DNA from: Acanthamoeba castellanii str. Neff
Lineage: Eukaryota > Discosea > Longamoebia > Acanthamoebidae
DNA length: 64,000 bases
Assembly: GCF_000313135.1 (NCBI RefSeq)
Contig: NW_004457592.1
Coordinates: 159,099-223,098, forward strand
Direction of reading: 5' to 3'
Positions 1 through 64,000 of this stretch are shown piece after piece. The position numbers and the translations under genes are program-made. A model generated the notes under the pieces. The model ran no database searches. It worked only from the letters and a program-made list of their open reading frames with translations, and had not been told where the DNA came from. Positions within the stretch are counted from its first letter, which is position 1. The number at the start of each line of letters is the position of its first letter.

Positions 1-228
1 ACGCCACCGCCGACGTCTTCGTCTCCCAACTCTTCGTCGCCCACCTCCACGTCGTCGCCTCCCTCGCGCAACCCAACACATCACCCCAGCTAGCTGCCCG
101 GCACCACACAAAACCCAAAAAGAAAAATGAGAAAAACTCTACTATTCTTCCATTTTCATTTTGTCCATTTTAGGAAAAATAGCATCTTCACCGTTTTTTG
201 TTTTGTTTTATTTGGTAGGTCTTGTCTT
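1..228 (+). other. left-edge sequence, possible 3' end of an upstream gene
   Basis: The first ~120 bases are C/G-rich and exon-like, with an open frame (third base onward) reading ATADVFVSQLFVAHLHVVAS and stopping near 172. The reverse strand is also open here, so strand and coding status are uncertain. From about 120 to 228 the sequence becomes T-rich and looks like UTR or promoter of the next gene. Confidence 0.2.
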
Positions 229-1288
229 ATGGTGACTTGTGGTGTGGCACGAAGAACATGGTGCTCCCTTGCCAGCACCGCGCTGCTGCTACTCCTTGCG
301 GTGGCGGTGGCGTTGAGCGAGGCCAAGAGCTACGGCGTCAAGTCCCTCTCCAATACCTCGTGTGTCTTGCGCAGGGCATTGCAGCGTCAGAGCCCTACCT
401 CCTCGGGGATGACCGCAGCCCACTGGTGGTGGGCGCCACGGGCCTCTACTACGTGAGCGACGACGTCACGAGCAACTCCGACCCGAGCAACATCACCCTC
501 AGGTCCACCTCCACCACCCTCATAGACGGCCTCTTCTCCGACCTCGGCGATGGCTCCTTCTGGACCTTCGCCACGTCGTCGACCACCTGGTTCAGCTTTG
601 ATGTCGCCGACGTCGACCCCTCTGCGCGCATTACCCACTTGATCCCGCTGGTGCCCGACACCGACGGCGCGCTCGTGACCGACTGGCGTCGCGGCATCGT
701 GGTGCTGTCGGCCCCGCTGAACCCCAACAGCGACTACTATGAAAGCCGCCAGCCGTCGGTGTTCCTGGGCATGGGCGAACTGGTGTTCGCCGCTGCCATC
801 GACGGCCCGTCGGACGAGGCCGGCGTGTTCCTGGTCACCATCGCCACGGGCCAGGTCACGCGCATCCAGGGTCCGGCCGAGAGCAACAGCGCGTCGTGGA
901 CCACGTCGCCGCCGGCCACGCTGACCAGGAACTGGGCCAGGTGGGGCGTTATGGAGCGCAGCGCGGGGAGCGCCATCACCCTGCTGGCCGCCGGACGCAA
1001 CTTCTCGAAGAGTGGCGCGAAGGACGGCGGCATCTACCGCTACAACCTCGACGGCTCGGCCCGGGCGAGGGTGTACCGCCACTACCTGGGCGATGCGGCC
1101 ACGTTCACAGTCAACTACTGGCAGGCAAGAGCGTGCCCAGCGACATCGCTACGCTTACGCAGAGCGAGTGGGTGTTGTCGTGCGAGGCTGACCACTGGCA
1201 CGCCAGTGGGGCGGCCATCTCCACACCGTGCTATGGGTGCTTGCTTCTGTCAACCATGTGGTCCTCATTCTTTTCTTATCTCCTTTGA
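229..1288 (+). CDS. putative secreted or surface protein with signal peptide (frame interrupted)
   Basis: I do not recognise the family. The ATG at 229 opens a classic signal peptide: a basic start, then the hydrophobic core STALLLLLAVAVALSEA. The body, rich in Ser, Thr, Asp and aromatic residues (…DVTSNSDPSNITLRSTST…), is in another frame from about 383, just after a CAG, so a very short intron or an indel lies near 360-385. A second frame change near 1122-1127 gives GKSVPSDIATLTQSEWVLSC and a stop at 1288. The C-terminus is hydrophobic (CYGCLLLSTMWSSFFSYLL), which with the signal peptide would suit a GPI or tail anchor. TGTAAATAAAAC at about 1303-1314 is a plausible poly(A) signal. It converges on the Trx-PUL gene 110 bp away. 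The two frame changes may be assembly indels, unmodelled introns or real decay. Confidence 0.5.
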
Positions 1289-1398
1289 TTGCGTTGGCGG
1301 TGATGTAAATAAAACAAAAGAGAAACAGATCAGGGCTGAAGCAGACTTGTGGTGTGTTGAAATTTCTCTATTTTTTGAAGCGGGGAAGGGGTACTCAG

Positions 1399-3595
1399 TC
1401 AGTCTTCGGCGAGGAGCTGGGCCAGCTCGGAGAGGGCCAGGCCGAGCGGGGTGGCGGCGGTGGGCGCCGCGGGGAGGCCAAAGAAGGCCAGCTCGCTCTT
1501 GGCCGCGGCCTTGAGGCTGGGCTGGGCCGACACCAGCGACCCGAGGGCCAGCGCAAACCGCAGCTTGGCATCGTCTTCTGACTCCACCGCCAAACACTAC
1601 GTACCCACGCGCACGTCAGCTGTTGCGTTGCGTTGCGTGCAATGCGGTGCGTGCGGTGCATTTCATACCGAAGCGATAGTCGCCAGGGTGTGTTGGGGCT
1701 CCTCGCCGGATCCCTCCTTGTCGCACGCCGACGCTTTCACATAGCTGTTGCACGCCACCACCATGAGTACCGTGTCGCGCATGCGTGTGTGTCGTGTCGT
1801 TGGTCGTGTCGTGTCGCACACGCACGTACTTGAGGAGGAACGTGGCCACCGCGAGCCGAACCTGCTTGTTGTCGTGGGCTTTGAACTGCTTCACCAGCCC
1901 CAGGGCCTGTGCATCACCCACCCCCAAGACCAATGGTTAATTTAATGTGTGCAATTGCGGTGGCAGAAAGCGTAAGGTGGCGGGCTGACGTACGGTGACG
2001 TGGCCGGCCAGGAGCTTGCGGGTGGAGCGGTGGTAGAAGCAGTTGGCCAGGAAGCGCACGCCCATGAGAACGCCGCCCAGGCCCGAGCCGCTGCCGTCGG
2101 CCAGCAGCCCCAGCACTCGCTCCATGCTACCGCCGCTGCCCGCCGCCATGCGGGCGTAGTGCTCGGCCGCCGACTCGATCAGCACCACCCGACGCAGGAT
2201 GTCCAGCACTTGGATGACAACACACACACACAACACACACAACACACACACGACATCGTCAGCCATCGACCGCGCATGCGTGAAGAATCTGAAGGAATGT
2301 ACGGGGGAATGCGGAGGAGGCGGGCCACGAGGCGAGAAGGCGGTCGAGAAGCGCGAGGCCCGCTTCGGGAACCACAGTGCCTGTAGGGTGGGTGGTCAGT
2401 GCGTGCGGCACGCACGCGCGGGGTCGAGCCAAACACGAACCAAAGTAGCGCGCGTTCTGGGTGAGCGTGAAGAGCGACTTGAGCTGCGCGAGGGTGGTTA
2501 TACCCGTCATGTGGCCCTCCTGCGCCATTCAAGCCACCTAAACAACGTGAGTACGTAGTGTGTGTGTGTGTGTGTCTGTGTGTCGTGTGTGTGGCGAAGA
2601 TGATTATGGAGGCGAACCTTGCCGAGAAGCTGCCCATTGAACTGGAGGATTTTGGTCCACACCGAATCGATGTTGCGCTCGCCTTCAAAGATGGCATACA
2701 AGTCCTGCCCGTCGTCGCGGCCACCCCACAGTCAGCTCCCACGACACCGCACACGCACCACCGCACACGCACACACATGTGTGGTGACAGTGGCTGTTGT
2801 GTAAATACGCACCGGTGGGAAGGACTTGAATCGCTTCGTGACGACGCCGGGGGCGGTCGAAGGTCCCGCCTCGCCCGCGTGGAGGCTCACCAGCCTCTCG
2901 AGCTCGGCTGCGTTCGCGCCCTGCGCCCCCCACCCAACCACCACCACCACGCCGACGACGAAGTTTCGCGAGTGAATGCGAGTAGGACGACGATGATGGC
3001 AACGATTGGAGGAGAAGGCTGATTACCCGCAGTTCTTGCACGAGCGCTACGTTCTTGTAGAACTTTAAGAAAGAACGAAGACGACGATTGGAATGGCGAC
3101 GACGACGATTGACGAAGAAGGAGAGTTCAGTGTACGGTGGTACGTGTGCGATGGCGAGTGTGGTGGTGGCGCGTGTGCGTGTGCGTGTGCGTGTGCGGTG
3201 GTACCTGGAAGGTGGGCATGGCGGTGACTCCGCACGCCGAGCTGATGCCCTGCCACGAGCGGTGTGATGTCAACAAACTGCACGCACGGCCGCACGCACA
3301 CGAGCAGTGGTGGTGGTGGGTACCGAGTTGCGGTCGACGTCGACCTTGAGGAAGACGGCAGCGGAGGCGTACTCGCGGCTGAGGCGCTCGAACACGGGCG
3401 CCACCACCCGACACGGCCCACACCACACGGCGTGGAAGTCGACCACCACCTGCGTACAGGTTTGTCATTGATTTAGAGATGGAAATGTATCCAGCGCAAT
3501 CAAAAACAGAGAGGTACGAGGCGATCGCCAGCAGTCTCAAGGAGCAGGCGCCACTCCTCCTCGCCCTCCACCACGGTGATCGTCTCCTCGTCCAT
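1399..3595 (-). CDS. thioredoxin-PUL domain protein
   Basis: At least eight exons. After [15 protein letters not shown] (start at 3595) comes a thioredoxin fold with the intact redox motif WCGPC (about 3400), the strand [10 protein letters not shown], the cis-Pro loop [11 protein letters not shown] (about 3215) and the closing segment [20 protein letters not shown]. The C-terminal half is an armadillo-like PUL domain: [71 protein letters not shown] and [13 protein letters not shown] match the helical repeats of PLAA/Ufd3/Lub1. In that family PUL binds Cdc48/p97, so a redox-active p97/ubiquitin cofactor is the natural inference. Thioredoxin-PUL fusions are known in other eukaryotes, sometimes with a PPPDE peptidase domain, which is absent here. 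The start is 110 bp from the divergent gene at 3706. Confidence 0.85.
1794..1809 (+). repeat. dispersed intron 16-mer, copy 1
   Basis: GTGTCGTTGGTCGTGT, exact, inside an intron of the Trx-PUL gene (antisense to that gene). Same word at 17335, 28575, 46205 and 53391. Confidence 0.9.
2748..2770 (+). repeat. dispersed intron 23-mer, copy A
   Basis: A 23-base word beginning CGCACACGCACCACC and ending GCACACGC, in a Trx-PUL intron. Exact copies lie at 11688-11710 and 23444-23466; a 21-base partial copy lies at 57456-57476. Confidence 0.9.
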
Positions 3596-3705
3596 CTTAA
3601 ACAGGAAAGAAAAAGGAAATAAATCAAATATAAAAAGAAATTCACAATTTTTTGAACGGGACATGTTGTGTAGCGCGCAGAACAAAGAAGAAGGAAGAGC
3701 TGGCA
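3596..3705. promoter_or_regulatory. shared 110-bp divergent promoter
   Basis: The region lies between the ATG of the Trx-PUL gene (minus) and the ATG at 3706 (plus). It is A/T-rich in its left half (AAATCAAATATAAAAAG around 3620) compared with the flanking exons. It must hold both start regions, so co-regulation is likely. No specific factor site is recognised. Confidence 0.5.
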
Positions 3706-4429
3706 ATGGAAGAAGAAGGCAACACCAGTAGCAACCAAAGGAAGCACAACAATAGAACCAGGGGTGAGAACACCGTCCCTCTGGAAGAGCTTGCAACCGC
3801 CATTGTGCAGGAGCTGGCCGCAAGTACGTCCTACTCGCCCGCCTCACTCCTCGAAAGGTGTGCTTATCGTACAAGACGAACCCCACTACTTGTTCAGACG
3901 GGCACATGGAGCTAAAGGACCTTCTGAAGGCGCTCAACATCAACAGCAGACGCGCTTACGAACTGCTAAACGGTGCGCCCCTCGGTGTTGACGTACTAAA
4001 CAGAGCTTCGTCGTCTGACACGACCAGCTGCTGTTGTTGTGTGCTTGCGCCACCAACCAGTCTTGTCGGCCGTGCCCAACGAACGCCCTATGCTGCAGAG
4101 AGTGAAGTACCCCCAACACTCCGAGCTCGTCTTCCTCGATGGCGAGCCGCTCCACCTGCCCAATATCGCCCTTCTGCCCAACAGCCTGGAGGTACCCCCA
4201 CCACCCTTCGATGGCGGACTTCATTACTCTCCTCTTTCTCATCCTTCCTCTTTCTTGCTTACCGTTCGCGTAGAGGGAGCTGCACGAGCTCCACCAGCTG
4301 CTGGGCTACGTGGCCACGGTGCCGCAGCGAGAGCGTAGTGGTGCGCCCGAGATGAAGAAGGCCCGCAACGACCCGCAGCCTGAACACCCAACGACGCTCG
4401 AGGAGCTGGCGAAGGCGAAGGAGGAGTGA
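3706..4429 (+). CDS. small unknown acidic/helical protein
   Basis: Four exons join in phase to roughly 150 residues: MEEEGNTSSNQRKHNN…, VPLEELATAIVQELAA, NGHMELKDLLKALNINS…AYELLN, VLSAVPNERPMLQRVKYP…GEPLHLPNIALLPNSLE, and a charged end …TTLEELAKAKEE (stop 4427-4429). The third intron region contains GTACTAAAC, close to a TACTAAC branch site. I do not recognise the family; no signal peptide, membrane segment or catalytic motif is visible. An upstream in-frame start at 3652 (MNGTCCVARR…) is possible. I prefer 3706 because 3652 falls in the A/T-rich promoter-like stretch. It shares a 110-bp start region with the Trx-PUL gene and converges on the SAM gene 98 bp away. Confidence 0.6.
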
Positions 4430-4527
4430 CAATGATCATGATGGTGACGGTATCTTGGAGGTGTATGTACAGTGCTGAAGAAAAAGAGAAGAAGAAGAAG
4501 AACAGACCTGGTGTCAGTCATCGCACC

Positions 4528-7500
4528 TCACTCGGCCGACGTCTTGATGTTGAGCTGATGCGGGTTGAAGTGGTACGGGGTGGCGCGGACTGGCCGCCGC
4601 TGGACGACGTCGAGCGCCGCGCTGTGCAATTCGAGGCGCTGCCGGAACTCCTCCACCTCCCGGTCGAGCTGCTCCTCTAGCGCCGGGTCCAACACCTCCG
4701 CCACCACAACGTCCACGGCCTTCGACGTCTTGTTCCTCTTCTTCGTTGATGGCGCCGCTCTTGCCGTCGTGCTCGGAGCCGTAGTACTCTTGCTGGTAGC
4801 CGACTGCTTGTTCTTCTTGGCCGCAGTTGTCGGCGGCGGCGGCGGCGGCTTGGTCTTGGGCGACTTCTTGATGAAGCTTTCTTGAGGGGCAAAGGCGCTT
4901 CATCGATCATCGCTGGCTGCGTCGGCGGCGGCTTGCCCGCGTTGCCCATCGTCGTTGCCTCTGCCTTCGCCTTCTGTGCAGGCTTGGCCTCGCCCGTGGC
5001 TGCAGTCGGGGGAGGTGGCGCGCAGTGAGGTGGTGCGGCCGCTGCACGTGGCAACCTGGTGGCGGCGACAGCCTTTCGTCGCGCGCGGTGTCTGGCCTTC
5101 TTCGCAGCCCTTGCCGACGTCGTCGTGCAGCACGCCGAGTGTTCGGTGGCCGACAGCGACGAAGACGACGGCGGAGAGTAGTTGAAGGACGACGACGAGA
5201 AGGTCGAGGCTGCCGACGACCCGGCCATGCCAAATAAGGGAGAGGATGGAAAGCTGTGGAGGGGGCTTCGGGTGAAGGCGTTGGTGCCGGCAGAGTGCGT
5301 GGATGGGCCGAAGTGTTTCGACGCCGCTAGGGGCAAGTCGGCCCCATTGATGAACGACAGCAGCTCCGCCACCGATCGCGTGTCCTCTGTACAGAGGGTA
5401 AGTGTGAAAGGTAAGAAGGCACGAGAAGGCGATGTCGATGGTTCGCACGCATGGTGGTGGGTACGGCAAAGCGGGCATACATACCGGGGCGGTGGCCATC
5501 GACCGAAGACGGGTGCCCCCGCTCACCGAGCTTGGGGCGGGAGACGCTGGAGTGGTGCATCGGCGTCTCCTTGTGGTCGATCTGGTACAGGTTCGGCTCA
5601 TTCGAGTAGAAGAGACGCAGAGCTACGATACACACGCGCCACGCTTAGCCACCACACACAGAACACATGGCTATGTGTAGTAGTATCGTGAAGTAAGTAC
5701 CGCCGGAGGGCAGCTCAGCTTTAATCTTCTTCACAGCTGCGAGGATGGCGCTTCGGTCTGCCTCGTCGGTGAACCCCATCTTTAGTACAGACGGCAGAAG
5801 AAGAAAGAAAGAAGAGGCGGCCCGTGGTCAGATCCGGTCATGGTAGAGAATGGGGCGGCGGCAGGATTATACCTCAAGCAGGCCGCTGTCGTCGAGCAGG
5901 GGAAGGCTGTCGATGGAGATGTTGTGCTTGGCAAACACATCGGCATATTTCTGCAGGACCAGATCCTGCAGCAGCGACTCTGACGCAGAATAGTAGAACT
6001 GCACCTCCTTCATTTCACGGACCTGTTGTCATTTCACAAGCATGTTGGGTGAGCGTGAACGACGATTGCGGATTCAAAGAGCAAAGAGCAGGGCATCTCC
6101 CCACGTACGGCAATCTTCATCTTCTCTCGAGCGGCGTTGCAGTCGATCAAGCGATTGATGGTGTGATCGTTGAGGATGGTGAGCGACTCGATGAAGTCCA
6201 CCATGAGGTTCTTGGAGAAGACCAGCGCGTACTCGTCCAGCTCCAGGTCTCTCAGCCAATAGGCCATGGCTATTAGAAAAGCGGTGTTGTTTTCGCAAGT
6301 CAGCACCATGACCGAACCACCGTAGCAACTGACCCACCATGTACAGTTCTGGTTACCTTTGACAGCGTACGAGGGTGAGAACTCGAGGGACTGGAGGGCG
6401 GAGAGGAGCTCCTTGTCTTGATTGGTGACCCCCATCTCGTCGATGATGAAGAAGTTGACCAGCGGCAGGGCGTAGAACGGCACCTCATATCTAGAGGGAG
6501 TAGACATCGAGGAGACAAGCAGGTCAGGCAGGCCCCCGAGAGACGCGCGCCACGTATAACCCCCCCCCACCGCAAGGGGCGGACGCAAAGGGCCACCGGT
6601 CACAGGTGCGAGATACGAACCGCGCAAACTGGTAGGCGTATCGTTCCAGGCCACTCCATTGCAGCCAGGCGAAGGTCGCTGCCGGCGAGAAGAAGGGGTC
6701 GTTAGCGCCACAGGCCACTCATGACACGCGCAAGGATGAGAGCGGTACCTTCGGCAGAGGAGAACTCGCGGTAGTACTTGGTGGCGTGGAAGAAGTGGGC
6801 AGTGCGGGTAGGGTTGAGGCCCATATGCACAAAGTCGCTTTCCCTGAGCACCGCGATCGTGCGTAGGCCCACCCTGTGCTTCATGAACGCCTCTTCGTAC
6901 ACGCCCAACCCCAGGTATCGCAGCCATAGGCCCACGACTGCGGCCAGCCACCAGCACCAATATGTGTGCCAAAAAGACATTAGCAAGTTCGGCATCTGGT
7001 CCGTTTAGCTAATGACGAGGAGAAAGAGTGCGTACACTGAAACTCGTTGAGGTCCTGCAGCCGCTTGACTGCGCGCATAATAGCGTTGCGATCGTTCGCC
7101 GAGGCGACTCCGATGTCCTCGAGGATGTTTGGGCGGAGGTAGGGCAACACCAAAAAGTCGTCCACGCCGCTGCGTTCGAACGCCGCTCGGTGGTGGTCCA
7201 TGCCCAGACTCGCCAGCCATTCATCGACAGCTGTACGCGTATGAGGCAGCAGAACACGTCCAAGCGAATAGTGAGTTTCCTGAGCTGCTTGAACGTTGTG
7301 CGTGAATGTATGTGAACGACACCGCTGTACCTTTGCCGCTGCCGTAGGGCTTTAGGAGGTAGTGCCTGTGCGGGGCAGCCACAAGCACGCGGCCCGGGCT
7401 GAGTGCGCGCTTGACGGATGTGGAGGGCTGGAGCTGCCGTGATCGCTGCTCGTCAGCGAAGCAGCGCGCATCCTGACCCAGGTGACGCAGCAACTTGCTG

Positions 7501-8077
7501 AGTGGCTCTGTGTTGCGAGCAGCAGTGGAGGTCAGCACTCGATGAAAGCGAAGAACTGAGGTGAGAAAACGAACCAGCAGGCTCGAACTCAAACATGAGA
7601 CCCTCCACTTCGCAGCAAACCGTGGAGCCCAGGTCCAGACAGTAGGCCACAAGCATGGTGTTGGTGTCCTCACCTGAGTCAGCCAGCGGTTAGTGCGTTA
7701 GTACGTACGTAAAGCAGCAGCAAGGAATGGCAAAAGGATGCAGATTTTAAAGTAATATTGAAGATGGAAGTACCGCTGGCGCAGGTAGGTAGAGAACGAA
7801 GAGAGGCAGGGGTTCGTTTATGTGTATTGGTCTCCCGCTCGCGATCCAGCACGAGCTCGTCCAGAGACGAGGAGAGAAGGAGGGGCAGACCCACTTCCTT
7901 CCTGTGGTCGAGGCTGAGGCGCGACCAGTCGGCAAGCGTCCCTATCCAATGGTCATCGAGCAATTGAGTAGCACGTTCGATTTCATCTTCGTTTCGCGCG
8001 AGTCGTTTGCCGATCTCATGCACAAGCGCCCTTATGGGTTCTTCCTCTGATTCAATTTTGTTCCCATTTGCTTTCAT
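4528..8077 (-). CDS. five-SAM-domain scaffold protein
   Basis: The start at 8077 gives MKANGNKIESEEEPIRAL… followed by a helical region (ALVHEIGKRLARNEDEIERA) and a loosely conserved segment (SKLLRHLGQDARCFADEQRS). Five tandem sterile alpha motif domains follow: WLASLGMDHHRAAFERSGV… (about 7210-7040); LWLRYLGLGVYEEAFMKH… (about 6945-6755); WLQWSGLERYAYQFA…IIDEMGV (about 6665-6365); WLRDLELDEYALVFSKNLMV… (about 6260-6120); and LVLQKYADVFAKHNISIDSL…MGFTDEADRSAILAAVKKI (about 5980-5705). The tail is low-complexity (Ser, Ala, Pro, Lys) and ends …NPHQLNIKTSAE. SAM domains usually polymerise or bind other SAM domains or RNA, so a scaffold is inferred; no kinase, GAP or other catalytic domain is seen. 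One frame change without splice sites sits between 4870 and 4903 and is probably an assembly indel. Confidence 0.8.
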
Positions 8078-8244
8078 CTCTTCCTGGATGACGTTTTGGC
8101 GCTACTTTGGGGAGTACATTTCTTCACAACTTTTCCCTTTTCTTCCGTGAACTATTCTTGTTTTTGTTTTTTCACAGGAACTTCTCTATTTTTTCCCTGT
8201 CTACAACATAAAAAATAACAAATAGTTAAAACAATCCCCAGTCG

Positions 8245-10731
8245 TCCTTTTTCTTCTCCAAGTTGATGCATTGAGCAGACTAGCTGTGTGTTTCACTTTG
8301 TGGAGGTAGTGGGCCATGTTAACCATTGTAGCTTTGCTGTCAGGTTCACCAGAAAAAGTGTAATACATTCTCCAGCTGCTGAGGACAAGCCTTAACTTAT
8401 GGTAATTTGAAATGAGAGGTCACAAGTGACTGGAGCACAGGTCTCATCTGGTTGTTGAGATCCAGTGAAACATCTGCACACAAGAGGGAGTTGTAGGAGA
8501 CAGAGGTGTGTGGGTCAGTGGTCAAGTGGTAGGACCCATCCATTGCTTCATCCAGTGAGACTGATGGAACCATTGATGGGCTAATCCAATGGCTCCAGGT
8601 CTGAGAGAAGCTCAGACTGAGCATGTATGTACAGATAACCCAGCTGAATGGGTCACTAGTGAGCTGCTCTGGAGGTGGCCTATTGAAAAGAGAGACAAGA
8701 TCCTGGTAGGATTTCTTCATGGCCTGGGCATTGTTGAGCTCAGTGAGGGCAGAGAGGCTATCCTTGAGGGTGGTGGTATCAAGCTGAGCTAAGAGAAGAG
8801 GAAGGGGAGAGTCAAAGGGACAGATGTTGAGGAAGGAGTAGGGACCCATCCACAGAGAGGCAGAGGGATGGTAGTCCTTAGTGAACATCTACACATCATT
8901 TTCATAGGCAGGAGAAGCAGAAGACATGAGGCCTGGAGTTGTTATGAACACCATGGATATAGGGATCCATCCAGGATTTGATAGACCAGCACTCAAGAAG
9001 GAATATAGGCTCAGGGTGAAGGTGGGGTGTGGAATACCAGTCCTGCAGACCTTGCTTGACAGCCTTGACAGTAAGGACCTGTGGATTATACTTCATGCCT
9101 GAGGATATTCTATTGTGTACATGATAGGTAAGGGGAGTAATACCATGTTGGTGTACATGGTTATCCTTGCCCTTGCCTGTGCTGTCATGTTGGTGGAGGT
9201 CCTTCCAGTTTGAAGAGTATCCATGATGGAGAAGTTGGCCATTTTGTTCTCAGAGATTCCATAAGCAAGCATGAATGCCTGCCTGCAAACTCACTACTGG
9301 TGTAGAGTGAGAGGAAGCTATCTCCAATGAGCTGTAGTATTAAGAAAGTTGAGAATTATGGGGATATCAAATAGAAGTGTGGGACAAACCAGGTATCACT
9401 CATCTATCAACTCCTACATCAACTGCTCACCCATGGAGGCATCAGAACACCAGAAGAAGATGATTTCTAAAGTGATTTTTTGGAAACTAGCACATTTAAG
9501 GTGAGTGTTGGTGGGCAAATTGGGTATGCCTTTGAGGTGCTTCTGGTACCTGGAATGACAATAAAGGCATAATCTGAAGTACATGGTGCAGTGTTTTGAC
9601 CCCAGTGTCTTTGGCCAGGCTTTTGAGAAGGTAATTATTAGGTCAAAGGTGTTTATGGGCATTACAGGGCAGCAAACTCATGGTCTAAGATCTGCTCAGC
9701 TCCTGCTGTCTGCAACTCTCTAGATTGTTGGGTGCATGCATGGAGGTAGCTGAGCTTGTGATCCTTGCACACCCTCACCCAAGCATGAGACATTTTGGCC
9801 CATGCACTGAGTGGGACATGAAAGAGGTGGTTGCCTGTTGGCACAACTGGTTTGGATGTGGCTGTTGAACTAGAGCCTGTGGTGTGTGGTGGTGGTGTAG
9901 GGAAGCCAACAGAGTTGCAAGCAGTGATGGTGGCCAAGATGTGCTGGTCACAGACAAGAAGGTGGGTCACTTGCATGGAGTTCTGCTGTCTGAAGTGCCA
10001 CACATTCATGACAGCAACTGCAAGGTGCATGACCTTGAAGACAACATCATTGCAGATGCACAATCAAGGAAGCAGCAAGCTCATGGTGGGTTGGGGTGTG
10101 TAGGTGGGGGGTACCTGGAACAACTACCAGACTCCTACCATAGCTGTCAAGGTCATCCTTGCATCACCAAATGCAGAATTTTTGCAACACACTTTCATGG
10201 AAGAACCTGGGCAGGCACTTGCCAAAGTTGCACACTGGACCAACATAGGACTGAAGCCACTTCTTTGTTGACAGCTGTGTTGATTGGTACTGGCTGGGAA
10301 GCTTCTCAACAGCTGAAGGGTATGTGTGGTGGCAGGTGGATGGTGCAGGCATTGGGGGCCAGGTGGAGGTGGAGGGAGGATGTGGCACAATGCCCCTGTC
10401 TTTATTGTTACTGAAACAGTGCTTGTGTTTGCATACATGCTCTGCCACCAAACAAGTGCAAAAGTGACCCACCTGGAAATCAGACTTAAATGGAAGCAAT
10501 TTTTGTCTGGTTTTGTCCAGCCAAAACTGCCCAGTGTGACTAGGAGGAATGACAGCACACCAACTTCAGGTTACACTGTAGTCATCCTGATCCATTTTTC
10601 AAAGCCCTGGTATCAGGGTACTAGTCACACTTGGCACTATTAAACCAATAGTTATGCCCACATTGAGCTATTTATTATCATGTATTGCTTTAGTTTTTAT
10701 TTGTTGATTTTTTTTTATGATGTAGTGGTGG
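8245..10731. other. 2.49-kb block completely free of CpG
   Basis: Line-by-line reading finds no CG dinucleotide between the CG at 8243-8244 and the one at 10732-10733. Neighbouring exons and introns have many CGs per 100 bases. The block is rich in TG and CA, the deamination products of CG, and still has moderate G+C. No splice-like gene model, terminal inverted repeat or target-site duplication is visible. Known biology: zero CpG with TG/CA excess is the scar of long-term cytosine methylation, as on silenced transposons and integrated viral DNA. What the segment originally was cannot be told from here. Confidence 0.85.
8397..8888 (-). pseudogene. ORF remnant in the CpG-free block (163 codons)
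   Basis: An uninterrupted frame starts MFTKDYHPSASLWMGPYSF and contains NNAQAMKKSYQDLVSLFNRP and DLNNQMRPVLQSLVTSHFKLP. It looks protein-like but matches no family I know. Related minus-strand remnants may be at about 8902-9096, 9662-10063 (…KMSHAWVRVCKDHKLSYLH…) and 10164-10499, in different frames. The Trp-, Cys-, His- and Gln-rich wording fits loss of CGN arginine codons by deamination. It is most likely debris of one mobile or foreign element. A + strand frame at 9884-10414 overlaps it and cannot be excluded. Confidence 0.3.
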
Positions 10732-10818
10732 CGGAGGGTACCCAGAAGGAATGTTGTTGATGGGAAGCCATCGCCGCTGTTCGGCACAAGACGCCTCGCA
10801 AGCTGCACAACTGCCCGG

Positions 10819-12972
10819 CTAGTAGGGGTTGTAGCGCGGGGCATCTCGTGGCGCCAGAGCCTTGCCGCCCGCCGGCGATCCATAGTAGCCTGCCACGCGC
10901 ACCACAACGTCAGCGACGGCGACGGGTGGTCTTAAGACCGTGTTGATAACGAAGAAGGTGTACCTGTGTAGTCCGGCGGCGGCGCTGGCGGATAGGCGTA
11001 GGCGGGACCGGCTCTGGATTGGTCGTAGGCGCCGTAGGCGCCGTAGTACGGGTCAGCACCGGGCGCTGCACTGGTGGCCGCGCCCGCGTAGTAGTTGTAC
11101 TGGTGCTGTTGGCTGTAGTTTGTCGCCGCCGTCGCATCAGCGCCCGTGCCAGCAGGAGCGACGGGGGTCGTGCCGTCGCCGGCACCAGCGGCGGGGGCGG
11201 GGGCAGGCGTCGGAGTCGCCGCGGGTGCCGGATGATAGCCCGGCTGGCTATAGGCAGTCGCCGGGTCGCCGTAGCTGTAGGCCGCTGGCGGTGGCGGTGG
11301 CGCATAGGCCGGCTGGTGGTGGCCGTAGGCCTGGGCCTGGTAGTGCGGTGGAGGTGGTGGGTAGTGGTGCTGGTGCGGCGGTGGCACACCGTAGCCGCCG
11401 GCGGCGCCATAGTAGGGCGGAGGCGGTGGAGGCGGGCCGCCGTAGCCGCCGCGGTAACCACCACCGCGTCCGCGATAAGGTCCGCCGCGATGAGGCGGAC
11501 CCCCGCGTCCTCGATAGCCGCCCCGATAGCCACCACCGGGTGCCCAGCGCCCGCTGCCGTCATCGTAGTCCTCCCAACCGCCGCCGCCGTAGTNNNNNNN
11601 NNNNNNNNNNNNNNTTGAGCTGCACGAGTCAACGCACAAAACAAAACAAAACACACGAGGAGATGAGTCGTGGAACGCACACGCAAACGCACACGCACCA
11701 CCGCACACGCACACGACATGTGAGCGAGATATGAGTGGAGCGGTACATTCGCCCTCGAGGGTGGCGTTCTGGCAGCGCTGCATGGCGGCTTCGGCCTGCT
11801 GCCGGGTGGCAAAGTGGACGAAGGCGTGGCCGAGCACGGCCCGTGTGGTGACGTCGAGGGGGATGACCACCTTCTCGCAGCCGTCGCCGAAGAAGGCCTT
11901 CATGGCTTCGGCGTTGGTCGTGGGCGACACGCCGCGCACGAACAGCGACTTGACGCGCGCGAGCATGTCCTCCTCCTGCGTGCGCGGCTCGGCCATGTGG
12001 ACGTTGAGGTAGAGCCCGAACACGGGCGTTGACTGGAGCAGCCGCATGCCCTGCACGGCGCACTTGTGGTCCTTGAAGGTGGCCCACCCGTAGCCCTTCG
12101 ACTCGCCCTCGAGGGTCGTGCACAGCTTGAACTTGGTCACCTCATACGTCTACCTCCGCCGCCGACGCCGGTCAGCTTCAGCTTCAGCCACACGACACAC
12201 GCACTCACACTCACACACGACACACGACACACACGCGGTGGTGAAGAGGGGAATGGTCGAACCGTGGTGGCCTCCTGGAGCGCGAGCCGGACGTCGTCTT
12301 CGGAGAGGCCGCGCGGGATGTTGCCCACGTAGAGCACGTTCTTGGGATCGGCTCGCACCACCTTCACCGTTTGTCTGTGTGTTCATCGCACGAACGGTTG
12401 GAGGAGGAGGAGCGCAGAGAGTTGGCTCGGCTGGGGGACGAGAGCGAAAGCGAAAGCGAGAGAGAACGAAAAGCGGAGGGAGAACGTACACCCGGGCCGA
12501 CACGGCATCTCGAAACGATGGCAGGACGGCCATGTCGAGAGCGGCGTGGACCGCGTCCAACGTCGCGAACTTTACAAACCCAAACCCTGCAGAATATTCA
12601 AATAAAAATATAAATAATAGATGAATAAATAATCAACAAGATCAAGGTTAAATTGGGAGGAGAAGAATGAAGACAGGGGGTGTCCAGACCTTTGGTTTCG
12701 CCGGTGAATTTGTTCTTCACGACGAGAGCATCTGTGACCTGTCCCGCCGATGAGAAGGCATCTTTGAGCTCCTGATCTGTTACGCCTCGCGCGATGTCGG
12801 ACACGAAGATGCCGTACTCGAGAGGCGGCTCGTCCCCCACGTCGTATTGGACCCTTTGCTGCTGGTGGTGGTGCTGGTGCTGGAAGCCGTCGCGATTGCC
12901 ACCTCCGCCGGTGCCATTGCCGGCACTGTGGCCACCATTGGGGTCAGACGGCCAAGGAGCGTTCTCTTGCAT
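10819..12972 (-). CDS. three-RRM hnRNP R/Q-like RNA-binding protein
   Basis: It starts MQENAPWPSDPNGGH (12972) and has a His/Gln-rich leader. RRM1 is GIFVSDIARGVTDQELKDAF…GFVKFATLDAVHAALDM. RRM2 is NVLYVGNIPRGLSEDDVRLAL…GYGWATFKDHKCAVQGMRLL. RRM3 is SLFVRGVSPTTNAEAMKAFF…LGHAFVHFATRQQAEAAM. The C-terminus is an RGG/YGG region (GGGYRGGYRGRGG) followed by a long Pro/Tyr/Ala-rich tail, ending in a separate last exon GYYGSPAGGKALAPRD…YNPY with its stop at 10819-10821. Three RRMs plus an RG-rich tail is the layout of hnRNP R, SYNCRIP and RBM47-type proteins, which act in mRNA stability, splicing and transport. A 21-base N run (11594-11614) falls at the junction of the RRM3 intron and the RGG exon, so a few residues are missing. 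It diverges from CNOT4 367 bp upstream. Confidence 0.85.
11594..11614. other. assembly gap (21 N)
   Basis: Unknown bases at the upstream edge of the RGG-encoding exon of the hnRNP-like gene. The flanking CCGCCG triplets suggest collapsed or unsequenced GC-rich repeat. Confidence 0.99.
11688..11710 (+). repeat. dispersed intron 23-mer, copy B
   Basis: Exact copy of the word at 2748-2770, in an hnRNP intron. Both copies are followed within a few bases by ACATGTG, extending the similarity. Confidence 0.9.
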
Positions 12973-13339
12973 CTGACTTCTTCAACGGCACCGTTGTGCT
13001 GCCACCTCTTGAGCACCACCTCTCCAACGATAGATAGATGGCCAGCAATGGCCAATCTTGCTTTTTGCTGATTAATCGAATTGGAGAGAAATAGAAGGAA
13101 AATGGTGATATGTCGACAGGAAAACACTTTTTTTGTTGGTTTTTGAATTCTCCGCAAACGCAGCGAAGTCGCGACCCCACAGACGCGAGCCTGCCAGCAG
13201 CGCATCACATCCCATCTCCCAGCCAACGCTTCCCCGCCCCAAAACCATCCAACACAACTCGAACCAACAGCCGCGGCCCACACTTACTCAGTTTTGCCCA
13301 CCGAAGCGACCCCAACAATTAATTATCCACGCAACAATA
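12973..13339. promoter_or_regulatory. divergent start region, hnRNP / CNOT4
   Basis: A stretch of 367 bp between the hnRNP ATG (minus) and the CNOT4 ATG (plus). It is T-rich in the middle (13125-13145) with A/C-rich sequence before the CNOT4 ATG. It serves both genes; no recognised factor site. Confidence 0.4.
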
Positions 13340-16300
13340 ATGTCGTACGATTCAGACAGATCGGATGGCGAGGATGAACTCCTTTGCCCACTTTGCATGG
13401 ACGAACTGGACGTAGGCGATCGCAACTTCAAGCCCTGTCAGTGCGGCTACCAGGTAGACCACCCCCTCCCAGCTGCCCTCGATGCGGCCCTCTTTTTAAT
13501 CTTTTTTTTCACCTCTGGGTTCTGTCGCGCAGATGTGCCGCTTTTGCTGGCATGAGGTAAAAGAAAATTTGAATGGCAAATGCCCTGCCTGTCGCCAAAC
13601 CTACGAAGAGGAGAACTACACCTTCACCCCTCCCAACGCTGAAGAGTGCGCCATCTTTCCTGCCTCCCCCCCTTGCGTGTCTGCCCCTGCATTTCTTCTA
13701 ATTTTCTTCATTCCTTCGCATATACTCGTAATGATGGCAGAATCGCGCAACAGCTTGCCAGGAAGAAGGAGAAGGAGAAGAAGCGAAAGAAGGAGGACAA
13801 GGTTAGCAGGAAGAATCTTGCGAATGTTCGAGTCATTCAGAAGAATCTCGTTTACATCACCAATCTTGCCCTCAGCGTTGCCAAGGAAGAGGTACCCTCT
13901 CCCCTCCCTGCCCTTCATCACTTCTCCACTGCCTTTAACTCCTCTTCTTGCCTCGCATTTTCTTCTCTTCTCTACCCCCCCCCAAACACCCAACGCTGCC
14001 ATTTCATCTTACGCTGCCTTTTAATGTGCGCAGATCCTTCGCAAGCCGGAGTACTTTGGGCAGTATGGCAAGATCCAGAAGGTCGTTGTAAATAAGAACA
14101 ACCTCTACAACATAAGCTCGCCGGGCGGACCCAGCGTCAGTGCGTATGTTACCTACTTCCGTCCGCCAGACGCCCTGACGGCGATCAAGGCGGTGGATGG
14201 TGCGTGGCTCGGCGGACGAACCCTCAGGTAAGAAAAATCTCTCCGCTCTCCCGCCACGTTCATATCTTTCTTCTTTCAATTCACAGCACAAATTTGCGCT
14301 GTTTTCAACATGTTGCGCTCCGGAGACGTAAATCAATCAAACAAACGGTTTTATTTGTTATGCCTGTGGCCGGCACGTCGCTGCGCTTGCTCCTCCTCGA
14401 GCAAGCCCACCACGTTAAACTGTAGCGCGCGGAGCTGCGAGAGCGACGCTGACACCTCCACCCTTTGTGGCATCTCTCGTCCATGTTGCAGGGCGTCATT
14501 TGGCACGACCAAGTACTGCACCTACTTCCTCAAGCACATACCGTGTACCAATCCCGATTGCATGTACCTGCACGAGCTGGGCGACGAAGCTGTCAGCTTT
14601 ACCAAGGAGGAGATGGCCGTTGGGTGCGACACATACCCCTACCTCCCCACCATGGACCCTCATGTCGCGATCTCACCCTGCATTCTCAACGTTGCACCAA
14701 CCACCACAGTAAGAGCAGTTTCCACAACAAGATCCATCCATCGCAGCTCGAAGGGTATGCGCTCGCTCGCCGCCGCTGCCGCTGCCGCTAATATTCGCCA
14801 AATCTCTGGCCTTTTCACGAACAAGTGCACTTCTCTCGTTTTCTCTTCTCTCTTCCCTTTTCTCTTCTCTCTTTTCTGTATCGACGTCGAGCAGGAAGGT
14901 CGGGTTGCCGCCACCGCCAGGTCTGGACGCGGCCGACGACGAGGGATCGTCCCCGGCCAACGGGCACCCGCCATCCAGCAACAAGCCGCCACCATCTGCC
15001 GCGCGCGAGATCGGAAGCGCCGATTCCGATGCTGCCCACAAGGACAGCAATGGCAGCGATGCCCAAGCCAAAGGTTTGTGTGTTGTGTGTGTCGTGTGTC
15101 CCGTGTGTGTTGCGCTGTGGGTGATGCTCACCGCCGTGGTCGTGGTATGCGCAGACCCAACAGGAGGGAGCAAGCAGGTGAAGCCGGCGTGGAGCAAGAT
15201 CCCGACTGCGCCCACGGCGCCTGCCGTGCGGATCAACTGCAACGAGTGGCCCACCCCCAACGCCACCCCGACGCCACCGCCGCCCCCGGTCAAAGCCAAG
15301 CCGTCGGTCAACCCGCTCTCCCGATCCGAGGACAAGGCGGCCACCGTCTCCCAGTCCGTCCTCCCGCCCACCGCTTCCTGGTACGCGTCGTCATTCCATG
15401 CATTCGTTGAATATTTGAGAAAGAGTGGATATTGTTCGGAATGCTGACGTGTCGCGTGATGTGTACTTTGCAGGGCGTCGAAAGCCAACACGGCGACCGC
15501 TGTGGGTGCGGCGGGCGGTGCCAGCAAGCTGAAGCAATCCGCGCCAGTTCTGTCGACACGAGAGCCAAGCGATGTCGACAGTACGCCGCCGGCGGTGTCC
15601 ACGGCCGACGCCGACACGGACAAGGACGCCGAGAGGGAGAAGGAGGAGAAGCGGAGCAACAAGGCCAAGCAAAAGGAGGAGAAGAGGGACAAGGAGAAGG
15701 AGACCAAGTCGACGACGACGCCAGAGAAGAAGGACACCAAGGCCAACAAGGAGAAGAAGGCCGAAGTGGCGGACGTCGGCGGCGACACAGCAAAGGAAAA
15801 GGAGCAGGAGAAGGAGAAGGAAGTCACACCCAGCACGGCCAAGACGAAGGAAGCCAAGAAGAAGGGAGCTGCCAAGGTACGCTTCTTCAAGGCACCCACT
15901 GTGTGTTGTGTGTGTCGCTGTTCTCACGCACTCGGTGCCTACGTCAGACGGAAGTCGCTGGCGCGGATGCCCCGGAGGCCCAACCCGCCAAGGCCGCCAA
16001 GGAAGCCGAGCGACAGCGACAAAAGGAAATGGAAAGGGAAAAGGAACAGCAGCAACGAGAAAAGGAACAGCTGCAGCTGCAGCAACAGCGCGAGCGAGAG
16101 CAGAAGGAGCGGGAACTCCGAGAACAGCGGGAGAAGGAGGAGAAGGAAAAGGAGAGAAAGGAAAAGGAAAAGGAGAGCAGGCAGGGCAAGGGCAAGGGCA
16201 ACAAGGCCAAGTCGGACGCAGCTGCGGACGGCGGCGAGCAGGAGGGAGGCACCTCGCTCACGACCTCCTCGTCGGCAGTCGCCCCGACCGCCGCCGCGGT

Positions 16301-18548
16301 GTCGTCAGCGGCGCAGGCCAAGAAGGCGCGCACCACGGCGCCACGCAAGAACAAGAAGGACAACAAGTTCGTCATCATCGAGCCCACCTACGTCACGCCC
16401 ACGCCCTCGGCCGATAAGGACGGCGCCGATTCGGGCGACAGCAACAAGCGGAAGGACAAGAAGGGCGGCAACAACGCCAACAACAAGCGCGCCAATGCCG
16501 CCGCTGCCGCTGCCGCCTCTGGTGGCTCGCAAGCCGCGACGCAACAGACAAGCCCTGGCGGTTCGCCCGGCATGCCGCCAGGCCTGTCAGCGTCATCGAC
16601 GGGCCTGCCCACCAAGTCGCCCACCACCGCGCTGCTCCATCCGCTCTCGCTGTCGACGTCCGCGGTGCCGTCGACACGCCTGCCGCCAGGCTTCGCTCCG
16701 CCGCCCGGCTTTGCCGGTGCCGGTGCCGGTGCCACGCCAGCAACGACTGGCTCCGGCTCGGGTCTGGTCCGTCCGTCGTCGCCACCGTCGGTGTGGGACG
16801 AGCTCGTGGAGGACGACGACGAAGAGCTCCTCCGCAGCGTGCTCCCCGCCGCGGCTCGGCTCCACCAGTCCGCCAGCGCGCTGCTGACGTCATCACACAA
16901 CACAAAGGCCGCCTCCGAGACGGAGCCCGGCGGCGCCCCGGCGCTCTCCGTCAATCGGATCAGTCCTCGGGTGTCGACCGATAACTGGGAGAGCGTGGTG
17001 TCGACGCCGGCCAGCGTGCGCTCGAGCGCAAGCGACAACGAGAGCGATGCCGAGGACCACGACGACGATGTCGAGGACTCGTTCGACCCGTGGGCCGAGC
17101 TCGGGCTCGAGGACCTCATCACGCAGAGCAACATCGAATTCGAGGACGACGACGAGGAGGACGACGACGAGGAGGACGCCGAGGAGGAAGACGAAGGGGA
17201 GAACGAGGAGAACCGCGACGACGAGGGGACCACCAGCCCCGCGCCCGTGCCCAGCAGCCAATCGGCCTGGGGCGTCGGCTCCGCAGTCGTCAAAACCGAC
17301 AGGTACGCGCGTTTCCATTCATGTCCTGTGTGTCGTGTCGTTGGTCGTGTCGTCTTTGCTCACCCGGCGCCTTTTGTGTTTGTGCAGCGCCCAATCGCCT
17401 CGTGTAGTGAGGAGCGGCAGCGGCGTGGTGACGCCGCCGGGCTTCTGGGGCATGCCTTCGGCCGAGGATCGCGCGCCGGCCGCTGCCGCCGCCGCCGGCA
17501 AATCCTCGGTGGCGCCGGTGTCTACCGAGCGTTCGCGCTCGCGCTTCGGCTTCGCCATGGAGGAGAGCGAGGAGGGCGACGACCACCCGCCCCACCACCA
17601 GCACCGCAGACGCGGTGACGGCGACGAGGGCGAGGGTCAGCGCATCGACAACATGTCCGCCCAAGGTGCGCCATCCTTGCTCGCCTCAGGCCCTGTTGTG
17701 TCTATGTGCTCACGAGACACGACACGACACGACACACAGCTCTGCTTGGCGGTCCTGCGTCCGGTGGCAGCAGCAGCAGCAGCACGCCGAGCGCGGGCCT
17801 GTTGGCGACGCCCCCTCTGGGCAACATCACCGTGGCGGAGTACATGCGACGCCAACAGATGGCCTCCCTCGCCGGGATGCCCCTCCCGCCCGGCGCCTAC
17901 GCCGCCGGCGGAATGCCGCCCGGCCCGCCCCCGCCGCTGGGCTACGGCACCCCTGTCCCCGGCGCCGGCGTACCGCCTCCGCAGATGGTGCACCACGCCG
18001 GCCAGCAGCCCGCCCAGGCACCGTCGACGTCACAGCAGCAGCAGCTGCCACAGGCCCAACCTCAGCCGCAGCAGTCGCATCGGAAGGAGCCGCCGGTGGC
18101 CGACTCGGTGCGGGAAGCCTTCCGCGCGCTGTTCCCGGCCACGGTCAACATCAGCTTCGCGCCGGTCGGCCCGTCGCCGCCGTCGTCGGGCGGGGCCGGC
18201 CCGCAGCCGCCCGTGCCCGTGCCCGTGCCCGGCCTCCCTGCGCACGTCCCCTTCCGCGACCAAGGTACGCATTTTTGCCCACATCTGTGCGTGTGCGGTG
18301 GTGTGCGGTTTGTTGACTGGCGTTCTTCGTGATCACGCGTGCGTGCGGTCTGCAGGGAACTGGGGCGCGCCGATGGGTGTGTACGGTGCGCCGCATCACA
18401 AGCAGTCGATGTCGCCCATCTTCAACCCGTCGTCTCCGTGGGGTCCGCCCACGATGGTGCCCCAGCCGCAGCCCCAGCAGCAGAAGGCGCCCCAGGGCTT
18501 CCCGCCCAACGGCAAGAGCGCCGGAGGGGTGTGGGGTCCGCCCGGCAT

Positions 18549-18581
<33 letters not shown>

Positions 18582-19468
18582 CTCCTTCCTCCTCCAGCAG
18601 CAGCAGCAGCAGCAGATGGCCATGGTACTACTCACCCACGCTAGCCGCTACATTGATGGCATTTTTCTCATTCCTCATTTTTGAAATGGGTAGCAGCAGG
18701 CGTTGGCCAAGCAGCAGGAGGCCCAGATGCAGCAGCAGCAGCAGCAGCGTAAGGGCCAGCAGCAGCAGAATCTTCCGCTGAAGGATCCCTCGGGCAAGCA
18801 GCAGCAGCCGGTGCCCATGTCCTACGCCCAGCAGGCCAAGAAGTCGTCGACCTCGTCCACTTCGTCGTCGTCTTCAAACTCCTCCCCACCCATCGGCCAG
18901 CAGCCCCACCCGCAGCATCTCCACCACCACCAGCAGCAGCTCCACCATCAGCAGCAACAGCAGCAGCACCACCTTCAGCAGCAGCTCCAGCAGCAGCGAA
19001 TCAACACACCGGCGCCCGGCTATCCCGCGGGCGCCGGCAGTGGCCCGCAGAGCACCAAGGCCGCCGGTGCCGCCGCGCGAAAGCCCAGCGGACAGCCCAA
19101 CGGCACCCAACCGACGGCGCCTCTCTCGGGCGGCGGCGGTCCGTTCCACGACCCGGCGATCATGGGCCAGGGCATCGCGTTCGACATGCGATCCATGAGC
19201 GAGAGCGCCTGGGCCGGGGCCTACGCGCGCGCGTTCCCGATGGCGCCCCCGGGCATGGCCCCCGGCGGCGGTCCGCCCATGGTGGGCCAGATGCCGCCCG
19301 GCCTTGCCGGCGGCGCCGGTGCCGGTATGGGACCCAACCCGCGGGCCGGCGTCACGCCACCGGGTGCGGGCATGCCCCTCATGGCCCCACCGGGCTTCAA
19401 TTTTGCCGCCTCGGCCGCCTCCCAGCACCAGGCCCTCCTGCAGCATCAGTACCACCAGCAACAGGTGC

Positions 19469-19538
<70 letters not shown>

Positions 19539-19804
19539 GGTGTGTAGTTGTGGTGGTGGCTCATGACTGATGATAGTTTGTGGTGGTGTTGTGAGAGTAG
19601 CAGGCGGCACTGTACCAGAACGGAGGGATGGATGTGGTGCACGGCAAGCGGGTGACACCAGAACATCAGCAGCACCTTCAGCAACAGCAGCAGCACCTTC
19701 ACCTTCAGCAGCAGCTGCACCAGCAGCAACAGCAGCAGGCCGAACAGGCCCGACGAAACAATGCCCAGGCCGGCCGACACCCTCGTGCCACCAAGCAAAA
19801 CTGA
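13340..19804 (+). CDS. CNOT4: CNOT4/NOT4 E3 ubiquitin ligase of the CCR4-NOT complex
   Basis: Exon 1 encodes the C4C4 RING: LLCPLCMDELDVGDRNFKPC, CQCGYQ, then MCRFCWHEVKENLNGKCPAC after the first intron. A basic linker (KKEKEKKRKKEDKVSRKNLA) leads to the RRM (NLVYITNLALSVAKEE, ILRKPEYFGQYGKIQKVVVN, VSAYVTYFRPPDALTAIKAV) and a CCCH zinc finger (GTTKYCTYFLKHIPCTNPDC). RING-RRM-CCCH is diagnostic of CNOT4, which ubiquitinates substrates during mRNA and ribosome quality control. The rest, over 1,000 residues, is disordered: a Lys/Glu-rich charged helix (15600-16200), PPGF-type Pro motifs (PPGFAPPPGFAG), an acidic block (17120-17230) and Gln/His-rich runs (18550-19760). It is much longer than animal CNOT4. 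The stop at 19802-19804 converges on ADSL. Confidence 0.93.
17335..17350 (+). repeat. dispersed intron 16-mer, copy 2
   Basis: Exact GTGTCGTTGGTCGTGT in a CNOT4 intron, sense orientation. Confidence 0.9.
19471..19539 (+). repeat. (TCA)n microsatellite
   Basis: About 23 uninterrupted TCA triplets in the last intron of CNOT4, directly after the Gln-rich exon ending YHQQQ. Confidence 0.95.
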
Positions 19805-19922
19805 GAACACACACCAACAACACATTCACAAACTCGACACAATACACAGAGCCTTTCACACAGCACGATGCGTCATTATCATCATCTTTCTTCGTGCGAG
19901 TGTTACACTCCACTGGCCTCGC

Positions 19923-21060
19923 TTAGACGTGGAGCTGGGCGGCGGTCTTGTGGTCAAAGTCGCGGAGGAGGTGAGCGTCGCGGGCAAGGACTGGATCGAC
20001 CTCGTCGCGCACGAACTCCTCGACCTGCTGCGGCGCACGGCCGACGAACTTGGCCGGGTCGAGCATGTCGTCGATCTTGTGTCGCACGGCGGCAAAGTGC
20101 GGGTCGTTGCGGATGCGCTCGATGAGGTCGTTGTCGAGGCCCTGCTCCTTGACCAACCGCCCGGCCTCCATCGAGTGCTCACGGATCGACTCGTGGAGGG
20201 CCTGGCGGTCGCCGCCGGCCTTGACCGCTGCCATGAGGATGTTCTCCGTCGCCATGAACGGGAGCTCGGCGTCGATGTGCTTCTTGATCACCAGCGGCCA
20301 CACCTGGAGGCCGTCGACGACGTTGCAGGCGACGCGCAGAATGACGTCGGTGGCGAGGAAGGCCTCGGGCAGGGACAGTCGGCGGTTGGCAGAGTCGTCG
20401 AGGGTGCGCTCGAACCACTGATTGGCGTGCGTGTGCGCCGCGTTGTCCGTCAGCGAGATCACGTACCGAGCCAGCCCGCAGATCCGCTCACTGCGCAGGC
20501 ACGCACACGACCGCACACGCACGGTGAGGTGAAGGGCGGGTTGGCAAGAGAGGAGGCGAAGGTACGCAGTACCAGCGCATGGGGTTGCGCTTGTAGGCCA
20601 TGGCGCTGGAGCCGATCTGCTTGCTCTCGAAGGGCTCCTCGATCTCCTTCAGGTTCATCAGCAGCCGGATGTCCACCGCCATCTTGTTCAGCGATTGGGC
20701 CACCGCCGAGAGCGAGCTCAGCACCTGCACCGCAAGGGCGCATCTGTCTTGTGAGTCGTACCACCCACAGTGCGTGTGCGTGTGCGTGTGCGTGTGCGGT
20801 ATGTACCTGATAGTCGATCTTGCGGGTGTAGGTCTGACCGGACACGCCCAGCGACTTGTTGAAGCCCATCATCTCCGTCACGCGACGGTCCAGCTCTCGC
20901 ACTTTGTTGTGATCGCCGTTGAAGAGCTCCAAAAATGACGCCTGCGTGCCGGTCGTGCCCTTGACGCCGAGGAACGGCAGACGATTGGCGCGCTCGCTCA
21001 GCTGCTCGTAGTCGAACAGGAGGTCCTGCAGCCACAGCGTCGCTCGCTTGCCCACACTAC

Positions 21061-21115
<55 letters not shown>

Positions 21116-22088
21116 CACGACACGCATGCGCACAGCACGACACGAACACAGCTTTCAGGGGTGGAAACGACGGGCGGGCGAGAGAGTGGCCGCGTGGTGT
21201 GGGTACGTGACAAGCTGGGCGGGCTGGTAGTGGGTGAACCCGAGGGTGGGGAGGTCCTTGTAGCGGAGGGAGACCTCGCGGAGGTGCTGCATCAGCTGCA
21301 GCATGTGCTGCTGCACGATACGCAGCCCGTCCCGCAGCTGAATCAGATCTGTACTCTCGCAACGCCCGCGTCAGTTCACGCCCAGGCCGTGTGCGATGGT
21401 GCATGCGTGTGCGTGTGCGTACCGGTATTGTCGGTGACGTAGCAAGAGGTAGCGCCAAGGTGGATGATGGGCATGGCCGTGGGGCACACGGTGCCGAAGG
21501 CGTGGATGTGAGACATAACGTCGTGCCGCACCTCCTTCTCCTTCTTCTCAGCCGCTGCGAAGTCGATGTCGTCCAGGTGCGCGCGCATCTCCGCCAGCTG
21601 CTTCTCCGTGATCGGCAGACCCTGGTGGTGTAGTCTCGGGTGAGCAACGCCACAAACCGCGCTACAAAAGGTGCCTTGCCTTGGCAGAAAGATGAACGGG
21701 CGTGCACGTACGAGTTCCTTCTGGGCCTCGGCGAGGGCGAGCCACAGGCGGCGCCAGGTGGAGAACTTCTTCTGCGGGGACCAGTTGCCACTCATGGCCC
21801 GACTGGCGTAGCGGCTTACGAGGGGATTCTCAAACACTGTGCAGAACAAAATGTGATTCGAGTAGCGGGATTTATCGATGAATGGTATTGTGGTGGCGGT
21901 CGATGAGAGGTACCATCACGGTGGGAAGAAGTGGCGAGAGGCCGGGCGGTGGCCAGGAGCAGGGACTCACCACCGGCTTGCCGAAGCAGGAGTCGGGATG
22001 CCGAGGAGGCGCCGACGAGACCCGACCTCATGGTGCTGGCAGAGCCAAGAGGCCACGCGCACTTGGTCACCACGCCTGCACGCTTCAT
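19923..22088 (-). CDS. ADSL: adenylosuccinate lyase, N-terminal presequence
   Basis: It releases fumarate from adenylosuccinate and from SAICAR in purine synthesis. Family marks in order: [68 protein letters not shown], the substrate loop [10 protein letters not shown], and the superfamily signature [12 protein letters not shown] (catalytic Ser loop). A helical C-terminus ends …[10 protein letters not shown]. The first exon encodes [20 protein letters not shown]…[12 protein letters not shown], an Arg/Ser/Ala-rich, nearly acid-free leader joined in phase to [10 protein letters not shown]. It reads as a mitochondrial presequence. An upstream ATG at 22088 would add 19 residues; the ATG at 22031 may be the real start. 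It diverges from ADSS with only 141 bp between outer ATGs and converges on CNOT4. Confidence 0.95.
21063..21112. repeat. (CA)n microsatellite
   Basis: About 25 CA units in an ADSL intron; the transcript reads GU. Confidence 0.95.
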
Positions 22089-22229
22089 GCTACGCTGCCT
22101 CTAATCTCTTCGAAATGCGAAAACGAAGACAAAAGGAAATCATTTCTTTATTCTGTTTTTCAGCTCTGCGCCAGTATTGAGCGCACCTTCAACGCAGAGC
22201 ACAAGCCTTCTTGTGAACCTTGAAAAAGC
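22089..22229. promoter_or_regulatory. 141-bp bidirectional promoter, ADSL / ADSS
   Basis: This gap separates the outermost start codons of two enzymes that act consecutively from IMP to AMP. It is A/T-richer than the flanks (AAAACGAAGACAAAAGGAAA near 22120) and contains the T-rich TCTTTATTCTGTTTTTC. Shared regulation is inferred from the geometry; no factor site is identified. Confidence 0.6.
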
Positions 22230-24716
22230 ATGCGTGCTTTCTTCGGCAGCACCTCTCCATCGGCGGCGCGTTGTGCCGTGGGCCAGGTACCAACAATGCT
22301 GCCCATTTTTGTTAATTTCAACAAATCATTTGCACTCATCCCAAAGGGAATTTCTAATGACTGGCTTTCATCCTCTTAACACAAGGGATCCATTCGTTCT
22401 TTCTCACTGGCCGCCAATGGTACCTGGTCCTTCGGTACGAGCAACCTTTCATTTATTAATTTCTCAATGCCATGCACCATTTTGTTTGCCATTGCGTCGC
22501 AAGATGCCTTCCGCTTGCCATCGTTCACACCGCTATTTATCTCTTTATTTTTAATCCTCGATTCCAGGAAATTAGCAACATCTCGCATGCTCACACCATT
22601 TCCTTTCCATTCTTTTGGGCCTCACAAGCCGGCCGCACCGCTGTGCTGAGCCGCAACCTGGCCGCGAGAAACTACTCGACCGCCACCTCCACCACCACCA
22701 CCGAGGAGGCCGCCCCGGCAGCTGCGGTCGCCACCCCGGCCGCCGAGGCCGTGGAGAAGCCCAAGGTCGAGGAGCCGAAGCCCGCCACGCCCAAGGTCGA
22801 GAAAAAAGGTCTCCCCTTCCGACCATGGCATCCATGGAATGTGATCGCTAACATGTGTCGTGTGTCGTGTGCGTGTTGTGTGCGCATCAGGTAATATCTC
22901 GCGGGTGGCGGCCGAGCAGGTGATCGCCGTGATGGGCGGCCAGTGGGGCGATGAGGGCAAGGGCAAGCTGGTCGACGTCCTCGGCGCCAACTTTGACATC
23001 ATCGCACGCTGCGCCGGCGGCTCCAACGCCGGTATACCAGGCCCCTTACTCTTACGCTCCTGTGACCACCGACACTCACTGTTGTGACGCTGTGTGTGTG
23101 CCGTGTGTGCCGTGTGTTGTGTGTGGTCCGCAGGACACACTGTGATCGTGGAGGGGAAGAAGTACGCGTTCCATCTGCTGCCGTCGGGCATCCTGCACGA
23201 GCGCCCCGTGTGCCTGATCGGCAACGGCACGGTGGTGCACGTGCCCACGCTCCTCAAGGAGCTCACGTCGCTCGATGAGAAGGGCGTCAACTACAAGGGA
23301 CGCGTCAAGCTCTCCGACCGCGCCCACGTCGTGTTCGACTTCCACCAGCAGATCGACGCCTTCCTCGAAGACGCCGCCAAGAAGGTTCCCTCCCCCCCAT
23401 CGCACCTCGCCTTTGCCACCGAACGAGGGCTGACACGCGTCACCGCACACGCACCACCGCACACGCATGACCGCACGCGGCAGGGCAACAAGGATGGGTC
23501 GATTGGCACGACACGCAAGGGCATCGGACCGGCGTACGGGGCCAAGATCGGTCGGGTGGGCATTCGCGTGGGCGACCTGCGCTTCCCCGACACGCTGCCG
23601 GAGAAGCTGACCAAGCTCGTCGAGTACTACCAGCGCTCGTTCCCGCTCGAGGTCAACCTCAACCACGAGATCGAGGCCTACAAGGCCTTCGCCCACAAGC
23701 TTCAGGTGCGCCGGTGTGTGTGGTGTGCGCGGTGGATTTAGGATGGAGTTGACTGACGACGTACGCACACGACACGACACGCAGCCGATGATCGTGGACA
23801 GCGTGCACTACATCAACAAAGCCTACGGCGAGGGCAAGCGCATCATGGTGGAGGGCGCCAATGCCACCATGCTCGACATCGACTTTGGCACGTGGCCCTA
23901 CGTCACCTCCTCCAACGCCTCCATCGGCGGCGCCGTCACCGGTACACCGACCCCTCCCATCACACGCGTGCGGTCGTGTCGTGTCGTGTTGTGTTGGTTT
24001 TGCTCAATGCGTGCGGCGTGGAAACAGGTCTGGGTCTGGCGCCGAGCAAGATCGACGGCGTGATCGGTATCGTGAAGGCCTACACCACGCGCGTGGGCGC
24101 GGGTCCGTTCCCGACGGAGCTCAAGGACGACCTGGGCGAGAGCATCCGCAAAATCGGCCACGAGTTCGGCACCACCACCGGCCGGCCCCGTCGATGCGGT
24201 TGGCTCGACGCCTTTGCCATAAAGTACGCAACCGCCGCACAACCGCACACAACCACACACGCACTCACACTCTTCTGATGACAGATATGCGCACATGATC
24301 AACAACTTCACGCTGTTGAACCTGACCAAGCTGGACGTGCTGTCCGACCTTGATGAGATCAAGATCGCCACGTCGTACAAGTACAACGGAGGTACCACAC
24401 ACCACACACCACACACCACACACCACACACCACACACCACACACCACACACCACACACCACACACCACACACCACACACCACACACCACACACCACACAC
24501 CACACACCACACACCACACACCACACACCACACACCACACACCACACACCACACACCACACACCACACACCACACACCACACACCACACACCACACACCA
24601 CACACCACACACCACACACCACACACCACACACCACACACCACACACCACACACCACACACCACACACCACACACCACACACCACACACCACACACCACA
24701 CACCACACACACACAC

Positions 24717-24787
<71 letters not shown>

Positions 24788-25405
24788 ACACACCACACAC
24801 CACACACCACACACCACACACCACACACCACACACCACACACCACACACATCACACCACACACCACACACCACACACATCACACACGTACTCTCGGACAC
24901 GCACTGATGATTTTCTTTTCTTTTCTTCGTCGCTTTTTTCCCTCTCTTTTGTAGAGCACCTCGCATCGTATCCGTCCAACCTGGAGATCCTGGACCAGGT
25001 CGAGGTCGAGTACGAGACGCTGCCCGGCTGGAAGAAGGACGTCTCTGGCGTCAGGTTCGCTCTTCTCCCCCTCTCCCTCCTGCCTCCCTGCCTTGGCTTA
25101 CCAACAACACCCGACACAACACACACAACACAACACGCGCGTACAAACGTACACTTGCAGGTACTTTGAGGATCTTCCCGCGGAGGCCCGCAAGTACGTC
25201 GAGCGAGTGGAGCAGCTCGTGGGCTGCCCGATCGGTTGGGTACGTCCGCTGAACGCGCACCATCACCACCGATCCCTGCACAATGATGTTGATGCCGATG
25301 ATGATGTGTTGACGCGCGTCCCAATGGTGGTGGTGATGTGGCTTTGTGCCACAGGTGGGCGTGGGACCAGGTCGCGAGGCCATGGCCATCCGGAAGCCCA
25401 AGTAG
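22230..25405 (+). CDS. ADSS: adenylosuccinate synthetase, N-terminal presequence
   Basis: It makes adenylosuccinate from IMP, aspartate and GTP. The start ATG at 22230 and two small exons (22230-22286, 22386-22419) join in phase to the exon at 22629. They give [31 protein letters not shown] and [18 protein letters not shown], a textbook-looking mitochondrial presequence, then an Ala/Glu/Pro linker. The mature enzyme begins [16 protein letters not shown], with the GDEGKGK phosphate loop. It continues with [54 protein letters not shown] (IMP/switch region), [20 protein letters not shown] and [18 protein letters not shown], ending AMAIRKPK. It is full length for the family. One intron holds a 0.5-kb minisatellite. 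Confidence 0.96.
23444..23466 (+). repeat. dispersed intron 23-mer, copy C
   Basis: Exact copy of the word at 2748 and 11688, in an ADSS intron. Confidence 0.9.
24395..24895. repeat. (ACCACAC)n minisatellite with (CA)n core
   Basis: Roughly 45 head-to-tail ACCACAC heptamers, then a (CA)n run at about 24725-24786, then about 12 more heptamers with a few CACATCACA variants. It starts three bases inside the intron whose donor is GGAG|GTACCA, and the intron ends at TTTTGTAG before AGCACCTCGCATC. The six-frame translations through it are repeat artefacts. Confidence 0.97.
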
Positions 25406-25542
25406 ATGATGAAGTGTAGAGCACCACCGTCAACCACACCGCACTCTTCATCCCACTGTTTACTCTTTTGTGCCTCTGCAGCTCCGTGCTGGAAAAATAA
25501 ACGTAGGAGGAGGAAAATGATTCTTTTTGTCCATTCTTTTGG

Positions 25543-26824
25543 ATGGATCCGCAAGAGCAGGAGCAGGGAGGAGACGATGAAGCACGCTTGGGCGTGTGTT
25601 TCGTGCACCCCTCGTGGTTTGGCGGACCTTTGGGTCCTCACAACGTGCTCGACTTCTTCAGCGCCTCCGACTTTTATGACAAGTCATGCAACAACGAGGT
25701 ACCGTCATTCACGATTAGATTTAATGGCCAGATAAATAATTATAAATCATACAATATCAATTATTATTATTGATTGGGGAGGCAGTTGCTGCGCATGCAA
25801 GAGCGCGACATGTCGCTGCTGCGGGCCATGACTGGCCTCGAGTACGAGATCCGCTACGCCGACGAGGCGCAAGGTTTCCCTCCCCTCTACTTGCTTGGCC
25901 TTCTTGAGGGGTGGGCGTGCTGATGCATGCCATGGGGCGTGCACGCTACTCTTCCCACATCCAACATCAACAACAACATCCAACAAACTACCATCTACCA
26001 CACCGTGCAGGGATCTTCTTGCTCTGCAAGCAGATCCGAGAGAGCCCCGACCTGGCGCACCCGCAAACCTACTACTACGTCATGCACGGCACAGTCTACC
26101 AGTGCCCCACCATCCAGCACGTGCTCACAGCCCGCATGGTACGTTATAATATATACGTTTTCATATATGCTGCAGCTCTGTGATTGATCGCGTTTGTTGG
26201 CGTGACGCCGGCATCGATGACGGCGACGACAGACGACGTGCTCGTACCACCTGGAGGAGGCCTTCCGCATGGTGAGCGCTGCGGTGCGGTTCGACCCCTC
26301 GACGGAGCCCAACTACTCCTACGACTTCACCGCCGCTACCGACGCCGCCCAGCCATCCGCCGACGAGGATCCCGATCGCCCAGAAGGTGCCCACCCACCA
26401 CGCGACCTTGTCGTCATTTTTTTAATGTCTAATTTGGCGCATCGTGTCGCGTGTGTCGCGTGTGTCGTGTGTCGTGTGTCGTGTGTGTCTAATCTGCACC
26501 CACACAGACGATGCGGCGGTGCCGGAGAAGACGCAAGAGGAGCTCTATCGGCTGCAGCAGACGGCCGACCGGTCCTCGCGCATCCTCAATTCCATCGTGG
26601 GCCAGGTTCGCCCATTCCCCCCTCGCCCCAGACGCGGACGCAGCTGGTCCGGCACTCACCTCAGGTCTGTTTGTTTCGGCGGTTGGATGGGGGGGGGCAC
26701 ACAGTTTCCACTGCCGGGCGAGGTTGTACGACCACCACCGCCCGCAGCTGCTGGAGGTCGAGCGCAGGGCAAGCGACCAGGAGACACTGCGGGCACCAAG
26801 AAGCGACGTCTTGTCGATCTCTGA
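25543..26824 (+). CDS. MED6: Mediator complex subunit 6
   Basis: The Mediator head-module subunit links activators to RNA polymerase II. The order of conserved blocks matches MED6: CFVHPSWFGGPLGPHNVLDF, SASDFYDKSCNNE, LLRMQERDMSLLRAMTGLEY, IFLLCKQIRESPDLAHPQTY, YYVMHGTVYQCPTIQHVLTA and the helix SYHLEEAFRMVSAAVRFDPS. A basic, Lys/Arg-ended tail follows (…KRPGDTAGTKKRRLVDL). At least six exons. The 64-bp gap to the convergent ESF1 stop leaves little room for 3' ends, so the transcripts probably overlap. It starts 137 bp after the ADSS stop on the same strand. Confidence 0.9.
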
Positions 26825-26888
26825 TTTTGATGGCACATAAAACAAAACCAAAAGGTCGAGGTTGAAGATTTCCGCATGTGGAAGTCGT

Positions 26889-29800
26889 TTACTTGCTTCG
26901 TTTGGTGGCGGTGGCGGTGACGGTCGTGGTGGTGGTCGCCGCGCGGCCCTTGCGGCCCTTGGCCGGCCCGAGTCCCTTGACCTTGACCGAGGAAACGAGG
27001 TCGCTGAGCGAGGAATCGCTGAACGGACCCTTACTGTTGCCGCCGGCGACCGTCTTCGCCTCCGACGAGGCCGCACCACCGGCTTCGGCCCGCACGCGCG
27101 ATCGCTCCACGAGGATCTTGTTGACGGTCTCGCTGTTCTTCTTGATCCTGCAGAGACGAGGCGACAAAAGCAACGCGTTGACGTCAACCATCAGCCGGCG
27201 GCGCATCACGTCGCGCGTGTGTGTGAAGCGGTGCAGGTGCATTCATGAATGGACGTACCTGGTGGGATCGATGGCAAACTCGGGTGAGGTGACGAGCTCG
27301 CGGAATCGCGGGTCCTTGAGGTCGAGGTCGGCGGCGGCCTTGGCCTCCTCCCGGGCCTTGGCCCGGCGCGCGCTGCGGCCCTTGGGCTTGCCGCCGGTGG
27401 CGTCGTCGGCGGTCCGCTTGTGGGCGGCCCTGTGGATGTCCTCGTCGAGGGTGAGCAGGGCCAGCTCGGCCTCCTGCCTGCGCTCCTCCTCCGTCTTCTT
27501 CCCGCCGCGCGCCTTCTTTTTGTTGCCGCCCCGCTTCCGCCGCTCGGCCTCCTCGTCCTCCGAATGGCGGTCGCCGTCGAACTCGCCCGCGCCCTCAAAG
27601 AAGTCCGAATCCTCGTCGCTCTCCTGTGGTTGTGGTTGTGGTGGTTGTGGTTGTTGCAATGCAACCAATAAACAGCATCGTCAGCCAAAGAATGAAAGAA
27701 AGAAATCGAGATTTGGGTTGGGGAATGTGTGTACGAGGGTCTTGGGGGCGGGCTCGCGCTTCCGCTTCCGCTTGAGGGCGTCGGGGTTGTCCTTGGCGTC
27801 GAGCAGGCCCTGCACCTTCTCGCTCAGGCCCGGCACGAACGTGATCTGCACCAATCGCAAGTGTCGTGAGGTGAGCGATGGTGGCGTGATCAGACACACA
27901 CAAACACACACACGCACACAGACACACACACACGCACACGACACACGACACACGACACAGTAATAGAAGAGCACACTGGCGTGCGTACCTCCATGTCCTG
28001 CTGCTCCTCCTCGTCCTGGTCGAGGGCGCCCAGGAGGGCGCGGTACTTGTCGCGCCGCTTGGGGTCGATCTTCTCGTCGCTCTTCTTCTTGCTCTTCTTC
28101 TTCTGCGCGGCGGCGGCGGTCTCTTCGACGCCGGCGGGCGTCTCGAGCTCGAACACGAACTGGGGCTCGCCCTCGTCCTCGTCGTCGTCCAGGTCGGACT
28201 CGTCCGAATCCGACGCCAGGTAGGCCTTGAAGTCCGACATCTTCAGCTCCTCCGCCGACAGCTTGGCCCTGAACGCCGCCATTCATTCACCGCCGCCGCC
28301 GCCATCACACACATGGAAATTCAGAGTTAGTCAGTCGGTCAAGAGAGCAGCTGCTGCTGCTGCTGTTTGGTTGGGGGGGGAATGCCAAAAATGGGAGGGG
28401 GCAGGTATGCGCACTTTTGCATGACGCGGCGCCGGTGGGTGTCGTCGGCGTCCCACGTGAGCTCCACCTTGGAGTGCTGGAGGGCCGATGTGTAGTACGT
28501 GGGCGCCTCGTAGTTCGACGGAATCTCCCGCGCCGACTGTGCGCGTGTGTTCGACGTGTGTCGTGTCGGTGGTCGTGTCGTTGGTCGTGTGAGAAACTCG
28601 AGCAATCACGAATCATCGGGAGAGGGCGGGGGGGGGGCGGAACCTCGCGAGGCGGGAGGTCGAAGGTGACGTCGTCGGGGATGAAGGAGAGGTCGAGCAC
28701 GTTGCTCGACCGCTCGAACTCGAGGCCGTCGCAGGCCTTGTAGATCTCCCCGGCCGTCGCCGGCGAGTCGCACTCCACCACCGCGTAGTAGTAGTCCAGC
28801 TTCTCCAGCTGCGCACCGCACACACCCACACAACACGACAACACACACGACACACGTGTTAGCCACCATGTGATGGGAGAGCGTGCGTGCGTGCGGTGCG
28901 TGTCGTGCGTGTCGTGCGTGGTACCTCGTATTGGCGGAGCTTCTCCTCGTCGATGTCGCCGGATTGGGCGCCGCGCGGGCGCCTGTTGTTGTTGTAGTGG
29001 TGGTGGTGGCTGCTGCTGCCCTTTTGGCGGAAGATGCTCTGCGGGCCGTGCTTGGCCTCCTCGTCGAGGCGCTGCTGGCCGAGGCGCGACGGGTAGACCG
29101 TGACGCCCAGGATGGCGCCCGTGGCCGGCACGAACGACTGGAGCAGGACCAGGATGTCCACCGCCCGCACCTTGTCCCAGTCGCACTTGCACACCGCCAG
29201 CCGACGCGTCTCCTCCCCCTCCTCCTCCCCCTCCTCCTCCTTCTCCGCTGCCTCGGGCTCGGCGGCGGCGGCGGCCTTCTTCTTCTTCGTTTTCTTCTGC
29301 GTCGCCGTCTTGGCGGCCGCTGCGGCCTTCTTGGCTGCCACCTTCTTCTTTGGCAGCTTCGGCTCCTCCTCTTCGTCGTGCACCACCTCCGCGTCGGCCT
29401 CGGTCGTGGCGTGCTCCTCTACTTCCACTTCTGCCTCTCCCTCTTGCCGCTGCTGCTGCTGCTGGGCCTCGTTGGCCTTTTCGAGGACGTCGGGGTCGAG
29501 CTCGTACACCCGGCGCAGCCGTTGCGCGGTGGACTCCTCGGCCTTCACGGGCCGGCCCAGCGGGTCCAACTCGACTGCAGCCAAAGTTGAACACATCAGT
29601 GTGTGGTTTTTATTTATTTTTTATTTATTTAGATCAAAATAAAAATGTAAATAAAAATCGCAACAAAAATGGAACGAAAGATTGGCCTGACTGAGATGAG
29701 CGTACAAGTCTCTGCAAAATCGGGATTGGTGAAGAGGTCCGCGAATCGGGAGTCCAGACGAACCTTGCCGCCTCGCCCTTCGCCCTTGCCGCCACGGCCC

Positions 29801-29895
29801 CATCTGGCATCATCGGCGGCGAAGCGGGCGCTGTCATCCTTCTTCGCCCCGGTGGCGTTACCTTTTCCTCCGCGCTTCCTCTTCGAATCGGCCAT
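26889..29895 (-). CDS. ESF1: ESF1 pre-rRNA processing factor
   Basis: A nucleolar protein needed for 18S rRNA maturation. It starts MADSKRKRGGKGNATGAKKD (29895) with DSRFADLFTNPDFAEVELDPLG after the first intron. A Lys/Glu/Ala-rich charged stretch follows. The core is CDWDKVRAVDILVLLQSFVP, ILGVTVYPSRLGQQRLDEEA, LEKLDYYYAVVECDSPATAG, CDGLEFERSSNVLDLSFIPD and YYTSALQHSKVELTWDADD. The conserved DFKAYLASDSDESDLDDDED and a C-terminal block with DPRFRELVTSPEFAIDPT (NUC153-like) end at …TATATKRSK. All hallmark ESF1 blocks are present in order. Introns carry one 16-mer copy and CA-rich tracts. Confidence 0.93.
28575..28590 (+). repeat. dispersed intron 16-mer, copy 3
   Basis: Exact GTGTCGTTGGTCGTGT in an ESF1 intron. 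An overlapping near-copy with one mismatch precedes it at 28563. Confidence 0.9.
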
Positions 29896-30232
29896 CACGA
29901 ACTAGTCCTCGCTGCTCACCTCGATGTGCTGAACGGAACGCTAACCAAAGATGTGGGGCTGGACTCCGGAGATGGTAGTTTCTTTACCATTTATTTCTCC
30001 TTTTCCTAGAGAAACGGGAAAGCTTAGGGGAAAATTGCAGGAAACTCATTTTTGGTATCTACTCGCCCAACTTGCTGGAAGTCGTGGGTGTTGAAGAGAA
30101 GGTGCGAAATGAGGCAACAACCCTTTGTTTGTTTTGGGGTTCCCAACACAAGAGACGAGATCTCTACATCACTTGCTGGGGGGGGGGGTTAGGTAGGCAG
30201 GTAGGCAGGGTAGAGAAGAAGAAGAAGACGAC
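29896..30232. other. intergenic, ESF1 start to CPS stop
   Basis: 337 bp between tandem minus-strand genes. It must contain the ESF1 promoter and the CPS 3' UTR. A G9 run is at 30179-30188 just past the CPS stop. No RNA gene is seen. Confidence 0.4.
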
Positions 30233-33200
30233 TTAGAGGGTGTTGCGGAGGTAGGTCTCGTGGGCCGCGGGGGTGAGGCCGGCGAGGTCGTGGATCTGGG
30301 CGAGGGAGCGTGCGACCATGCCGGCGACCTTGGGGTCGGTGACGAGCGAGACGCCAAAGTCGACGGTCTTGCGGCGGAGCGGGTAGAACTCGTCGTCGGT
30401 GTGGTTGGGGAAGGTGACGACAAAGTCGACGTCCTTGTTCTGGACGTGGGCCATGGCCGAGCCCGAGTCGCCCTGGAGCGGGACGGTGGTGACGGGCACG
30501 CCCTCGCGGGCGAGGAGGTCGGCGCTCTCGGGGGTGGCGAGGAAGGTGTAGCCGGCGCGGTGGAGGTCCTTGGCCTGGAGGGCGAACTCGGGGGTGATGT
30601 TGGCGAAGAGGGCGGTCTTCCTCTCGGGCCACTTGAAGTTGGACGAGAGCACGGCCTTGAGGAAGGCCTCCTCGGGGGTCTTGCCGAAGCAGGCCACCTC
30701 GCCCGTGGAGGCCATCTCGACGCCCAGGATCGGGTCGGCGCCCAGGAGGCGCTGGAAGGAGAACATGGGCGCCTTGACGCCGTAGTGGGGCACCTTGTTG
30801 TGGCAGCGCGGGTCGACGGGCACGTCCTCGCCCATGAAGATGCGCGTGGCCGTGCGGAGGAAGTCGATGCCGAGCACCTTGGACACGAACGGGAAGGAGC
30901 GCGAGGCGCGCAGGTTGCACTCGATGACGAGCACCTCGTCGCCCTTGACCAGGTACTGGATGTTGACGGGGCCCGAGACCTGGAGCTCGCGGGTGATCTT
31001 CTCCGAGATGCTCTTGATCTGCGCCTGGATGTTGTCCGGAATGGAGATGGCCGGCAGCACCGACGTGGCGTCGCCCGAGTGCACGCCGGCGTCCTCGATG
31101 TGCTCCGAGATGGCCCAGTTGACCAGGGTGCCCTTGTTGGCCACGGCGTCGCACTCGACCTCGCGCGCGCCCGTGACAAACTTGGAGATGACCACCGGGT
31201 AGTCGGGCGACACGTCGACGGCGGCCGCGAGGAACTCCTCCATCTGCTGGTCGTTGTTGACGATCTTCATCGCCGCGCCCGAGAGCACGTACGACGGGCG
31301 CACCAGGCACGGGTAGCCCACCTTGCGCGCAAAGGCCTTGGCCTCGGCGAAGCTGCTCAGCTGGTTCCACTCGGGCTGCTTCACGTGGATCCGGTCCAGC
31401 AGCGCCGAGAACTGCGAGCGGTCCTCGGCCGCGTCGATCGACAGCGGGCTCGTGCCCAGGATCTTGACGCCGGCCTTGTGCAGCGCCAGCGCGATGTTCT
31501 GCGGCTGCTGCCCGCCCACCGACACCACCACGCCCGCGGGCTTCTCCCGGTCGTAGATGTCCAGCACGCGCTCGAGCGTGAGCTCCTCAAAGTAGAGCTT
31601 GTCCGACTCGTCGTAGTCGGTCGACACCGTCTCCGGGTTGTAGTTGACCATGATCGTCTTCTTGCCCAGGCGCCGCAGCTCGCGGATGCACTCCACGGCG
31701 CCGTAGTCGAACTCGACCGACGAGCCGATGCGGTACACGCCGCTGCCCAGCACCATCACCGCGCCGCCCTCCTGCTGCGTGTCGCTGTGCGTGCCGTTGT
31801 ACGTCGTGTACAGGTAGTTGGTCTTGGCCGGGAACTCGGCCGCCAGCGTGTCGATCTGCTTCACCGCCGGGACCACGCCGTTGGCCTTCCTCAGCTCGCG
31901 CACCTCCATGTGGCCGCAGCCCAGGAACTCGCCCAGCTGCACGTCCGAGAAGCCCTGCTCCTTGGCATCCCGCAGCAGCTCCACGGGCAGCGTGTCCTTC
32001 TTGTAGGCGCGCACCGTCTTCTCCGTGTTGTGCAGCCGGTTGAGCTTGTCCAGGAACCAGTGGTCGATCTTGGTCAGGTCGTGCAGCTGCTGCACCGTGA
32101 AGCCACGCCTCAGCGCCGCCGACAGGGCAAAGATGCGCTGGCTCGTGGGCTCCGTCAGCTCCTGGTGGAGCGCCTCGTCCGACGCGGTCACCCACCTGCA
32201 CAATTGTGTGTGAATAAATTGTGTTTGCACCAATCCATGGTGTGGTTAGCGTGTGTGTGATCAATGATTGGCCGGAAGAGAGTAAAAGAACAAAAAACGA
32301 AAAAGAAGAAGAAAGAACGAAAAAGAGCCCTCGGGAGAGGGAGAGGGAGAGGGAGAGGGGGGTGAGACAACACGTACTTCTTGGCCTCGAAGCCCTTGTT
32401 GCCGACGTCGACCATGCGGATGGCCTTCTGGAGGCCCTCCTCGAAGCAGCGGGCGATGGACATGACCTCGCCGACGGACTTCATGCTGGAGCCGATGCGC
32501 CAGTCGACGCGCGAGAACTTGCTCAGATCCCAGCGGGGCATCTTGACCACGAGGTAGTCGAGCGAGGGCTCGAAGCAGGCCGTCGTCTCCTTGGTGACGG
32601 CGTTCTTGAGGTCGGGCAGCTCGGCGCCGAGCGCGAGCTTGGCGGCGATGTAGGCCAGCGGGTAGCCGGTGGCCTTGCTGGCCAGGGCCGACGAGCGGGA
32701 CAACCGGGCGTTCACCTCGATCACGGCGTAGTTCTCCGACTTGGGGTCCAAGCTGTACTGGATGTTGCACTCGCCCACGATGCCCAGGTGGCTCACCACC
32801 TTGATCGCCGCCGAGCGCAGCTTGTGGTACTCCTCGTTGCTCATCGTCTGCGAGGGAGCCACGACTGTGCCGTATGGCGCGGGGGGAGTTCGTCAGCAGT
32901 GCGTGTGCGAAAAAGAGAAAAACGAAGAAGAACGAGAAAAGGTACCGATCGACTCGCCGGTGTGGATGCCCATGGGGTCGAAGTTCTCCATGTTACAGAC
33001 GGTGATGGCGTTGCCCTTGCTGTCGCGCACCACCTCGTACTCGACCTCCTTCCAGCCCTTCATGGACTTCTCGACGAGGACCTGCGGCGAGGAGCCCAGG
33101 GCCTTGACGACGATGCTCTCCAGCTCGCTGCATGGCGACGGCGACGATGACGAGAGAATGAAAAGTGAGAAGTTAAGCCAGCATGAGGTTAAGGGGGGGG

Positions 33201-35439
33201 GCATGGCGAGGCGAGACGAGGGGGTGGAGGAGGTACGCAGGGTTGTTGGCAAAGCCGGAGCCGAGGCCGCCGAGCGAGTAGGCGGAACGGACGATGACGG
33301 GGAACCCGATGTTGTTGGCAGCCGCATGGGCCTGGCCGAGGGTGTCGCAGGCGACGCTGGGTGCGCTGGGGATGTTGATCTCGTTCTGCAAATGAAAAAC
33401 AAAACGCGTTCAGAACTCACCCGTCCGCACGTTGACGCAGCAGCAGCAGCCTACGACGACGCGATGACGACGACGACAACGACAACGACCGTACCAAACG
33501 CTGGGCGAAGAGCTCCCTGTCCTCGGTGTCGATGATGGACTTGACGGGGGTGCCCATCACCTTGACGCCGTACTTTTCGAGAACCTTGGTGTGGTAGAGG
33601 TGGACACCGCAGTTGAGGGCGGTCTGACCGCCGAACGAGAGGGCGATGCCGTCGGGGGACTCCTTCTTGATGACCTGCTCCACGAAGTAGGGCGTGACGG
33701 GGAGGAAGTAGACCGAGTCGGCGAGGCCCTTGGCCGTCTGGACCGTGGCGATGTTGGGGTTGATGAGCACCGTCTTGACGCCCTCCTCCTTGAAGGCCTT
33801 GATGGCCTGCGAGCCCGAGTAGTCGAACTCACCAGCCTTTTGTTGTGCCACGTCACCACATACGCGTCAGTCAGTCGGTCAGTCGGGTTGCGATTGATTG
33901 GCTGCAAAGCCGCGATTCACCATCATCAGATGAAGAAGAAGAAGAAGAAGAAGAAGAAGAAGAAGAAGGCGTACCTGGCCGATCTGAAGTCCGCCGGAGC
34001 CGAGCACGACGACCTTCTTGATGGGGTGGGAAGCGCGCAGGTTGGCCGACAACGAAACGGTCTTGTTGTCGGCAAAGTCCTTGACCTGGCCGAGGAACTT
34101 GTCGAAGAGGAACGCGGTATCGTAGGGGCCGCCCTTGGCCTCGGGGTGGAACTGCACCGAGCTGAAGGGCTTGTTGGTGCACAGGATGCCCTCGTTACTG
34201 CCGTCGGTGGCGTTGGTGAAGTAGGGCTTCCAGTTGTGGGGCAGCGAGGTGGGGTCCACCGCGAAGCCGTGGTTCTGGGGCGTGATGTAGGCCAGGTCGG
34301 TGATCTGGTCCACGACGGGCTGGTTCTGGCCACGGTTGCCGAAGGGCAGCTTGTAGGTCCTGCCACCGGCGGCGTGCGCGAGCAGCTGGTTGCCCAGGCA
34401 GATACCGAAAATGGGCTTGCCTGCAACAACAACAGCAACAGCACGCGTTGTGTGTGAGTCTCACGATGCCCCAGACCAACAATCAAATGAAAAGTGAAAG
34501 AAAAAGAATAAAAAGAAGAAGAAAAACGTGTGTGGTGCGTTACCGACGTCCATGGCCTGGCGGAGGTGCTCGATGGTGGCGGTGAGCTTGGAGGGGTCGC
34601 CGGGGCCGTTGGAGATGAAGAGGCCGTGGTACTCCTCCTGGAGCTCCTTGGTGTAGTCGTAGTTCCAGGGGACCACCTTCACGGTCGTGCCCTTGCCCAC
34701 GAGGGACCTGATGATGTTGTGCTTCATGCCGCAGTCCACGGCGATGATCTTGAGCGGACCGTTGCCGTAGACCTTGGGCTCCTTGATGGAGACCTCGGCG
34801 ACGAGGTTGCGCTCGTAGATGTTCTGCAGCGGGATGTCCCTGTCGAACACGATCTTGGCCGGCACGGCGCCCTCTGTCGTACATGGGCGACAGTCGCGTG
34901 CGCGCGCGCGTCAGAAGCGTCGACGTGGCAGACGTTCAATTCACTTCACTTCACTGTTTCCCCCCCCCGTGTCTGGACAGTGCGTACCGGAGCGGATCTT
35001 CTTGGTGACGGCGCGGGTGTCGATGCCCTCGATGGCGGGGATGCCCTCTCCCCGCAGCCACTCCTGGAGCGAGAAGTGGGCATTCCAGTGGCTGTAGGTC
35101 GAGCTGACCTCCTGCACCACCAGACCGGCCACCTGGTGCACCGCACACACACACGCGTGCAAGGGAAGAGAACAACAACAACAACAACCGTGAGTCACGA
35201 CAAGCCCGACTCGACTCCTTCGCGTAGCGCCCACGTATAGTGGGGGTGTGGGGGGGGGTTGTAGCGTACCTGGATGTGCTCTGACTCGAAGAACTTGGCC
35301 AGGCCGAGCTCATCCCTGGTCGCGGGGTTGGGGACACCGTAGTTGCCGATGAGGGGGTAGGTGCACGTGAGGATCTGGCCTCGGTAGCTGGCTGGATGGG
35401 GGGAGAGAACGAGCAAAGTGAGTTTTCCTCCGCCCCTCC

Positions 35440-35486
<47 letters not shown>

Positions 35487-36129
35487 CCACAACAACAACA
35501 ACCACAAGTACAACAGCATAGAGCCACTTGGGTGTTTTCGAGGGGGGTTAACACGTACGGTCGGTCATGGACTCGGGGTAGCCCACCATGCCGGTGTTGA
35601 AGACGATCTCGCCGGCCACGGGGGCGCGCGCACCAAAGGACTTGCCCCGGAAGAAGGTTCCATCGCTGAGTACGAGGTAGGCCTGTGGGGGAAAAGGAGG
35701 AGGAGGAGGAGGAGGAGGAGAAACGGGGTCAGTGGGCCACAGGATCGTACTAGATACGATACAGTTCCTACACACCACACACTACACCGCAAGGGAGGGA
35801 AACAAGTTTCAAGAAAGTAGGAGTAGGAGTAGGAGTAGTAGTGGTTGTTGTTGTAGTAGTTGTAGTTAACGAGCGGGGTGTTCGTACATCCTCGCGCTCG
35901 ACATCCTCCCGGCGGGTGCTCAAGGCGCGAAGGGGCACGCGACCCACTTCACGCAGGAGCGACGAGGGCGCCAGCGTGCTGCTGCGACCGGCCGCAGCCG
36001 CAGCGGTACGCGCGGCCAAGCGACCCTTACCCACACCAAAGCCTGGCGGAGCCGCAGGAAAAGAAAAGGCCGTCAGTCAGTCAACGCAAGAAAGAGCGAG
36101 TGTAGGAAGGATGTACTCCTAATGCTCAT
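30233..36129 (-). CDS. glutamine-dependent carbamoyl-phosphate synthase, fused small and large subunits, presequence
   Basis: A 13-nt first exon (ATG at 36129) joins in phase to a leader [20 protein letters not shown]…[11 protein letters not shown], Arg-rich and mitochondrial in style. Next come the small-subunit domain ([18 protein letters not shown]…[18 protein letters not shown]) and a class I amidotransferase with catalytic Cys in [16 protein letters not shown] and His/Glu in QFHPEAKGG. Two ATP-grasp synthase halves ([12 protein letters not shown]… and [20 protein letters not shown]) follow, and an MGS-like regulatory domain ends …[10 protein letters not shown]. No dihydroorotase or aspartate transcarbamoylase follows, unlike CAD. 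CPS I of urea-producing animals has lost the Cys; here it is kept, as in fish CPS III. The regulatory domain has FPNHTD, closer to arginine-type LPNNNT than to CAD. Function: carbamoyl phosphate for arginine or pyrimidines. It diverges from argininosuccinate lyase. Confidence 0.93.
33932..33969. repeat. (GAA)n microsatellite
   Basis: About 12 AGA/GAA triplets in a CPS intron; the transcript reads UUC, adjacent to its acceptor or donor. Confidence 0.9.
35439..35513. repeat. (CAA)n microsatellite
   Basis: About 24 CAA triplets with two CCA interruptions in a CPS intron. Confidence 0.9.
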
Positions 36130-36539
36130 GGATGTTTGTAGCTGTGGTCTTCTTCGGTGTGTGTGTGGAGGCTTGTGTTCTACAAGCACGAGTGTAGAGT
36201 AAGAGCAGAAAGTGGACCTCCGGGAGTTGGACCAGAACCCAGCTTGCCCCCCCCCCTGATCCGAACGGGGGCCATGTTCTGGAACTTGGCACCTCCTCGC
36301 AGGGATCGAGGCAGCGCCACGTCGCCGATGGAGGTGGGATCACCTTCCCTTAAGGGTGATGTTCCGCCAAACGCGTGGCGCTGCCCCAATCCCTCACCCC
36401 CTTTTTTTGAAGACCGGTCGTTGGCCTTTGGGGGCGGCAAGACCACGCCAGCCTCCTGCCTTCTTCTCGCTCCCTCGCCCTCCGCACCTCTCACCCACCG
36501 CAGTCTACTTTGTAGATTCGAATTCAATCAATCTTCAAC
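36130..36539. promoter_or_regulatory. divergent promoter, CPS / argininosuccinate lyase
   Basis: 410 bp between the reconstructed CPS ATG (minus) and the ASL ATG (plus). It contains the two-tier inverted repeat at 36301-36394 and C-runs at 36246-36257. A shared regulatory region for two arginine-pathway enzymes is inferred. Confidence 0.5.
36301..36394. repeat. two-tier inverted repeat
   Basis: The outer arms are 36301-36321 and 36374-36394 (21 nt, 19 matching), sharing GGCAGCGCCACG / CGTGGCGCTGCC. Between them an inner arm pair, ATCACC at 36339 and GGTGAT at 36355, surrounds the perfect palindrome CCCTTAAGGG (36347-36356). Confidence 0.85.
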
Positions 36540-38668
36540 ATGCGTCGTGCTACCGCCAGCTGTGTTCGAGCTCTCCCCCGTACCTCCGCCGCCGCATCCG
36601 GTAATTTCCCTCCTCCGCCACTTTTCTGGCCCGGGCTAACGCGCAACCGCTGGCCTCTATGTAACGCCATCGTGCGATGATGATGACGATACTGACGATG
36701 ATGATGATGTTGATACTGATGATGTAGGATTGAGGATGGCGGGAGCCAGGACCCTCCACACGACCCAGCCGGTGGAGATGGATATGGAGAAGAAGTCCAC
36801 CAAGATGTGGGGCGGTCGTTTCTCGAAGGACATCGACAGCAGCATCCTCGCGTGGACCGAGTCGATCACCGTCGACAGCCACCTGGTGGCCGAGGACCTG
36901 TGGGGCTCGATGGCGCACGTGGCCATGCTGGGCAGCCAGGGTATCATCCCGGCCAACAACGCCGCCGCCATCCTTGACACCCTCTACAAGCTCCAGCAGG
37001 ACTGGATCGAGGGCCGCTGGCAGTGGATCCCCTCGCAGGAGGACGTCCACATGAACGCCGAGAAGATGGTCATCGACGCCCTGGGCATGGACGTCGGCGG
37101 TCGCATGCACACCTGCCGCTCGCGTAACGACCAGGTCGTGCTCGACTCGAAGCTCTACGCCAGGCGCCGTCTGCTCGAGCTCCGCAGTCGCGTGGTCGAT
37201 GCCGTCGAGGCCCTGCTCAAGAAGGCCGAGGCCCACAAGGACGACGTGATGGTCTCCTACACCCACGTCCAGCACGCCCAGCCCGTGTCGGTGGCCTACT
37301 GGCTCACCCACTACGCCGGCGTGCTCCTCCGCGACCTCCAGCGCCTGAAGGCCGCCTACGACACCACCGACCAGAACCCCCTGGGCTCGGGCGCCATCGC
37401 GGGCACCTCGTTCCCCATCGACCGCCAGCTCACCACCGACCTCATGGGCTTCCAGGAGGTGCACCTCCACGGCATGGACGCCACCTCCTCGCGCGACTTC
37501 ATGCTCGAGTCCCTCTCCGCCGCCACCATCCTCCAAGTCACCATGTCCCGCCTCGCCGAGGAGTTCATCCTCTGGTCGTCCTACGAGTTCCGCACCCTCA
37601 CCCTCGACGACGGCTTCGCCATGGGTCAGCACACCCCCCCCCCACCCCCCACCCCCACTCTCCGCTCATGCCCAATCACTCGTGTGCTAGCAACTTACCA
37701 ATTCTCACACACGACGACACGCCCCTACAGGCAGCTCGATGATGCCGCAGAAGAAGAACCCCGGCGCGCTCGAGCTTCTGCGCGGCCGCGGTGGCCGCGC
37801 CATTGGTTACCTGACGGCTGCCTGCACCATGATGAAGGGTACGCGCCCACACTGCCAACATGTTGGCCACCACCAGCGGCAGCGGCTAAGGCTTATGGGG
37901 CTGAGCAGCCACAAGCTAACGCTTGCCCCGCTCAGGTCTGCCCAGCGGTTACAACAGGGACTTCCACGAGGACAAGGAGCTCCTCGTGGCCACCATGGAG
38001 CTCATGAACAAGGCCGTCCAGGTGGTGCCCCCTCTGATCAACTCGACCACCATCAACCTGAAGAGGATGGAGGAGCTCAGCTGGGGCAACTTCGCCAACG
38101 CCACCGAGCTCGCCAACTACCTCGTCGCCAAGCACGACGTGCCCTTCCGTCGTGCTCACGACATTGTTGGGTAAGGACAGCCCACCTCATCTTCGTTGTC
38201 GTCGTCATCATCAAGCGTTGGTCGCTTAACTTTTGACGACATTCTCGAGATCGTCACGACTCACGCCTGAAGCTGACCACCACCTCCACCACCGCCACCA
38301 CCAGATCGCTCGTGGGTGATCTCTACCGCAGGAACGAGAACTTCTCCAACACCCAGTTCTGCTTCGAGCACCTCAAGAAGTGGGACATCAAGGCGCCCGA
38401 GAGTGAGGTGCTCGCCGTGCTGAACCCCACGCACGTGATGAAGACCTACACCTCGCTGGGCGCCACCTCGCCCTCGTCGGTCTCGCACATCATCGACACC
38501 TACACCGCCAAGCTCGGCGAACACAGGCACGTGCTGCAGACCGACCAGACCAGGGTCAAGCGCGCGTACGACGCCTCTCGCAGCCTCGCCTCCGAGGCTG
38601 CCAAGGTCGTGCACAACAAGGACGACCTCGTCAAGCTGATCCAGAAGTACAGGCCCACCAGCCACTAA
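36540..38668 (+). CDS. ASL: argininosuccinate lyase, N-terminal presequence
   Basis: It splits argininosuccinate into arginine and fumarate. Exon 1 (36540-36600) encodes [20 protein letters not shown] and joins [19 protein letters not shown], a presequence-like leader absent from cytosolic ASL. The body has [71 protein letters not shown] (substrate loop), [16 protein letters not shown] (catalytic His region), [17 protein letters not shown] and the signature [11 protein letters not shown] rebuilt across an intron. [16 protein letters not shown] and a helical C-terminus ending RPTSH complete it. It is full length with an intact active site. Its introns are short and standard. It converges on the ankyrin gene 296 bp downstream. 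Confidence 0.96.
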
Positions 38669-38964
38669 GACGAACACCCCAACAACAACGACGACGACAA
38701 CAACAACAACAACACGCCCCACGTAGGTTGTTGTGCCAGTTCTTTCACTGCTCGTTTCAGAAGATGATGAAGAAGACACAGTTGTTCGATCGAAACACAG
38801 CATTGCAGTCTGTCCTTTATCTCTTTTCTTTTTGAGTTACAAGCAAGCGACGAAGTGACGCGACGAGCAGCGGTAGGCGGCTCCCTTGAAGGGGGGGGGG
38901 CAGGAGCGAATATTGTACACGAATGTCGCACCAGCTCGCGCCACGCCGAACTCGCTCCATTGGT

Positions 38965-39998
38965 CTAGTCGTCGAAGTCGCCCTCATCGGCCAACATGTC
39001 CTTGTCGACCTCGATCACTGCATGACGACGACGATGGATAATAATTAGACCACACGAGTCATGAGAGCTCGGCCAAAAGAAGGTAGTGGTCGCTTTTTCG
39101 GGCGATCAGGGGCATGATCATGCGCCGCCATCACACACATGTTCGCCGGAGAAGGCGTGCAACGCACCGGGAACAGACGTGGTGCGAGCCTTCTTCATGA
39201 TGTCCTTCACTTCCTTGGTCTTGGCCATCCTCTCTGGCGTCTTCCTTTCCCTGTTCTCCGTCTTGGGATTGGCGCCGTGCTCCTGGATTGATCGATGGGT
39301 CGAAGAGAGTCATCAGTTGGTGAGCGCGCGAGTTCCGCCCATGTGCGATCACACGCCGCCCTCGAGCTGGCGTGATCGCAACTCGCAGACCTTCGAAAGA
39401 GGGAGAGAGAGAGAGAGAGAGCGAGCGAGAGAGCCATGATAAACGCAAGAACGCGAGAAGGAGGAGGCGTGCATACGATGAGAGCCTTGATGCAGGGGAT
39501 GGACGTCTTGGCCACGGCCTTGTGCAGGGGCGTGTCACCGGCGTTGTTCTGCTTGTTGGCGTCGGCTCCGGCCTCGAGGAGGAGCTCCAAGGTTTCTTCA
39601 TACATCCGAACAAGAAAGAAAGTTTAGGCCACGCCGGCCACATCCACAAGAGAAGAACAAATTAAAACAGAAATTGGTGGCGAGCGACAGAGCAAAAATG
39701 GGCCAAATCAATGGCGGCAAGCGGGAGTTACCGGGGTGGTCGTGATGCGCCGAGTAGTGCAGGGCCGTGTTGCCGAGGCCGTCGGTGGCGTTGAGATTGA
39801 GGCCCTTCTGCTCCTTCACGAGCTGGCTGAGAAGCGACGTGTTGCCCCTCTGTGCCGCTGCCCTAAGTTGCGCTTCTACTCGGCAACAACGACAGAGAGA
39901 TGAGCCAAGTAGAACAGAAAAGTGTAGGGGGGGGGCAAAGGCCGCAGTAACCGAGCGATTTTGCTCTGCCGACCCTGCCACGTACCGTATTCGGCCAT
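38965..39998 (-). CDS. small ankyrin-repeat protein
   Basis: Exon 1 is only MAEY plus one base (ATG 39998) and joins VEAQLRAAAQRGNTSLLSQL. At least three ankyrin units follow: GLNLNATDGLGNTALHYSAHH, ETLELLLEAGADANKQNNAGDTPLHKAVAKT (two joined exons) and HGANPKTENREGKTPERMAK. The last exon encodes VIEVDKDMLADEGDFDD, with the stop at 38965-38967. About 150 residues, no other domain; a soluble adaptor. It is similar in size and acidic tail to small eukaryotic ankyrin adaptors, but orthology cannot be assigned. Its start is 273 bp from the divergent PHD gene. Confidence 0.8.
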
Positions 39999-40271
39999 CT
40001 GTAGCGGTTGGTCTTGTGTTCGCTGCCCTCGGCGTCTCGCTCCTGCAAGATTTGGTTGTCGATGTGTTGTTGGGCTCCCCTCATACACCGACCAAAATGA
40101 ATTTTCACTCTAAGAAGGCAGATGACGTGGCAAGACTTTGTGTCGACGAGCAGAGAAAGAAGGTCCCACCCGCCTCCCCCCCAAATCCAATCCAGCAAAC
40201 AGCACAGACGTTGGTGGCCAACGTTGAAGAGACGCGGTGCTGCCCACGGGACTGCCCTCATCAGTCTCGAG
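39999..40271. promoter_or_regulatory. divergent start region, ankyrin / PHD-SPOC
   Basis: 273 bp between opposite ATGs. An alternative upstream start for the PHD gene (ATG at 40097, then open only in another frame) was not used. No factor site is recognised. Confidence 0.35.
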
Positions 40272-43200
40272 ATGAAGAGAGGGGGTCCTACGAAAGCTCA
40301 AATTAGCGAGGAAGGAGGGGAGAGCCGAACAACGCGCTCATCAGCATTGGCTGCTGCACGAGATGAGCAGCCCGGCAGGCCGACCACGCGTGGCAGCACT
40401 CGAGAGGGCAGGACCCAGGCCTACTGTATTTGTAGAAAATCGCACGAGAATGGCTTCATGATCGCGTGCGATGAATGCGACGAGTGGTTTCACGGCAAAT
40501 GCGTCAACATCTCGGCAGCACAGGGGCGTCGAATGGAGAAGTACGTGTGCCCCTTCTGCTCTGAGCGGCGGCGCAAGAGGGGCAGCGCCGCTGGGGCACC
40601 ACCGACGCGGCTGCAGCAGCGAATCAACGACGACGATCAGGACTACGAGGACGCAGCCGACTCGCAGGGCGACGACGAGCCTCTCTTCTCCGACGACGAC
40701 AGCGACGAGTGGAACGAGGACGAGGCCTACGTCAGGACCCCCTGGTACGACCCCGACACCGACCAGGTCGACCACGACGAGTGGGAGGCCGCCCTGCAGC
40801 AGCGGCGGCGGCGGCAGCAGCGAGCAGACGACGACGACGGCGAAGGCGACGAGGGCGAAGGGGAGGAAGAGGCGAAGGACGACGAAGCGGTGCAGCAGGA
40901 GCAGCCGCAACACGGCGGCAGCGGCGCCGCGGACGAAGAGGACCAGGAGTACCAGCCTGCCCGCAAGCGACGAGCCAGCAACGGCGCACTGCCCCCACGA
41001 GAAGGTGCGTGCCGTGCCGTGCGTGTCGTGCGTGTCGTGCGGTGTTAGCCAAAAGGATCCATTCCAACCGACCTACGTGGTGCGCGGTGCGTGGTGCGTG
41101 GGCACAGGCAATGGGGTGAAGCGAAAACGGATATACCGGGGCGACGACGACGAGGAGGACGACGATGAGAGGCGCGAGGAGGAGGAGGAGGAGGAGACCA
41201 CGGACGGTGCCCCGGGCAATCGCTACCGGGGCTGCGACGAGACGACGAGAGCAGTGCGAGAGCGCGTGGTGGCCTCCCTCGCAGAGGCCCTCTCCATGGT
41301 AACTATCTTTCCCTCATCCACCCACGTCCACCGTCCCTCTATCATTCGGCGTCGGCTGCCCAGAAGCTTGCGCGCTCGCATGGATCCAAATACGCGTGTG
41401 CGCGCATACACTGATCGATGTACTGTGCGTGTGCGCGTATGTGGCAGCCACGGCCGGCGACGGCGGAGAACGAGAGGTCGGTCGTGGATGCGGCGGCGGT
41501 GCAGGCGCTGGCCGAAGGAATCGAAACGGAGATGTGGCGCATGTTCGAGCTGCAGACCAGCTCCGCCTACAAGGCCAAGTTCCGCACCCTCCTCTTCAAC
41601 CTCAAGGACGAGCGCAACCAGGTACGGCCATCACCCCCAGCAGCCACGCTTGCACTCCTCCTACCCTTGGTCGAACGCCGCATGCGCTGCCATTGCTGAT
41701 CGCGCGGGGTTGAAGTGTCGCTTATGGATTTTTCTTATCCACAATTTAATTTACCCCCCCCCCTATGCCACCGTCACACAGGAGCTGCGGGAGAGCGTAC
41801 TGTCGGGGGAGATGGCGCCGGCGGAGCTGTGCAAGAAGACCTCCAAGGAGCTGGCGCCCACCGAGCTCGCCGAGTGGCGCAAGCAGCGCGCCGAGAAGTA
41901 CTTCCACGAAAACGTCGTACGCTTTACTCACCTCCCCCCCCCTCATTCTCGTTGGCTGACGTCGTGCATGGGTGTGTGGTGTGTACGCGCACACGCAGAT
42001 GATCACGGAGGAGCCCGGACCGATCGTGAAGAAGACACACAAGGGCGAGGAGATCCTGAACGCCGGCGTTCCCGCCTCTCCGCTCGCCCTGGAGGCGCCG
42101 ACGCCCGCCCACGCTGCCGCGCCGTTGTTTTCTCCCCTTCTCTCCGCCGTCGCAGCAGCAGCGGCCGGCAACACTGCGCCTTCGGCCTCCCCATCGGGCG
42201 ACGCGCCGCCGGTGCCGCAAGCGCGCAAGAGAGCGCGCCTGTCGCCCACGCGACCGACCGGCGTGCGGTCGGCGCGAGAAGAGAACGGGAATCGGGAGGA
42301 CGACAACCGAATGGACGAGGGAATCGGCGCAGCGAGTTACGGCGGCCACGAAGGCGAAGACGAGGAGCCCATGATCGACATCAACGTCGACGTCAGCGGA
42401 CCCCTCAACGAAGTGGACATGCTTGCCAGTGCCACCGCCAGCAGCCTACATTCGCCCGTTGCCGCCTCTTCTTCATCCTCCTCATCATCGTCGTCATCAT
42501 CTTCTTCTTTCATCGGCTCTGCCTCTCGTGTACATGAAACCGGCGCCTCCGCAGTCTCTTCCTCTTCCGTCTCACATCCTTCCTCCTCTGCGTCTTCCCT
42601 CTCCGGCGTGGCCTCTCCGCTACGGCCAGCGCCACCCGCTAAAGCCGCCCAGCCACCCAAGGAGCACGTGCCCGGTACGCCGCTTCTTACGCACACGACA
42701 CACACTGGCTCGGCCGCACCAGGTGGTGTCGGTGTCGCTCGCTCACATGTGATGTGCGGTGCCCTTATTGTTGTTGCTTCTGCAGGCGGCCCCATCTGGC
42801 GAGGCTCCTTGGTGAAAGCAAACATGGAGAAGTGTGACGTGCTCGCCCACCATCTGGCCGGACCGCACACAGCGTACGCCATCCCCAGCAGCACCACCAG
42901 CAACAGCGTACCACCTTCGTGTGCGCGAGGTGGTCAACGCGAGCGTGTTGTGCCGGTCAGCCGACTGATTCAGCCCCATTCTCCCCTCTTCCCCCGCCGC
43001 CTCTCCTCGTGCAGTTCCATGCAGCACCTGCTGCCGGAGGAGCTGCAGGTGCAAGGCCGCGTGAACCTCTCCAAGCTGTCCAAATACGTCGCCGGCCTCT
43101 CGGCTGGGTCGCGCCACAGGACCCTCTCCCTCTTCGTACGCCCCCCCCCCAATTTTTCAATCACCTCTATTCCCAAACGCGACACAGCACACAGCGACGA

Positions 43201-43553
43201 GTGTCTGCCAGTGACCGACTCGTTTCCTCTTGTTCTGGCGGGGTGTAGGTGCTGGAGCCGGCCGATGAGGCGTCGTCTGTGGCCTACATCGCCATGCTCC
43301 ACTATTTTGGAACCAAGAGTCGAGCAGGCGTGGTCATCAACCTGCCGGGCACGGTCAAGGTGCGTTTGTTGTAGTTGTCTTTTGTGTCTTCTTGCTGCCG
43401 ACTGGCCGGCTGATCGTGTTGGGGGATGAGCAGGAGATGTACGTGGTGCCCATCACGTCGGACGATGTGCACTTCCGGGACATGCTGCGCCTGGAGCAGG
43501 ACAAGCTCCTCATGGTGGTGGTGACAGACAAAGACTTCGTCCAAAGGCCATGA
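40272..43553 (+). CDS. PHD - TFIIS central domain - SPOC protein (PHF3/DIDO/Bye1-like)
   Basis: The start MKRGGPTKAQISEEGGESRT leads to a PHD finger with the full Cys4-His-Cys3 set: YCICRKSHENGFMIACDECD, EWFHGKCVNIS…YVCPFCSERR. An acidic, Gln-rich linker follows (40620-40980, 41130-41210). The TFIIS M domain is VRERVVASLAEALSM, AAVQALAEGIETEMWRMFEL, KAKFRTLLFNLKDERNQ and MAPAELCKKTSKELAPTELAEWRKQRAEKY (two pieces). A long Ser/Ala/Pro region leads to a SPOC domain: GGPIWRGSLVKANMEKCDVL, SLFVLEPADEASSVAYIAML, FGTKSRAGVVINLPG, ending VVTDKDFVQRP. This order marks Bye1/PHF3/DIDO1 proteins, which bind H3K4me3 through PHD, Pol II through TFS2M and the phosphorylated CTD through SPOC to control elongation. 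Confidence 0.9.
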
Positions 43554-44126
43554 GGAGGCCGCCAGCAAGTCTCTTTCACGGGTTCGCCCAGGTTTTGCTA
43601 TCTTTTATACATACACCTTGAGACAGAACACAACATTTGGCGCCTTGCTGTGTGGGTGAAACCCAGGGCAAGCTGCCAGAGTGATGGGGTTGGGCTGGTA
43701 TATTTGATTACAATCGGAGAGAACATGTTATTTTGGTGCGCAAACTCAACGAAATGTGGCCCACAAATAGAGGACATGGAAGAGAAAAGTCAACGAGAAT
43801 GACCCCCCCCACATTTTCGGGAGTTTCTCGGAGTGGTTTCAAGTTTTGGGTCAGTCGCGTTGCTCGTGCCCACACAAAAGAAACAAAAGAAGAGAACAGG
43901 CGTTTCCCTTCCCACAGAAACCCCGCCCCCTTCCCGTGTCGTTCGCCGGTGGGGGAAGTCGCCTTTTCTTTCTTCTTCTCTTGCTGCCCTCCGTGCCCGA
44001 CCCCTCGCGTCTCCTTGTTGCACGACCGCAAGCCCACCCGACAGCGCTTGCAGCGACATCGGCACTCGTCGATCTTCTTCCTCTACGGGGCCACCGATTG
44101 CGCAATCGGTCCTTCCTCCGCGATTG
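43554..44126. other. intergenic, PHD-SPOC to cytochrome b5-like
   Basis: 573 bp. It is A/T-richer at 43590-43800, with CTTTTATACATACACC just past the stop, and holds the 3' UTR of the PHD gene and the promoter of the next gene. No RNA gene, repeat family or extra ORF with coding character is seen. Confidence 0.4.
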
Positions 44127-44531
44127 ATGTACGCACGAGCTCTGGTCATGGTCGACTCTGACCCGCTCTCCCCGTCGCCTCCTCTGCCCACGGATGCGTC
44201 GATGACCTCTCCCCTCTCGATCAATCTCGCCTCGAACATGGATGGCCCCGCCAAGAAGACACCAGCCCCACTACGCAAGCGGGTCTTCTCCAAGGAGGAG
44301 GTGGCAACCCACAACTCGGAGGAGTCCTGCTGGCTCATTGTGGGGAACGACGTGTACGATGTCACGGCCTTCCTCGCCCTCCATCCTGCCGGTGCCAAGC
44401 CCCTCCTACGACGAGCGGGAGGCGATGCTACGCGCGACTTCTCCTTCCACTCTAGGACCGCCCAGAATAGCTGGCGACAATACAAGATCGGCGTACTCGA
44501 AGGCTCTGAATCCTTCTGCCTCCTCATGTGA
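44127..44531 (+). CDS. cytochrome b5-like heme-binding domain protein
   Basis: A single-exon ORF of 134 residues. After a Ser/Pro-rich N-terminus (MYARALVMVDSDPLSPSPPL; an internal start MVDSDPL at 44148 is also possible) comes the b5 fold: RVFSKEEVATHNSEESCWLI, VGNDVYDVTAFLALHPAGAK, LLRRAGGDATRDFSFHS and WRQYKIGVLEG. The first heme ligand sits in HPAG rather than the usual HPGG. The second is the His of FHS. No membrane anchor is present, so it is probably a soluble electron-transfer module or a partner for a separate oxidase or desaturase. It is the only clear intronless gene in the window. Confidence 0.85.
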   Translation: MYARALVMVDSDPLSPSPPLPTDASMTSPLSINLASNMDGPAKKTPAPLRKRVFSKEEVATHNSEESCWLIVGNDVYDVTAFLALHPAGAKPLLRRAGGDATRDFSFHSRTAQNSWRQYKIGVLEGSESFCLLM

Positions 44532-44946
44532 GCGGCACCATCGGACGACTGAACTCTTGCATCGACCAACGAAAACGAAGCCACTTCACCCGCCTACTAC
44601 TACTGGGTTTGAGACGCCATCTCCGCCGAGCGACGCCACAAGAGAGGCCTCTGCGCTCGTGTTCTCGGCCAGACGGCCAGACGCAGCGCCCATCGACGGC
44701 CAGCACAGGCAGGCCTCCACTCGAGCAGCCAACGCGTGGGTCGTGCATCACGGGCACGGGGCGAGGCTGCAGCAGGACACGACCGCCGGGCGTGGTGTTG
44801 TGGGGTGGCGCCCCTTGGGGTGGCGTGCGCATAAAACTGTGCCTCAGCCTGTCCCTCCCTACTCAATCTGCTGATCGCCAAACAAAGAAAATACGCCGTT
44901 TGCGCAATAAAAAATAAAATAAACAATACAAAGATAAAAACAAAAG
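44532..44946. other. intergenic, b5-like to VIT/CCC1-like
   Basis: 415 bp. The first 340 bases are GC-rich. The last 60 are A/T-rich (AATAAAAAATAAAATAAACA), either the b5 poly(A) region or the promoter of the transporter. Nothing else is recognised. Confidence 0.35.
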
Positions 44947-45674
44947 ATGAGCAGCAGTGCGGGGACAATGAGGCGGCCCAAGATGGAGGTGGCCCGTGCG
45001 GCCTTCGCCCAGAACAACAGGGAAGAGTCGCGCCTGGTCCACTCGACTGGGAGTGCCCCCACCATATGCGAGCGTGGCCACAAAAGGTGCCCCGCATCGA
45101 CATCGCCCTCAATTCGCAGGTCCCTGACCCGATTTTCTTCTGGTGTGGTCGTGGTCGACGTGGCAGCCACGCGTTTCCCACCGAGTTGCGCAAGTTTGTG
45201 GAGGTGGCCGTCAAGGGCGGCAACCAAGGTACGGACCCGCCCTGCGTTGGGCGAGGACCCGCCTCCCATGACCCGCACTTGCGCGAAGAACCACCCCTCG
45301 GGCAAGCACGCGCGCCTGACGCCGGCCCATTTCTACCGAACATTTTTATATCTGTGGTGCTGCGGTGCTGCTTGTGCTGCACCACACGACCCACGCATGC
45401 GTATGTGTGCGCGCGCGTGCGTGCGTGCGTGCGTGCGCAAGGGGTGATATTCTGCTGCGTGCTGGCCACCGGGCTGGAGGCGCTGGGTGCTCCGGACGTC
45501 GGCCCTCAGTTTGCGCTGCCCTTCTGCCTCCTCACCCTCCTGGGCCTCGCCATCACGCTCGGCTTTCTCGACTGTACAGCCTCCCACCCGCTACGTCGGC
45601 TCCTTCTGCTCTCTGCATAGTACGGCCCACCACCGACGTCTGAACACCGCGTGTCGTGTGTGTCCTGTGTCTGT

Positions 45675-45708
<34 letters not shown>

Positions 45709-46824
45709 GTGAGAAGATGCCAACAGGCAGGCCGAAAAGACGTTCGGGGAGAACGAACGAGAGCGCGAGAAATGGTACCCCGTTCCCCGACCCGGGCCTT
45801 CGCACTCTCCCACATGGGGCCGCGGCTCTGATGGCGGTGGCGGTGGCGGTGGTGGGTTCCCAGGGAATGCGAGAACTACCTGGAGGGCGAGCAGAAGGAG
45901 ATGGTGGAGCTCTACGTCACCAAGGGCATGAACAAAGAGGCACGCATACCCCCCCCCTCTCTTTCCCTCTCCAATTTTGGCCAACAACGTACGTTTACGT
46001 CCACACCTACATTCGTGACGCCCGTCTCATCGCATCCTCATCATTGGCCACGTAGGACGCTGAAACGGTGATCCGGTTGCTGAGCAAAAACCAGGAGCTC
46101 TTCCTCGACATCATGATGGCCGAAGGTATCCCACGTCTCCTCCGCCGATGACGGTCGACACGACACACACGACACGCACGACACACGACACACACGGGCG
46201 AGTCACACGACCAACGACACACACGACACACGGTGAGGCGTGGGCTTGTGTGTTAAAAAGGTCATGTGGTGGTGGTGGTCGTGCGCTTGTGGGTGGCTGG
46301 CGACTGCAGAGCTGGGGATCCTGCCGTACAGCGGGCTGCCGCCGCACCTGAGCGGACTGGTGACGGGGCTCGGCTTCTTTGTCATCGGCGCCCTCCCGCT
46401 CGTCGCCTATTCGCCGCCCCTCTCCTCCCTCGCCTTCGTCTCCGGCATCTACGGCCACTCCTTCGGGCTATTGCTCGCAGCGGCCGTCATCCTTTTCGTC
46501 CTCGGCGGCATCAAGGTACGCCCCGCCCCTTGGCCTTTGGGTGGCCAAGCGAGTGGGAGGTGGCGCAGACTCTCATGCTCGCGGTGACGCACACGCCACG
46601 CATGTACGCCGATGACGACGACGACGACGACGTAGAACTTCTACTGCATCGACCTGGAGGCCTGGTGGAAGCAGGGCGTGCACATGGTGGGCCTGCAGGC
46701 GGTGGTCGTCGCGACTGCCATCGGCCTGGGCACCCTCCTGCAGACCTGCTCCCTCTTTCCGCACGGCAGCTGCCACCCGCTCCTCCATCTCGCCTCCTCC
46801 TCCTCCTCCTCCATCTCCTCGTGA
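44947..46824 (+). CDS. VIT1/CCC1-family iron/manganese transporter, divergent
   Basis: Exons join in phase to [20 protein letters not shown]…[64 protein letters not shown] (first two membrane helices), then [58 protein letters not shown] and [12 protein letters not shown]. The soluble middle part is the CCC1/VIT metal-binding helical region. Further helices follow: [35 protein letters not shown] and [17 protein letters not shown]. In the family these proteins move Fe2+ or Mn2+ into vacuoles. The first-helix motif usually read as GxxDG is GGNQG here, so transport competence is uncertain. One intron (45940-46055) has a GC donor. It converges on RTRAF. Confidence 0.75.
45940..46055 (+). other. 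GC-AG intron
   Basis: Exon frames AACAAAGAG and GACGCTGAAACG join in phase 0 (…GMNKE / DAETVIR…, matching the family). The donor is GCACGC instead of the local GTACGC norm, and the acceptor is CACGTAG. Confidence 0.75.
46205..46220 (-). repeat. dispersed intron 16-mer, copy 4
   Basis: The reverse complement of GTGTCGTTGGTCGTGT, exact, in an intron of the VIT/CCC1-like gene. Confidence 0.9.
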
Positions 46825-47000
46825 GAGTCTCTCTCCCGTAGTATTCGGATGTACAGTGCGTTGCTTCCATTTTTTTGCACCGGAAGACAAGAAGACAAAG
46901 TCTTTCCTCTCTTCTCGAGCTGTGTGCTTGCGCTGTCTCGCTGTCATGCGCCCCATCATGGGGCGTGGATGTCATTCTGCGCCGACAAGCATCCCCCCTA

Positions 47001-48531
47001 CTAGAAGCCCACCTTGCCCAGTCGCACGTCCGACTGACGGCCACGATGGTAGCGACGACCACGCTGGTGGTCAGCGCCGGCGAATGTTCAGTGGAGGGGA
47101 AGGGAGGGCGGCCTACCTTGGGATCGGCGGTGTAGTTCTGGACCGAGACCAGGAGGTGGTTGATCTTGCTCTGCAGCTCCCGCAGGTCGGCCACGTACAG
47201 CAGTCGCAGCACCGTGGCCGCCTTGTCCAGCTCCGAGTCTGCCGGCGTGTGCGGTTCAGGAAAAGGTTAGCGGCGGCGTTGCAACCATAAAGCCCACCAC
47301 ATGAACCGCCCGCCAGTGTGCGCGTGGCGGGGCAGCAGCAACAGAGCACGCACCTCCCGTGGAAAAGCCCAGGGGGAACTTCTCGAGTACGCCCTTCTCG
47401 TGGGTACGGGCGTCTTCACCCACTTGCCGGTGTGCCTCCTCAAGGGCGGGGGCCGAGAATCGCCGCTGGACCAGGTGCGCGATGGCCTGCGTGAGGAGGG
47501 AGGGGAGAAGAAGAAGAAGAAGAAGGAAGAAAACATCGCGCGTCGGTACTCACGAGAAAAGCACTCTTTGGGCGGGGGGGGGGCAGCTACCTTGAGCACG
47601 GCGAGTGTGTCTTCGTGCGGAGGCAGGCCCAGCACGTTAGCCAATGACAAGACGGCTTCGCGGAACTCCTCAGACGTATCTGCAGCACAGATGCACGCAC
47701 CGCGTATGAGACTTGCCTGCCTTTTGCACGCCGGCCGCCACGATAAGCCGCCGCAGCTGAAGCAGCGATGTGATCGAGACGGGAAGGAATGGGCGAGGTA
47801 CAGTCGGTGTTCTTGTTGAGCTGCTGTATGGCGTGGGTGAGCTCTCGCGAGCGCTTGTACTCCTGCGCCGCCTCGTTGTAGAGGCCGGCTGTGTGTCGCC
47901 CACCGCCCACCACACGCATGTGCCCGGGTTACTACCACTCTCGCCAGGAGAGCCAAAAAATAAAAATTGCCCCCACCGCTACACCACGTACCGTGGTCGT
48001 CGTAGGCGAGGCTGAGCGCGTAGCGCACCAACCAGTCGATGGCCGCCTCGTTGCCGTCCGCATCCACGCTGCCTGTCCACCCCAGCTCGCCCAGGTACTA
48101 TGCGTAGAGGGACACACGACACGACACACACGACACAGCACGCGACGTGGGGGCAGTGTGAGCCCGCAGCGGCTGGACGCACCGTGTAGGAGGGACAGCC
48201 AAATAGCGGCAATAGTGGGTGGTGGTGGTGGTGGGGTAGGCGGCGTACGTGAGCGAAGCGCGAGGGCCACTGGGCATCAAAAAGGCGCAGCGGCTTCCTA
48301 TCCTCGACCTTGAGGTGTCGCACCTTCATGTCCTCCAGGAAGACCACCACCGCCTGCACTTCCTTCAGTGCTGCAGCCCTCCGCCACCACCAAGCGCCCC
48401 TTCGTGAGGGTGCATAGAAACACTACACAGAAATCGGTGGGAGCGGGCATACAGGAGGGGTCGAAGGAGGCATATTGGGGGTATCCCAGCGCACGTAGTC
48501 TGCGTTCAAATCTCTTCCCACCGCCGCTCAT
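47001..48531 (-). CDS. RTRAF: RTRAF (hCLE/C14orf166) homolog
   Basis: Eight or so exons, of which I could join most: [170 protein letters not shown] and [12 protein letters not shown]. The last mini-exon is [10 protein letters not shown] (stop 47001-47003), equivalent to the conserved LGKVGR end of the human protein. RTRAF works with the tRNA ligase complex (RTCB, DDX1), in RNA transport and with RNA polymerase II. It is full length. The divergent side faces 130 bp of sequence and then the end of the SLC35 gene. Confidence 0.9.
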
Positions 48532-48661
48532 GCTGTCGATGCTGTGTCGTGTGTGGTCTCGGGCTTCTCCCTTCCTCGGGAGCTGCTGGATTTTCTTACT
48601 TTTTTTTGTTTTCGAGGTGTTTTCCTGTGGCCATTCCGCGAAGCCACAACAATGAAATTCT

Positions 48662-51041
48662 TCACAAGTCGTGTAGGGCGGGCGCGAGGGCCTCGCGCTT
48701 CACGGGCAGGCCGTGGGCGGCCGCGGCGGTGGCGGTCATGTCGTAGTCCACCACAGAGTGGCGGTCGTGGTCGCGGTCGTGGTCGGCACGCGGGTGGGCT
48801 TTGAGGGCTGCGTACTCATCGTGGGGCAGGTGGTAGAGGTGGAGGGAGATGAGCACGATGACCGATCCGAGCACCAGCTGGATGGAGGGCACGCGGCTCA
48901 GCCACAGGGAGGAGACCAGGATGGTGATGATCATGCTGATGGAGTGGGCGTAGACGCGCGCGATGTTGTCCAGATACTTGACTATCGCACCCATGACCAG
49001 CCCCGTGAGCGCGTGATTCAGCACTGCGCAGAAGTATCCATTCGCCCACGTGGGGGGGTCCCAAGTGAGCGTTGACCGTCATCGGCCGTAAAACGAAAGC
49101 CCGAGCGCACGCACGTACCGGTGATGGCCGTCAGGACGTCGCTCCCGGCGAGCATCATGATTCCTGCAGGACCGGTTGCGGCGCGCGTTCGCGTGAGCTC
49201 CCGTGCCCGGCCGCAAGGTGCGGGGGAAGGAGGGGGAGGAGGCTTCGCACCCATGCTGTTGACCTCCTTGTAGTAGTAGGTGTAGAGCGGGACCGCGTTG
49301 AGTAGGACACCGTAGGCGTACAGCTGTGATGAACCCCCCCCCCCAAATAATGTGTGGCATGAGAGTGGGGGGGCCGCTCAGTGGGGCGGAAGGGTAGAGC
49401 AGAGTAGAGTGCGCACCTGGACGTTCTGGAAGTGGAAGGAGTTGAACTGCTCGGTGGGCCGCTTCATGAGGTACTCGAGGTACACGCCCGCGAATCCGCT
49501 GATGAAGCAGTAGAGCAGCGCCAGCAGAAACCCTGCAGGGTACGTATGGTATCCATAATAATACCGTATTACGGTACGCGCAATCATTATGGAGCAGCAG
49601 ACACGATGGCGGTGAGGGGCCACCTCACGTGCGCACACGTAACCCCTTCGCGGGCTCGCGTCGGTGGGCGCGTACCGGAGATGGGGATCGCCGAAATGAT
49701 TTCCTCGCCGCACGTCACCAGCTGGTGTTGGAGTTGTTGGAGTTGTCGTTTGTCGTTTGTCGTTTGTCGTTTGTCGTTTGTTGTTGTTTAGAAGGGGGTG
49801 GCGCATGTCAACGACAGCGGCGGCAGCGGTGGTGGCAGCGGATCGCCTCGTGTGTACCTGCGATGTAGCGGTGCCCACGCACAAGAGTACCAGCGACGCC
49901 CATTGCACTGCAAACACCACTCTCGGTCAGCACACACGACACACACACGACACACCACCACAAAAACAAGGCGCGGGAGAAAGGGGCAAACCTTGGTTCA
50001 TGTGGCGGCGGCGGCGGAACACCAGGCGGTAGAAGAGGGACGTGGTGAGGATGCGCATGTTCCCTGCAGGCGCGCCCAACCCAACCAACGCCCCGATCGG
50101 ACAAAGAGGTCAGATCTGAGCAGCGGCAGCAGCAGCCACGTGGCGGAAGGGAGGTGGCCGGCATGGCAAGGCAAGCCGAGGGAGGGAGGGGGGGGACCGA
50201 GGATTTCGAAGGTGGCGGGGTCGATGAGGGTGAGGATGGCGAAGAGGAGGTTGTCGTTGACGAGGTAGAGCAGGGCGGGCATCAGGTAGTGGCGGCTCTC
50301 CTCCCACCGCCACGCGAGCTGGCCCAGCCGACGCCCGCCCGCCACCACGCTCGCCGCAGGACCCGAGGGACCCGCGCTGCCGCCGCCGCCGNNNNNNNNN
50401 NNNNNNNNNNNNNNNNNNNNNNNNNNNNNNNNNNNNNNNNNNNNNNNNNNNNNNNNNNNNNNNNNNNNNNNNNGTGCAGAGGAGGAGCTCTTCTGGTGCT
50501 GCTGCTGCCAGGAGGGGAGGAGCACGGCGTGCGGGTGGTGCGAGTGTGCGGGCTCGTGGCCGGTCGCGCCCTGCGAAGCCACGTGGGACAGGAGCAGGGC
50601 CTGGGCCGTCAAGCTCACCGTGGCCAGCGCCAGCAGGGCCGCCCGCCGCCGACCGGGCACCACCCACCACCACTCGAGCGTGGCCTGCAGCGTGCCCACC
50701 GGACCACCGCCCTCCCCGCCGCCGCCGCCGCTAGTGCTGGTGCTGCCGGTGGCGAGCAGGTCGTGCGCCCAGGCCCGCGTGCGCTGCTGCAGGTGGCCGG
50801 CGGCGGCCAGCGCCCATCGCCAGAGGGTCCAGCACGAGGCGAGCAACCAGCGCGCCCAACGTCGCCAGCTGCTGCCGGCTGGCGGGAGGAGGCCTCCTCC
50901 CACCTGTGTCGCGGCCCACCACCACCTTCGCGCCCCTGCACTAGGGGGCCGAGGTGTCGAGCTGCCAGCGCCGCTGCTGCTGGCGTCGGCCCGTCCTCCT
51001 GCTGCTGCTGCTCCCGCCACCTCCTCGTCGTCCACGTCCAT
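48662..51041 (-). CDS. SLC35A-type nucleotide-sugar transporter
   Basis: A multi-pass Golgi or ER transporter, read by joining exons: an N-terminal low-complexity and Trp-rich segment from MDVDDEEVAGAAAAGGRADA (51041), a helix LLALATVSLTAQALLLSHVA, then an 82-N gap. After it come WEESRHYLMPALLYLVNDNL, LFAILTLIDPATFEILG, RILTTSLFYRLVFRRRRHMN, VQWASLVLLCVGTATSQ, GFLLALLYCFISGFAGVYLE, YLMKRPTEQFNSFHFQNVQ, LYAYGVLLNAVPLYTYYYKE, LNHALTGLVMGAIVKYLDNI and ISMIITILVSSLWLSRVPSI. The order and the KYLDNI…YAHSISMI block match the UDP-galactose/CMP-sialic acid transporter family. The exact sugar cannot be assigned. The C-terminus is an unusual His/Arg/Asp-rich tail (HPRADHDRDHDRHS) in the cytosol. Confidence 0.82.
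50392..50473. other. assembly gap (82 N)
   Basis: Inside the first long exon of the SLC35-type gene, next to CCG repeats. The coding frame appears to continue across it if the length is right. Confidence 0.99.
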
Positions 51042-51639
51042 GCGGGGGTGTACTGCTTTTGTTGTTGTTGTTGTGCTGCACAAAGTGGTCGTTTTCGTTT
51101 CAGCCGCGTGTGGTTGTTGTTGCACCTCGCGGTGGCGTGTGTGTGGCCTGTGAATTCCTCGCATGCTTGACCTTTTAATTCGTAAGGTGGCGGTAGCGCT
51201 GGCGGCCCAGCTACTCCGCGTCGCGCACGGCAGGAGAAGACAAGGGGCCGGGTTTTGTTGTGCCCTCGCTGCTCCAGTTTCTTTCCTTCTCTTGTCGGCT
51301 CAGTGTCTGGACAGACAGGGTCGCACGTTACGGGCTCTCCCAGCGGCACACCCCCCTTCTTCTATCGCCCCCCTCCTCGTACGTCTCACCCTACACCCCC
51401 GCACCCACCGTCGCTGCTGGTTCCTCTTCCTCGTCTTTAGATTCTTTTCATTTTCGGATCTGACGGGTGATCAGGGATGGCCGCGCCATTTATTCGATTT
51501 ATTTCACTAATTTGCTCACCCCCGGGTTCCGCGTTCCGCTGCACGGTGTTCCTGCTCGGGCCCCATGCGTGCTCGTTCGACGTGAAATAGACGCACTTGG
51601 CGCCTGAGGGTCTGGTGGCGAAACCGGAGGAAGGAAAGG
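51042..51639. promoter_or_regulatory. divergent start region, SLC35-type / Pumilio
   Basis: 598 bp between the SLC35 ATG (minus) and the Pumilio ATG (plus). It is T/C-rich at 51350-51460 (TTCATTTTCGGATC and similar). No repeat, RNA gene or specific site is recognised. Confidence 0.4.
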
Positions 51640-54600
51640 ATGAAAGAGAACCACCTCATTCCCAACTTCCTGAGCGAGTTCATCGATGACGCCGAGGACC
51701 ACGATCCTTTGGCCGGTACTGCCCTTGCGCGCATCTCCGCTTTCCTGAGGATTGGCCTGCATCAAAGGGCTGCCACTTACTCTGTTGTCCCCAGAGGCAA
51801 AAGCTGAGCTGGCCAGCATGAGATCCAGCTCCGCTCCCCCCATCCTGCCCGATGGCAATTCAGGTGCGACCTCCTACTCCACCCCTGTGGGATCTCACTC
51901 TATTATAGTAGTCCAATCCCTTTTCAAATTGGCGTAGCGATTTTGTAGCGCGAGATCATCGCCAAAATCCATTTTTCCGTCTTGGGGCGGTGCATGCACA
52001 ATTCTCATGAGAAGGGGATTGGGGGTGTGCAGCGGCGGTCTTTCAAAGCCACCAGTTTATGGCCACTCCGGCGGAGCTCGACAACATCAGCCCCGACGAC
52101 CCGCGCCTGAGTCCGGGCTACTACGCGTACTACTACTCCCAGCGACGCCTCGACCCGCGCCTGCCGCCTCCCCTGGTGCTGCCCTGGTCCGGCTACGGCC
52201 ACTACGACGACGACGACTCCAACGGCAACCTGCACGGCGCCGACGGCGGTTTCCCCCTGGAGCCCACCGAAGAGGACCTCTCCAAGGTAGGCGCCTTCTG
52301 CTCTCACGCTAGCGTCTCTGTGCCAGGCGAGGGGACCCTCCAGAGGCCGCGGAACCCACAAACACCGCGCACCGCCACCACACGGGTCCATCCGATCTAA
52401 CGCCCTCCACTCCACTCCACTCCACTCTCGCTCGTTGTCCGGTGGTGCCGCACCACACAGTTGATGGAAGGAGGCGCATACATACCGCACGGGAGAGCGG
52501 GGATCGTGGCGCCCCTTGCGCAGCCCCAGGCCGCCCGCAATCCGCGCGCCGCTGCCGTCCTTTCCAGCTTCGGCGGAGGACAGCATCATCATCAGCAGCA
52601 GCAGCACGGCGTGGCCGTTCCGCCTGGCGGAGCGCAACCCGACTGGGGCGGCGTGGGCGCCAGCGAGGACAATCCCTGGCCCCTGGCCGCCGAGTCCTAC
52701 CGCCCCAAGTCCCCCTCCGGACCCATTGGGCCGCCCCAGCGCGCCCGCTCCCCCGTCTCCGCGAAGCCCTCTCTTGGTAGGCCCTAACCCCCCCCCTCCT
52801 CTCTATCCTCTATCCTCCCCCCCTCTTTTCGTCTCTTCTCTCTTCGCTTCGCTCTCCAAAGCTGGCTGCCTCGCGCAAAGCACGCGTGGAATGCTCACGC
52901 GCGCCTCCGCCTCCCCCTCTCTCCACACGCAGTGGAGATGATCCAGCAGGACTTTCCGCGCACGCCCTCACCGGTTTACCAGAAGCCTGTGAGCCGCCCG
53001 ACTAAGGCAGAGGCCGCCGCTGCTGCCGCGGCCCACGCGCATGCTCAGGCGCACGCGCATGCGCAGGCCCAGGCCCACGCACAGGTCCAGGCGCAGGCGC
53101 GTGAGCTGGCGCTCGACCAATTCCAGCAGCAGCAGCAGCAGCAGCAGCACCACCAGCAGCAACAGCGCGTCCGTCAACAGCAGGTTGCGGCCGCGCAAGC
53201 CGCCGCTGCCGCCGCAGCACAGGGCCAGCCCAGCCCCATGTATTACCCGGAGCCCATCGATCAGCAGCTCCACTCCCGCATGCACGGCCTCTCGCTCAAC
53301 GATTCGGCGCAGGTACACCACCTCGCCACGCTCCGCTACTCGCCTGCAACCACTCACGAGCTCGTTCCACTCCCCTTACCGCGACACATGACACGACCAA
53401 CGACACACGGCAGAACGGTGCGGCGGCGCGTTACGCCTCGTCTGAACGGCTGGAGAGGGAGAAGCGTGCGGTGGCGGCCGGGTATGCCTACCCTGACGAG
53501 TTCGGAGGCGTCAACCTCAACGTCGCGGCGGCAGCGGGCATGTCGCGCGTGGCGCCCCACGGCCAGCAGGGCCGCAAGGGCAACCCCGCCGCCTCTGCTT
53601 CTGCCTACGGCGGCGGAGCAGGCGGCCCCTACGCTGCGTTCCAGCAGGGCGCCGGCAACAATGCCGCCGCCGCCGCGGGGTTGGCGTCAGCCGCGCAGAT
53701 GTATGCGGCCGCTGCCGCAGCTGCGGCGGCCTCCCAGGCAGCCGGGCAGTACGGGCAGGTGCCCCTCAACCCGACGGCCTACGCTATGGCCTCCCTGGCC
53801 TACGGCAACGGCGTCGACAGCGCCGCCGTCTCGCAGATGCACGGCGCCCGCGGCCCGCTCAAGACCGGGGCTCAGGGCGGATCCTTTGGCGCCGGGCTGG
53901 GCGGCGCCCGCATGTCCGGCGTGGGCCTGCCGCCCGAGTACGCCTCGGCCTACCCGGCCTCCCTCCTCTGGGACGCCGACGAACGGTCGGCGGCGCACCT
54001 GCCCCACCATGCCGGCGCCCACCCGCACCACCTCGCTGCCCTCAACAACCCGGCCGGCGCCCCCGTCGTGTCCCCCGCCGCCATGGCGCGCGCGCCTGCC
54101 GGGGCTGGTCCCTCCAAGAACGCCGCGGCCATGGGCATGGGCTTCATGGGCCAGGTAGACACGACACGACACCACACGACACCCTTCCTCTACCTCCACC
54201 CACTCACCCACCCATCTACCCACTCACCCGTCGGTTGTGGGGGCACGCAGGCCGGTGGGCGTTCGCTGTCGGAGGAGCGGATGCTGGTGCACCCGTCGGT
54301 GTCGCACGGAGTTGGGGTGAGCGTGACCGATGCGCAGGCCAGCGGCCAGGGCGCTGCCGCCTTCCGAGGTCGCGGCGCAGGGGCTCCCGCGGGCTTCGCG
54401 GGACACAAGAGCGGCGGCGGACCCGCTGCCGCCAACAAGGGCACCGCTCGCGCTGGCGTGGAGGAGGCGGCCCCCTCCGCCGTGGGTCGCTCGTCCCTCC
54501 TCGAGGAATTCCGCAACAACAAGAACCGCAAGTTCACCCTCCAGGTACACCCCCCCGCCCTCCTCCCCTGGTACCTCCCAGTCCAACGACGATGTGCTGC

Positions 54601-54646
54601 ACGGGGAGGGCTGGATGATGTTGCGTCGTCTTCTTACGACCTTACC

Positions 54647-54683
<37 letters not shown>

Positions 54684-56134
54684 CGTGTTGTTGCATGTTG
54701 CGTGTGTGCGTTTATGTTTATAAATGTCGGTGGTGGCAGGACATCATCGGGCACATCGTGGAGTTCAGCGGAGACCAGCACGGCTCGCGTTTCATCCAGC
54801 AGCAGCTGGAGGAGGCCTCGCCCGCGGAGAAGCAGATGGTGTTCAAGGAGATCCTCCCGTCGGCGCTGCGGTTGATGACGGACGTGTTCGGGAACTACGT
54901 GATCCAGAAGTTCTTCGAGCACGGCACCCCGGAGCAGATCAAGATCCTCGGGGACGAGCTGATCGGCAACGTGCTCGCGCTCTCGATGCAGATGTACGGG
55001 TGCCGCGTGATACAGAAGGCGCTCGAGGTCATCTCCGTGGAGCAGCAGGAGAAGGTCGTCAAGGAGCTCGAGGGCAACATCATGAAGTGCGTCAAGGACC
55101 AGAACGGCAACCACGTCATCCAGAAGTGCATCGAGAAGGTCCCCTCGCCCCTCATCCAGTTCATCGTCGAGACCTTCTACGGCCAGGCACGCACTTCCCC
55201 CCCCTACCCCCTCCCACCGCATACCACCACCAGCCAAGCAAGGCTCAAACTCTACGAGAGCCCACCTTGCTAATGGTCGTGGTGGTGGTGGCTGGTGGTG
55301 GCTGGTGGCTTCTGGAGCAGGTGTACCATCTGGCGACGCACCCGTACGGGTGTCGGGTGATCCAGCGCATCCTGGAGTACTGCACGGAGGAGCAGACGAC
55401 GCCCATCCTGGACGAGCTGCTGCGGTGCACGATCTCGCTGGTGCAGGACCAGTACGGCAACTACGTCATCCAGCACGTGCTCGAGCACGGCAAGCCGCAG
55501 GACAAGGCCCCCATCCTCCACAAGCTCCGCGGCCAGCTCCTCCAGCTCTCCCAACACAAGTTCGCCTCCAACGTGGTCGAGAAGTGCATCCAATGCGCCT
55601 TCGGACCCGTACGCCCCCCCCCCCAACCGTGCGCGTGGCGGCGCGTTTTCTCCGCGTTTCGAACATGAGGAGGTGGCTGACCCCTTTCCCCCGCCTCTCC
55701 CCTTATTATTGCGCCGCCGCCGCCGCCAGTACGGCGACGAGAGTGATCGCCAGATGGTGATTGAAGAAATTTTGCAACTGCGGAACGACGGGGCGACCCC
55801 TCTGCAGATCATGATGAAGGACCAGTACGCCAACTACGTCATCCAGAAGCTGCTCGACGTCGTCAACGAGAACCAGCGGGATCAGCTCATCACCAAGATC
55901 AGGTACCATATCGATGATTGCCCCCTTCCTGCTTTTTGGTCATCTTCTTCTGACGACACCCTCACCCCCACCCCCACCCCCACCCCAATCCCTCCTCTCG
56001 CACATGATGATTGCAATCATCATCGGTGCAGGCCGCACGTGCCCGCGCTGAAGAAGTACACCTACGGGAAGCACATCATCAACCGCCTGGAGAAGATGGG
56101 CTCGCCCCCGCCCAAGTCGCGCAACGAGCAGTGA
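51640..56134 (+). CDS. PUM: Pumilio/PUF-family mRNA-binding protein
   Basis: Exon 1 (51640-51706) [20 protein letters not shown] and exon 2 [19 protein letters not shown] join in phase to [19 protein letters not shown], then [20 protein letters not shown]. RSxSAPP and YYYS…DPRLPPP are conserved N-terminal Pumilio motifs in plants and fungi. A long Ala/Gln/His-rich region follows (53000-54500). The homology domain has eight PUF repeats: [92 protein letters not shown] and [12 protein letters not shown], plus the C-terminal cap [14 protein letters not shown]. The triplets SR..Q, NY..Q, CR..Q, NH..Q, CR..Q, NY..Q, SN..E and NY..Q (the eighth placed per canonical order) predict recognition of a UGUA-type element, as in canonical Pumilios. 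It represses target mRNA. Confidence 0.95.
53391..53406 (-). repeat. dispersed intron 16-mer, copy 5
   Basis: The reverse complement of GTGTCGTTGGTCGTGT, exact, in a Pumilio intron close to its acceptor (CACGGCAG). Confidence 0.9.
54651..54680. repeat. (TA)n microsatellite
   Basis: About 15 AT units in the intron before the first PUF-repeat exon. Confidence 0.95.
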
Positions 56135-56646
56135 TCCATCCGTCCATCACCCCTCCCCCCTCCATCTACTCTCTTCCCTCTCGCCCTCCTTATTGTCCCA
56201 TTATCATTTTATTCCTCCTCCTCCTCCTCCTCCTCCCTCCATCTCCTCCTCTACTTCTCCCCTCTTCTTCGCCTTTCCCCTCTCTCCCTCTCTCTCCCTC
56301 CCGGTTCTCGAGCGCCCGGGACGAGACGGCGGAGGGGCGAGAGCGACGAAGGGCGACTATCGACCCTCCCATACAACCACCACTACCACTACCACCCAAC
56401 CTACCTACCTACTACTACATTACTACGCGATGTGGACTGTAAAACTGTTTGTTTGTATATGTTGTAGGATTGAATGTACAATGTATATCTGTGCGTTGCG
56501 TTGCTCACCACACGAGAAGGCCTCCACCCCAATTTCTTTTTTTTTCTTTTGGCATTTTGTCTTTGAGAAATTTTGCTTTGTTTCTTTTTCTTATTCACAC
56601 CTCACTAGCCCGCTGCACATCCACGTAGACCCTCACAAAAAACTCT
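56135..56646. other. intergenic, Pumilio 3' UTR to VPS3-like gene
   Basis: 512 bp. A long pyrimidine tract with CCT repeats (56150-56310) lies just past the Pumilio stop, followed by a short GC-rich stretch and a T-rich region (56535-56600). No RNA gene is seen. TGTATAT or TGTA words at about 56455-56490 could be Pumilio-type sites in its own 3' UTR. Confidence 0.4.
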
Positions 56647-59600
56647 ATGCTGCCGCAGCCGCACGCGTGGGGCGGAGAGGTAGGGCCGACTGCTGCTGCT
56701 GGTGGTGGTGGTACTTCCCACAATGGCCATCATCATGATGCCAGCAGAGGTGGCGTGCAGGCGTTCGGGCTGCGCCTGGCCGTGCCGCACCTCCCGCATC
56801 GCCCCACCGCCGTAGACTCCTGGGGTACGTGAATGCAAGCCTCCCCCAAAGTACTGCTTCGCGTGTGGGGGCCGAGTGCGCTGCTGGTTGCTGCTGCTTC
56901 TGCTGGATGTTGGTGGCTGGGGTGCGGGCGGGCTTCCGCTGACGTGTGTATGATGTGTGTGGTGGCGTGGCGCGCGGGCAGAGGACTTTGTGTTTGTGGG
57001 CACGGGCGAGGGCGCCGTGGTGGTCTACCGGGTGGTGGTATCGCAGGCGCGCGACGGGTCCGACGAGGCCCCCATCGCCCGCATGGACCGCCGCGTGCCG
57101 CTGCGCCGCGGGAAGCGGCCCGTCGAGCAGCTCGCCGTCCTCGCCCACCTCCACCACGTGCTCGCCCTCCAGGGTACGCTCGTGTTGCACCCCACCACCA
57201 GCCACTGCCATCCGCCGCCGCCGCCGCCACCCGCCGCCACCAGGAGCAGCAGCCCAATGCTGGCTACCCTCCCCAGCACTCCCCGTGCGTGGTGGCTGGC
57301 TGACGGTAGGCGGTTGGCGGTGATGAGAGCAGATGGGCAGGTCGAGGTCCTCGAGCTCGACACGCTGGAGAGGGCCTCTACGTTGCCCGGCCTCAAGGGC
57401 GCCAGCCTCTTTGCCGTCGAGCGCGACCCCCACCTCACGTAACCCCCCCCCCACACGCACACGCACCACCGCACACACACCACCGCACACGGCCGCCTGC
57501 CATATCCATACCGCGTGGGCCAATGGCGTGACCATCCTTTCCTGGCGTGGCGATGCACGTGGGTGCGTGGGTGCGTGCGCGTGTGCAGAAAACCGCGTGT
57601 TTGCGTGGGGCTGAAGAAGAAGGTGCTGCTGTACAAGCACGAAAGCGCCGGCACCTTCCAGGCCATCAAGGAGTTCAACTTACCCGACCTCATCCTCGCC
57701 CTAGAGTGGTGGAAGCCTGTCGCCGCCGCCCGTGGCGATGTACGCCTGTTGGCCGAACTACGCACGCACGCACGCACGCACGCACGCACTGTCGTGGGTT
57801 GGCTGGTGGTGGGTGGTGACTGATGGTGGGTCTGGGCGGTGGTTCGACGTTGGCCTGAACACCACGAATGTAACCGGTTTTTTGTGCGGGTGGGCGTGCA
57901 TCGTGCATCGACGTGCAGGAGCGGATCGTGGCGGGCCATGCGCACAGCTACTCGCTGCTCGATCCCCGCACGGGGGCCGTCACGACGCTCCCCATCCCCC
58001 TCGAGCGGTCCCTCCCCATCATCAAGCCCTGCCGCGACCTCCTCCTCCTCTCCGCCGACAGTGCGCCGCACCTCCACCTCCACCCACACTCCCCACAGTC
58101 AAGGGGCTGCTGTGCTCGTTGTTGTTAAGTGCTCATCCACCTGTGGCGTCGTGTGTGTCGTGATGTGTGTGTCGTGTGTGTGTGTGTCGTGTGTGTGTGT
58201 CGTGTGGTTGGCTGGGGCGGCGGTAGATTTTGGGTTCCTGGTGAATCAAGTCGGCACTCCGCTGGCGACGCAGATCGAGTGGGACACGCCGCCGCTGGCC
58301 GTGGGCTACCGCTACCCGTTCGTGGTCGGGGTGCAGAACACGTCCATCGAGGTCCACAACGTGTACAACCAGGGCCTCGTCCAGACCATACCCTTGCCCT
58401 CGCACGTGACCCGCAAGCTCACCCTCGTCTCGGACAACGGTAACGCAGCGTTCCTTCCCTCCCAGCGCCCTCCCTCCTCCTCCCCCCCCCATATTGGTGC
58501 CTGGCCAGTGTGCCGGGGAGCCCCCCTCCCCCCAAATCCCAGCTGGTGGGCTGATGTATGGATGGAGCGTTGACCTCGTTCGGTGATGGTGGGTGACACA
58601 GGGCGGCATCTGATCGTGGCAGGGGGTGGCACCATTTACTGCCTGGTGCCGACGCCCGTCGAGGAGCAGGTACGCACGACGAGCCGCAAGCGCGCCGCTC
58701 TCCATTGATCGGCTCCGGCAAGCGGGCCTGGGGTCTGGCGTAGCGGCACTTGTGTGGTTGGTTGTGTGTCGCGCGTTCGCCCGAGCACGGCGCAATGCTG
58801 ACGTGTGCCGCGCGTGCGCGGGGCATAGGTCAAACAACTGCTGCAGGAGCTGCGCGTACAGGAGGCCGCCGACCTCCTCGCCGAATCTCTCAAGGACGAC
58901 CGCGAGGGCAAGGCGGCGGTACGTTAACGCTACCCCCCCCCAATTCCATTCCATTCCCGCACGTCTTCTTTATACCAATATCCTCTCCATTTCGTTCCGC
59001 TCCCCCGAATTGCCATCGCTCGTGCGCGCGCACATGTCCTCTCTCACTCTCTTGGTGGCTGGTGGTGGTGGCTGGTGGTGGTGGCTTGCGTGCTTGCGCG
59101 CGAGAGCAGAAGCTCTCGGCGTTCCGGCAGGAGGCCGGCATGGTCTACTTTGTCAACCTCAAATTCAAGGAGGTACCCCTCTCCTCCCAATCCGATCCTC
59201 GCCGCCGCCACCGCGTCGGCCTTCGGCGCTGACGGGGCGTCGCGCGGCCGGTGGTGGTGGTGGTGGTGGTGGCAGGCCTTCGCGCAATTCGACAAGTCGG
59301 ACATGGACCCGCGGGAGCTCATCTCCTTCTTTCCCGCCATTGCGCCCGTCCACTCCACCTACACGCCCCTCAACGCCTTCAACGCCCACCTCATCGGTGC
59401 CGCATGCCCCCTCTGGCCCCTCGTCTCTTGCGGGTGTGTGCGGTGTTTTGCGGGGTGTGGAGCCCTCCCGCTCACTCGCCGCCCATTCTCTGCCCCCCCC
59501 CCCAATCCCCTCCCCTCCTCCCGTCCAGTGCAAAGCAAGCTGCCGGGCGAGAGCAACGAAAAGGCCCGCGCCGATGTCCTGCACGACGCCCACGAGCAGC

Positions 59601-60108
59601 TCATGAAGTACATTTCCCCCCCCCCCTCCCGGCCACCGCCACCCCTATTCCCTTGCCCCCCGCCCCTCCGCCACGGTGTTTGTTTTTGTGCTGCTGCGGT
59701 TTGGGGCAGAGCGAAGGGCTCATCATCCATCCGTTTCTTTGCCTCCCTTCCTCCCCATCCACTCTTTCCTGGTGGCTGGTGCGTGGTGCGTGGCTGGCTG
59801 CAGGTACCTGGAGGCGCGCCGGAGAGAATGGATGCGGGTGGACGTACGTGCTGCTCCCTGCTCGCGACCGCGCGCGGTTGTGGGTGAGTGTGGGCCTCTC
59901 TTCTCATGGCACCACGCGCGTCCGCCACAGGAGTCGAAGCGACGAGGGAAGCAGGCACTCGAGTTCTCCGCTGCCCTGGACACGGCCCTCATCAAGGTAG
60001 CCCTCCCTCATGTCCGTGCTCCAGAGGCATGTGAAGTCGTGTGTGTGTCGTGTGTCTTGTGTGTGTCGTGCCGTGCGATGGATGTCGTGTGTGTGTCGTG
60101 TGTGTGTG

Positions 60109-60179
<71 letters not shown>

Positions 60180-60445
60180 GTGTGTGTGTGTCGTGTGTGT
60201 CGTGTGTGATACTCAAAAGCTCCAATGGACGTGCGCGCATTCTCTCTGCCACCCGTAGCTGCTGGCGATCTACAAGCCGGAGGCCATGGAGCCGCTGCTG
60301 GCTGGTGGGGCCACCTACAACACCAACGAACTCGTCCAACATCTCACCGAACAGAAGGCAACCCTTGCTCTCCACCACACCCCAACTACTGCACCTTTCC
60401 CTGCTATACATGTGACCACCCACCGGCCCACGAGGGTGACTGACT

Positions 60446-60514
<69 letters not shown>

Positions 60515-61546
60515 CGTGTGTGTGTGTCGTGTGTCGTGTGTCGTGTGCATGTGCGTGTGTGACTGCGCAGCGATGGAGGGCGCTGGGCCACATCTACCGG
60601 CACGCGCAAAGCTACGCCAAGGCACTAGACACGTGGAAAAGGTAGACGCTGGTTTTATGCCCCCCCCCCAAGCCGTAGGACGGGGGAGAGATATTTGCGT
60701 TGCTACCAACCGATCCGATCCAAAACAGGCTGGGGAGTGAAGAGGCAGCGCTGGATGGGGGCGGTGGCAGAGACAGCGATGGAGTCGAGGAGAGCGTCAA
60801 CTTGCTGGCACAGCTGAGCGACACCCGCCTGGTGTTCACCTACGCCGAGCGGCTCTTCCGAAGCAGCCCCGACCGCGCCGTTCGGGTATGACCCAGCACC
60901 CCTTGCCATTGGGCGGGAGGGCATCTCCACCGCACCCACCCATCCATCCACGCATGTGCACGCAAGCTAACCTTTCCGCGGTAAACCACCAAAAAAAAAA
61001 AAAGGTATTTGTGGGCGGAAAGCGGGCGCAGGAGCTGGACCCGGAGCAAGTCCTGGAGTTCCTCGGCCCATTCGGTAGCCAAGGCGTGCAGACCTACCTC
61101 GAGTTCCTCGTCCACGACCTTAAGTCGGAGGTACGCACGCACCTCCTCGCGGCCTACTCTTGGCGCTGCATTCCCCCCCTAACTTGTGTTCGCTTTCCCT
61201 TCCCTCGTCCTTTTTTGGGTGGCGGCTCACCAACGGTCGACGACGCCCGGCCACCGCAGGCCGAAAGCCACCACACCCGCCTCGCCCTTCTCTATGCGCA
61301 GAGCGTTCGTGAACTGGTCCCCGCCACCCCTTCCCCGAGTGCGTCCCTCGCTCCTCCAACCTACGGTGCTGTTTTTTTAAATCATATTCCTCTTCTCTCT
61401 CCTCATAAATCATGCTATTTTTTTTGACGCACGCACACCTCTATTCTCCAGCAGGCTTCAAACCCGGCCACGAACCAGGACTGCTTGGCAAGGTGCGGCG
61501 CCTCGCACGCCACACACACGAGACACACGAGACACGGCACACGCAC

Positions 61547-61587
<41 letters not shown>

Positions 61588-62715
61588 ACACGTGATACGA
61601 GACACGAGACACACGACACATACACAGCGTGCACACCAGCTTCCTCGCGTTATTGGCACTGTTAGGTGATTGCTGCTGGTTGGTGTGTGCGTGCGTGTCG
61701 TGTGTGGCGTGTGGCGTGTGTGTAGGTGAGGAGCAAGCTACTGGCTTTTCTCGACTCCTCCGACGCCTACAGCGTGCCGGCCCTGGTCAGCTTCCTGCGA
61801 GACACTCCCCTCCACGCCGAGCTCCTCGTCGTATACGCCAAGGTGCCCGTCTGGCCCTCTCCTTCCCCGACCTCCCTACAGTTTGCGGGCGCGCTCCGTA
61901 ATTGGTGAACAGTTCATCATCCTCAGACTTGATTGCCTTGATGGATGATGGATGATGATGGATGATGATGGATGATGGATGATGGATGATGATGAGGCAA
62001 CCGCGCCTACGAGTGCTAACGCTCTGCTTGGCCTCCTCGTGCCGTGTGGGGCACACCACCCCACACCACCCCACCACACAACACACAGGGCGGGATGCAC
62101 ACGCAGGCGCTGGATCTGTTGGTGAACACGCTGGGCGACTACGATCAAGCCGAGGCCTACTGCGCAGAGCAGGCCCGGCGCGCCCGCTACGCCGCCCCGC
62201 ACCATCTTGCTGCGCTCTCCCACAGCGGTGGCCAGGAGGACGAAGCCCCGGGTGGCGGCGGTGGCGAGGAGGAGGGCGCCCACCTCCTCATCCGCCTGCT
62301 GCAGATCTACCTCACCCACTCTCCCTCCGCCTCCGCCGCCTCTCCGTCTCTTCCCGCCCCCGCCCTCCGCCTGCTCAACACCTACCCGACCCTCCTGCAC
62401 CCCTCGCGCGTATGCCGACCACCCCCGCCCCCCTTCGCCTGCCGCCTGCGTGGGCTTGGCTTGGCGCAACGCTGACGACGACGACGACGACGTGGCTGGT
62501 GTCGTGTCGTGTCGTGTCGTGTCGTGTGTCGTCCTGCAGGTACTGCCGCTCCTGCCCAAGGAAATCCCGCTGGCCAGCCTCAGCGACTATCTCGCGCGGG
62601 TACCCGACCACACCACCCCCTCTTGACGTCTCTCCAGCCCGGACCAACTCAACAATGCGCTCCTCTTGCTCTGTCCTTCAACTTATACACGTGTTCTCCA
62701 CGCGTGTCGTGTGTG

Positions 62716-62750
<35 letters not shown>

Positions 62751-63036
62751 GTGTGTTGTGTAGGCGGTGGAGGGCAACGTGGGGGAGCTGCGGGAGGGGC
62801 AGGTGGCGACGAATCTGCTCAAGTACCACCACCTGCAGGCATCGGCGCAGCTGCTCAAGAAGAGGGCCGGCGGGCTGCTCGTGGAGCGGGAGACGCGGTG
62901 CCAGGCGTGTGGGAAGCGCATCGGGGACCAGGTCTTCGCCTTCTTCGCCGACCCGCACCACCCCCTCGGCCAGGCCCTCCTCCACCTCAAGTGCCTCCAG
63001 GCGAGCCCCTACCACCAGCAGCACCAGCAGCCTTGA
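56647..63036 (+). CDS. VPS3/TGFBRAP1-like CORVET subunit (Vps39 family)
   Basis: More than 20 short exons. The N-terminal beta-propeller (CNH-type) includes SWEDFVFVGTGEGAVVVYRV (joined in phase), RRLAVMRADGQVEVLELDTL, ENRVFAWGLKKKVLLYKHES, NLPDLILALEW, VNQVGTPLATQIEWDTPPLA and SIEVHNVYNQGLVQTIPL. The transition IYCLVPTPVEEQVKQLLQEL…AGMVYFVNLKFKE and AFAQFDKSDMDPRELISFFP are very like TGFBRAP1. The alpha-solenoid follows: LLAIYKPEAMEPLL, RWRALGHIYRHAQSYAKALD and LDLLVNTLGDYDQAEAYC. The C-terminal Vps39_2 zinc region is RCQACGKRIGDQVFAFF…HLKCL. CORVET tethers early endosomes through Rab5. HOPS Vps39 is the alternative, but the central blocks fit TGFBRAP1 better. The start at 56647 is provisional. 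Confidence 0.85.
57456..57476 (+). repeat. dispersed intron 23-mer, partial copy D
   Basis: The first 21 bases of the 23-base word, then diverging into CA repeat, in a VPS3-like intron. Confidence 0.8.
60111..60178. repeat. (GT)n microsatellite
   Basis: About 34 GT units flanked by CGTGTGTGT variants in a VPS3-like intron. Confidence 0.95.
60447..60514. repeat. (GT)n microsatellite
   Basis: About 33 GT units in the next long intron of the VPS3-like gene. Confidence 0.95.
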
Positions 63037-63151
63037 CACGAACCATCAGGAGAGTAACTTGGCCGACAAAAAAAAAAAAAAGAAGCCACGGTAAAAGCTG
63101 ACGGTTGTTTTTTTATTGTTTTTTATTTTTATTATTGTTACAAAAAACAGC

Positions 63152-63913
63152 ATGCGTCAGCGAGGGGCCGCCTCTCAGCTGCAACCAGCCGGCGGCTTGC
63201 TGCTCCCCCTGCTGCTACTACTGGTGGTGGGGTTGCATGCTGGCCGGGCCTTTTCAGCTTCGGCACCAGCCGCTCCGTCCCCTGAGGTCCCCCCCCCAAT
63301 CTCAACTCCAGCACATCCGGGCTATTTATTTATATATTTATTTCCCTGCCTGTTTCAATCAAATAACGTGCACACGCAGATCCACCTGCGCGCAGGTGCA
63401 CGCCTGGTCGACGAAGTGGACCTTGGGGTCGGCCGCGCGGGTGGTGGTGCAGATGGTGGGGTGAGCGACAGTCTTGGGCCGAGAATGGAGGGCCACACAC
63501 GAAGCACTCTCAGGCGGGTCAGCACTGCCGCCCTCGATGGGGAGCAGCGCACTCCTCCTCCTCCTGCTGCTGCTGCTGCTGCTGGCGGGAGCGATTCACC
63601 GTCGCTGGCGGCGGTGGCGGCGGTGGCGGCGGCGGCTGATGCAAAGGAAGGGGAGGAGGAGGTCGTCGGGGGCGTGAAGGCCGAATACTACCGCGACGAC
63701 GAGGAGGAGAAGGCAGCGGAGGAGCGCGAAGCAGGAGCAGGAGCAGCTGCTGCTGCTGCAGGAGCCCCCATGATGTCCGCCAGCCTCCGCGACGCCGCCG
63801 CCGCCGGGGCGGATGAGGACCCGAGCTACGACCCGAGCTACGAGCAGCGCGTGGCCGAACAGAAGCTCGAGCAGTCCGACCCTCTGCTCAAGGCTCTCCG
63901 GGAGGCCAGCGCC

Positions 63914-63950
<37 letters not shown>

Positions 63951-64000
63951 CAGCTGCCCCCACCACGCCCACCACCACCAAGGCCACGTCCTTGGCGGCG
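63152..64000 (+). CDS. secreted or lumenal Ala/Gln-rich protein, truncated by the window edge
   Basis: The ATG at 63152 opens MRQRGAASQLQPAGG and a strong hydrophobic core LLLPLLLLLVVGLHAGRAFS, a signal peptide with likely cleavage after the Ala/Ser cluster. The frame then continues open to the edge: IHLRAGARLVDEVDLGVGRA, acidic/Ala-rich stretches (KAEYYRDDEEEKAAEERE), the tandem DEDPSYDPSYEQRVAEQKLE and a poly-Gln run (63915-63951). A 90-base segment at 63290-63379 looks like an intron (ends CACGCAG) but is in frame, so it may be retained or coding. Family not recognised; SLLKALREA-like helices suggest coiled coil. The gene may extend far beyond the window. Confidence 0.55.

Follow-up and report, generated by a model that had tools for sequence, protein, structure and literature searches.

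How does a stretch of DNA come to lose the dinucleotide CG altogether when the DNA around it is full of it? The window analysed here, a stretch of 64,000 nucleotides from the amoebozoan Acanthamoeba castellanii Neff (G000:C75:159099-223098 of the 38.4-Mb assembly), raises this question in an extreme form. A script count gives 8146, 8243 and 10732 as successive CG positions, so that none lies across 8244-10731. The 2,525-bp element interval at 8201-10725 holds a single CG, against 131.7 +/- 8.6 expected (2,000 shuffles, minimum 103). The original prediction, zero CpG at 8245..10731 with over a hundred expected, is thereby upheld, as are its further points that TG and CA are in excess and that the neighbours are CpG-rich: observed/expected ratios (o/e) are 1.71 for CA and 1.47 for TG in the tract and 1.21 for each in the remainder of the window, the DNA around the tract has a CpG o/e near 1, and the open reading frame (ORF) on the right flank is CpG-normal. 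TA stands at 0.62 in the tract and 0.53 in the remainder. The two edges, predicted to be sharp within about 100 bp, behave differently. The right one is abrupt, with six CGs in 10732-10800, but the left one is softer, spreading over about 150 bp of AT-rich DNA (~8101-8243) that has only the two CGs at 8146 and 8243. Elsewhere in the window the longest stretches lacking CG measure 499 bp (24387-24886) and 135 bp; the former coincides with a (CCACACA)n-type array of ~500 bp at 24395-24884, which is a simple repeat and no decayed element.

The CpG-free tract as an element copy

Judged by its sequence, the tract is an old, internally deleted and dead copy of a dispersed mobile element that carries a DUF7869 protein. 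Its parts and flanks, in window coordinates, are as follows.

7679..8077, minus strand: left-flank ORF with its start ~70-125 bp away from the element; nothing in Pfam at E<=0.01
8201..8231, plus strand: left arm of a weak candidate terminal inverted repeat, its 31 nt pairing with 10695-10725 at 77% complementarity
8208..8309, plus strand: left-end block with a relative at C47:16120-16214 (79.6% identity, 108 columns)
8244..10731, no strand: CpG-free tract, from the count of CG positions and the shuffle expectation
8390..9405, minus strand: main homology to the dispersed element, whose gene is on the minus strand, from matches in its own genome
8394-8432, 8426-8562, 8551-9099, 9100-9340 and 9339-9405, minus strand: homology blocks, from the layout of the alignments
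8427..9340, no strand: four probable internal deletion junctions, at ~8430, 8555, 9099/9100 and 9339
8902..9249, minus strand: DUF7869 (transposase-like) remnant, C-terminal part only (Pfam PF25273)
9419..9446, minus strand: 28-bp piece, inverted relative to other copies, matching L031 9129-9102
9665..10063, minus strand: diverged protein remnant, common to the element copy on C248 (L045), by tblastn
10695..10725, minus strand: weak candidate terminal inverted repeat, right arm, partner of 8201..8231
10932..12140, minus strand: host ORF on the right flank, CpG-normal, encoding an RNA recognition motif (Pfam RRM_1, E 3.5e-11)

The DUF7869 remnant scores 22.5 bits (E 9.3e-5), below the 26-bit cut-off of PF25273, and a search of the whole genome with this model returns the window copy at C75:168006-168209, likewise under the cut-off, while 43 of its 47 matches lie above it, some of which belong to a single copy. 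In structure models the family takes on a fold like that of integrases and transposases, and DDE/RNase H-fold transposases and retroviral integrases may be counted among the known systems closest to it; by sequence, no solved structure is meaningfully related (4 chains, E 0.23-0.9), and no mention of DUF7869 was found in the literature. At the four junctions relatives hold 0.1-0.9 kb of extra sequence (3.75 kb in one case). Could these be introns missing from a retrocopy? The borders lack CT...AC on the plus strand, and repeats of ~5 bp are visible by eye at two junctions (ATGAC at 8430, TCCAG at 8555; little or none at 9099 and 9339), so this reading was rejected; more probably the window copy has suffered deletions.

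Towards the left end, the well-aligned core shows three CGs of the C47 relative as TG, CA and TG in the window. A weaker local alignment over 8149-8396 accounts for 11 CGs of the relative, of which six are TG or CA in the window, one is CT and four fall in gaps; conversely, the window CG at 8243 is TG in the relative. The candidate inverted repeat has 24 matches in 31 positions, a score that, in a post hoc comparison, 0.3% of 300 random segments attain and none of 300 shuffled ends. Its end motif occurs in no other fetched element locus, the alignment to C47 may extend past the left arm to ~8149, and by eye other copies have edges unlike these. In the right half of the tract, the protein remnant at 9665..10063 matches L045 at 36% identity over 115 aa (E 3e-14; tblastn against the fetched element loci only), and no second DNA copy of this half was found in the genome by a search that passes over simple words and those of very high frequency. 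The element sits beyond the 3' end of the right-flank ORF, with no Rfam match in window positions 7000-12000 and no tRNA in 6000-13000.

The element has at least 70 matches in its own genome, the window copy counted, and 27 of the 29 other match loci (overlapping loci included) have a CpG o/e of 0.22 or less. The original prediction, which took the segment for a foreign or repeated one and pointed to CpG-poor relatives and CpG-containing copies as things to look for, fares well here, since copies with CpGs exist too: the left-end relative on C47 and, on C200, the locus L055. A sister copy on C154 has an open frame closest to the annotated protein ACA1_377230. An origin of the tract as foreign DNA poor in CpG from the start, as contamination or through misassembly would fit a composition sharply unlike the flanks, but it is very improbable given this many relatives in the same genome, CpG-normal DNA beyond most island edges that the fetched stretches reach, and the two features of the copies described below: CG in L055 where its closest sisters read TG or CA, and TG/CA alternates that point to a CG ancestor.

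Several of the fetched loci show features of their own. A 5S rRNA gene at about 210 kb on C124 (L037 973-1105; RF00001, 56.9 bits) ends a 9-kb CpG-poor island and by eye retains its CpGs, perhaps reflecting an insertion-site preference. A CpG-poor island-edge stretch on C56 (L046 1743-1960), 78% identical to C93:20657-20901, resembles by eye a segment of a histidine kinase, and duplicated host genes may therefore be targets too; on C3 an island edge (L041, ~8000-8170) crosses what looks by eye like a PAS/histidine-kinase coding stretch. The DUF7869 match at G000:C202:10196-10321 lies inside a frame reported as open over 3,540 aa, one TAG included, an unusual length to which the 197 N among the 901 bases around that match (L059) may contribute.

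Direction, independence and speed of the loss

Comparison of the copies within this one element family, divided into a main subfamily and that of L055, identifies what the CpGs became. Both TG and CA occur across copies at 43 of 997 dinucleotide sites (depth of at least 6, segments below 78% identity left out), and other transition pairs do so at 0-3. A site that is TG in one copy and CA in another points to an ancestral CG, mutated on opposite strands in the two, and thus to copies that lost their CpGs independently. With sites dropped where fewer than 70% of copies read CG, TG or CA, a filter used for the window and independence counts, the window copy covers 39 inferred ancestral CpG sites, and none is still CG. 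A longer reference of 6,995 positions yields 369 inferred CpG sites after removal of those with less than 75% of copies reading CG, TG or CA or with a depth below 5. On this reference the control pairs are not nil, which counts against the explanation favoured below: the unfiltered counts are 369 for TG/CA, 56 for AC/GT, 27 for AT/GC and at most 8 for others. The same filter leaves 42 AC/GT sites; of eight inspected, several lie in alternating GT/AT runs. CpG retention is lowest after C (1.5%) or before G (2.4%) and highest after G (9.5%) or before C (11.3%), a context preference that is symmetric between the strands.

How quickly were the CpGs lost? The most informative locus is the following.

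G000:C200:716600-717500 (L055): DUF7869 copy keeping 17 CpGs, a candidate not-yet-mutated copy

Seven sister copies are 0.2-0.9% from L055. They are seven of 14 other sequences; C94, L058 and L059 (1.6-2.6%), L052 and L054 (26-27%) and the short partial C176 and C154 were left out. Between them they have lost 75 of 86 covered CpGs, with 23 other differences in 4,219 sites, three of these C>T or G>A. The per-cytosine rate ratio is 665 (Poisson interval 228-3,225, a G+C content of 46% being taken). Among ten close copies of the 14 (L052, L054, C176 and C154 dropped), TG and CA are discordant at 17 sites, where L055 reads CG at 16 and TG at one; 16 of its 17 CpGs have thus been lost in both directions. 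When the distant L052 and L054 are added (26-27% divergence), the discordant sites rise to 27, of which 17 are CG in L055 and 10 are not. The CpG o/e of L055 is just 0.35, so its ancestor was CpG-poor already.

The main subfamily tells of a similar disparity. The copies C154 and C207a (alignments of less than 400 columns left out) have TG opposite CA at 66 sites, although of 2,519 other sites only 19 distinguish them. In the 16 closest of 227 alignments, those with less than 1.25% other differences, there are 391 TG/CA opposites, 92 sites with CG against a decayed form and 19 with CG in both, beside 150 other differences in 17,896 sites. The latter comprise 62 transitions and 88 transversions, so that outside CpG-type sites there is no transition excess. 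If half of the doubly decayed sites are assumed to be opposite, about 7% of CpGs were kept per lineage during 0.42% other change, a ratio of ~600-760 that is approximate because the alignments overlap. Together these comparisons suggest that the repeats lose CG at a rate hundreds of times that of change at other letters.

The main rival explanation is a passive route, in which dense CpG methylation is followed by spontaneous deamination of 5-methylcytosine and poor T:G repair, each site decaying independently. The excess of CpG mutation in mammals and plants is roughly tenfold, and a ratio of several hundred is well above it; weak repair and slow division could, by reasoning, raise the ratio. 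What had been proposed for the tract was the end state of methylation and deamination. Loss from CpG to TpG or CpA stands after the comparison of copies. Slow attrition is unlikely, since copies only 0.2-1.2% apart elsewhere have separately lost ~90% of their CpGs and since, in part of the copies of one family, the changes are strand-coherent.

Strand coherence and the routes to CpG loss

Under independent decay of each CpG, opposite sites in a pair of copies should point either way equally often. In some pairs they are far from doing so. TG/CA orientation is 65:1 between C154 and C207a over 2.7 kb (3652-6344 against 10108-7364 in the fetched stretches), 30:0 between C124b and C47 and 51:3 between C207a and C210, the three skews spanning 0.7-2.7 kb. 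A first scan of orientation took the first 45 alignments left after dropping those with fewer than 12 opposite sites or at least 3% other difference. Of the 227 alignments, which overlap and are not independent, 22 have 25 or more opposite sites and less than 3% other difference; in 12 of these 1:1 is rejected at p<0.01, and 10 show no skew at that level. Across the main-subfamily copies, adjacent sites agree in 1,622 of 2,529 cases, against a null of 1,317.5 +/- 22.7 with a maximum of 1,383 (200 permutations of copies within sites). Residual autocorrelation is 0.355 for sites less than 25 bp apart, 0.079 at distances of 1.5-3 kb and 0.012 at longer ones (null sd at most 0.022). Five copies, C124a, C207a, C229, C47 and C94, contain same-strand runs 24-38 sites long, where permutation maxima are 13-18.

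This coherence is present in part of the data and is no universal feature. Nine of the 16 main-subfamily copies reach z >=3 (C124a, C207a, C124b, C154, C93, C47, C229, C94 and C56); the other seven, the window copy among them, stay below 3. The window copy by itself shows no coherence (14 of 31 adjacent sites agree, null 14.9), and neither do ten copies of the L055 subfamily, either overall (50 of 101 agree, null 50.0) or at sites within 30 bp (34 of 60 against 30.8, P 0.22). Passive deamination with weak repair could account for these incoherent copies, whose random orientation speaks for it; it would not be expected to yield strand-pure pairs over 0.7-2.7 kb or autocorrelation at the kilobase scale, and we regard it as a doubtful account of the whole. 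Where pairs of the C154/C207a type agree, the direction of change is mixed, which fits an older mixed phase followed by strand-pure loss of the remaining CpGs. Separate ~90% loss in near-identical copies, combined with strand coherence in some of them, suggests a fast, episodic hypermutation.

Could the coherent strand be that of a transposition intermediate? Deamination of a single-stranded transposition or repair intermediate, with each insertion fixed from one deaminated strand, would give strand-pure differences between insertions, and C207a does have a copy-wide bias (217 CA against 84 TG). This route is nonetheless improbable, as C124a and C154 switch strand repeatedly within a few kb, the L055 subfamily is incoherent, and neither PF08210 (APOBEC_N) nor PF18778 (NAD1) finds an AID/APOBEC-like gene at E<=1. 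Other deaminases are possible; with two Pfam models giving no AID/APOBEC-like match, none is named here.

The reading that we prefer, at a probability of roughly 0.6, is a methylation-guided, RIP-like CpG hypermutation of repeats operating outside fungi, with the tract as a DUF7869 element copy stripped in this way. On this model a new element copy with its CpGs would insert, as the CpG-retaining sister suggests; it would be recognised as repeated or foreign, and its CpGs would be methylated by a DNMT1/DNMT3 system. An enzymatic step would then convert CpG cytosines to T efficiently, often on one strand and over hundreds of bases to ~3 kb per episode, as the strand coherence of part of the copies would indicate. 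Replication would fix TG or CA, leaving a copy nearly CpG-free and otherwise barely changed, as the comparison of copies shows, and the dead copy would gather deletions and ordinary substitutions, as the window copy appears to have done. A more specific version, an active, repeat-directed and strand-processive CpG mutator in A. castellanii that can strip a new copy of nearly all its CpGs in one or a few single-strand episodes as a RIP-like defence, by way of a DNMT1/3-type enzyme or a 5-methylcytosine deaminase, is held more tentatively, at a little short of even odds. For the right half of the tract the search of the present genome gives no further DNA copy, a result that does not speak for a homology requirement and counts against the preferred explanation.

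Methylation and comparison with known systems

The methylation that this hypermutation would use has a known basis in the strain. In the accessible text of the studies concerned, Neff encodes DNMT1 and DNMT3 (PMC12344493), carries CpG methylation (5mC) on transposons, a point that also favours the passive route, and on viral inserts in general (PMC12344493, PMC12210455), and has a published methylome and nanopore reads (PMC12344493, PMC12210455). The original prediction had also pointed to a DNMT gene, and DNMT1-type domains do lie together on C155, as domain matches: PF12047 at 79762-79911 and 81340-81474, and PF00145 at 85035-85310 and 85976-86104, all above the Pfam cut-off. Further matches are to PF00145 on C215, C248 and C94 and to PF12047 on C9 and C148.

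No report of CpG hypermutation in Acanthamoeba, or of RIP in Amoebozoa, was found in a mostly open-access literature, preprints excluded, and RIP is described as fungal-specific in the available parts of three papers (PMC2621366, PMC4352252, PMC4014442). If the preferred reading is true and an amoebozoan has a strand-coherent process of this kind at CpG, the silencing of repeats by mutation would have arisen more than once or would predate fungi. A quick killing, beyond silencing, of methylated transposons and perhaps of viral inserts in Acanthamoeba would also be accounted for. The idea is directly testable: Neff grows axenically, and the CpG-retaining L055 and its near-identical mutated sisters have been identified.

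One of the closest parallels is fungal RIP in Neurospora and other Pezizomycotina, which likewise changes C to T in repeated DNA at an extreme rate. In Acanthamoeba, C:G to T:A transitions in repeated DNA are present, the focus on repeats resting on CpG-normal flanks in a comparison of repeated loci alone. Single-strand clusters are a hallmark of RIP: in Neurospora 91.9% of the clusters consist of C>T changes alone or of G>A changes alone, from which the authors, in the text available, infer one strand per round (PMC7296669). The amoeba matches this in the nine coherent main-subfamily copies but not in the window copy or the L055 subfamily. RIP of the Pezizomycotina type acts at CpA, whereas the change here is at CpG and the host is an amoebozoan; a CpA preference is absent, both by the transitions outside CpG-type sites and by the TA ratio of the tract. 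RIP is also tied to the sexual cycle, to a homologous partner sequence and to an enzyme, RID/DNMT4 or DIM-2. As far as the accessible text goes, RID/DNMT4 is reported from fungi only and apparently confined to them (PMC12344493), which weighs against the preferred reading.

A second parallel is the CpG-type, RIP-like mutation of basidiomycete transposons, in Microbotryum and in Rhizoctonia AG8; these hosts too are fungi. Basidiomycetes that lack RID and have a DNMT1-RFD (Masc2-like) enzyme show a CpG-to-TpG signature in transposons, ascribed in the available text to deamination of methyl-cytosine (PMC4352252), and AG8 shows a CpG-biased hypermutation in the corresponding part of its report (PMC4014442). 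The accessible portions of these two sources contain no mention of 'strand' (PMC4352252, PMC4014442). The contexts differ: Microbotryum favours TpCpG in the part available (PMC2621366), whereas Acanthamoeba loses CCG/CGG most completely and keeps GCG/CGC most. For Amoebidium, the accessible text of PMC11244446 has no mention of 'deaminat', 'cpg depletion' or 'hypermutation'. The accessible main texts of the Acanthamoeba studies make no statement on CpG loss at these elements, and 'hypermut', 'repeat-induced' and 'TpG' are absent from them (PMC12344493, PMC12210455); they treat methylation and silencing, with 5mC as mutagenic in general. It is nevertheless the CpG methylation of transposons and endogenous giant viruses described there, within the text available, that shares strain, target class and sequence context with the loss reported here (PMC12344493, PMC12210455).
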